Position numbers and translations under genes: made by a program. Of a stretch of 42,579 nt of DNA, positions 1 through 42,579 are shown one piece after another. Location: assembly GCA_902779865.1 (NCBI GenBank), contig CACZDG010000009.1:1-42579 (forward strand), written 5' to 3'. Below the pieces are notes generated by a model that was not told the DNA's origin, did not search any database, and worked only from the letters and a program-made list of their open reading frames with translations. This stretch comes from an uncultured bacterium. GTDB taxonomy: Bacteria > Verrucomicrobiota > Kiritimatiellia > RFP12 > UBA1067. Positions within the stretch are counted from its first letter, which is position 1, and each line of letters begins with the position of its first letter.

Positions 1-1
1 G

Positions 2-928
2 AACGAGCTCGCCGGACGCGACCCGCTCTTCAGGACGCCGAAGAAGATGATCGTCACCTACGTGTACGACGGCACGGAGACGACCGCGACGTTCGCGGAA
101 CATGACACCTTCAAGCTCCCGGTCGCCAAGCTCGCGCCCCCGCCGCCGCCGACATGGGAATGGCGCGACGGCAGGATTCTCGCCTGGCAGCCGATGTCCG
201 CAGATATCGCCATGAGCGATGGCACGAAGAAGACGATCACCGCGCTTCCGCAGGCGGGCGTCCCCGTCGCCGGCCCGTGGAACGTCTCGTTCCCCGCCGG
301 ATGGGACGCGCCGGCGAACACGACGTTCGACACGCTCATCCCGTGGAACGAGCATCCGGACAACGGCGTCAAGTACTTCTCCGGCACGGCGACGTACAGG
401 AAGCGCATCTCGTGCGAGAAGGCCCTGGCCCTCGCCACGTCGGGTGCGCGCGTGATGCTCGACCTCGGCGTGGTGAAGAACTTCGCGGAGGTGACGGTGA
501 ACGGGAAGAAGTTCCCCGTCCTCTGGAGGCCGCCGTTCCGTCTGGACATCACGGATGCGGTGAAGACAACAAGCGTACAACAACAAGGAGCTTGCTGTAG
601 TACGCTTGCTGTTTCCAGCGCCACGACAACAAGCGTACAACAGCAAGGTTGTATCGACCTTGAGATCAAGGTCACGAACCTCTGGCCCAACCGCATCATC
701 GGCGACGACCGGCTCTACGCGGACGACTGCGCCTGGAACGGCGTTCCGCGCCGCGGCGTGAAGGAGTTCGGCGTGCGGGAGATTCCGCAGTGGGTCAAGG
801 AGGGCAAGCCCTCGCCCACCGGCCGCCACACGTTCACCACGTGGCGTCACTGGTCGAAGGAGGACGACCTCCTGCCGTCCGGCCTGATCGGCCCCGTGAT
901 CCTGCGCGGCGGCACGCTGTGCAAGTAA
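2..928 (+). CDS. GH106-like glycoside hydrolase, C-terminal part (5' truncated by window edge)
   Basis: The reading frame is open from base 2, so the gene begins upstream of the window and only about 308 C-terminal residues are seen. The visible part is the C-terminal jelly-roll, sugar-binding type domain of large secreted alpha-L-rhamnosidase-like enzymes: FSGTATY, a VTVNGKKFPVLWRPPF strand, DITDAVK, LEIKVTNLWPNR and a final SGLIGPV. The same motifs end the full-length enzyme at 12144-15365 (VTLNGKTYPAIWAPPY, DVTDAVK, LKIEVTDTWFNR), so the two are paralogues. Between DITDAVK and LEIKV this copy carries about 31 residues, rich in Q and T, where the paralogue has about 5. The extra DNA is an inverted-repeat element (565-648). 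Substrate cannot be told from this part. An SDR gene follows 24 bp downstream and is probably cotranscribed. Confidence 0.75.
   Translation, partial: NELAGRDPLFRTPKKMIVTYVYDGTETTATFAEHDTFKLPVAKLAPPPPPTWEWRDGRILAWQPMSADIAMSDGTKKTITALPQAGVPVAGPWNVSFPAGWDAPANTTFDTLIPWNEHPDNGVKYFSGTATYRKRISCEKALALATSGARVMLDLGVVKNFAEVTVNGKKFPVLWRPPFRLDITDAVKTTSVQQQGACCSTLAVSSATTTSVQQQGCIDLEIKVTNLWPNRIIGDDRLYADDCAWNGVPRRGVKEFGVREIPQWVKEGKPSPTGRHTFTTWRHWSKEDDLLPSGLIGPVILRGGTLCK
565..648. repeat. In-frame triplet of a 22-bp repeat (direct-inverted-direct) inside a coding region
   Basis: Three copies of a 22-bp unit built from ACARCAAGCGTAC followed by WACARCAAG lie at 566-587 (forward), 591-612 (reverse complement) and 626-647 (forward). 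Copies 1 and 2 can form a hairpin with only a 3-nt gap between them. The insert keeps the glycosidase frame open and replaces a short loop present in the paralogue. A fourth copy with two mismatches sits just after the stop codon of another gene at 27268-27289, which shows that the unit is dispersed. Confidence 0.85.
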
Positions 929-952
929 CTAGAAACGGAAGGAGTGCGGAAG

Positions 953-1756
953 ATGGGACGCTTTGATGGCAAGGTCGTGCTCGTGACGGGCGGCAACCGC
1001 AACACTGGCATCGAGATTACGGACCTGTTCGTCCGCGAAGGCGCACAGGTGTTCATGTGCGGCTCAAGCGCCGCCTCCACCGCGAAGGGCGAGCAGATCC
1101 TGCGCGCGCGCAACATCGGGGACTTCACGGCCGTGCCATGCGACGTCTCCGACGCCGCGCAGGTGACGCACCTCTTCGACGTGATCGCAGAGAAGGCTGG
1201 GCGGCTGGACGTTCTCGTGAACAACGCCGCAAACCAGGGGCTCGGACACGGCAGTCCTCTGGAGATGACTACCGCGCAGATGCTTGACGTCTTCAAGGTG
1301 AATCTGCTCGGCGGTTTTCAAGTGACGCAGGAGGCGTGCAACCGCTTCTTCCTGAAGCAGGAGCCGAACCCCGCCACGCGCCAGAAGGGCGTGGTGGTGT
1401 TCCTCGGCTCCAACACCTCGATGCGCGCCATCCGCAACCGCACGGCGTACGTGACCTCGAAGGGCGGCATCGACGCGATGGTGCGCTCCCTAGCGCTCGA
1501 CCTCGGCCCGCTCGGCATCCGCGTGAACGAAGTCGCGCCCGGCTACATCTACACGGAACGCTGGGACGTTCTCGACGAAAAGATCAAGGCGCGGCGACGC
1601 TTGAACTGTCCGCTCCGCCACGAGGCGACGGGTGGCGACATCGCCGAGGCCGTCGCGTTCCTCGCTTCGGATGCCGCGCGCAACATCGGCGGCGAACGTC
1701 TCGTGGTGGACGCTGGCTGTAGCGCCCAGCACATGCCGGAGGATGTGGATTTTTAG
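953..1756 (+). CDS. SDR-family NAD(P)-dependent oxidoreductase
   Basis: A classical short-chain dehydrogenase of 267 residues, predicted to be a cytoplasmic oxidoreductase acting on a sugar or sugar-derived alcohol; the substrate is not visible. Motifs in order: the Rossmann glycine motif TGGNRNTG near residue 12, the NNAAN strand, and the catalytic YVTSK (Tyr and Lys), followed by a C-terminal IGGERLVVDAG typical of the glucose/gluconate dehydrogenase group. The ATG at 953 was chosen because AAGGAG (939-944) sits 8 nt upstream; the in-frame GTG at 944 overlaps that site. It lies between a GH106-like gene and a sugar-type MFS carrier, which suggests oxidation of a sugar released by the glycosidase. 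Confidence 0.85.
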   Translation: MGRFDGKVVLVTGGNRNTGIEITDLFVREGAQVFMCGSSAASTAKGEQILRARNIGDFTAVPCDVSDAAQVTHLFDVIAEKAGRLDVLVNNAANQGLGHGSPLEMTTAQMLDVFKVNLLGGFQVTQEACNRFFLKQEPNPATRQKGVVVFLGSNTSMRAIRNRTAYVTSKGGIDAMVRSLALDLGPLGIRVNEVAPGYIYTERWDVLDEKIKARRRLNCPLRHEATGGDIAEAVAFLASDAARNIGGERLVVDAGCSAQHMPEDVDF

Positions 1757-1757
1757 T

Positions 1758-1784
1758 GGTTAGTGATTAGTGGTTAGTGATTAG
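1758..1784. repeat. Tandem 13-bp GGTTAGTGATTAG repeat (14-bp period)
   Basis: The 13-mer GGTTAGTGATTAG occurs at 1758-1770 and again at 1772-1784, between the SDR stop codon and the Shine-Dalgarno site of the MFS gene. A third exact copy is at 28675-28687, also in a short intergenic gap just upstream of a start codon. It is therefore a small dispersed intergenic repeat. Confidence 0.85.
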
Positions 1785-1800
1785 TGAAGGAGGTGAAGTG

Positions 1801-3143
1801 ATGGGAAAGTCGTACAAGTGGTTTTTGATTGCGATGCTGAGCTTCGCCTTCTTCTTCCATCAGGCGGATCGGGCGCTCTTTGGACTTTTGACGATACCGA
1901 TCCAGAACGAACTGCACCTCACCGACGTGCAGATTGGCTGGATCAACACGGCGCTTTCCTGGACGCTTGCGGCGATGACGACGGTTGCCGGGTTCTGCGG
2001 AGACCGTTTTAGCCGCAAGTGGCTCATCACGGGTTCGCTCATTTTCTGGTCGCTCATGACCGTGTGCATGGGTTTCGTCGGCAACTTCCAGGTGCTGGGG
2101 CTTGCAATCAGCGCGTATGCGTGCGTGATGTTCTTCCGCTCGATCGCGACGGGTGGTGGCGAGTCGTTCTACGCGCCGAGCGCATACGCGCTAATAGCAG
2201 TGCACCATAAGGAGACGCGTTCGGTGGCGCTCTCGATCCACCAGGCGGCGCTCTACATCGGCCTCATGACGAGCGGCGCGCTTGTGGCGTGGATGCTGAG
2301 CGGGTTGAAGGGGAGCGCGTGGGTGGCGGAGCATTTCGGCGCGCTAGGCTACTGGCGGCCGGTATTCGTGATTTTCGGAGCGCTCGGGTTTTTGCTGGGG
2401 ATTGCTTTTATCTTTTGCCTGAGGGACAATGGGGACGATGGGGACAAAGGGGACCGTGGGGACAAAGAGGATGTTCGCAAGGCAAAGGGGGAGAAGCCGC
2501 CGCTGCTGGAAAGCGTGAAAGCCTACTTCTGCAATCCTTCTGCGTTGCTCGCCACGAGCGGTTTCATCGCAATCGTTTTCGTAAACAACGCCTACCTCTT
2601 CTGGGCACCGAAGTTCGTGGCGCAGAAGTTCGCGGCGGAGCTGGGCGAGTCCGCCGTGGCCACGGCCGGCAACGGCACGATGCTCTACCATCACATCTGC
2701 GCGTTCGCGGCGATTCTCGTGGGCGGTTTCGTGACGGACGCCCTGGTGAAGAATCATCCCCGTTTCCGGTTGCTCTTCCAGAGCCTGTCGCTGTTCCTCG
2801 GGGCGCCGATGCTTGTGTGGTTCGCCTTCGCGCCGGGACTGGTCTCGACATGGGTGGCGGTGGCAGCATACGGCGTGTTCCGCGGTTTCTTCGAGGTGAA
2901 CACGCACGCCTCGCTCTTTGACGTGATTGCGCCGAAGTACCGTTCGACGGCGGTGGGGCTACTGAACATGATTGCGTTCTTCTTCGGCGGGCTTTCGGGT
3001 CTGCTGATTGGTAAGCTTTCCGAGGCGAATGGCGTGCGCGGGTTCGAGACTGGCTTCGCGCTCATGGGCGGCGTATATGCGCTTGCCGGCTGTTTGATGC
3101 TCGTTTCGTTTTTCTTCACGTTCCACCGGAACCGGGTGCAGGA

Positions 3144-3147
<4 letters not shown>
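1801..3147 (+). CDS. MFS sugar transporter
   Basis: A major facilitator superfamily carrier of 448 residues with about 12 hydrophobic segments, predicted to import a sugar or sugar acid across the inner membrane. The N terminus reads FFHQADRALFGLL, a typical first-helix signature of sugar/hexuronate carriers, and a GDRFSRKW loop between helices 2 and 3 matches the MFS GxxxDRxGR motif. The central cytosolic loop holds an acidic/basic DGDKGDRGDK tract encoded by a 9-bp tandem repeat. The ATG at 1801 was chosen for the strong AAGGAGG at 1787-1793; the longer frame from 1777 runs through the intergenic repeat. Its stop overlaps the kinase start by 4 nt (ATGA). Substrate specificity is inferred only from neighbours. 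Confidence 0.85.
2423..2466 (+). repeat. 9-bp tandem minisatellite in the MFS loop
   Basis: Five consecutive units of the form GGGGACNNN (first unit 8 bp) run from 2423 to 2466. They encode a hydrophilic GDxGDx run in the loop between the two six-helix halves, where length changes would be tolerated. Because the unit is a multiple of three, gain or loss of copies stays in frame. Confidence 0.9.
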
Positions 3148-6809
<3,662 letters not shown>

Positions 6810-6835
6810 AATGATGCGGGAATGGTGCAGGAGGA

Positions 6836-7171
6836 ATGGTGAACGGAGAGTTTGACAAGTATTACGTGGCGACTGAGCCGGGTTGCCGTGAACGTGCCAT
6901 TGGCTGGGCAACGGCAATTGCAGATATGCACCGTGCCGATGTCGTAAAGGATGTCGTAAAGGATGTCGTAAAGGAAACGGTGCTGTCGGCAATCGAGGAA
7001 ACTGCAGTAAAGGCAATTCTGCGCAACCCGAAAGCGTCATCGGCAGAGCTGGCTAAGTTGCTGAAAGTCACCCAGCGGCAGACTCAGCGCATCATGGCGG
7101 CCTTAAAGCTGAAGGCTGGGTTGATGCGGCGCGGGGGGCGTCGTTTCGGTGAGTGGTATTTCGAGAAATAA
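6836..7171 (+). CDS. Small winged-helix protein, probably a fragment of a larger regulator
   Basis: A 111-residue ORF. The C-terminal half, AILRNPKASSAELAKLLKV followed by TQRQTQRIMAALK and GRRFGEWYF, looks like the winged helix-turn-helix that ends AlbA_2/AAA_4 (RecG-like) and Fic-type regulators. Before it lies a threefold VVKD repeat encoded by a 12-bp tandem DNA repeat (about 6940-6975), as is common just upstream of that domain. The catalytic N-terminal domains of those families are absent, so this may be a truncated relic or a stand-alone DNA-binding protein. GGAGG (6830-6834) is only 1 nt from the ATG at 6836; the GTG at 6839 would have slightly better spacing. It sits between two kinase genes. 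Function unknown. Confidence 0.55.
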   Translation: MVNGEFDKYYVATEPGCRERAIGWATAIADMHRADVVKDVVKDVVKETVLSAIEETAVKAILRNPKASSAELAKLLKVTQRQTQRIMAALKLKAGLMRRGGRRFGEWYFEK

Positions 7172-7190
7172 TAAAAAGGAGCAAGGCGTT

Positions 7191-8069
7191 ATGAGTCGTT
7201 TGACAATGTGCAAGATGCTTGTGCAGAACGAGTTATCGTCCGGTCAGGTGATCGGCGGGGCGTACAAGGTCATCCGAAGCCTTGGGAGTGGTTCTGCGGG
7301 AACCGTCTATGAGGTGGAGGACGTGCGCAGCGGCAGCAAGTTGGCGCTCAAGGCGTTCACGCCGCGCAAGGGCGACCTTTCGCTTCTCAAGAAGAAGTTC
7401 ATCGCCGAGGCGAGGATACTTGCTACGCTCGACGCGCCGAACATCGTCAAGGTGTACGACTCGGGGATTGACGACGCGACCAAGCTGCCGTACTTCGTGA
7501 TGGACGAGGTCGTGTACAAGGACGAACTTCCGCATACGCTGGACGATGTCGATATAGACAGCCTTGACGAGGACTTTGTAAAGACGTGGTTTGAGGACCT
7601 TGCCGCAGCGCTTGACTACGTGCATTCGATGCAAATCATCCATCGGGACATCAAGGGCGGCAATGTGCTGCTGCGTCCGGACAAGCACGTGATGCTGTCG
7701 GACTTCGGCCTCTCGAAAGTGATCAACGAGGAGCTTTCTGAAGAACTGCAGATTCCGCGCACGGTTGTATCCTTCGTCAAGAAGGGGGCGGCCATGGCGG
7801 AAGCCGTGAAGGGGAGCGTCGGTTACATGGCACCGGAGGTCGCACGTGGCGAACCCGCTACGCGCAATTCGGACGTCTATTCGCTCGGAGTGGTGTTTTT
7901 CAGGTTGCTGACGGGGCTTTGGCATGAGCCGGGGACGGACGTTACGGACATGCTTAACGAACGCAAGTACCGTTGGGATAAGGTCCTCCCATGGATGCTG
8001 TCGGACAATCCGAAGGAGCGCCCATACAAGGTAAGCGGCTTGGTCCGCCTTCTGCCAAAGTCCGAATAG
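7191..8069 (+). CDS. Soluble Ser/Thr protein kinase
   Basis: A 292-residue protein that is almost only a Hanks-type kinase domain: glycine loop LGSGSAGTVYE near residue 32, lysine in LALKAF, catalytic HRDIKGGN near 149 (with GGN in place of the usual PSN/PEN), DFGLS, then APEVARG. No membrane segment or sensory module is visible, unlike the kinase at 3144. The two kinases share local sequence (PYFVMD, LDYVHS/LDYIHG, YRW near the end), so they are probably paralogues. The ATG at 7191 was chosen because AAGGAG lies 9 nt upstream; the longer frame from 7149 overlaps the winged-helix ORF. Substrates are unknown. A PP2C phosphatase at 31337 could be the opposing enzyme. Confidence 0.85.
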   Translation: MSRLTMCKMLVQNELSSGQVIGGAYKVIRSLGSGSAGTVYEVEDVRSGSKLALKAFTPRKGDLSLLKKKFIAEARILATLDAPNIVKVYDSGIDDATKLPYFVMDEVVYKDELPHTLDDVDIDSLDEDFVKTWFEDLAAALDYVHSMQIIHRDIKGGNVLLRPDKHVMLSDFGLSKVINEELSEELQIPRTVVSFVKKGAAMAEAVKGSVGYMAPEVARGEPATRNSDVYSLGVVFFRLLTGLWHEPGTDVTDMLNERKYRWDKVLPWMLSDNPKERPYKVSGLVRLLPKSE

Positions 8070-8150
8070 TTGCTGTTTGTGCTTGCAGAAAAGCCGTAGT
8101 TTTGAGAGAATATGCCCGTTTGACAAATTAGTTGAAAGGATAAGTTTGCC

Positions 8151-9074
8151 ATGATGATGAGCAGAAGAGATTTCATGAAGACCGCAGCTGCGTCTGCGGC
8201 AGCGGCGGTGTTGCCGGGCTGCGGCTCGGACGGCGCGTACGTCACGTCCGACAACCTCGGCGTGTGCAGCTGGAGCTACAGGAAACCACTTGATGAAGTG
8301 GCCGCCGAGATGAAGAAGATCGGCCTGAAGCGCATCCACCTTGCGCTCCAGCCGTTCCTCGAAGGCGGATCGCGCCACGGCGCGGCGGAGAGCGCGGAGG
8401 CGCTGGAGCGCGTGAAGGCGCGCCTTGCGTCCGGCGAGTGGGTGCTTTCCGCTACGATGATCGGTTTCCCGCAGGAGGACTACTCCACGCTCGAGACGAT
8501 TCGCAAGACCGGCGGAATCCTCCCCGACGACGTATGGGAGGCAAACAAGAAGATAATCGTCGCAGGCGCGAAGCTCTCCGCGGAGCTGAAGGCACCGTAC
8601 CTGACGATGCATGCGGGCTTCCTCGACGAGAGCGATCCCGCCGCGCTGAAGAAGTACACGGAACGCGTCAAGTTCATCGTCGATACATGCAAGTCCGCCG
8701 GAGTTGGCGTTGCGTTCGAGACGGGGCAGGAGACCGCGACCGACCTCGCGAAGTTCCTCTCCTCCGTTCCCGGCGCGGGCGTCAATTTCGACCCGGCAAA
8801 CATGATCCTCTACGCGAAGGGCAATCCCGTTGATGCGGTGCGCACGCTTGCGCCCTGGATTCGCCACATCCACCTCAAGGACGCGACCCTTACGAAGAAG
8901 CCCGGTACCTGGGGCACGGAAGTGCCGTGGGGCGACGGCGAGGTCAACGCACAGCGTTTCCTTGCGGAGTTGAAGGCTGTGGGCTACAAGGGCAATTTCG
9001 CGATTGAGCGCGAGGGCGGCGATGATCGCACCGGCGACATTGCGCTTGCGGCCCGACGTCTGCTAGGCGCTTGA
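8151..9074 (+). CDS. Tat-exported sugar phosphate isomerase/epimerase-like TIM barrel
   Basis: A 307-residue protein with a twin-arginine signal (SRRDFMKTAAASAAAA) ending in a possible lipobox, VLPGC, so it may be an exported lipoprotein. The mature part is a xylose-isomerase-like/AP-endonuclease-2 TIM barrel: LGVCSWSYRKP, LTMHAGFLD, GVAFETGQE, GVNFDPANM, HIHLKDAT and a final FAIEREGGDD supply the usual His, Glu and Asp metal ligands. Members of this superfamily isomerise or epimerise sugars and inositols; an exported form fits extracytoplasmic sugar processing, as in the Tat proteins at 26312 and 27306. AAAGGA (8135-8140) is 10 nt before the ATG. Confidence 0.8.
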   Translation: MMMSRRDFMKTAAASAAAAVLPGCGSDGAYVTSDNLGVCSWSYRKPLDEVAAEMKKIGLKRIHLALQPFLEGGSRHGAAESAEALERVKARLASGEWVLSATMIGFPQEDYSTLETIRKTGGILPDDVWEANKKIIVAGAKLSAELKAPYLTMHAGFLDESDPAALKKYTERVKFIVDTCKSAGVGVAFETGQETATDLAKFLSSVPGAGVNFDPANMILYAKGNPVDAVRTLAPWIRHIHLKDATLTKKPGTWGTEVPWGDGEVNAQRFLAELKAVGYKGNFAIEREGGDDRTGDIALAARRLLGA

Positions 9075-9092
9075 TTTTCGCAGCTGTTACGC

Positions 9093-9809
9093 ATGACGAA
9101 GATGAAGCCCTTGTTTCTGACCGTGGCGTTCGCCGTTGGCGCGTGCGCGGCCGAGGTTGCGGACTATTGCCGCGACGTTGTGGAGCCGGCGCTCGCCGGT
9201 GTGTTCTCATCTTGGACCGTGCGCGGTCCCAACGCTGAGATCGTGGCGTCGGTCTGCACGAACGTGGACTGGCGCATCGTGCGCAGATGGCATTCTCGCG
9301 ACCGAGACGTCTGGATCGGCGGCGAGGAGACTGGAACCGGTATTTCGTGGCGTCTTGGTGTGTGCCGTGAAAGGGGCGGGACGTTTACGCTTGACGCGCG
9401 CCTATGGCCGTTCTCGGAGGATCCATCGATGGTCACCAACACCTGCGCCTCCAACGCCCACGTGCGCGTGATCGCCCGTGCTGCGGGACGAGCGGAGGCG
9501 TCCGCTCCGCTCGCTGAGGCGAAACGTCTCGTCGTTGCGGCGCGTGAGCTGCGCCTCAAGGGGAGAGGCCCCGCTGCGTCAAAGACGTTGCGCAAGGCTG
9601 ACATGCAGGACCCTCTCTGCGCGTGGAGCGCCATGGAGCGTGCGTTCTTGGAGGATGAAGGCGATGGCGTGGTGGATGCGGCAAGGGCAGGGCGGGCGCG
9701 CCCCGACGTGTCAGTTTCGCGGTGCCGCGACGCCTATCTTGAAATAGGGGCCACGAATGAAGTGCGCCTCATCGACAAGCAACTGAAAGAAACTGGAGGA
9801 ATGAAATGA
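9093..9809 (+). CDS. Exported protein of unknown function
   Basis: A 238-residue protein with an N-terminal signal peptide (MTKMKPLFLTVAFAVGACA then AEVADY). I do not recognise a family. The mature region contains several cysteines (YCRDVV, ASVCTN, LGVCRE, TNTCAS, PLCAW, SRCRDA), which suggests disulfides in the periplasm or cell surface, and a basic alanine-rich helical stretch in the second half. An alternative start is the ATG at 9102. It overlaps the following lipoprotein gene by 4 nt (ATGA), so the two are very likely translated together and may work together. Confidence 0.6.
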   Translation: MTKMKPLFLTVAFAVGACAAEVADYCRDVVEPALAGVFSSWTVRGPNAEIVASVCTNVDWRIVRRWHSRDRDVWIGGEETGTGISWRLGVCRERGGTFTLDARLWPFSEDPSMVTNTCASNAHVRVIARAAGRAEASAPLAEAKRLVVAARELRLKGRGPAASKTLRKADMQDPLCAWSAMERAFLEDEGDGVVDAARAGRARPDVSVSRCRDAYLEIGATNEVRLIDKQLKETGGMK

Positions 9810-10516
9810 AACTTGTTCATGCAACGTTCGCGGGCGCGTGTTCGCTCATGCTGTGCGGGTGCTTCACCTTGCACGAAACGGAGCCTGTCAGGGTACAGCT
9901 GTCTAAGGCGCCGGCAGGTGCCGACGTCAAGATCGCGCTCAGCGGCTTCGCCGCGACGCTAACCGAATACATCCCGATCTACGGCTACCAGACGTACTAT
10001 GTCGAGGGAGGACCGGTGTGGGGGCGCCACGGCAGGCGCGGATGGTATCCCGGTCACTACGAGACGGCCACCACCGAAACGCTGATTCCCAAGGTCAGCA
10101 AGACGGAGATGTTTCTCCAGCGCGCCAGCAACATGCTTGAGGACAACGGGTTCCTGCTGCGCACGTCACCAGCGGACTACAATGTGGACGTCACCTTCGA
10201 GGGCCCGTTCATCAGCGACGACGAGCGGAGCGTGGAGTGGGCGTGGATGCTGTGCTCGGTGCTGTCGGCGGAGTATTCCGTTCAGACGTGGACCGCAAAG
10301 CTGCGCATCTACGACAACAAGACCGGCCGCGTCGTGTTTACGCAGGACTATGCGCAGAGATACCAGAACGTCGTGTGGAGTCCGCTTTTCTTTATCGGCC
10401 TTTCGGGTTACACGCGCAACACTTTCAACTACATGCAGTGCTGGTGCCTGACGGCGCTGACGGATCGTGCGATGGCCGATGCCACGGCGTTTCTGACGGC
10501 AGGCAAATCAAAGTAA
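9806..10516 (+). CDS. Conserved-looking outer-surface lipoprotein of unknown function
   Basis: A 236-residue protein with a lipoprotein signal: a short hydrophobic stretch and the lipobox LCGC at residues 16-19, so the mature N terminus would be Cys19. The sequence contains tyrosine/tryptophan-rich segments (YIPIYGYQTYYVEGG, WYPGHYE) and a beta-rich region with DYNVDVTFEGPF, WTAKLRIYDNKTG and VVFTQDYAQRY, reminiscent of small secreted lipoproteins that assemble on membranes. I cannot name a family. GGAGGA lies 5 nt before the start, inside the upstream gene, and the start overlaps that gene's stop, indicating coupling with the exported protein at 9093. Confidence 0.6.
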   Translation: MKLVHATFAGACSLMLCGCFTLHETEPVRVQLSKAPAGADVKIALSGFAATLTEYIPIYGYQTYYVEGGPVWGRHGRRGWYPGHYETATTETLIPKVSKTEMFLQRASNMLEDNGFLLRTSPADYNVDVTFEGPFISDDERSVEWAWMLCSVLSAEYSVQTWTAKLRIYDNKTGRVVFTQDYAQRYQNVVWSPLFFIGLSGYTRNTFNYMQCWCLTALTDRAMADATAFLTAGKSK

Positions 10517-10542
10517 TCTGAAAGAGAATAGGAATTGGAGAA

Positions 10543-12143
<1,601 letters not shown>

Positions 12144-12147
<4 letters not shown>

Positions 12148-15100
12148 AAGACCGAAATATTGTTGCCGCGGTCGTGTTTACCGCATTGAGCGCGTTGGCG
12201 CAGGCTGTTTGCGCTGGTGCGCCAGAGGCGGCGTTTCGTGTGCCGGAAGGGACGAAGCGACCCGAGACGTATTTCTTTTTCTTCGGCGGCAACGTGGCGG
12301 CACCGGGAATCACGGCCGATTTGGAGTCAGTGAAGTCCGCCGGCATCGCCGGCATCAAGCTCTTCAACGGCAACAGCGCACGCGGCGCGTGGCCGGGCGT
12401 GCCGAAGCAGATCAAGTGCCTCAGCCCCGAATGGGACGCGCTCGTGGGGCATTTCGGCGACGAGTGCAAGCGGCTCGACCTCCGGATGGCGATGCAGGTG
12501 TGCCCCGGCTGGGCGATGGCGGGCGGACCCTGGATCAAGCCCGAACGCGCGATGCGTCATCTCGCCGTGTCGCGCACGGATGTGGAAGGCGGGCGCACAG
12601 TACGCGTGAAACTGCCGCAACCGCCGCGCACGGATGGCAATTGGCAGGACTGGCGTGATGTTGCCGTGGTTGCGTTCCCCACGCCGGAAGGCGACTGGGA
12701 GAAGCCGCTTGCGCCGTCGTCCGTAACAGGCTCAGCCGGCACCGACTGGAACGCCTGGGCGCGCGGACGCGCCGCCGCCAAGATTCGCGCCAATGCCACA
12801 ACGGAGATTACCTACGAGTTCGCACAGCCGGTCATGGTTCGGACGCTTGAACTGCCGTCCGTGAAAAGCCTCGCCTCCGTGACGAAGTCGTTCGACCCGG
12901 GAACGACTGTTTCGCTGAAGACCGAGAATGGCTCGATGCTCGTGGAGGAGGTCGCCCTGCCGCCGTCCAGCTGGCAGGATGCGCGTCCGCTGTCGCTCGC
13001 CTGCCGCGAGACGACGGCGCGGCGTTTCACGCTGACGGTGAAGAACAAGCATCCGATCACGCTCCGCACGGTGAATCTCCTGAGCGCCGCGAAGAAGGAC
13101 AACTGGGAAGGGGAGGCGTGCTGGACGCTGCGGCGTCTCCTGCGTCGCGCCGTGCCCGTGCAGTCGAAGGGCGCGTACGTCAAATCGGCGTCCATCGTGA
13201 ACCTCACGTCCCAGATGGCGAAGGACGGAACGCTCACGTGGGACCCGCCGCCTGGCAGGTGGGCCGTGCTGCGCATCGGACACGTCAACACGGGCTTTAA
13301 GAACAGTCCCGCGCCGCCAGAGGGGACGGGTTTTGAGTGCGACAAGTTTTCCACGCTGGCTGCGGACATCCAATTCGACAACTACATCGGCCGCCTCACG
13401 AAACCCGGCGCGCCCCTCCACGGAAAGCTCCGCGCGATGCTGATGGACAGCTGGGAGTGCGGACACCAGACGTGGACGCCGGGGATGGACGCGATCTTCT
13501 CGTCCCGTCTCGGCTACGACCTCTTCACGTGGATTCCGGCGGTGTTCGGCTACGTCGTCGATTCCCCGGACGACACCGCGCGCTTCCTCAACGACTGGCG
13601 CACGCTCGTGAGCGACCTCATCACGGACAACTTCTTCGGGCACATGTCGAAGCGGGCGCACGAACGCGGACTGGAGGTGGAGTTCGAGGCTGCGTTCGGC
13701 AACTCCATCCCCGGCGACATCATGAAGTACTACAAGTACGCCGACACTCCGATGTGCGAGTTCTGGCAGCCGGCCGTGTCCTTCAACTTCACGCCCGTGA
13801 AGCCGATCATCTCCGCTGCGCATCTCTACGGCAAGCGCGGTGTCGGCGCGGAGGCGTTCACGTCCTTCGGCGTCTCGTGGCACGAGCGCCTGCGCGACTA
13901 CAAGCACAACGCGAACATGAACCTCGCGGAAGGCATCACGCATTTCGTGTTCCACACGTTCACGCACAACCCGCAGCAGCCGTGGTTGCCACCCGGGACG
14001 TCGTTCGGCGGACGCGGCATCGGCGCGCCGTTCGTGCGCGGGCAGACGTGGTGGCGGCACATGTCGGCGTTCACGGACTACTTCGCGCGCTGCCAGACGA
14101 TGCTCGAGGCCGGCGTTCCCGTGATTGACGTCCTGTGGTATCTCGGCGATGAATGCGACGGGCGTCCCGACCACTACGCGCCGTTCCCCGCCGGGCACAA
14201 GTACGACCTCTGCAACCCCGATGCGTTCCTTTCGCGCATTTCCGTGAAGGACGGCAAGTGGTGTACGCCCGAGGGAATCGAATACGGCATCCTCTGGATT
14301 CCCGAATCGAGGCGCATGTTGCCGGAGACGATGGAACACCTGATCAAGGGAATCGAGAAGGGCGGCGTCGCCGCGATGGCGGGTTTGCCGGTGGAACCGG
14401 CCACGCGCAAAGGCGGCGCGAAGGGAGTGGAGCGCTTCCGCACGGCGCACGAGAGGTTGGAAAAACTAATTGGAATGTATCCCCCTGGTAGGGCGCGATC
14501 ACCGAGCGCGCCGCAAGGAATCTCAATGGCGGGCCGACTTTACGTTGGCCGCTCAATTGGCGAGGTGCTGAAGGCGGAGAACATTGAACCAGACGTCGAG
14601 GCCGAGGGCATCGTCTGGAACCACAGGCGCAGCGGAGACGACGACTGGTATTTCATCGCCCCTGCGAAGAAAGGCGGTGTCCTCCACTCAGGAGTGAAAT
14701 TCAGGGCGACCGGCACGCCGGAATTATGGCGGCCGGCGACTGGTATGATTGAGAGGACAGAAGAAGAATGGAACTCGTTGATATTCCCTCGCCTCGCTCC
14801 TGATGAATCGTGCTTTGTGGTGTTTAGAGGATCGCAGAATGTAAAACGCGAGGCACGAGATACATGGGGTCCTGTCGTGGGGGGAATCATCCCGCTAGAC
14901 GCTCCGTGGCGCATCTCCTTCCCTGCCGGATTTGGGATGCCAACGAACATGACCGTGATGACGCTTGCACCGTGGAAAGAACTTGGCCCGACGCCGGAGG
15001 CGAAGGCGTTTTCCGGCACGGCAACATACGAAACATATTTCAATGTTTATTCAAGCAGGCCCGTTTTCCGCCGAACACTTTACCTCTGGCGCGTGGATTC

Positions 15101-15365
15101 CATTGCGAAAGTGACTCTGAACGGGAAGACTTATCCTGCGATATGGGCGCCGCCTTACAGCGTTGACGTGACGGATGCGGTGAAACCCGGCATGAACCAC
15201 CTCAAGATTGAGGTGACCGACACTTGGTTCAACAGGATGACTTACGACGGCGGCCGTCCCGAAAGCGAGCGGAAGACGTGGGCGTTCCGGCGTCCGCGCA
15301 AGACAGAGACCCTGCGCGATTCCGGCCTCATCGACCCTGTGGAAATTATATCGTGGTATGAATGA
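12144..15365 (+). CDS. GH106-like alpha-L-rhamnosidase-type glycoside hydrolase
   Basis: A 1073-residue secreted enzyme. A signal peptide ends near AQAVCA. The N-terminal region (YFFFFGGNVAAPGI, DLESVKSAGIAGIKLF, MQVCPGWAMAGGPWIKPE) matches the pattern of GH106 alpha-L-rhamnosidases, including the conserved PGW..GGPW. A TIM-barrel-like core follows (MLMDSWECG, FEAAFGN, EAFTSFG, MNLAEGITHFVFHTFTHNP), and a C-terminal jelly roll ends the protein (FSGTATY, VTLNGKTYPAIWAPPY). The predicted role is removal of rhamnosyl groups from complex polysaccharides outside the cytoplasm. Near residue 780 a copy of a palindromic 26-bp dispersed repeat is translated in frame (14487-14512), and the DNA downstream of it is more AT-rich. 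The start is coupled to ettA (ATGA). Confidence 0.8.
14487..14512 (+). repeat. 26-bp palindromic dispersed repeat inside the GH106-like gene
   Basis: These 26 bp are identical to 16243-16268. The core is a hairpin with stem GGCGCG and CGCGCC around a 9-nt loop. Here it is read in frame as GRARSPSAP between two ordinary enzyme segments, so the element was captured by the coding region. Confidence 0.9.
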
Positions 15366-15422
15366 AAGAGATGCAAGTGGAATCGGCAGCTTGTACATCG
15401 GCATCACGATAAGGTAGATGCC

Positions 15423-16200
15423 GTGCTGCGCAGCTCGGTGCAGTGGAATGATGCTGCAGCCGTGGCCGCCTCCGGCACGATCAACATCAACGGTGGTGAG
15501 GCGACGGTCGGTGCGGTTTACATGGGCGGACAAGGGCAACATGACTTACATCGACGACAAGGAGATCAAATTGACGGACGGCGGAACCAACAACCGTCGT
15601 CCACAGCTCGATGGTGAACGGCGTGTCGCCAAGGGAGGCGGGGATGATGTTGGACCCCAGCTGTATCCAGGATCGACGCTGCGCAGCAGTGACAGCTATC
15701 GGCCGTGTTTCGGTTTCGGCGTCTATAACAACTCGAACATTCCCGGCCTTCATTTCGCGTTCCATGACGGCACCGCGCCGTGCTTCAGGCCCCTCACGGC
15801 TGTGGCATCTGGAGCCTGGCTGGCGGATAGTGGTAACCGCAGAATCGGCAGCGCTGCGTTCCCGTTGAACGAGAAGTGCCATGTCGCGTTTACGGTAACG
15901 CCGGACGGTACGGGCAACGCCATCATTTCGGCCTACATCCACAAGGCGGACGGGACGCTAGTAGGGAGCGGAGCGTGGCCGATTGGCTCGTGGACGACGT
16001 CGAGGATCGTCCAGAACGCCTTCATGCTGGGTCGCGGCATCTATAATAATGATAATCCCCAGGCGAACTACGACGAGGTGCGCGTGTGGAAGATAGCCCT
16101 CACGAGGGAGCAGGTCGAGGAAAGCATCCGCCTCGGCCCGGACACTCTTCCCGCGTACGCATACCCCCCTGCCTGCGGCTTCATGATCTTCGTCGAGTAG
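15423..16200 (+). pseudogene. Broken LamG (concanavalin A-like) domain gene
   Basis: Remnant of a secreted LamG/laminin-G-like protein with no signal peptide left. Clear LamG segments are PGLHFAFHDG, KCHVAFTVTPDG, ISAYIHKADG, FMLGRG and YDEVRVWKIALTREQVE. Three lesions are visible. The N-terminal part is missing: only 57 nt separate it from the GH106-like stop. One extra T in the TTT run at 15517-15519 shifts the frame; without it the sequence reads GEATVGAVTWADKGNMTYID. The segment 15600-15673 is inverted, so a LamG strand is encoded on the wrong strand. The present frame from 15418 is still open to 16200, so a scrambled protein could be made. The gene converges on the PIN toxin gene. Confidence 0.8.
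15595..15678. other. Micro-inversion of 74 bp flanked by CGTCG/CGACG
   Basis: The segment 15600-15673 is bounded by CGTCG (15595-15599) and its complement CGACG (15674-15678). Replacing it by its reverse complement restores an uninterrupted LamG frame across both junctions, reading SLGDTPFTIELWTTLRSSD at the right junction and SWIQLGSN near the left one. In the present orientation the same bases read PQLDGERRVAKGGGDDVG, which is not LamG-like. The length is unchanged, so both orientations are open. Confidence 0.85.
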
Positions 16201-16214
16201 CCGAGGGGCGTTGC

Positions 16215-16273
16215 GGGCCGCCCGGTGGTCGGCCCCTACCGCGGTAGGGCGCGATCACCGAGCGCGCCCTGCC
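16215..16273. repeat. Cluster of three hairpins with the second copy of the 26-bp repeat
   Basis: Between the converging LamG remnant and the PIN gene there are three overlapping palindromes. They are GGGCCG/CGGCCC (16215-16220 with 16230-16235), a perfect 16-bp palindrome CCCTACCGCGGTAGGG (16234-16249), and GGTAGGGCGCG/CGCGCCCTGCC (16243-16253 with 16263-16273, one G-T pair). The last contains the 26-bp repeat also found at 14487. No T-run follows, so an intrinsic terminator is not proven, though the convergent position would suit a bidirectional one. Confidence 0.8.
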
Positions 16274-16369
16274 TTTGCGTGCGACCATGGCGGTTGCCCG
16301 CAAACGACCGTTTCACTGTTCTATGGTCTTTCCTTTCTCATTTCTGTTCTGCGGTTTGAGATTGGCTTG

Positions 16370-16795
16370 TCATGACGCTAATGAAACAGGATTGAAGATC
16401 GTCAGATTGGGATAAAGGGTCTTGAAGTCCGCCTCGTTGCGGGTTATGAGCCCGCCTTTCTGCATGGCGTATGCACCGATGAGAACGTCTGCGATCGGAC
16501 GCTTCCTTGCGTTTCCTGAACGTTTGCGCATGATATGTTCGTGCCACGCCTTGTGGGCGGAAAGAACGACATTCTTTTCCCCTTTGAAATCACAGTTGAT
16601 CCAAAGACCGTCAAGAAAAGCATCTTGCGCTGCGACATCCCCGTTGAAAGCCGGCGAAAGCTCAACATACGTGACTGGCGCGATGGCAAGTACATCGTCA
16701 AGCTTCGACTGCAAGGCGCGAGATGACATCTCGGCGAACTCCGGATGCCTGTCGAGTATGTCGAGAATGATGCAAGTGTCGACAACCCAAGTCAT
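16370..16795 (-). CDS. PIN-domain ribonuclease, VapC-like toxin
   Basis: A 141-residue PIN-domain protein, the usual size of VapC toxins, which cleave RNA with Mg2+. Acidic residues in order: Asp in WVVDTCIILD, Glu in TYVELSP, Asp in RPIADVLIGAYA and Asp in NEADF, the four expected for the active site. The ATG at 16795 overlaps the stop of the upstream antitoxin gene by 4 nt (ATGA on the minus strand), the classic toxin-antitoxin arrangement; the longer frame to 16828 would overlap the antitoxin more deeply and has no better start. It should be autoregulated with its antitoxin. Confidence 0.85.
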   Translation of the reverse strand: MTWVVDTCIILDILDRHPEFAEMSSRALQSKLDDVLAIAPVTYVELSPAFNGDVAAQDAFLDGLWINCDFKGEKNVVLSAHKAWHEHIMRKRSGNARKRPIADVLIGAYAMQKGGLITRNEADFKTLYPNLTIFNPVSLAS

Positions 16796-17034
16796 TCCTC
16801 TTCGCCCTCCCGAAGTTCTTTCATCCACTCTTCGGTCGTGCGCAACTTGTGGAATCTTGCGCCATAGCCGATGAAATCGCTGACACGCGGTTTCTTGCGG
16901 TCTGCACGGGGCTGTACTTTCGCAGCGTCGTCATATTGCATGACCGCACTGGAAATCGACTTGACAAGATACTCCATAAGGCGCATCTTATCTGCTACGC
17001 TCATTTCCTCTATCTGTTCCATTACGGCTGGCAT
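16792..17034 (-). CDS. Antitoxin partner of the PIN toxin
   Basis: An 80-residue acidic-ended protein starting MPAVMEQIEEMSVADKMRLM, a pattern of small helical antitoxin N termini, and ending RTTEEWMKELREGEEE, typical of the toxin-wrapping tail of VapB-like antitoxins. The ATG at 17034 was chosen because AGGAG lies 6 nt upstream; the frame extends to 17112, but that part overlaps the tail of the broken nucleotidyltransferase gene. It immediately precedes and overlaps the PIN gene. The exact antitoxin family is not certain. Confidence 0.75.
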   Translation of the reverse strand: MPAVMEQIEEMSVADKMRLMEYLVKSISSAVMQYDDAAKVQPRADRKKPRVSDFIGYGARFHKLRTTEEWMKELREGEEE

Positions 17035-17062
17035 GATGTTCTCCTGATTGAATCCTTTTATC

Positions 17063-17317
17063 TCATCGTGATAACTGCGCGATGCGGGTTTCGTCCCGAT
17101 ACTCGCCTCCAAGTATTCCGCTCATATCGCAATCGCCTCCCGAAACACACGCTCCGCGAAACGAGGCTCGCTCAACAGCGAGGATGTCCACGTCGCTGTC
17201 GGGGCGTTCCTCCCTACGAACGCAAGAACCGAAGCCCCAAAGCTTTTTGGCTTTGTGCCGCCTTGCGATAGCGTAGATTTCATCTCGCTTCGCCCGTATA
17301 TCGCCTAACATGCACAT
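17063..17317 (-). pseudogene. Minimal nucleotidyltransferase (MNT antitoxin type), internally deleted
   Basis: The first 50 codons are a normal MNT-type nucleotidyltransferase: AKRDEIYAIARRHKAKKLW then GFGSCVRREERPDSDVDILA, with the GS..DVD catalytic motif. After DILA the sequence is foreign, but one frame over the DNA reads EPRFAERVFREAIAI and stops at 17122, exactly like the C terminus of this family. About 30-40 central residues are therefore missing and the junction is out of frame. The present frame runs on to 17063. No HEPN toxin partner is adjacent. Two close start codons (17317, 17311) lie 15-21 nt after a TATAAT box, so the leader is very short. Confidence 0.75.
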
Positions 17318-17332
17318 GTGAAAACTGCGATT

Positions 17333-17338
17333 ATTATA
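17333..17338 (-). promoter_or_regulatory. Extended -10 promoter of the nucleotidyltransferase remnant
   Basis: On the minus strand the sequence reads TGGTATAATAATCGC, an extended -10 hexamer TATAAT, 15 nt before the first ATG. No good -35 was found. The predicted transcript starts about 9 nt before the start codon. Confidence 0.6.
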
Positions 17339-17409
17339 CCATATTTCCGTGACGACTGCTTTATACGATCGCATCTATAGTTTCCTTTGGGGAGGTGAGG
17401 ATGCGCTAT

Positions 17410-18555
17410 TCACCCGACGATGAGTTTCCCCACGAACGGGATGCGGCGGATTAGGACGCCCGCCGCCGAGGCGATGGCGTATGACGCCACCGCCGTTACG
17501 AATATCGTCGCAGGCGTGTTGCAATGCGGACGCACCACGTCGAACACCACGAGCAGGGCGAACATGTGCAGAAGGTAGGTACCGTAGCTCGCCTCGGAGA
17601 GAGGACGTACGATCCACCGGTAAAATGCGCCGTCCGCCGTGATCTTCCGGATGAGCATGAACGCCGCAATCACCGCGACCGCCACACCCGTGGAGCAGTA
17701 CTCTATGCTCATCTCCAGATCGACCGCAAACGCATACGGCTTCGCGCACGGGAACTCTGGAATCCGGAAATAGAATCCGCCTCCCATGATGGCCGCGCCC
17801 ACCAACCAGAGCGGAACCGCCACGGCGAGCGTCCGCCGCCACGAGAAATCTGGAGCGAACCGACGGAACCAGAAGCCGAGCAGCATGTAGCCGATGAAGC
17901 CGCTCACGTAGTGGAACATGCCGAACATGTTCCAGGGGCACTCCCCATATAGATACGGTACGGCGCCGAATGACGGATCGCCGTAAAGCGCAGTCCAAAC
18001 GCGACGCAGGTACGGGAACGTAGTCGTGACGAGCCAGAGAATCAGCCAGCCGCGTAGTTCGCGCTCCGTGACCTTTTCGGCCCACGGCGAGAGAAGTGGC
18101 ATCAGGAGATACAGCCCAAGCAGCATCGGCACGAACCAGAGGTGTCCGCCGGCGTCCGGAAAATTGAAGCACGCCTTGCCCCAGCTGTCGCCGAACCACC
18201 AGACGTATGCGCAGGCCCATACGATGAACGGCACGAGTATGCGCGCAAGGCGTCGCCGGAAGAACTCGCCCGTCGGCTTCTTCAGCGGGAAGAGGAGATA
18301 GCTGGATGCCATAACGAACAGCGGCACGCACACGCGGCACACGCTTTCTACGATCGAGATCCAGATGGCGTCCCACTTGTTAGCGATGGACGTGACGTTC
18401 GGCGCCTCGCCGCCCAAGTAGAACGGCTCGCTGGAGTGGATGACCATGACCATGAAGCAGGCTATTACCCGCAACCAGTCAAGGAACACGACGCGATTGC
18501 CAGTGTTCTTTTCTTTTCCCGTTTCTATTTCATCTGTCTTTGAAGCTGAAGCCAT
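17410..18555 (-). CDS. Membrane acyltransferase (acyltransferase family 3)
   Basis: A 381-residue integral membrane protein with about ten hydrophobic segments. The N-terminal NRVVFLDWLRVIACFMVMVIHSS holds the conserved His/Asp-Arg environment of acyltransferase-3 proteins, which O-acylate sugars of surface polysaccharides or peptidoglycan. Further family-like parts are PLFVMASSYLLFPLK, RRLARILVPFIVW and HLWFVPMLLGLYLLMPLL. The ATG at 18555 was chosen because AAAGGA lies 9 nt upstream; it is 5 nt past the stop of the Nudix gene, so the two form an operon. The substrate is unknown; a surface-glycan modification role is inferred from the family. Confidence 0.85.
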   Translation of the reverse strand: MASASKTDEIETGKEKNTGNRVVFLDWLRVIACFMVMVIHSSEPFYLGGEAPNVTSIANKWDAIWISIVESVCRVCVPLFVMASSYLLFPLKKPTGEFFRRRLARILVPFIVWACAYVWWFGDSWGKACFNFPDAGGHLWFVPMLLGLYLLMPLLSPWAEKVTERELRGWLILWLVTTTFPYLRRVWTALYGDPSFGAVPYLYGECPWNMFGMFHYVSGFIGYMLLGFWFRRFAPDFSWRRTLAVAVPLWLVGAAIMGGGFYFRIPEFPCAKPYAFAVDLEMSIEYCSTGVAVAVIAAFMLIRKITADGAFYRWIVRPLSEASYGTYLLHMFALLVVFDVVRPHCNTPATIFVTAVASYAIASAAGVLIRRIPFVGKLIVG

Positions 18556-18560
18556 GTTCT

Positions 18561-19100
18561 CTATTCCTTTGTAATCTTCCAGCAGAGCCATGCGGACAAC
18601 GTCTTGGAATCGAAAATCGTGCCGTTGCGGATACCGTCCTCGACTTCCGTTTCGGAGAGGACGACTGGATAGACGTTCTCGTCTGGATCTTGATCCTGGG
18701 CGTGTGCCGTCTCGGATAGTTCCGCAAAGTAGAGGTGGATGCGTTCCTCGCAGTATCCGGGCGTGCAGATGATGGTCGTGAGAAACTTGATGCTCGTCAC
18801 CTCGTAACCGGTCTCCTCGGCAGTTTCGCGTCGTGCGCCCTCGATCGGGTCTTCGCCAGGTTCGAGTCCGCCCGCAATGACTTCGATGAGCGCCTCTTCC
18901 GCAGCCTTGCGGTACTGCTTCACAAACACGAACTTGCCGTCGGGGCGGCGTGCGAGGATGGCGACCGCGTTGCCGTGGCGTATCACCTCGCGCTTCGCCT
19001 TGCGTCCGTCGGGCAGCTCGATGTCGAGAAGATCGACGCTGATGATCTTCCCGGTGTACTTGCGCTCGGTTGCGAGCGTCTTTTCTGTAAGGTCTGTCAT
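18561..19100 (-). CDS. ADP-ribose pyrophosphatase-type Nudix hydrolase
   Basis: A 179-residue Nudix enzyme. The Nudix box runs GGLEPGEDPIEGARRE then TAEETGY, matching Gx5Ex7REuxEExgu. The flanking pattern (TLATERKYTGKIISVDLLDI, ELPDGRKAKREV, VKQYRKAAEEALIEV, TPGYCEERIHLYFAE) matches the NudF/ADP-ribose pyrophosphatase group, which clears ADP-ribose and related nucleotide sugars. The start at 19100 (MTDLTEKT) is supported by GGAG at 8-nt spacing and by family length. Upstream in-frame ATGs at 19118 and 19142 are possible; the latter lies only 6 nt after a -10 box and would give a leaderless transcript. It heads an operon with the acyltransferase. Confidence 0.85.
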   Translation of the reverse strand: MTDLTEKTLATERKYTGKIISVDLLDIELPDGRKAKREVIRHGNAVAILARRPDGKFVFVKQYRKAAEEALIEVIAGGLEPGEDPIEGARRETAEETGYEVTSIKFLTTIICTPGYCEERIHLYFAELSETAHAQDQDPDENVYPVVLSETEVEDGIRNGTIFDSKTLSAWLCWKITKE

Positions 19101-19148
19101 TTCTACAATCTCCGTCATTGTTGAGGCAGCGAGTGCGCTCATGGGAAA

Positions 19149-19178
19149 ATTATACCACAATTCTGTGCCCTGTGTCCA
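19149..19178 (-). promoter_or_regulatory. Sigma70-type promoter of the Nudix-acyltransferase operon
   Basis: On the minus strand TGGACA (19178-19173) and TATAAT (19154-19149) are separated by 18 nt, with the extended TGGTATAAT form. Transcription would start at or next to the ATG at 19142. Confidence 0.7.
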
Positions 19179-19253
19179 TGTGAGCAAAGACGGCAAGGTG
19201 TCGATTATGGTTTTGTGCTGCGGTTTTTGCGTGAGAAAGGCGCTGGAATGTGG

Positions 19254-19259
19254 TACAAT
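19254..19259 (+). promoter_or_regulatory. -10 box giving a leaderless rhamnosidase transcript
   Basis: TGGTACAATACGCGC directly precedes the ATG at 19266, with TACAAT at 19254-19259. The start point expected 6-7 nt downstream falls on the start codon. No clear -35 and no Shine-Dalgarno site are present, consistent with a leaderless mRNA. Confidence 0.55.
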
Positions 19260-19265
19260 ACGCGC

Positions 19266-20975
19266 ATGGACAAGAAAACATTAGTTTACGACATTGCTGT
19301 TTTAGTGGGCGCGTTTGCAGGAAGTGCGGCGGCGAACGGAGAGGTTGTCGATACGCGCGTGCGCACGCTCGTTTCGCCTATGCGGGTGGTCGCGGCGTCT
19401 GAGGGACTTCGCGGCACTGATGCGCTATGTGGCCCGCGGTTCGGTCAAGTCTCCGAGGGCGCGTTTGGTTCGGGATCAGGCCCGGTGCTGGACGCGGGCC
19501 AGTGGATCGTCCTTGATTTCGGGCGCGAGTTGCACGGTTCGCTCCAGATTGGATGCGGCGCGAAGAGCGGCAAAGGGGCTCGTGCGCACGTGAGGTTCGG
19601 AGAGTCCGTGGCGGAGTCGATGAGTGAACTCGGCGAGCGCGGCGCGTGCAACGACCATGCGATACGCGATAGCGTGATTGACCTTCCGTGGTTCGGGCAG
19701 CGCGAGATAGGCGAGTCGGGTTTCCGTTTCGTGAGGATCGACAATGCGGGGAAGGGCAAGCTACAGCTTGAGTACGTCCGCGCCGTGTCGCTGATGCGTC
19801 CGATGGAACGGCTTGGTTCGTTCCGCTCGTCGGACGAGCGTTTGAACGCCGTGTTTGAGACGGCGGTGCGCACGGTTCACCTTTGCTGTCAGTCGTACCT
19901 TTGGGACGGCATAAAGCGCGACAGGCTTGTCTGGATGGGCGATACGCATCCAGAGACGATGTCCGTGCTCGCCGTGTTCGGCGACGCGGAGGTGCTGCCC
20001 ATTTCCCTCGACTACATGGCGGCGACCACAGCGCCGTCGAAGTGGATGAACGGAATGCCAACCTATACCCTTTGGTGGCTCCGCAACGTCGCGGAATGGT
20101 ACCGCTACACGGGTGACGTCAGCTATCTGAAGAAGCACGCCTCGTACATCGCGCGGACGTTCGACCATGTGTTGACGGGAATGAGGAACGGTGAATGGAC
20201 GGCCGGGACGTTCCTTGACTGGCCCACGCAGCACAACAAGGCGGCGGCCAAGGCCGGAACGCAAGCCCTCGCCCTGATGTGCGCGCGGGAAACCGCGTTC
20301 ATGGCCGAAGCCATTGGTGATTCCGAGCTCGCCGGCAAGGCGCGTTCGCTCGCGTCGAAGCTTGAGAAACTTCGTCCCGATCCCGCTGGCGCAAAGAGTT
20401 CCGCCGCGTTGCTCGCGCTATCAGGCCTTCGCGACCCGAAGGAGATGTTCGCGACATCGCTTGGACGCGACGGGCACGACAAGGTCTCCACGTTCTACGG
20501 CTACTACATGATCGAGGCTATGAGCGCGGCGGACGAACATCAGCGCGCCCTCGACACAGTGCGCGACTACTGGGGAGGAATGCTCGACATGGGTGCGACG
20601 AGCTTTTGGGAGGACTTCAACCTCGCGTGGACGAATAACGCCTTCCGCATCGACGAAATGCCTGTCAAGGGGAAGAAGGACATCCACGGTGACTACGGCG
20701 ACTTCTGCTACAAGGGATTCCGCCATTCGCTCTGCCACGGCTGGAGCTCCGGCCCGGCGGCGTGGTGCATCGCTAATGTTCTCGGCGTGAAGCCGATTGG
20801 CGTTGGATGCCGCGAGTTCAAGATAGAGCCGCATCTCGGCGGCCTTGAATGGGCGGAGGGATCGTATGCGCTTCCGGGAGGGAAGCGGCTTGAGGTCAAG
20901 GTCAGGAAGGGCGCGGACGGTAAACCGACCGTGGAGGTACGGGCGCCGGAGGGAGTCCGCATAGTCCAGGAGTGA
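19266..20975 (+). CDS. GH78-like alpha-L-rhamnosidase
   Basis: A 569-residue protein with an N-terminal hydrophobic signal (VYDIAVLVGAFAGSAAANG) and the usual GH78 layout in shortened form. A beta-sandwich region (VLDFGRELHGSLQIG) is followed by an (alpha/alpha)6 barrel with YLWDGIKRDRLVWMGDTHPE, where the DGIKRDR motif is the family hallmark, and by GATSFWEDFNLAW, SLCHGWSSGPAAW and a final beta domain. It should release terminal alpha-L-rhamnose outside the cytoplasm. The ATG at 19266 was preferred over upstream codons because it follows the -10 box. It overlaps the next gene by 4 nt (GTGA), suggesting joint action with that isomerase. Confidence 0.85.
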   Translation: MDKKTLVYDIAVLVGAFAGSAAANGEVVDTRVRTLVSPMRVVAASEGLRGTDALCGPRFGQVSEGAFGSGSGPVLDAGQWIVLDFGRELHGSLQIGCGAKSGKGARAHVRFGESVAESMSELGERGACNDHAIRDSVIDLPWFGQREIGESGFRFVRIDNAGKGKLQLEYVRAVSLMRPMERLGSFRSSDERLNAVFETAVRTVHLCCQSYLWDGIKRDRLVWMGDTHPETMSVLAVFGDAEVLPISLDYMAATTAPSKWMNGMPTYTLWWLRNVAEWYRYTGDVSYLKKHASYIARTFDHVLTGMRNGEWTAGTFLDWPTQHNKAAAKAGTQALALMCARETAFMAEAIGDSELAGKARSLASKLEKLRPDPAGAKSSAALLALSGLRDPKEMFATSLGRDGHDKVSTFYGYYMIEAMSAADEHQRALDTVRDYWGGMLDMGATSFWEDFNLAWTNNAFRIDEMPVKGKKDIHGDYGDFCYKGFRHSLCHGWSSGPAAWCIANVLGVKPIGVGCREFKIEPHLGGLEWAEGSYALPGGKRLEVKVRKGADGKPTVEVRAPEGVRIVQE

Positions 20976-21913
20976 CGTCCGTGCGCTTTGCTCTGTCAAC
21001 AAACTGGAACAACGTCCGCCTCAACGACGGCGCCGCGATTGCCGACGAGGCGATTGCGATGGGGTTTGACGCGTTGGAGCTTGGATTCCGCACGATGCCC
21101 GAGCAGTTGCTGGGGTTCAAGAGTCGGCTCGACAGCATCCCAGTCGATTCCGTACATGCCTACTGTCCCGTGCCAATTGGCGCGCCGAGCGGTCACCCAG
21201 AGCTCCACCAGCTCGCCCACCGCGACGAGAACGAGCGTGCGCTTGCCCGCATCTTGCTCAAGCAGACTCTCGCCTGCGCGTCTGAACTGGGAGCGAAAGT
21301 GGTTGTGACTCATGCAGGGTACGCTGAGCTTGACGGAGTGTTCTGCAACTACGGTTCGGACGTTCTCCGCCGAATCCTTAAAAGCGGTGGCAAGCCGGAT
21401 GCGACGAGCCCGCGATACGCCAAGGTTGTTGCCAAGGCGAGGGTACGGCGGCAGAAACGCGGAATGGCGCTTCTTGACGTATTCAGGCGAGAACTCGACA
21501 ACGTGATTCCCGACTTTGAAAAGGCAGGTATCACGCTTGCGCTCGAAAACCTGCCGAGCCTTGAGGGGTTCCCCAATGCTGAAGAGGCGGAGACGCTGAT
21601 GAACGACCTTGCTGGCGCACCGGTGAAGCTGTGGTTCGACACCGGCCACGCGCGCGTTCGCGAGTGCCATCTCTGGGATGACCCGACAACGGAAATCGCC
21701 AACCGCTTTGCCGCAGATATATGCGGCATGCACCTGAACGACGTTGCTGATTTCCACGACGACCACCGACAGCCTGGGTGGGGCAAGGTAGATTTCGCCG
21801 CGCTGAAGCCGCTTGCGGAGAGGGACGTGCTGCGCGTGTTCGAGCCGCACGAGCCGGTGACGTTTGAAGAGCTCAAGGAAAGCCTCGCGCATATCCGGCG
21901 CATCTGGGAATGA
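20972..21913 (+). CDS. Sugar phosphate isomerase/epimerase-like TIM-barrel protein
   Basis: A 313-residue cytoplasmic protein of the xylose-isomerase-like TIM-barrel superfamily. Strand-end motifs: FALSTNWN, ALELGFR, VHAYCPVP, VVVTHAGYAEL, ITLALENLPS, KLWFDTGHARV, GMHLNDVADFHDDH and a final VFEPHEPVTFEELK, which provide the His, Glu and Asp ligands for a divalent metal. The start is a GTG whose last bases overlap the rhamnosidase stop (GTGA), so it is translationally coupled; a second GTG at 20981 is possible. It may isomerise the sugar released by the rhamnosidase, but the substrate is not visible. Confidence 0.75.
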   Translation: MTSVRFALSTNWNNVRLNDGAAIADEAIAMGFDALELGFRTMPEQLLGFKSRLDSIPVDSVHAYCPVPIGAPSGHPELHQLAHRDENERALARILLKQTLACASELGAKVVVTHAGYAELDGVFCNYGSDVLRRILKSGGKPDATSPRYAKVVAKARVRRQKRGMALLDVFRRELDNVIPDFEKAGITLALENLPSLEGFPNAEEAETLMNDLAGAPVKLWFDTGHARVRECHLWDDPTTEIANRFAADICGMHLNDVADFHDDHRQPGWGKVDFAALKPLAERDVLRVFEPHEPVTFEELKESLAHIRRIWE

Positions 21914-21947
21914 CCGCAGGCAACTGATCTACCTCTTTCAATCTGAC

Positions 21948-21977
21948 TTGAAAGGCGGGATAGAAATCGGGTATAAT
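21948..21977 (+). promoter_or_regulatory. Sigma70-type promoter of the fructuronate-reductase-like gene
   Basis: TTGAAA (21948-21953) and TATAAT (21972-21977) are separated by 18 nt, with GGG before the -10. The ATG is 38 nt downstream and is preceded by AAAGGA. Confidence 0.8.
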
Positions 21978-22015
21978 ATTTGCCGTAGCCGAATAAGTAA
22001 CAAGAAAGGAAAAAG

Positions 22016-23629
22016 ATGAAACTGTCTCTTGAATCGATAGCCAACGACAAGCAGTCGTGGGAAAAGGCCGGCGTGAAGCTGCCGTCGTTCGACATTGCCG
22101 CAATGCGCGCGCGCACCGAGTCCGAGCCTGAATGGGTGCATTTCGGCGCGGGCAACATCTTCCGCGGTTTCATTGGTTCGCTCTCGCAGCGGCTGCTGGA
22201 CGAAGGGCTTTCGCAGACGGGCATCATCGCTTGCGACACGTTTGACTACGACATCATCGACCAGATCTACACCGCGCAGGACAACCTGACGCTCAACGTG
22301 CTCCTCAACCCCGACGGCACGGTGTCCAAGGAAGTGCTCGCGGGCGTCGCGAAGGGAGTCAAGGCGAACTTCGCGGACGCGGAGTCGAAGGACTACCTCA
22401 AGTCGGTGTTCCGCGCGCCGTCCCTGAAGATGCTGTCCTTCACGATCACGGAGAAGGGCTATCAGCTGCGCCAGACGAACGGCGCGTACCTTCCGGTGGT
22501 GGAGGCTGACATGAAGGAGGGCCCCGAGGCAAGTCGTCATGCGATGTCCGTCGTCGCGGCGCTGCTGCTGGAGCGCTTCCGCGCCGGCAAGCTTCCGATC
22601 GCCGTCGTCTCGATGGACAACTGCTCGCACAACGGCGAGAAGCTAAAGGCGTCCGTAGTTGAGATGGCGAAGGCGTGGGTGGCGAACGGCTTCGCGCCGA
22701 CGGACTACCTCGCCTACGTGGAGGACGAGTCGGCCGTATCGTTCCCCTGGTCGATGATCGACAAGATCACGCCGCGTCCGCATCCCCGCGTTGTGGAGAT
22801 GCTTGCGAAGGACGGCATCGAGGGCATGGAGCCGATCGTCACATCGAAGAAGACGTTCATCGCCCCGTTCGTCAACGCCGAGAAGCCGCAGTACCTTGTG
22901 GTGGAGGACCGCTTCCCGAATGGACGCCCCGCGCTCGAGAAGGTCGGGGTTTACATGACGGACCGCGAGACGGTGAACAAGACGGAGAAGATGAAGGTCA
23001 CGACGTGCCTCAACCCGCTCCACACCGCGATGTCGATGTACGGGTGCCTCCTCGGCTACACGCTCATCTGCGAAGAAATGAAGGACGCGGACATCGTGAA
23101 GCTTGTCAAGCGCCTCGGCTACGTGGAGGGACTGCCCGTCGTGGTCGATCCGAAGATTCTCTCCCCCAAGGCGTTCATCGACGAAGTGGTGAACGAGCGC
23201 CTGCCGAACGTGTTCATGCCGGACGACCCGCGCCGCATCGCCACGGACACGTCGCAGAAGGTGGGAATCCGCTTCGGCGAGACGGTCAAGAGCTACATCG
23301 CGACCGGACGCGACCTCAACACGCTCGTCTCGCTCCCGCTCGCGCTTGCGGGCTGGATGCGTTACCTGCTCGCCGTCAACGACACGGGCGAGCCTATGGA
23401 GGTTTCGGCTGATCCGCTCAAAGACGAACTCCAGGCGAAGCTTGCGGGAATCGCGTGGAACGATCCTGCTTCCTATTCGGGACAGCTCAAGCCCATCCTC
23501 GCGAACGCATCCATCTTTGGAACCGACCTTACCAAGACGCCGCTTGCGGCCAAGATTGAGGGTTACTTCCTCCGTCTGCTAGAAGGCCCGGGGTCGGCTC
23601 GCCGTCTGTTGCAGGCCGAGCTGGCATAA
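22016..23629 (+). CDS. Mannitol dehydrogenase-family protein, fructuronate reductase-like
   Basis: A 537-residue polyol dehydrogenase of the long-chain mannitol dehydrogenase family. Hallmarks are WVHFGAGNIFRGFI near residue 40 (nucleotide binding), SFTITEKGY, VSMDNCSHNG, FPWSMIDKITPRP, and the catalytic region KMKVTTCLNPLHTA with Lys, Asn and His. The length and the phrase ITEKGY fit D-mannonate/fructuronate or mannitol/arabinitol oxidoreductases. It probably interconverts a ketose or keto-uronate with its polyol or aldonate in the cytoplasm, using NAD(H). It has its own strong promoter and Shine-Dalgarno site. Exact substrate is uncertain, so no gene symbol is given. Confidence 0.85.
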   Translation: MKLSLESIANDKQSWEKAGVKLPSFDIAAMRARTESEPEWVHFGAGNIFRGFIGSLSQRLLDEGLSQTGIIACDTFDYDIIDQIYTAQDNLTLNVLLNPDGTVSKEVLAGVAKGVKANFADAESKDYLKSVFRAPSLKMLSFTITEKGYQLRQTNGAYLPVVEADMKEGPEASRHAMSVVAALLLERFRAGKLPIAVVSMDNCSHNGEKLKASVVEMAKAWVANGFAPTDYLAYVEDESAVSFPWSMIDKITPRPHPRVVEMLAKDGIEGMEPIVTSKKTFIAPFVNAEKPQYLVVEDRFPNGRPALEKVGVYMTDRETVNKTEKMKVTTCLNPLHTAMSMYGCLLGYTLICEEMKDADIVKLVKRLGYVEGLPVVVDPKILSPKAFIDEVVNERLPNVFMPDDPRRIATDTSQKVGIRFGETVKSYIATGRDLNTLVSLPLALAGWMRYLLAVNDTGEPMEVSADPLKDELQAKLAGIAWNDPASYSGQLKPILANASIFGTDLTKTPLAAKIEGYFLRLLEGPGSARRLLQAELA

Positions 23630-23644
23630 ATACACGTCGCGCCA

Positions 23645-24943
23645 ATGTCCAACTCTTCGTCAGAGCCGCTTGCGGCGCGGATGCGTCCGCGCACTCTTGA
23701 GGAGGTCGTAGGCCAGGAGCACATCCTCGGCCCCGGCAAGCTGCTCCGCCGCGTGATCGAGGCTGACCGACTGACGAACATCATCTTGTTCGGTCCGCCC
23801 GGTTGCGGCAAGACTACGCTCGCCGAGGTGATTGCCCGCACCACGCGCCGCAACTTCGTGCGCTGCTCGGGCGTGGTCTCCAACGTTGCCGAAATCCGCA
23901 AGGTGTGCGACCGTGCGCGGAACGAACTTGGCGGCATGGGCACGATCCTCTTCATCGACGAGATACACCGCTTCAACAAGGCGCAGCAGGACGTGTTGCT
24001 GCCATACGTGGAAGACGGCACGGTCGTGTTGATTGGCGCGACGACGCACAACCCCTCAATGTTCGTCAACACGCCGCTCACCTCGCGCTCGCTCGTGTTC
24101 CAGCTCAAGCCAATAGCGCCTGAAGACGTCGCCGCGCTCCTTGACCGAGCGCTTGCAGACCCAGAACGCGGCTACGGCAAGGTGCCGACGTCGCTAGATG
24201 CGGATGCACGGCAGTTTCTCTCTGAAATCTGCGACGGCGACGGACGCCACGCGCTCACCGCGCTCGAGGTGGCCGTGCGTTCCACGCCCGCTTCGGCGGA
24301 TGGCGTGATCCACCTTACGCTCGACGTGATCCAGGAGTGCGTCCAGCGCCGACAGGTACAGTACGACAAGAAGGAGGACGGCCATTACGACACGATTAGC
24401 GCGTTCATCAAGTCCGTGCGCGGTTCCGATCCCGACGCCGCCATCTACTGGCTCGCAAAGATGATCGTGGCCGGCGAAGACCCGCGCTTCATCGCGCGCC
24501 GTCTCGTGATTCTAGCCTCTGAGGACATCGGTAACGCCGATCCACGCGGACTCACCATCGCCGTGGCCGCGCTCCAGACGGTCGAGTTCATCGGTATGCC
24601 CGAGGCGCGCATCACGCTCGCCCAGGCTACAACCTACCTCGCCACCGCGCCGAAGTCGAACCGTTCCTACGAGGCCATCGCGAAGGCCATCCACGACGTC
24701 GAAACGGGGGCGGTTCAGCCCGTCCCCGAGCACCTCAAGAACGTCCACGTGAAGGCCATCGGCGCGGAGGAGCACGATGGGTACAAATATCCGCACTCAT
24801 ACGCGGAGGCGTGGGTGGAGCAGTCTTACCTCCGCATACCGGAAACATACTACATCCCGTCCAATCAGGGCTACGAGGCTACCATCGCAAAGAGGATGGA
24901 AGCGTTGAAAGGTGCGGTGAATGGAGGATACGATCATGGCTGA
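23645..24943 (+). CDS. rarA: Replication-associated recombination protein A (RarA/MgsA)
   Basis: A 432-residue clamp-loader-like AAA+ ATPase acting at stalled replication forks. It has RPRTLEEVVGQEHILG near residue 14, Walker A FGPPGCGKTT near 49, Walker B ILFIDEIHRFNK, sensor 1 IGATTHNPS, the arginine finger region TSRSLVF, and the family-specific C-terminal tetramerisation region (DTISAFIKSVRGSDPDAAIYW, RRLVILASEDIGNAD, PHSYAEAW). Length is normal. It begins 15 nt after the preceding stop. Its 3' end overlaps the next start by 8 nt. Confidence 0.93.
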   Translation: MSNSSSEPLAARMRPRTLEEVVGQEHILGPGKLLRRVIEADRLTNIILFGPPGCGKTTLAEVIARTTRRNFVRCSGVVSNVAEIRKVCDRARNELGGMGTILFIDEIHRFNKAQQDVLLPYVEDGTVVLIGATTHNPSMFVNTPLTSRSLVFQLKPIAPEDVAALLDRALADPERGYGKVPTSLDADARQFLSEICDGDGRHALTALEVAVRSTPASADGVIHLTLDVIQECVQRRQVQYDKKEDGHYDTISAFIKSVRGSDPDAAIYWLAKMIVAGEDPRFIARRLVILASEDIGNADPRGLTIAVAALQTVEFIGMPEARITLAQATTYLATAPKSNRSYEAIAKAIHDVETGAVQPVPEHLKNVHVKAIGAEEHDGYKYPHSYAEAWVEQSYLRIPETYYIPSNQGYEATIAKRMEALKGAVNGGYDHG

Positions 24944-25712
24944 CGGCGACTACGAGCGCGGTCGCGGACGTGAAATCGGTGCAATAGCTGCAGAGTTGAA
25001 ACGTCTTGCCGCCGCACGTAGGGACGGCGTTGCGGCACGGCCGTCCGTTTTCGTGTTGAACGGGTGGGCTGCGAGTTCGCACGCGTGGGACTTGTGCCGT
25101 TTTCCTAGAGAGCGCATATTTTCGTACGTGGAGCAGTTGGACGGAGAGCCGGAGAAGGCAATGGAGAGCGCGGAGAGGTGCATCCTCGTCGGCTGGTCGA
25201 TGGGTGGCAGCTCGGCGCTGCGACTTTTCGCGCGTTGGTCGGAAAAGGTGGTGGGGCTTGTGCTCATAGCGGCAACTCCGCGCATGATGGAAGACAAGGA
25301 ATCTGGCTGGAAGGGGATGTCACCGCGTCGTCTGGAGGCGTTGCGGTACGGTCTTGTGATGACGCGCGGAGAAGGGTTCTTCGGCGTACCTGAAGGGAAG
25401 CCCAACCCCTATCTTGCCGACGAGCCGGAGAATCTTGAGCGCGGGCTCAAGTACCTGCTTGAAACAGACGTGCGCCCCGAACTGAGCGCAAGATGTCCCG
25501 TGGCCGGCGTGTCCGTACACGTGTTCCAGAGCGAACACGACGGCATCGTGAGGGCGGCCAATGCCGAATATCTGCATGGCATTTTCCAGCAGGCGTCCTT
25601 GACGATGGTTCCAGGAGTGGAACATGCTTTGCCCATATTCATTCCGGAGAAGATAGATGAAGCCGTTGATACTTGCATCAGGTTCGCCGCGGCGGGCCAA
25701 AATCCTGCGTGA
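24936..25712 (+). CDS. Alpha/beta hydrolase (BioH-like)
   Basis: A 258-residue soluble alpha/beta hydrolase. VFVLNGWAASSHAW near residue 45 is the oxyanion-hole region. LVGWSMGGSSALR carries the nucleophile Ser in GWSMG. HVFQSEHDGIV supplies the acid, and GVEHALPI the catalytic His. The HGWxxxxxxW and GWSMGG patterns and the small size are like BioH carboxylesterase, but no other biotin genes are near and a different esterase role is equally possible. The ATG at 24936 was chosen because GGAGG (24923-24927) sits 8 nt upstream. It overlaps rarA by 8 nt and maf by 56 nt. Confidence 0.75.
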   Translation: MADGDYERGRGREIGAIAAELKRLAAARRDGVAARPSVFVLNGWAASSHAWDLCRFPRERIFSYVEQLDGEPEKAMESAERCILVGWSMGGSSALRLFARWSEKVVGLVLIAATPRMMEDKESGWKGMSPRRLEALRYGLVMTRGEGFFGVPEGKPNPYLADEPENLERGLKYLLETDVRPELSARCPVAGVSVHVFQSEHDGIVRAANAEYLHGIFQQASLTMVPGVEHALPIFIPEKIDEAVDTCIRFAAAGQNPA

Positions 25713-26226
25713 TCTCGGAATTGATTTCGAGATCGTGAAGACGGATGCGGATGAAACCGCAATACCGGACGACCCGGTGCGCACGGTCACCGCGAACGCC
25801 CTTGCCAAGCTCCACGCGGCGGCCGGTGCGGTTGATTCTCAGCGTTCGATTCTCGCTGCAGACACGATTGTATGGTTTGCAGACCGTATTTACGGCAAAC
25901 CGTGCGATCTTGACGAGGCGAAGGAGTTTCTGCGGGAGCTTTCGGGCCAGACTCACTCCGTATTCACCGGCGTCGCATTCCGCGCCGAGGATGGTACGGA
26001 GCGGACGGCATGCGCCGAGTCGCGCGTAACGTTCCGTGTGTTGACGGAGGAGGCAATCGCGGACTACGTTGCGCGCGTGCATCCGACTGATCGCGCCGGT
26101 GCATACGACATAGACGAGTCCGGCGACCTCATTGTGGCTTCATACACCGGTTCATACGAGAACATCATGGGCCTTCCTGTGGAACCGCTGCGTACCTTTG
26201 GCATTGGCGCTTGCAACGCCGGATAA
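25657..26226 (+). CDS. maf: Maf-type nucleoside triphosphate pyrophosphatase
   Basis: A 189-residue Maf/YhdE protein, which hydrolyses non-canonical or dTTP/UTP-type nucleotides to the monophosphate. Motifs: the N-terminal LILASGSPRRAKILRDLG, SILAADTIVW with the catalytic Asp, YGKPCDLDEAKEFL, SGQTHSVFTGVA, and DRAGAYDIDE near the C terminus, which ends with SYENIMGLPVEPL. Length is normal. GGAGAAG precedes the ATG inside the upstream hydrolase gene, and the two genes overlap by 56 nt in different frames. Confidence 0.93.
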   Translation: MKPLILASGSPRRAKILRDLGIDFEIVKTDADETAIPDDPVRTVTANALAKLHAAAGAVDSQRSILAADTIVWFADRIYGKPCDLDEAKEFLRELSGQTHSVFTGVAFRAEDGTERTACAESRVTFRVLTEEAIADYVARVHPTDRAGAYDIDESGDLIVASYTGSYENIMGLPVEPLRTFGIGACNAG

Positions 26227-26274
26227 AGTTTTTGCAAGCTGTGAAAAGGTCTGGATTTTTCCAACCGTTTCGTG

Positions 26275-26280
26275 TAAAAT
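26275..26280 (+). promoter_or_regulatory. Probable -10 box upstream of the Tat TIM-barrel gene
   Basis: CGTGTAAAATAGAGCC contains TAAAAT at 26275-26280, 31 nt before the ATG at 26312. It resembles the other -10 sites of the window but has no evident -35. Confidence 0.4.
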
Positions 26281-26311
26281 AGAGCCTTGTTTCAACAAAA
26301 TAGGAGACCGA

Positions 26312-27268
26312 ATGAACAGAAGAGATTTTTTGAAGGGCGGAGCCGTGGCAGGTATGGCTGCGGCTTGCATGTCCGCGCGCGGCGAGGCGTGTTGCGGGAA
26401 CGGCATGCCGAAGCTGACGCCGCCGGAAAAGCCGGCGCAGCTGAACCTTTGCCTCCAGTGGGGGCTTATTCCCACGAAGGACGACATCAACGCAAAACTC
26501 GATTACCTCGAATCGAACGATTTCCAGGCTGTGGAGGTGCCCTCCGGGCTCAACTGGTTGCGTGATCGTGGACCGAAGCTCGTTGACGCGCTCAAGGGAC
26601 GCAAGCTCTTCCTCGCCACGGCCTGCGGACCGTCGCGGTTCGATTACGCCGACAAGGCCAAGAACGACGCCGAGGTTGCGAAGTTCATGCCCGTCCTTGA
26701 AATACTTGGTGAAATGAAGAGCGTTGGACTCATCATCTGTCCGGCGCGCGGACGTCCGGAGGTTGGCCACAAGGAACTGCGCGCTGACTTCGTGGAGAAC
26801 ACCGGCAAGCGCCTTGCCGAGAAGGCCGCCGCATGTGGTACGTCCATCGTCTTGGAGCCGCTCCGTCGCGGCGAGACGCCGTTCCTCCGCCAGGTGGCTG
26901 ACGGCGCGAAGATGGCACAGGAGATCGGCCCCGGCTGCACGGTGATGGGCGACTTCTGGCACATGCGCTGGGAGGAGCCTAGCTTCTTCGCGGCGTTCGT
27001 GGCGGCCGGCAAACTGCTTTCGCATGTCCATATCGCCTCGCTTGGCAATCGCAAGGTGCCGGGCACGGACGGCGAATTGGACAACTACGTAGATGGCTTC
27101 AAGGGCCTCAAGTTCATCGGTTACCGCGGGGCGGTCTCGATGGAGTGCGGTTTCCCCGCCAAGGGCAAGGACGAACGTGGCAAGCCTATCATGCCCAACA
27201 ACGACGAGAAGAGCGTGCTCATCCAGAACATGGTGAAGCTCCTGCGCCGCCAGTGGGCGGAGGCTTAA
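26312..27268 (+). CDS. Tat-exported sugar isomerase-like TIM-barrel protein
   Basis: A 318-residue protein with a twin-arginine signal, MNRRDFLKGGAVAGMAAACM. The mature part is a xylose-isomerase-like TIM barrel: LCLQWGLIP, DFQAVEVPSGL, FLATACGPSRF, GLIICPARGRPE, GTSIVLEPLRRGE, CTVMGDFWHMRWEE, LSHVHIASLGNR and AVSMECGF, with a normal set of acidic and His residues on strand ends. The ATG at 26312 follows AGGAGA closely; the open frame to 26132 overlaps maf and lacks a signal. The next gene, a Gfo/Idh/MocA protein with the same MNRRDF signal, lies 37 nt downstream, so both act in the periplasm on related sugar substrates (inference). Confidence 0.8.
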   Translation: MNRRDFLKGGAVAGMAAACMSARGEACCGNGMPKLTPPEKPAQLNLCLQWGLIPTKDDINAKLDYLESNDFQAVEVPSGLNWLRDRGPKLVDALKGRKLFLATACGPSRFDYADKAKNDAEVAKFMPVLEILGEMKSVGLIICPARGRPEVGHKELRADFVENTGKRLAEKAAACGTSIVLEPLRRGETPFLRQVADGAKMAQEIGPGCTVMGDFWHMRWEEPSFFAAFVAAGKLLSHVHIASLGNRKVPGTDGELDNYVDGFKGLKFIGYRGAVSMECGFPAKGKDERGKPIMPNNDEKSVLIQNMVKLLRRQWAEA

Positions 27269-27289
27269 CAACAAGCATACGACAACAAG
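27268..27289 (+). repeat. Single copy of the 22-bp ACAACAAG-type repeat
   Basis: This 22-bp stretch, whose first base is the last base of the upstream stop codon, matches the first unit at 566-587 with two mismatches (20 of 22). It shows that the element inside the GH106-like gene is a dispersed genomic repeat. Confidence 0.8.
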
Positions 27290-27305
27290 AAAAAGGAAAT
27301 CATCA

Positions 27306-28658
27306 ATGAACAGAAGAGACTTCATCAAGGTTGGTGCCGCCGTTGCGGTGAGTGCGCCGTCAATTGTCAAGGGCGAGGATGCACCGCGCGTCTTCAAGGT
27401 GGGCATCGTGGGATGCGGCGGACGCGGCAACGGCGCCCTCAACGACATCCACAAGGCAGCCGAGCTGCTGCGCAGCGAGGGCTGCAACGTCCAGATCAAG
27501 GTCGTGGCGGCGGCGGACTTCTTCGTCGAGAAGGCGAAGAAGGTCGCGCAGCGTTTCGGCTTCGACGAGAAGTTCGCTTTCGGCGGCGCGTGCGGCTACA
27601 AGCAGGTGATGGCGAGCGACGCGGACATCGTGATCCTTACCACGCCTCTCGCGTTCCGTCCCGTACACACGATGGCGGCTATCCAGGCCGGTAAGCACGT
27701 GTTCGCCGAGAAGGGCGTGGCCGTTGACGGACCGGGCGTGCGACTGATGATCGCCGCCTCGAAGCTCGCCCGCGAGAAGGGGCTCACGATCGTGGCTGGT
27801 ACCCAGCGCCGCCACTCGCGCGCCTATCGTCTGATCGCGGACGCTCTCCAGAAGGGCATCGTGAGCCCGATCATCGGTGGCAATGTCTATTGGAACGGCG
27901 CGGTGCCGTGGGTGCGTCCGCGCGAGGCGGGGATGAGCAACGCGGCGTACCTGTGTAACAACTGGCTCAACTTCACGGAACTCTCCGGCGACCACATCTG
28001 CGAGCAGCATGTCCACAACATCGACATCGCGAACTGGTACATCGGACGCTACCCGAAGAGCGCGCTCGGTTTCGGCGCGCGCATGCGCCGCGTCTCGGGC
28101 AACCAGTACGACTTCTTCAGCATCGACTTCGACTACGGCGAAGGCGTCCACATCCACTCGATGTGCCGCCAGATCGACGGCTGCTCGGGCGGCGGCGTGG
28201 GCGAGGTGTTCCGTACCAAGGACTCCGTGATCTCCGCCGGACACGCCGTGCGCATGCTCGGCACCAACAAGAAGCTCGAACTTTCCGGCGACTTCAAGGA
28301 GGGAAGCCCCACCACGATCGAGCATTGGGACCTCCTGCGTTCCATCATGAAGATCGGCCCCTACTTCAACGAGGGCGAGCAAGTGGCGATGTCCACCGCC
28401 TGCGCGATCATCGGCCGCATCTCCTGCTATACGGGACAGATCGTTTCCATGGCGTCGATCATCTCCGACGAAAACAGCAAGTACTACAACATGGAGTGTC
28501 TGCCGCGTGCGACTGACTTCGAGAATGGCGAGGTGTCCATGCCGGCGAACGGCGACAATGAGTGGGCGCTTCCTGGTCGTCCGTGGCGCAATCTGCCGAA
28601 GGATATTCCGACAACGAACAAGGCCACGCAGGGCGCACCGCTTGGATATAGGGTGTAG
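27306..28658 (+). CDS. Tat-exported Gfo/Idh/MocA-family oxidoreductase
   Basis: A 450-residue protein with signal MNRRDFIKVGAAVAVSAPSI, followed by a Rossmann domain (FKVGIVGCGGRGNGAL, VVAAADFFVEKA, DIVILTTPL, HVFAEKGVAVDG with the EK signature of the family) and a C-terminal alpha/beta domain with ELSGDHICEQHVHNIDIANW, which carries the usual DxxxH-type catalytic region. Tat export with the dinucleotide cofactor bound is typical of glucose-fructose oxidoreductase-like members. It probably oxidises or isomerises a sugar in the periplasm together with the upstream TIM-barrel protein. The sugar is not identifiable. Confidence 0.85.
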   Translation: MNRRDFIKVGAAVAVSAPSIVKGEDAPRVFKVGIVGCGGRGNGALNDIHKAAELLRSEGCNVQIKVVAAADFFVEKAKKVAQRFGFDEKFAFGGACGYKQVMASDADIVILTTPLAFRPVHTMAAIQAGKHVFAEKGVAVDGPGVRLMIAASKLAREKGLTIVAGTQRRHSRAYRLIADALQKGIVSPIIGGNVYWNGAVPWVRPREAGMSNAAYLCNNWLNFTELSGDHICEQHVHNIDIANWYIGRYPKSALGFGARMRRVSGNQYDFFSIDFDYGEGVHIHSMCRQIDGCSGGGVGEVFRTKDSVISAGHAVRMLGTNKKLELSGDFKEGSPTTIEHWDLLRSIMKIGPYFNEGEQVAMSTACAIIGRISCYTGQIVSMASIISDENSKYYNMECLPRATDFENGEVSMPANGDNEWALPGRPWRNLPKDIPTTNKATQGAPLGYRV

Positions 28659-28674
28659 TGGGTTCGTGGTTCGA

Positions 28675-28687
28675 GGTTAGTGATTAG
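28675..28687 (+). repeat. Third copy of the GGTTAGTGATTAG dispersed repeat
   Basis: Exact match to 1758-1770 and 1772-1784. It lies in the 49-bp gap before the citrate synthase gene, followed by AGAGGAGAG and the start region. Confidence 0.8.
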
Positions 28688-28707
28688 AGGAGAGTTGAGA
28701 AAGGAAG

Positions 28708-30060
28708 ATGATCGATCCGGTTTGGCTAAAGGCGCACGCTGACGATGTGCGGCGGGTAGATGCAATCGATCCGGCGTTGTACCAGAGGTTCAACGTCAAG
28801 CGAGGTTTGCGCAATGCGGACGGCACGGGCGTGCTGGTGGGGCTTACCACCATCGGCAACGTCCACGGCTACGTCGTGTCGGAAGGTGAGAAGCAGGCCG
28901 TTCCCGGTCAGCTCTTCTACCGCGGCGTGGACGTGGTTGACATCGTGCGCGCCTGCGAGCGTGAAAAGCGTTTCGGGTTCGAGGAATGCGCCTACCTGCT
29001 GCTCTTCGGCACGCTGCCAACTGTGGCGCAGCTCGGGGAGTGGCAGTCGCTCCTCGCCGAGTACCGTCGCCTGCCGGACGGTTTCAAGGAAAACGCGATC
29101 ATCCACGCGCCGGGCATGGACATCATGAACTCCATCGCCCGCGCGGTTCTCACCGCATACACCTACGATTCCACCCCAGACCTGCTCGACATCGAGACGA
29201 ACCTCCGCCAGGCGATTGAGCTGATCGGCGGCTTCCCCACCATTGCGGCGTATGCCTACCAGGCGAAGGCGCACTACCACCTTGGCAGGTCGCTGATGCT
29301 ACGGTATCCCGATCCGACGCATGGCACTGCGGAAAACATCCTCACGCTCATCCGCGAGGACGGTCGCTACACGCAGCTCGAAGCTGAGACGCTCGACCTC
29401 GCGCTCATCCTCCACGCCGAGCACGGCGGCGGCAACAACTCGAGCTTCGTCACGCACGTGATAACGTCCGCGTTCTCCGACATGTACTCCACTGTCGCCG
29501 CCGCCACGCTCTCCCTCAAGGGCAGCCGCCACGGCGGTGCGAACCTTCGCACGATGCGCCAGATGGCCGAGATGAAGCGCAACGTGCGCAAGTGGACCGA
29601 CTCCGGCGAGGTTGCCGACTACATCGCGAAAATCGTGCGCCGCGAGGCGGGCGACGGCACGGGTCTCGTTTACGGTCTCGGACACGCCGTATATACGATT
29701 TCCGATCCGCGCGCGCAGTTGCTGAAGGAGAAGGCCAGGAAACTGGCAGAGGCAAACGGACGCCTCGACGAGTTCGCGCTCTACGACTCCATCGAGACGC
29801 TTGGGCCGGGCATCATACAGAAAGCCCATCCGGGTGCCCGCGACGTCTGCGCGAACGTTGACCTCTACAGCGGCTTTGTTTACGACATGCTCGGCATTCC
29901 GCAGGACCTCTACACGCCGCTCTTCGCCGTCGGTCGCGTCGTCGGCTGGTGTGCGCACCGCATGGAGGAACTCACCAACGCAGGGCCGATCATACGTCCT
30001 GCTTACAAGCCCATCTACAAGGGAGTGCGTCCATACGAACCCCTGGAGGCGCGCGGATGA
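28708..30060 (+). CDS. gltA: Citrate synthase
   Basis: A 450-residue citrate synthase family enzyme that condenses acetyl-CoA and oxaloacetate at the entry to the TCA cycle. Catalytic elements: ALILHAEHGGGNNSSF with the first His, VYGLGHAVYTISDPRA with the GHAVY His, and NVDLYSGFVYDMLGIP with the Asp. A substrate-binding arginine is expected near GSRHGGAN. The N terminus (LVGLTTIGNVHGYV, GQLFYRGVDVVDIV) is of the form with a preceding small domain, seen in many anaerobes; 2-methylcitrate synthase activity cannot be excluded. Its stop overlaps the xseA start by 4 nt. Confidence 0.88.
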   Translation: MIDPVWLKAHADDVRRVDAIDPALYQRFNVKRGLRNADGTGVLVGLTTIGNVHGYVVSEGEKQAVPGQLFYRGVDVVDIVRACEREKRFGFEECAYLLLFGTLPTVAQLGEWQSLLAEYRRLPDGFKENAIIHAPGMDIMNSIARAVLTAYTYDSTPDLLDIETNLRQAIELIGGFPTIAAYAYQAKAHYHLGRSLMLRYPDPTHGTAENILTLIREDGRYTQLEAETLDLALILHAEHGGGNNSSFVTHVITSAFSDMYSTVAAATLSLKGSRHGGANLRTMRQMAEMKRNVRKWTDSGEVADYIAKIVRREAGDGTGLVYGLGHAVYTISDPRAQLLKEKARKLAEANGRLDEFALYDSIETLGPGIIQKAHPGARDVCANVDLYSGFVYDMLGIPQDLYTPLFAVGRVVGWCAHRMEELTNAGPIIRPAYKPIYKGVRPYEPLEARG

Positions 30061-31340
30061 CGGCATCCGGCGAGGCAGGCAATTCTCCGGGACGGACATT
30101 TTCCGTCACGGCGCTTACGCAGTCAATTCGCAAAAACCTTCTCGCCAACAACCCGAAGCTCAGCGGCGTTTGGATTGAGGGCGAGATTTCCGGCAACAAG
30201 ATATACAGTTCCGGGCACCGCTACTTCACCCTCAAGGACGCCGACGCGGCGATTTCGTGCGTGCTTTTCGCCTTCAACGTGCAACACTGCGACGATGCGT
30301 TCCACGCCGCGCTCAAAAACGGGGAAAGCGCGGTCAACGGACTCAAGGTGCAGGTGCAGGGCGAGCTTGACCTCAACATGTCGAGGGGACAGTATTCCTT
30401 CAAGGTGAGGAGCCTTCGCATCGCGGGACAGGGCGACAGGATGGCCGCTTTCAACGCGCTCAAGAAGAAGCTGGAGGAGGAGGACCTCAACAAACTCGAC
30501 CATCCCGAACTGCGTCGGCGTCTCCCGTTCCTGCCGCACCGCATCGCCATCGTAACTTCGCCGTCAGGTGCCGTGATCCACGACATGTGCAACGTCATCA
30601 CGCGCCGCTTCCCCAACGTGGAAATACGCCTTTTCCCCGTCAAGGTGCAGGGCGAGGGCGCCGAATTGGAAATCGTTGGCGGCATAGAGTTCTTCAACAC
30701 GAGCGCATGGGTCCCGGACGTGATGATCGTGGGACGCGGCGGCGGATCCGCTGACGACCTCTGGACGTTCAACGCGGAATCCGTGGTACGTGCCGTGGCA
30801 ACAGCGAAGATTCCCGTCATCAGCGCCGTCGGGCACGAGTCAGACGTGACGCTGTGCGACTACGTGGCTGACCTCCGCGCCGGAACTCCGTCCATCGCCG
30901 CCGAACGAGCGGTGCCGGTCAAGGCCGACCTCGTGGCGCGCGTCCGCGACCTTTCATCGCGCCTTGAACGCGCACCGCAGCAGGCGTATGAATCGCTTGT
31001 GCAGCGTTTGGACGACATTTCGTTCCGCCTGTGTGCGCACCTGCAGGGAGTTTCCTCGCGCTACGAGCGCCGAATGCAGGCGGCAGCGTTGCGGCTCGAC
31101 CCCGCCATGAAGGTTGCGTTCCAGCGTGCTGAGAACCGCCTGAAGACGTGTGCGGCGGGACTTAACCACCTTTCCCCGTACGGAGTGCTGGAGCGCGGAT
31201 ATTCAATCACGATGGATGACTTCGGGCACGTGGTGCGCGGCGTCAAGGGACTTGCGGAGGGTACACGGCTCACGACGCGCCTTGCGGACGGTTCCGCCAC
31301 GTCGGTAGTGGAGCGGATTTCAATGGAGGGTGCTGCATGA
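30057..31340 (+). CDS. xseA: Exodeoxyribonuclease VII large subunit
   Basis: A 427-residue protein with an N-terminal OB fold (FSVTALTQSIRKNLLAN, LSGVWIEGEISGNKI, GHRYFTLKD) and the ExoVII_large core (PHRIAIVTSPSGAVIHDM, FPNVEIRLFPVKVQGEGA, VMIVGRGGGSADDLW, PVISAVGHESDVTLCD, ADLRAGTPSIAAE), followed by a long coiled-coil region and a C-terminal GVLERGYSI. With the small subunit XseB it degrades single-stranded DNA; no xseB is seen here. The ATG at 30057 overlaps the citrate synthase stop and matches family length; a longer open frame to 29949 lies inside citrate synthase. Coupled at its 3' end to the phosphatase gene. Confidence 0.93.
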   Translation: MTASGEAGNSPGRTFSVTALTQSIRKNLLANNPKLSGVWIEGEISGNKIYSSGHRYFTLKDADAAISCVLFAFNVQHCDDAFHAALKNGESAVNGLKVQVQGELDLNMSRGQYSFKVRSLRIAGQGDRMAAFNALKKKLEEEDLNKLDHPELRRRLPFLPHRIAIVTSPSGAVIHDMCNVITRRFPNVEIRLFPVKVQGEGAELEIVGGIEFFNTSAWVPDVMIVGRGGGSADDLWTFNAESVVRAVATAKIPVISAVGHESDVTLCDYVADLRAGTPSIAAERAVPVKADLVARVRDLSSRLERAPQQAYESLVQRLDDISFRLCAHLQGVSSRYERRMQAAALRLDPAMKVAFQRAENRLKTCAAGLNHLSPYGVLERGYSITMDDFGHVVRGVKGLAEGTRLTTRLADGSATSVVERISMEGAA

Positions 31341-32140
31341 GCGGCTTTTGGGATCTCCTTAAGTCATTTTTCGGAAGCGCTGAAGGCCCTGTCCACTTCG
31401 AAGCGGCGTCGGTGAGCGACAAGGGTTTGGTGCGTCCAGACAACCAAGACTCATATCTGATGCGCGCGCAGTCTTTTTTCCTTGCCGTCGCGGACGGCAT
31501 GGGCGGCGGACAGGGCGGCGCATTGGCAAGCGCGTGGATATGCGAGGAGTTCGCAAGGAGACTTGATGCGCCAGGTGTCACGCCGTTCCGACTGCGAGTT
31601 GCGCAGACGAATGCCGCGCTACAGGATGCCAACGCCAGAGTGCGGGAATACGCGGAGGCGAACGGGTACAAATCGATGGGTTCCACGGCTGCGGTGCTGT
31701 TGGCCGACCCGGAGCGTTCGCGCCGTGCCGTGGTCGCGCACGTCGGTGATAGCCGCGTTTACCGCTGGCGCAATGGACGCGGACAGCTGCTCACTCGGGA
31801 CCACACGGTAGGTAGCGAAATCGGGCGTGCCCTCACGAATGCATCCCAGGCGCAGTCGCTTCAGAGTCGCAGCAATCCGCTCACCCACATCCTAACCAGG
31901 GCTGTGGGCATAGGGTTCAAGGTTCGTGCCGAATGGAGGAAGATAGACGTTCGCCCAGGCGACCGCTTCCTGTTGTGTACGGACGGGGTTCACGATGTTT
32001 TGAGCGATGTGCAGATAGCCTCGCTGATTGGACGCGCGAAGACTCCGGCCCAGGCGGTGGAGTCCGTGGCGGAGAAGGTGGTCGCCGCCGGCGCACCCGA
32101 CAACTACACCATCGTATGCGCTTTCACGGTGAAAGACTAA
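31337..32140 (+). CDS. PP2C-family Ser/Thr protein phosphatase
   Basis: A 267-residue metal-dependent phosphatase. Motifs: VSDKGLVRPDNQDSYL, ADGMGGGQGGALAS, AHVGDSRVYRWRNG, LTRDHTVG, LLCTDGVHDVLSD and GAPDNYTIVCAF, giving the acidic residues that hold two or three Mn/Mg ions. It is the expected antagonist of Hanks-type Ser/Thr kinases, two of which are encoded at 3144 and 7191, although it is cotranscribed with gltA and xseA rather than with them. The start overlaps the xseA stop by 4 nt. Confidence 0.9.
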   Translation: MSGFWDLLKSFFGSAEGPVHFEAASVSDKGLVRPDNQDSYLMRAQSFFLAVADGMGGGQGGALASAWICEEFARRLDAPGVTPFRLRVAQTNAALQDANARVREYAEANGYKSMGSTAAVLLADPERSRRAVVAHVGDSRVYRWRNGRGQLLTRDHTVGSEIGRALTNASQAQSLQSRSNPLTHILTRAVGIGFKVRAEWRKIDVRPGDRFLLCTDGVHDVLSDVQIASLIGRAKTPAQAVESVAEKVVAAGAPDNYTIVCAFTVKD

Positions 32141-32197
32141 GCACTTGATAACCCCAAAAGCGGATTGCGCCGATTTGCAAAAAACTGAAAATCGAGA

Positions 32198-32226
32198 TTG
32201 AAAAACGGACGGCGATTCGGTATAAT
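32198..32226 (+). promoter_or_regulatory. Sigma70-type promoter of tRNA-His (and perhaps the riboswitch gene)
   Basis: TTGAAA (32198-32203) and TATAAT (32221-32226) are separated by 17 nt, with CGG before the -10 box. The tRNA begins 18 nt after the -10. No promoter is recognised between the tRNA and the cobalamin riboswitch. Confidence 0.85.
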
Positions 32227-32244
32227 ATACGGCGTTTTTCCGAT

Positions 32245-32321
32245 GGCGAGAGTAGCTCAATTGGTAGAGCATCAGATTGTGGATCTGAGGGTTGCGGGAT
32301 CGTGCCCCGTCTCTTGCCCCA
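32245..32321 (+). tRNA. tRNA-His (GTG anticodon)
   Basis: A full cloverleaf. The acceptor stem has eight pairs, GGCGAGAG with CTCTTGCC, including the extra 5' G opposite C73 that marks histidine tRNA. The D arm is GCTC..GAGC, the anticodon stem is TCAGA/TCTGA with loop TTGTGGA (anticodon GTG), the T stem is GCGGG/CCCGT, and CCA is encoded at 32319-32321. The T loop (ATCGTGC as folded) is unusual in lacking the TTC start. Confidence 0.93.
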
Positions 32322-32334
32322 TTAAAAAACAAAG

Positions 32335-32505
32335 TTTTTGCGACAGGGAAAACGGAATCCCGTGAGAGTCGGGAGCTGTCGCGCAACTGTAACCGGATAC
32401 GAATCCGCGCTGACCAGTGGGGCCGGGTGGTTCTGCGAAGGATGCGGAAGAGGCTTGAAGCCGGAAGCCAGGAGACGCTCCCCGCCGCGTGTATGAACCT
32501 TCGCA
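32335..32505 (+). promoter_or_regulatory. Cobalamin riboswitch
   Basis: The leader holds the conserved cobalamin-riboswitch core: a perfect helix GCGACAG/CTGTCGC (32340-32346 with 32376-32382), GGGAAAACGGAATCCCGTGA, GCGCAACTGTAACCGG, and the B12 box GAAGCCGGAAGCCAGGAGAC near 32457-32476. Downstream, CCTTCGCA (32498-32505) is perfectly complementary to TGCGAAGG (32434-32441) inside the aptamer and lies next to AAAGG (32508-32512), the likely ribosome-binding site of the gene at 32525. This suggests control of translation by sequestering the start region when B12 binds. It begins only about 14-20 nt after the tRNA-His CCA end. Confidence 0.9.
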
Positions 32506-32524
32506 TGAAAGGCTGAATACAGAC

Positions 32525-34276
32525 ATGAAGAAGAAAAGTATAGTGGTGGCAGCATCAGCTGCCACTTTGATGGTATCTGCCTCTGCGTGGGGCTTTACGT
32601 TTGACGACATCCACTTCTGGGTGGGCGAGGGTACGAATCGCTGTGCCGTAGCACTCGACTTCGGCGACGAGTCGCTGGCCTGGGGCTATAAATGGAATGG
32701 CAGCTGCACAAACCTCTTTGAAGTGGTGAACCGTATTGTCGATCAAGACCATCGGCTCGTCATGGGCTTTCAGCGGATGACGGCCTCATATTATGATCTT
32801 TACTTTTTCGGTTATGACAAAGATGACGGGGCGGCTAGTTGGGACAAGGATACGGGCCATACCTCCAGTACTAACGCGCTTTGGGGACTGGAGGACAGGA
32901 CTTCCTTTTCGCAGTGGTGGGTGCTGTACGGTCCGATGACTGGCCCGTCGTTCCCGACCACGCCGCAGTATTCGAGTATGCGTGCCGCCAATTCAATCGT
33001 CCCCGTTGACGGCAACTGGTTCGTGTTCGCGATCGGCAGTCCCGACTACGACGAGAATTGGAACGAGTCGCCTGCGGTCCTGGACACGCCGACGGCGGCA
33101 GAGTCGCCGTACGGCTGGCGCGTGGTCGATTCCAACGTCTCCACCGACGAAGACGATTTCGATGATGTCGAAAACGTGCTGGGGCGGCCGACGGCCTACA
33201 TGTACGGACAATGGGGCGGGCCAGTCTCTCCCTACAACCCTGCGTGGAAGGAAGGCGAACTTCTGACTTTGGAGGGTGAGGACGACTATGTGATTATCGA
33301 GTTCGACCATGACGTGGTGGACGATCCGAACAACCCGTTCGGACTTGACTTCATCGTCTTCGGCAATTCCTTTGGCGTGGGGCAGACTGATGAATATTAC
33401 ACGCCGGACATGGGGCCGAACGGCATCTCGTTTTCTGGCAGCGGAACGCCTGAACCTGGGCTTGTGGAGGTTTCGCAGGACGGACAGACCTGGTATTCGT
33501 TTGAAGACGGTCCTTTCTGCGACGACTTTGCGCCCACGCTCGGTTTCTGCTATGACGACGCGAATCCTGACACGGCGCTCTATTCGGGCAACAGATGGTG
33601 GGGGAAGATGACGGATGCCTGCTATCCGGTCGATCCGTCGCTCTCATGGGCATCCTTGCAGGGACTGACGCTTGCTGAAGTCGCGAAACGCTACAACGGT
33701 TCGGCGGGTGGCACAGGGTATGACATCAGCAAACTTCCCCTACCGCTCAACGCGCAGGGGCGCAAGTGGTTCCGCTATGTGCGCATTTCGGGAATGGAAT
33801 CCGACACTCCCAATGAGGCCGGCGACTACATCACGATGCCGGAAGTCGATGCCGTGGCTGACGTGGCGCCTGTTTCGGGATACAAGAAATGGGTGCTGGA
33901 TAATTATTCATGGGACAAAGCGTGGCAGACGAACTTGACCGGCTTTGCGGCGATTGCGGCGAATGGACTTGCAAACGGCTTGAACTACATGTATGGACTT
34001 GCGCCGACAGATGCAGTTACGGTGAATGTCCCGTTCAAGGTTGTGTCGTTTGAGCCGGGTGAGACGGAGCACGTGATCAAGATGCTTTCGCCGAAGCAGA
34101 TGACGGTTGCGCCGAAGGGGCTTGTGGTGAAGGAGACGGCGTCGCTCGGCTCGGGATGGAAGTCCGTTGCACCGACGCTTGTGTCGTCCGAATCGCAGGG
34201 CGACGGGACGTGGCTCAACACGTTTACGGTGCCGAAGGGAGAGGGTGCGTTTTTCAAACTCGCTTTGGATGAATGA
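32525..34276 (+). CDS. Secreted protein under cobalamin-riboswitch control
   Basis: A 583-residue exported protein with signal peptide MKKKSIVVAASAATLMVSASAWG. The N-terminal domain (FDDIHFWVGEGTNRCAVALD, ESLAWGYKWNG) and a second domain containing YVIIEFDHDVVDD, NPFGLDFIVFGNSFG and PGLVEVSQDGQTWYSF resemble surface proteins that recur near B12-regulated transport loci. The last 130 residues (NGLANGLNYMYGL) resemble a generic C-terminal module of secreted proteins in PVC bacteria. I do not know its biochemical activity. The riboswitch implies a role in acquiring or economising corrinoids, most simply surface binding of B12. No BtuB-like receptor is in the window. The stop overlaps the pseudopilin start by 4 nt. 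Confidence 0.75.
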   Translation: MKKKSIVVAASAATLMVSASAWGFTFDDIHFWVGEGTNRCAVALDFGDESLAWGYKWNGSCTNLFEVVNRIVDQDHRLVMGFQRMTASYYDLYFFGYDKDDGAASWDKDTGHTSSTNALWGLEDRTSFSQWWVLYGPMTGPSFPTTPQYSSMRAANSIVPVDGNWFVFAIGSPDYDENWNESPAVLDTPTAAESPYGWRVVDSNVSTDEDDFDDVENVLGRPTAYMYGQWGGPVSPYNPAWKEGELLTLEGEDDYVIIEFDHDVVDDPNNPFGLDFIVFGNSFGVGQTDEYYTPDMGPNGISFSGSGTPEPGLVEVSQDGQTWYSFEDGPFCDDFAPTLGFCYDDANPDTALYSGNRWWGKMTDACYPVDPSLSWASLQGLTLAEVAKRYNGSAGGTGYDISKLPLPLNAQGRKWFRYVRISGMESDTPNEAGDYITMPEVDAVADVAPVSGYKKWVLDNYSWDKAWQTNLTGFAAIAANGLANGLNYMYGLAPTDAVTVNVPFKVVSFEPGETEHVIKMLSPKQMTVAPKGLVVKETASLGSGWKSVAPTLVSSESQGDGTWLNTFTVPKGEGAFFKLALDE

Positions 34277-35139
34277 AAAGGGGATTCACACTTTTGGAGA
34301 TGATAATAGTGGTGGGGTTGATCTCCATCGTGGCGGTGCTTGTGGTGCCAACGCTCACGGTTGTGCGCGAACGCGCGTTGAGCGCGCAGTGCAAGAACAA
34401 CCTCCACCAGCTTGCCGTTGCATGTCAGGGCTACGCGATGCGGGAAGGGTATATGCCTTGGGGTTCCATCTCGCCACATGACCACGACAGGAACTACTGG
34501 CGGACGGAGGCTTACAAAATGTTCATGCCCCGCGAGAACCCCGCGCTGCACGGGGTGACGTGCTGGAAGGAGTTCTCGTCGTTCTGCTGGGATTTCACAA
34601 GGAAGGCGGACGAGGCGGGCTGGCACAGCGGCGAAATGTTTGGCGGCATGAGCGCCGATTCGCTGTTCAGCTGTCCGAAATGCGAATCGAAAAGCGACAA
34701 CTGGGACGGTAACCACATCACCGGATACAACTACAACGTATGCTACCTCGGTTACGTGGAGAACGACGCCGGAAAGCGGTTCTACCCGACAGCCTGGAGC
34801 GCAATCAAGAACCCCGCCTCCGTTGTCGTTTTCGGGGACGGCGGCTACGCGGGCGGGCCAAACAAATTCATGCGCGCCCCCATTCAGGACAAGGAATACG
34901 ACAAGTCGTCTGCCTCGCTTCGCAAGGCTGGTACGCAGGCGTTTCGCCACGGGTGGAGACATTGGCGCCACTGCAACATGGCGTTCCTCGACGGACACGT
35001 GGAGGAGTTCCGCAATCCCTACAAGGCCGGCGGAAGCAAGGGATGGGTAGATGCGAAGTCCTATTCCGCGTTCATCAGCTCAGGTAACGGAATATACGGT
35101 CCGCGCGGTTTCGGAATCGCGGACGACTTTACCGAGTGA
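34273..35139 (+). CDS. Type II secretion/type IV pilin-like pseudopilin with H-x9-DG domain
   Basis: A 288-residue protein with a class III signal: MKRGFTLLEMIIVVGLISIVAVLVVPTL, prepilin peptidase cleavage expected after the G of GFTLLE with N-methylation of F. The C-terminal part has cysteine-rich segments (LFSCPKCESKSDNW) and ends with HWRHCNMAFLDGHVEEF, the H-x9-DG region typical of the abundant pseudopilins of Planctomycetes/Verrucomicrobia. Start overlap with the B12-controlled gene (ATGA) places it under the same riboswitch. It may anchor or export its neighbour (inference). It converges on the next gene with a 2-bp gap. Confidence 0.85.
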   Translation: MKRGFTLLEMIIVVGLISIVAVLVVPTLTVVRERALSAQCKNNLHQLAVACQGYAMREGYMPWGSISPHDHDRNYWRTEAYKMFMPRENPALHGVTCWKEFSSFCWDFTRKADEAGWHSGEMFGGMSADSLFSCPKCESKSDNWDGNHITGYNYNVCYLGYVENDAGKRFYPTAWSAIKNPASVVVFGDGGYAGGPNKFMRAPIQDKEYDKSSASLRKAGTQAFRHGWRHWRHCNMAFLDGHVEEFRNPYKAGGSKGWVDAKSYSAFISSGNGIYGPRGFGIADDFTE

Positions 35140-35141
35140 GA

Positions 35142-36122
35142 TTACACGACGAGCTTGCGGAAGTAGGCGATCGTCTTGGCAAGGCCTTCCTGAAGAGGCA
35201 CTTTTGGCTCCCAGCCGAGAAGCTCGCGCGCGAGGGTGATGTCCGGCTTGCGGCGTTTGGGGTCGTCCTTCGGCAATGGCGAATAGACGAGCTTGGACGT
35301 TGATTCGGGCAGTTGGCGGAGCGTTTCCTCGGCGAGCTGCTTGATTGTGTATTCGCCGGGATTGCCGGTGTTGATCACCGCAGCGCCGAGGCCGTGTTTG
35401 GCGACGAAGGTGTCCACGGTCGTACGGTCGAGTCCCATGTAGAGACGAAATGCGTTGATGAGGTCGTCGCAGTACTGGAAGGAGCGCGTCTGGAGTCCGT
35501 CGCCGAAGAGGGTGATGTCCTCGTTCGCGAGCGCCTGCATGATGAAGTTGGAGATCACGCGTCCGTCCTTCGGGTGCATGTTTGGCCCGTAGGTGTTGAA
35601 GATGCGGACCATGCGCACGTCAACGCCGTATTCGCGGCGGTAGTCGGCGCAGAGCGTCTCGGCGCAGCGCTTGCCTTCGTCGTAGCAGGAGCGGATGCCG
35701 ATCGTGTTCACGTTGCCCCAGTAGGACTCCACCTGCGGATGCACGAGCGGGTCGCCGTACACTTCGCTCGTGGAGGTGTGCAGCACGCGCGCCTTCGTCT
35801 TGAGCGCGAGGTCGAGCACGTTCATCATGCCGAGTACGGAGCTCTTAATGGTCTCCACGGGATTCTTCTGGTAGTGGATGGGCGAGGCGGGGCAGGCAAG
35901 GTTGTAGATTTCGTCGAACTGCCCCCAGAAAGGCTGCGTCACGTCGTGGAGGACGAACGAGAACTTCGGGTTCCCGAAGAGGTCGTAGATGTTTGACTTC
36001 GTGCCTGTGAACAGGTTGTCGAGGCCCGTCACTTCGTAGCCGTCCGCCAGAAGGCGGCAGCAGAGGTGTGAACCAAGGAAGCCGGCGGCGCCGGTAACCA
36101 GTGCCTTTTTAGCAAGAATCAT
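35142..36122 (-). CDS. UDP-glucuronate decarboxylase (UDP-xylose synthase)-like NAD-dependent epimerase
   Basis: A 326-residue extended SDR enzyme. [11 protein letters not shown] is the NAD-binding motif, [23 protein letters not shown] is the characteristic substrate loop of UDP-xylose synthases, [10 protein letters not shown] carries the Ser/Thr, and the catalytic Tyr-x3-Lys is in [31 protein letters not shown] and SFQYCDDLI also match. It should convert UDP-glucuronate to UDP-xylose for surface glycan synthesis. AAAGGAG lies just upstream of the ATG at 36122. It is transcribed toward, and ends 2 bp from, the pseudopilin gene. Confidence 0.88.
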
Positions 36123-36149
36123 GTTGTCTCCTTTTGCATCGCGCCGTAA

Positions 36150-36155
36150 AGTATA
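36150..36155 (-). promoter_or_regulatory. Probable -10 box of the UDP-xylose-synthase-like gene
   Basis: On the minus strand ATGATATACTTTACGGCGC contains TATACT, 27 nt before the ATG and ahead of AAAGGAG. It matches the -10 plus GC-rich discriminator pattern seen elsewhere in the window. No clear -35. Confidence 0.5.
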
Positions 36156-36208
36156 TCATAATTTCCCCCCAGTATTACGGCGCGGATAAAATTCGTTCAT
36201 TTTCCCCC

Positions 36209-36237
36209 TTGCATGAAGCGTCGGGATATGATACACT
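36209..36237 (+). promoter_or_regulatory. Promoter of tRNA-Ala
   Basis: TTGCAT (36209-36214) and TACACT (36232-36237) are separated by 17 nt, and the tRNA starts 19 nt after the -10 box. Confidence 0.6.
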
Positions 36238-36256
36238 ATTCGCCGTTTTCCACCAC

Positions 36257-36332
36257 GGGGAAGTAGCTCAGTTGGTAGAGCATCACGTTCGCAACGTGAG
36301 GGTCGGCGGTTCGAATCCGCTCTTCTCCACCA
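36257..36332 (+). tRNA. tRNA-Ala (CGC anticodon)
   Basis: A full 76-nt cloverleaf. Acceptor GGGGAAG pairs with CTTCTCC and includes the G3-U70 wobble that is the alanine identity element. The D arm is GCTC..GAGC, the anticodon stem TCACG/CGTGA has loop TTCGCAA (anticodon CGC, reading GCG), the T arm is CGGCGGTTCGAATCCGCTC, and A73 plus an encoded CCA end at 36332. Confidence 0.95.
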
Positions 36333-36494
36333 TCCCCCTCATACACACACACACCAATTTAATCGTGTACACGCTACCCCGGTTTTTAAAGAATCGAGGA
36401 TGAAGCCGTATCGGTGGATGCCTAGGGGCTTCACAGTTGGCTACCAGGTCTATACTTCTCGTAGAGTACGCCCAGCTTGCTTGCAAACATGGGT

Positions 36495-36663
36495 GTCTGA
36501 AACATTATCGTCTGACAAAATCATACATTTGGTCTGACGAAATTACAAATAAGGTCAGACAAAATATAAAATAAGGTCAGACGATAATTACAATAATATC
36601 AGACCAAATATGAAATAAAGTCAGACAATAAATTCAATTTCGTCAGACTTTAATGCTTAATGG
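36495..36663. repeat. Iteron-like array: heptamer GTCWGAC at an exact 22-bp period
   Basis: Seven heptamers start at 36510, 36532, 36554, 36576, 36598, 36620 and 36642, exactly 22 bp apart. The core is GTCTGAC in the first two, GTCAGAC in units 3, 4, 6 and 7, and ATCAGAC in unit 5. Each is followed by a 15-nt tail, very A/T-rich in units 1-6, with a loose consensus AAAAT.A.AAATAAG. A partial eighth unit, GTCTGAAACATTATC, precedes them at 36495. GTCWGAC is an odd palindrome, so each unit can bind a protein symmetrically, and 22 bp places all sites on one face of the helix. No ORF or transposase is adjacent. Confidence 0.93.
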
Positions 36664-36945
36664 TCCCAGTCTGCACGTTGAGTTGTTGCCGATAAGAACG
36701 AGTATGGTCCCCGTATGACGAGAAGGGGATGGAAGAGCCCCCCACTGGGCGTACAGCGGGCTCTCGATGGCGTGCCTCGTGTTCGACTTCGTCGCGGACG
36801 CAAATCCAGTGGGGCAGTGCGCGACATGCGCGGTGATGAACGGGTTTTGTGACGGTTTCATCGTGGCGAGCGGTTGCCCCATTGAACTTCATTCCCCAAA
36901 ATCTTAAACTTTATAAATGCAAGAGCGCGTAGGGCTGTCACCGCT
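36664..36945. other. Gene-poor interval with possible structured RNA
   Basis: No convincing gene. Two overlapping minus-strand frames of about 80 codons (36643-36882 and 36650-36892) stay open, but I recognise neither. The DNA holds a perfect stem AGAGCCC/GGGCTCT (near 36734-36764) and a 9-bp inverted repeat CCCCACTGG/CCAGTGGGG (36740-36748 with 36806-36814); the two are mutually exclusive. The earlier stretch 36333-36494 contains a CA microsatellite, CGTGTACACG and an inverted repeat TGAAGCC/GGCTTCA, and also no gene. Confidence 0.35.
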
Positions 36946-37615
36946 ATGGGCGTCGTTCTCTGTTGCACGCTTTTCACAATGTCCGCGTTCGCGGAGTTGT
37001 GCGTCGATGGCGTGGGCGTGATGTCAATCGCCGGACGCTGGAAGTTTGCGCTCGGCGATTCCACGAACTGCACGGATGTGATCGACCTTCCGTCAACAAC
37101 CGACATCGCGCGGAAGGGCAACGGTCGAATCAACGCCAGGGAGTTGGAGAAAATCGACCCCATGCGCGACGACGCTTACCTCACGGACGCCCTTACGCGC
37201 CATCCAACGCGCCGCTTCCCCTACGTGGGCCCCGCCACGTACGAGCGTGACGTTGACGTTCCGGCGGAATGGGCGGCCCGTGTTTCTGCGCGGACGCCTT
37301 GACTCGTGCGTATGGCCGCTCACGGGCGCCCCGCCGATGGAGGTGGAACCATGGCGGCGGTACTTCGCCACGCTGAAGGAGTACGGACTCAACCACGTCC
37401 GTTTCCACTCGTGGTGTCCGCCTGAAGCCGCGTTCGAGGCCGCCGACGAGGCGGGGTTCTATCTCCAGCCCGAGTTCGCGTCGTTCGGCGGTGACATGGG
37501 TCGGAATGTCCGTCTTCGCACGTACTGTCTGGCGGAGTCGAAGAGGATATTGGACGCCTACGCGAACCATCCGTCGTTCGTGATGTTCACGCTTGGAAAC
37601 GAGTACTGCAGCGGG
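36946..37615 (+). pseudogene. Decayed GH2-type glycosidase, two out-of-frame pieces
   Basis: Piece one (36946-37302) has a signal-like N terminus (MGVVLCCTLFTMSAFAE) and a GH2 sugar-binding start: SIAGRWKFALGD, VIDLPSTTDIARKG, YVGPATYERDVDVP. Piece two (about 37270-37612), in another frame, is the start of the GH2 barrel: NGRPVFLRGRLDSCVWPL, LKEYGLNHVRFHSW, AADEAGFYLQPE, FVMFTLGNEYC. The immunoglobulin-like middle of the enzyme is missing at about 37270 and everything after the acid/base region is missing at about 37612, where a different gene begins. It cannot yield a working enzyme. Confidence 0.75.
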
Positions 37616-38380
37616 CAATGGACGCCGGGATCAAGGGGAAGTGGACGCACGAGGACCAGAAACACGAGTTCGTGCCGTACAAGCAGGAGTTTGACGAGTT
37701 CTGGGACGACCCCGTGTTCCTCGCCAAGGTGGAGCAGTTTCTCAAGGCGTTTGCGGCGCGGTACGACGGCAACCCCGATGTGGCGTTCGTCGACCTCGGG
37801 TCGCTCGGCATCTACGGGGAATGCCACACCTCGAAGTTCAACAAGGAAGCAAAGGACAAGCCGGAGCGGTTCCGCAGGATCGCCAAGATGCACCTTTCGC
37901 TGTTTCGCCGATGCCTGCCGAACACGTACCTAGTGCATAGAGGCGTACCATGCGAGCTATTTCTCCACGCACAGTTTCCCCGACCTCTACTGGGAGGTGA
38001 ACAAGGGCGTGTGGACCGAGACGGCGAACCGCCTCGGATATCGTCTGGAGCTGCGGCGCGTTGAGTATCCCGAGGTCGTGAAGGTGAACGAGCCCGTCGT
38101 CGTGAAATCGACGTGGGTGAACGTCGGCGTCGCCCCTCAGTACGGAAATGCGACGCTGACGTGGAACCTGCTGAACGACAAGGACGTCGTGCTCGACTGG
38201 TTCGTCAAGCACAAGCGGAACCTGCCTGGCGAGAAGGTCGAGCTGCTCAAGCCCGGCATCTACACGCTTGCCGTATCCGTGGGACGCAAGGACGGCAAGC
38301 CTGAGATCGCGCTACCGCTTGAAGGCGGCATTGATCGGATCTATCCAGTCGGCAAGATCGAAGTAGTGAACAAGAAATAA
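37615..38380 (+). pseudogene. Decayed DUF4832-type glycosidase-like gene, fused to the GH2 remnant
   Basis: The frame from 37618 reads WTHEDQKHEFVPYKQ, FAARYDGNPDVAFVDLGSLG and IYGECHTSKF, the barrel part of DUF4874/DUF4832-like secreted glycosidases. After LPNTYLV (about 37935) a deletion shifts the frame; the next frame reads AYHASYFSTHSFPDLYWEV, then the C-terminal beta domain (LGYRLELRRVEYP, VVVKSTWVNVGVAP) to the stop at 38380. The N-terminal part is absent. Family naming is moderate; the frame breaks are clear. With the preceding piece this is a chimera of two different enzymes. Confidence 0.65.
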
Positions 38381-38385
38381 TGGGG

Positions 38386-38447
38386 CCTTGCGCATTCGTG
38401 TCCAAGCGCGGAACGCCATCCGTAGCACTCGCTATCTCTGCGCAAGG
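38386..38447. repeat. 9-bp inverted repeat enclosing a 62-bp element
   Basis: CCTTGCGCA (38386-38394) and TGCGCAAGG (38439-38447) are perfect complements with 44 nt between them, just after the pseudogene stop and just before the 23-bp array. It could be a terminator-like RNA hairpin without a T-run, or the ends of a tiny mobile element. Confidence 0.6.
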
Positions 38448-38461
38448 AGAACTTCAGCAGC

Positions 38462-38574
38462 GTCAATTCACCGAATGTAACCCGTTGAATTTGCCGAATG
38501 GAATCTGTTGAATTTGCCGAATGGAATCTGTTGAAATTGCCGAACGGAATCCGTTGAAATTGCCGAATGGCTAT
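38462..38574 (+). repeat. 23-bp tandem array upstream of a promoter
   Basis: Four good units beginning GTTGAA at 38484, 38507, 38530 and 38553 (exact 23-bp period) share GTTGAAWTTGCCGAAYGG plus a short tail. A degenerate fifth copy (GTCAATTCACCGAATG) starts at 38462. The array runs right up to the -35 box of the promoter at 38574, a position suited to operators or activator sites. Confidence 0.9.
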
Positions 38575-38602
38575 TGTAGTTCCGGACGGAATATGATATA
38601 AT
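38574..38602 (+). promoter_or_regulatory. Sigma70-type promoter after the 23-bp array
   Basis: TTGTAG (38574-38579) and TATAAT (38597-38602) are separated by 17 nt. The next ATG (38611) lies 8 nt after the -10 box, so the transcript would be leaderless. Confidence 0.75.
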
Positions 38603-38610
38603 ACGCGCCC

Positions 38611-38697
38611 ATGAAAGCCTATTTACCGCGAATTGCCGATTCGATGATTGCTGAAAGGCTATCGTATGCCGGCGCCATTTTGGCACTCAAGCCATAA
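38611..38697 (+). pseudogene. 28-codon remnant resembling the start of an AAA_14/DUF4143-type ATPase
   Basis: The ORF reads MKAYLPRIADSMIAERL, then SYAGAIL, then ALKP and stop. The opening is what I would expect just before the Walker A (EGPKWCGKT) of AAA_14/DUF4143 ATP-binding proteins, which typically begin with a YLPRI-like stretch and a YAGA(V/I)L strand. Here the Walker A and the remaining 380 or so residues are gone. The promoter and upstream array are intact, so the control region outlived its gene. The identification rests on one short segment and is inference. Confidence 0.5.
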
Positions 38698-38719
38698 AGC
38701 GTATGCAAGGATTCGTTCG

Positions 38720-40747
38720 ATGAAAACAAGCCAAAGGCATGTTTTTTCCGCAGTGGTCGCGGCGTTCGTGTGGGGAACGCTCTCCTGCGTTGCAGGAGAC
38801 GCCGACTGGATTTCCGCTGAACTGGCGAAACCTGTCCTGGGCGCTGACGCGGGAAGGTCGTCGTGGCGTGCGGTGTTTGCGGAGGTCGAGCGGGCGGATG
38901 CCGCATGTGATGCGGCCTGGCGGCGGATGAAAACGCGCGAGGAGCTGCAGCAGTACGGAAAGAATCTGCGAAGCCGCATGATTCACGCCATGGGCGGTTT
39001 CCCGTCCGAGCGGTGTCCGCTGAACGCGCGCACGATTGCCGTCCGGAAGCGCGACGGCTATACGGTGGAGAACGTCCTGTTCGAGAGCTGGCCCGGCGTT
39101 CATGTTTCCGCCAACCTCTATCTGCCCGATGCCACGCGTTTCCCGCCGCCATATCCCTGCGTGCTGATTTCCTGCGGACACAGTGGCGAGGGGAAGTCCG
39201 CCCCCAATTACGGCAGGGGCGGGGTGATGTCCGCCCGCGCCGGCATCGCGGCGCTGGTTGTCGATCCATTCGCGCAGGGCGAGCGCGTACAGGAGCGCGG
39301 GAAGAACCCTGCGCTCAACTGGGATGAGCACAACCGCATCGGCTCGCTGGCCGTCCTTCTCGGGGGCGGGTTCCCGCGCTTCCGCGTGTGGGACGCGATG
39401 CGCGCGCTCGACTATCTCGAGACGCGTCCCGACATCGACGCCAAGGCGCTCGGCTGCATGGGGAATTCGGGCGGCGGGAACGTCACGGCCTTCCTGCAGG
39501 CGGTCGATCCCCGGCTCGCGGCGACGGCGCCCGCCGGATACATCTGTTCCTTTGCCCGGGCGGCCGAGAAGGCGTCGATCGGTCCCGGGGACGCATGCCA
39601 GAACATCTTCGGACAGCTGTCGTTCGGCCTGAACCACGCGTCGTTCTGCCTCATGTCCGCGCCACTGCCGGTGCGCGTGCAGGCCTATCGCGGCGACATC
39701 GTCTTTCCCTTCGATGGCACGCGGCACACAGTCGAACTTGCCGAAGACGTGATGAAGCGGTTCGGCTGGGGGGAGCGTTTCGGCATGACGGACATGGAGG
39801 GCGGCCACCTCTGGTACGAGGGAAGCCGCGCGTCTTCCATCGACTGGATGAAGCGCTGGCTTCGCGGGGACGCCGCCGCGCTTGCGCGGACGACGGAGGA
39901 GTACCGTGCGCTCAACAAGGGCTTCGACAAAAAGACGTCTGACTGCGGGCCGGGCAAGTCCGATGGTTCCGCGTGCGGAGGCGGGGGCGTATTGTCGCTG
40001 CCCGGCGAACGAACGGTGTACGATGTCATGCGCGATGACCTGAAGGCGGCTGTTTCCGCACGGAAGGGGAAGGTCACGCCTGCCGACGTGCGGCGCATCG
40101 CCGGCATCGCCGAGCCGGGCGCCGTGCCGCTCAGGCGCATCGAGATTTCGGAAGAGACGCGCGGCGACGTGCGAATCGTCCGCGAGGCGTATGTGCGTCC
40201 GGATGGGCTGCAACTTCCCGCCGTTGTGTTCATTCCGGCCAAGATATCGGGTGCGCCGGTTATTGCCTTGAACGCCGCCGCCCGCAAAAACAGCGCGGAG
40301 GCCGTGGCGAAGTACGTGGCAGCCGGCCGCCCCGTGATGTCCATCGACCTGACGGGGACAGGGGAGATCGGACAGTACGGAAGGGAAAAGGGGGGAAGCT
40401 ATTACTCGCGCAAGGGACGGGACGAGGAGCTTTCCGTGTTGCTCTATGCGCTTGGCTATTCGCTTGTGGGGCGTCAGGCCGCTGAGCTTCAGGAGGTGGC
40501 GCTGGATTTGAAACGGCGGTTCGGGGCATCGCCGGATATCTTTACACGGGGACGCATGGCCGTCGCCGCAGCCCACGCATTCGCCGTGAACAAGGGACTG
40601 TTTGGGAAGGTTGAATTTGTCATACCGCCGCCGTCATGGTCTGAATCGGTCAGGAAAGCGCTTGACACGCCAATGTCCATCTGCGTCAACGGCGCGCTTA
40701 TGTCGTACGACTGGACGGAACTGGCTTCGGGCAATTTACCAGACTAG
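38720..40747 (+). CDS. Secreted acetylxylan-esterase-like alpha/beta hydrolase
   Basis: A 675-residue exported protein (signal region HVFSAVVAAFVWGTLSCVAG). Residues to about 430 form an acetylxylan esterase/abhydrolase-7-like domain: VENVLFESWPGVHVSANLYL, CVLISCGHSGEGKS, ALVVDPFAQGER, ALGCMGNSGGGNVTAF with the nucleophile Ser in GNSGG, and MEGGHLWYEG with the likely His. The second half (VREAYVRPDGLQLPAVVF, PVIALNAAARKN, PVMSIDLTGTGE) looks like a repeat of the same fold without a nucleophile motif. It probably removes acetyl groups from plant-type polysaccharides. The ATG at 38720 was chosen because AAGG precedes it and a signal peptide follows; the frame extends upstream to 38648. Confidence 0.75.
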   Translation: MKTSQRHVFSAVVAAFVWGTLSCVAGDADWISAELAKPVLGADAGRSSWRAVFAEVERADAACDAAWRRMKTREELQQYGKNLRSRMIHAMGGFPSERCPLNARTIAVRKRDGYTVENVLFESWPGVHVSANLYLPDATRFPPPYPCVLISCGHSGEGKSAPNYGRGGVMSARAGIAALVVDPFAQGERVQERGKNPALNWDEHNRIGSLAVLLGGGFPRFRVWDAMRALDYLETRPDIDAKALGCMGNSGGGNVTAFLQAVDPRLAATAPAGYICSFARAAEKASIGPGDACQNIFGQLSFGLNHASFCLMSAPLPVRVQAYRGDIVFPFDGTRHTVELAEDVMKRFGWGERFGMTDMEGGHLWYEGSRASSIDWMKRWLRGDAAALARTTEEYRALNKGFDKKTSDCGPGKSDGSACGGGGVLSLPGERTVYDVMRDDLKAAVSARKGKVTPADVRRIAGIAEPGAVPLRRIEISEETRGDVRIVREAYVRPDGLQLPAVVFIPAKISGAPVIALNAAARKNSAEAVAKYVAAGRPVMSIDLTGTGEIGQYGREKGGSYYSRKGRDEELSVLLYALGYSLVGRQAAELQEVALDLKRRFGASPDIFTRGRMAVAAAHAFAVNKGLFGKVEFVIPPPSWSESVRKALDTPMSICVNGALMSYDWTELASGNLPD

Positions 40748-40925
40748 TGTCAATAGAATGTGTTTGGAGTTGTGCCGACCTTTACTGTGAAGGTAAGAGC
40801 GACTGTAGAATACTTGAACGGAAATCTCTACTCTCAACTGTGTGAACGCTATTTTCCTACGGTGTACGAGCCCTAGACCAGATGTGTACGTGAGAATCTT
40901 CAACGGTGGAAGTAGTTGTTTCGTC

Positions 40926-40974
40926 GCCGAATATCGTTGTTTTGCCGTCAAATTAATATTCATTCGGCGGCAAA
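40926..40974. promoter_or_regulatory. Nested inverted repeats, possible operator
   Basis: GCCGAAT (40926-40932) faces ATTCGGC (40962-40968), and TTTGCCG (40941-40947) faces CGGCAAA (40968-40974), immediately before the TATAAT box of the HU-like gene. Both words, GCCGAAT and TTTGCCG, also occur in the 23-bp array at 38484-38574. The preceding stretch 40748-40925 is AT-richer and holds no gene that I can support. Confidence 0.55.
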
Positions 40975-40981
40975 TATTTGG

Positions 40982-40987
40982 TATAAT
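40982..40987 (+). promoter_or_regulatory. Extended -10 box of the HU-like gene
   Basis: TTTGGTATAATGGCGGC has TATAAT at 40982-40987 with the GG extension and a GC-rich discriminator. No good -35 is visible; the inverted repeats cover that position. The start codon is 88 nt downstream, after AAAGGAG. Confidence 0.7.
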
Positions 40988-41075
40988 GGCGGCAAGTTTC
41001 AGTTGGACACAGGGTAAGGACGGCATTTCACATGCAGTCCGTCCCTCTGACGCGACGAACAAAGGAGAAAAAAAC

Positions 41076-41786
41076 ATGCAGAAGCGCATAAATATCAAGG
41101 CAGTCACTCGCGAGAAGGATGCCGCCGGGAAGTTTCAGGCGAACCTGACGCCGAACGCGACCCTTGAGGGAAAAGAACTCATCGAGCGGTGGGCGGATTT
41201 TTCCCGATTGAACGCCGCGCAGGCAGAGACAACGTTGGTACTGCTGAAGGGCTTCATCCTGGATGAGCTGGCCAAAGGCAATAAGCTCGACTTCGGGCTG
41301 GTGTCGTTCTATCCAAGGCTGTCCGGCGCACTTTCCAGCCGCGATTCCTCGCCGGGCGCCGAGGGGCTTTACGTGCGCGGGGCGGTGAAGGCGAGACGCC
41401 CGCTGATGAACGGGCTGAAGGACAAGCTGGAGGCGGTGAATGGTCTCACAACGGTCCAGGCGCACATCTACAATGTCTTTGACAAGACGGCAAAGCGCTT
41501 TGACGTGCTGGCCACCGGCCATGTCCTGAGCGTTGCGGGATATGATATCTCCGTGGACGCCGCGAAGGAAGACGAGGGCGTGTGGCTGGAACGGCGGACG
41601 CACAAGGGCTACGAGCGCGTGACGAAGGGAAGGGTCGTCGGCTACTCGCCGGACCTCACGGAAGTCATCTTCGACGAACAGATCGCGCCTGGAATATACG
41701 TGCTGGCGTTCTACACGCGCTGCAGTCATGGCGAAGGCTACCGCGTGGTCCGCGTGAGCCGCAAAATACGCGCGATAGCACCATGA
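41076..41786 (+). CDS. HU/IHF-like DNA-binding protein with C-terminal domain (DUF4469-like)
   Basis: A 236-residue protein. The first 120 residues resemble the enlarged HU/IHF-like domain of DUF4469-type proteins: LIERWADFSRLNAAQAETTL, LDELAKGNKLDFGLVSFYPRL, GLYVRGAVKARRPLM. The rest (FDVLATGHVLSVAGYDISV, VWLERRTHKGYERVTKGRV, VIFDEQIAPGIYVLAFYTRC) looks like an immunoglobulin-like DUF4469 C-terminal domain. Such proteins are thought to be nucleoid-associated. The ATG at 41076 follows AAAGGAG with good spacing; the frame is open to 40842 but nothing there looks coding. It has its own promoter and operator-like repeats, and the next gene also starts from its own TATAAT. Confidence 0.75.
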   Translation: MQKRINIKAVTREKDAAGKFQANLTPNATLEGKELIERWADFSRLNAAQAETTLVLLKGFILDELAKGNKLDFGLVSFYPRLSGALSSRDSSPGAEGLYVRGAVKARRPLMNGLKDKLEAVNGLTTVQAHIYNVFDKTAKRFDVLATGHVLSVAGYDISVDAAKEDEGVWLERRTHKGYERVTKGRVVGYSPDLTEVIFDEQIAPGIYVLAFYTRCSHGEGYRVVRVSRKIRAIAP

Positions 41787-41794
41787 AAATTTGG

Positions 41795-41800
41795 TATAAT
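41795..41800 (+). promoter_or_regulatory. Extended -10 box of the methyltransferase gene
   Basis: TTTGGTATAATATTGCCCC has TATAAT at 41795-41800, 23 nt before the proposed GTG start. It has the same GGTATAAT core as the site at 40982. No clear -35. Confidence 0.65.
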
Positions 41801-41823
41801 ATTGCCCCGAGAGCGAATGACGA

Positions 41824-42579
41824 GTGAAAGGCAAATCGACAGATAGCGCCCTTGCGCGCGACATTCTGGAATGGAACGTTCCAGAAGAGGTGCTTGCGGT
41901 TCTGCTGAAAGACCGATCGACGGGCCGCAATCTCATCTGGGCGACGGATGACTACGCCGCACGCGGCAAGGGCTTTGGCGCGAACGACGAGATGCAAGTC
42001 GCGCAGATCGTGGACAAGGGCCATCCTGTGATTCGCCCCCGCGTTGACAAGAATGCAGAGGAACAGCGGCAGCGTTCGGTCAAGCGCGCGGAAGTGTTCA
42101 CACCATCGTGGATATGCAACAAGCAGAACAACCTTGTTTATGCCGCGTGGTTCGGGTGGAAGAAACCCGATTCAAGTCCGTTCAACACAGAAGTCGCCAA
42201 GTTCGATCCTGAAACAGAATTCGGCTGGAAATCGACCTGTGGCAAGGGCAACATAAAATTCCCCAAAGGCAAGACCTGGCAGGAATATGTCAAAGCACCG
42301 CGTTTGGAGGTGTCGTGCGGGGAAGCCCCATATCTCGCAAGCAGATACGACACGGTGAGCGGCAGGGTTATTCCCTTATGCGAGCGCATCGGGTTGCTTG
42401 ACCGCAAGTTGCGAGTGATCACGGAGAACATCGGCACGGGCGACATACAGGACTGGCTGTATTACGCCAAGCGTGCGGTTCAGAGCATCTATGGCTTCGA
42501 CTGGCAGGGCGACAACGTCCTGCTCGCAAGGGAAAATGTCCTGTTTACGGTCGTTGAAAGCTTCAACGCGGATTTCTTC
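41824..42579 (+). CDS. Adenine-specific DNA methyltransferase/restriction subunit M (3' end beyond window)
   Basis: The frame starts with GTG at 41824 and is open to the window end, giving 252 residues. The sequence matches the N-terminal part of a gut-bacterial restriction endonuclease subunit M family: LARDILEWNVPEEVLAVLLKD, LIWATDDYAARGKGF, RAEVFTPSWICNKQNNLVY, FPKGKTWQEYVKAPRLEV, SCGEAPYLASRYDTVSG, IGLLDRKLRVI, FDWQGDNVLLAREN. VFTPSW and the CGEAPYL..RYD region correspond to the segment before the SAM-binding and NPPY motifs, which should lie outside the window. It likely protects or modifies DNA as part of a restriction-modification system. The start is not certain, as no strong Shine-Dalgarno precedes it. 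Confidence 0.75.
   Translation, partial: MKGKSTDSALARDILEWNVPEEVLAVLLKDRSTGRNLIWATDDYAARGKGFGANDEMQVAQIVDKGHPVIRPRVDKNAEEQRQRSVKRAEVFTPSWICNKQNNLVYAAWFGWKKPDSSPFNTEVAKFDPETEFGWKSTCGKGNIKFPKGKTWQEYVKAPRLEVSCGEAPYLASRYDTVSGRVIPLCERIGLLDRKLRVITENIGTGDIQDWLYYAKRAVQSIYGFDWQGDNVLLARENVLFTVVESFNADFF

Follow-up and report, generated by a model that had tools for sequence, protein, structure and literature searches.

The window, by which we mean the whole stretch of 42,579 nucleotides analysed here from an uncultured bacterium of the Kiritimatiellia, contains an array of seven GTCWGAC sites that probably represents a strayed duplicate of the region controlling an HU-type gene, the gene itself being located elsewhere in the genome. 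More specifically, sequence comparison makes it fairly likely that this is an orphan copy of the binding array of a cognate HU-superfamily protein, the intact gene of which stands behind a GTCWGAC array on contig C48. The features of the window that bear on this reading were as follows:

36257..36332, + strand, tRNA-Ala (anticodon CGC), a neighbour of the array with no shown link to it
36488..36494, no strand assigned, degenerate eighth unit GTCTGAA, in phase with the array
36510..36648, no strand assigned, GTCWGAC array of seven sites at 22-bp spacing (starts 36510, 36532, 36554, 36576, 36598, 36620 and 36642)
36649..36701, + strand, diverged promoter/leader relic, the counterpart of the region after the array on C48, delimited by alignment to the copies on C38 and C154
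40992..41786, + strand, HU-like gene of another type (PF14734 DUF4469, with PF14848 below its cut-off)

The start positions confirmed the seven sites at exactly 22-bp intervals that an earlier note on this DNA had described beside the tRNA-Ala gene. The partial eighth copy and the switch of the central base, from T in the first two units to A in the other five, were likewise recovered; the span given at that time (36495-36663) omits the eighth unit and overshoots the last site by about 15 bp. Six of the seven units are perfect GTCWGAC, and unit 5 reads ATCAGAC. A two-unit pattern allowing up to two mismatches gave six matches in the window versus a mean of 0.47 expected, and none of 100 shuffles reached six. 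The 15-nt tails, noted earlier as AT-rich, follow a position-specific pattern in 42 spacers (six per array, seven arrays), with G/C in 86% at position 1, A/T in 90-100% at positions 2-5 and 11-14, and G/C in 74% at position 15. The unit is therefore nearer WWWWSGTCWGACSWWWW followed by five looser bases.

The genome of origin (G000; 4.3 Mb, 272 contigs) was searched with the two-unit pattern at one mismatch. Twenty-five forward matches were obtained versus one match per strand for the reversed control pattern, and this control, together with the shuffles, ruled out a chance origin of the window array. Twenty-four of the matches fell in four arrays, located on C9 (the window), C38, C48 and C154. 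In the six pairwise comparisons of these arrays, the core positions were identical in 246 of 252 cases (98%) and the spacers in 317 of 540 (59%), with the spacing unchanged; the central W agreed in 24/42, the left 40 bp in 124/240 and the right 40 bp in 167/240. Because the distant copies keep cores and phase while their spacers diverge, a purely local tandem duplication was rejected as the origin of the window array. The earlier note had allowed for such a duplication, or for chance, should the array prove solitary; three more GTCWGAC arrays at 22 bp in this genome and others in relatives, with conserved cores and phasing, remove that doubt and lend support to its proposal of putative sites for a repeat-binding protein, or an orphan operator array.

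Among 60 genomes, comprising G000 and its relatives, true GTCWGAC arrays were found in two, G000 itself and G010 (89% complete; six arrays), and two further genomes contained one site pair each. A scan of public genomes for three phased units yielded at least 113 stretches versus about 0.5 expected from a simple base-frequency estimate, and three phased sites were also present in 11 viral contigs. Arrays were read by eye at 91 of these 124 loci, plus L138 and L165 from the other 33. Most of the 91 were ordinary tandem repeats of other lineages; arrays like that of the window, whose spacers vary and whose unit number ranges from 4 to 9 (seven being commonest), occurred in UBA4286, CAMPAA01, RGIG9733, RGIG10004 and RUG10619. 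Within 6 kb of 20 GTCWGAC arrays, no protein family was common to more than three, through-array frames excepted, and the link to an HU-like gene came from the arrays at C48 and L063 rather than from recurrence around the 20. As separate observations, two Spirochaetaceae drafts (L076, L104, L113, L117, L126 and L128) contain many GTCAGAC arrays with a period of about 22 bp and repetitive spacers, the draft of L113 also having five PF14848 matches, and Flavihumibacter stibioxidans (L066, L069, L097, L103 and L114) has several GTCWGAC arrays with an 11-bp half spacing and a changing centre base.

On C48, the array, identical in motif and 22-bp spacing to that of the window, ends 74 bp before a 257-codon open reading frame encoding a PF14848 HU-type domain (33.5 bits, above the cut-off of 30; E 4.9e-8). 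A promoter (TTGCAT-17-TATACT) and a ribosome site (AAGGAG) were read by eye between the two. The same order of array and HU-like gene was found in CAMPAA01 (L138) and RGIG10004 (L165), and CAMPAA01 has at L063 a second copy of the array and start region, followed by a short gene remnant. The earlier note had sought the gene for a binding protein beside the window array; the likely gene is the one on C48, behind the same array. As three of the four G000 arrays are orphans with their cores kept, the GTCWGAC sites appear to have been retained at loci that lost the gene. Across the phylum, 11 of 288 genomes gave hits at E<=1e-8, all inside the order. No close relative of the C48 protein was found in the array-bearing G010, UBA4286 and RGIG9733, which weighs against the proposed reading. 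A structure model of the L138 protein was too weak to use (mean pLDDT 43.6, pTM 0.31); its predicted order of two helices, two strands and then further strands would fit an HU domain followed by a beta domain.

The window copy can be aligned with those on C38 and C154 up to 52-53 bp beyond the array end, and the homology stops near there. Read by eye, the -10 box of the C48-type promoter region is gone from the window copy, and no HU-like gene follows close behind the array. The HU-like gene at 40992..41786, 4.3 kb beyond the array, is a paralogue and probably not its partner; its upstream periodicity is borderline (score 0.52 at lag 22, matched by 1 of 200 shuffles). Pfam scans of the nine neighbouring frames detected no transposase, ParB or Rep, in line with what the earlier note had stated for replication, partition and transposase genes, and no mirrored second end was found, the 42.6-kb window having only one such array. 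Phased repeats of similar length are also a feature of Tn7/Mu-like transposon ends, plasmid iterons and partition sites, but it is highly improbable that the array belongs to any of these, given that it is single, that no TnsB/TniA-type, Rep or Par gene occurs in the nine frames, that at least three unrelated array types exist in one genome, and that neither plasmids nor phages gave a relative of the C48 protein at E<=0.01. The transposon end proposed earlier also finds no support in the flank behind the array, whose homology is with the region controlling an HU-like gene. Among viral contigs, no relatives of the L138 protein were found.

When relatives were searched with the C48 protein, 22-bp-phased arrays with differing motifs were found before other HU-like genes. 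Fourteen such proteins were combined in a profile (A1); of 116 genomes from the order, 37 contained matches to it at E<=1e-5. In Pfam (E<=0.01), 12 of the 14 matched PF14848 HU-DNA_bdg, two PF18291 HU-HIG and one PF14734, and 4fmr was the sole PDB match at E<=0.001. Periodicity was then scored in 330 bp upstream of each gene and compared with 200 shuffles of single bases, the score limit of 0.58 having been set after the first scores were seen. As a result, a significant array was detected for 43 of the 64 first or only HU-like genes of the own family (39 at period 21-24), versus 3 of 67 control genes of the same loci (Fisher, p = 6e-15). Two of the three significant controls overlap upstream regions of HU-like genes (88 and 208 bp) and the third abuts one; controls sharing a 40-bp upstream piece with an HU gene had been removed before the 67 were counted. 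The 43/64 leaves out L138 and L165, both found via the array pattern, and the own-family tally was 48/71 before removal of these two, the L213/L255 duplicate and near-identical genes. With all 14 profile loci taken out, 32 of 52 were still significant. Over all genes, 52 of 100 were significant after near-identical ones were removed (46 at a best period of 21-24, 32 at exactly 22), compared with 55 of 107 before, L191 having been dropped as an N-run artefact (108 to 107). The near-identical rule, a shared 40-residue stretch, also cost some separate genes. The tested set did not include four hit frames whose upstream DNA was too short, or the regions L230 and L263, which yielded no tested gene.

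Some counts weigh against the proposed reading: no significant array preceded 21 of the 64 first or only own-family genes, or 13 of the 17 such genes of family f3 (the other four being significant). Of the 17 second genes of apparent operons, 3 were significant. All but one of the 14 A1 genes passed; L170 failed, and an 11/22-bp repeat appears there if the start is taken further upstream. In Bacteroides and Parabacteroides, all 21 PF14848 loci stayed below the score used here; this is a weak test, as wrong frames were picked at some loci, among them L267, the gene of which carries an array (as L165). The median distance from array end to start codon was 74 bp (49 arrays), and a TATAAT-like box was not enriched before the starts (22/49 vs 405/980 shuffled). 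Outside this count, two successive HU-HIG genes in Bacteroidales UBA5371 are preceded, at a distance of about 80 bp, by a GTCAGAC array, and in UBA5515 a 22-bp array precedes a frame of uncertain start at one PF14848 match (L284). Apparent two-gene HU-like operons were also observed (L227, L240, L248, L259 and others), with a first gene of about 205-235 codons, often with an array, and a second of about 320-365 codons, usually without.

The array motifs differ from gene to gene; those recognised by eye include GTCWGAC, ATCTATCGGTAGAT, ATGTGCCACAT, TCGTACGA, TGTCARYTGACA, AAAGTATCGATACTTT and GCGCGGTAGAC. By a column test, 32 of the 46 arrays of period 21-24 were palindromic (at most 10 of 200 column shuffles as good) and 14 were not, L174 and L171 among them. 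A separate regulator encoded elsewhere might bind the arrays and govern other loci along with the HU-like genes, with the HU-like protein as no more than a target, as would suit arrays placed so close upstream of genes (the 74-bp median) and the three genomes that have arrays with no cognate gene detected. This is improbable in our judgement, since many motifs would need one private regulator each, and since the C48, L138 and L165 proteins, 72-75% identical with one another, have GTCWGAC in common, whereas the pairs L174/L167 and L168/L173, at 67-68% identity, already have different motifs. An action of the array as RNA, through its self-complementary units, is hardly credible. Strong folds were predicted (z -7.4 to -12.7; three arrays, one on both strands), but folding is built into palindromic repeats, the predicted pairing varies between copies, the mirror complementarity of the W centres (12/21) is at chance level, and no Rfam family reached threshold over the array.

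Besides the arrays at their genes, G000 contains three others with the GTCWGAC motif, three with ATCTATCGGTAGAT and four with ATGTGCCACAT, and G021 contains seven others with GCGCGGTAGA; the reversed-pattern control gave 0 in the searches for ATCTATCGGTAGAT, ATGTGCCACAT and GCGCGGTAGA. Truncated HU-gene remnants adjoin some of these orphans: those of ATCTATCGGTAGAT on C71 and C95 include, as well as the array, the leader and roughly 20 codons from the start of the gene, and behind one in G021 lies an internally deleted gene remnant. The eight G021 arrays that have a motif in common differ little across the array, in mostly unrelated flanks, and recent spread would also explain their near-identity. 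Of the 17 orphans, 16 were examined for their flanks, in a survey that skipped frames overlapping arrays and thus yields distances, not proof of intergenic placement; 12 were flanked by frames on both sides, and four of these 12 lay between convergent frames, which argues against these four being simple promoter operators for their neighbours.

The dispersed copies with common flanks, the 74-87% identity of G000 orphans of one motif over 376-447 bp, and the near-alike G021 set would also be expected if the arrays were minisatellites in small dispersed MITE-like elements and the HU-like genes merely their hosts. The model for this is BrickBuilt of Porphyromonas gingivalis, the nearest printed parallel among the literature found, described in the accessible part of its report as dispersed intergenic 23-nt tandem repeats at 19 places, with a leader and a tail in most copies and promoter activity in E. 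coli tests (PMC4596501). One of the 19 BrickBuilt copies adjoins a PF00216 (HU-type) gene; however, copies have up to 22.8 repeats, and in that part of the report the authors describe a MITE with no HU link (PMC4596501). We consider a MITE-like origin unlikely for the arrays studied here, because no terminal inverted repeat or target duplication was noticed by eye in the two orphan-set alignments viewed, no transposase family was seen in the nine frames near the window array, the motif varies with the HU-like paralogue, and the GTCWGAC set keeps its cores while spacers and flanks diverge.

Under the preferred reading, in which the HU-like protein is the binder of its own array, one dimer would occupy each unit, its 2-fold axis passing through the central W, and its arms would be able to reach the A/T tracts on either side. 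The HU fold is dimeric and arm-bearing, and a dyad-symmetric unit with A/T tracts on either side suits it. HU and IHF proteins are minor-groove binders, so a G/C-containing core motif is unexpected for an HU-type protein. The two-turn spacing would place all dimers on one helix face, where their loading may be cooperative and may wind some 154 bp of DNA into a coil. At an HU-like gene, the promoter-side array may switch the gene's own promoter; such autoregulation is suggested by the position of the arrays close upstream of the start codons. Orphan arrays may have arisen via duplication and gene loss and may still bind the protein in trans, and stray copies like that of the window would be either further binding sites or decaying relics.

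In ParR/parC centromeres and plasmid iterons, phased sites likewise lie upstream of the gene for their binding protein, with autoregulation. The arrangement here, where the binding protein is putative, differs in the protein family, in the several unrelated arrays per genome and in the lack of a Rep or Par gene among the nine window frames scanned. The closest known proteins are those of the HU superfamily (PF14848 and PF18291); the proteins studied here have an HU-like domain and a C-terminal part, which in some members is Ig-like as in PF14734 DUF4469 (PDB 4fmr). Gene-specific phased arrays, present here, did not turn up in the literature on this superfamily: among the matches listed, with subscription journals mostly outside, HU-family genes with private phased arrays were not reported, and no tested function for PF14848 or HU-HIG proteins was found in the literature searched. 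Such proteins are numerous in some genomes, Parabacteroides gordonii having 23 PF14848 matches, and Burroughs and colleagues reportedly proposed in 2017 that the expanded HU families of Bacteroidetes act against mobile elements. In Treponema, the accessible part of the TrtA paper mentions PF14848 for one gene, TDE_2259 (PMC12724145).

We tentatively offer a wider scheme, itself rather doubtful, of many orthogonal pairs of HU-like protein and array, in which each paralogue would have drifted to a private two-turn code, regulate itself and bring its several matching arrays from across the chromosome together in one nucleoprotein structure, as a fast-diversifying marking of the chromosome. If this is true, the target of each subfamily protein could be read straight from the genome and its function made testable. 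The fold of a family regarded until now mainly as unspecific packaging would then be able to evolve many orthogonal sequence specificities rapidly, and dispersed minisatellite elements such as BrickBuilt could possibly be read in the same way.

Several further observations were made in the window. Between the tRNA-Ala gene and the array, the stretch at 36385-36440 containing CGGTGGATGCCTAGG resembles by eye the start of a 23S rRNA; for this flank, near 36400, E. coli genomes contained no counterpart and Rfam yielded nothing at the gathering score. In the gap between two frames, at 38471-38570, lies a further tandem repeat (4.3 copies of period 23, 90% match). A glycoside-hydrolase-like gene at 36946-38380 is seemingly split across several frames, and a cobalamin riboswitch at 32354-32476 is located immediately 5' of a 595-codon frame.
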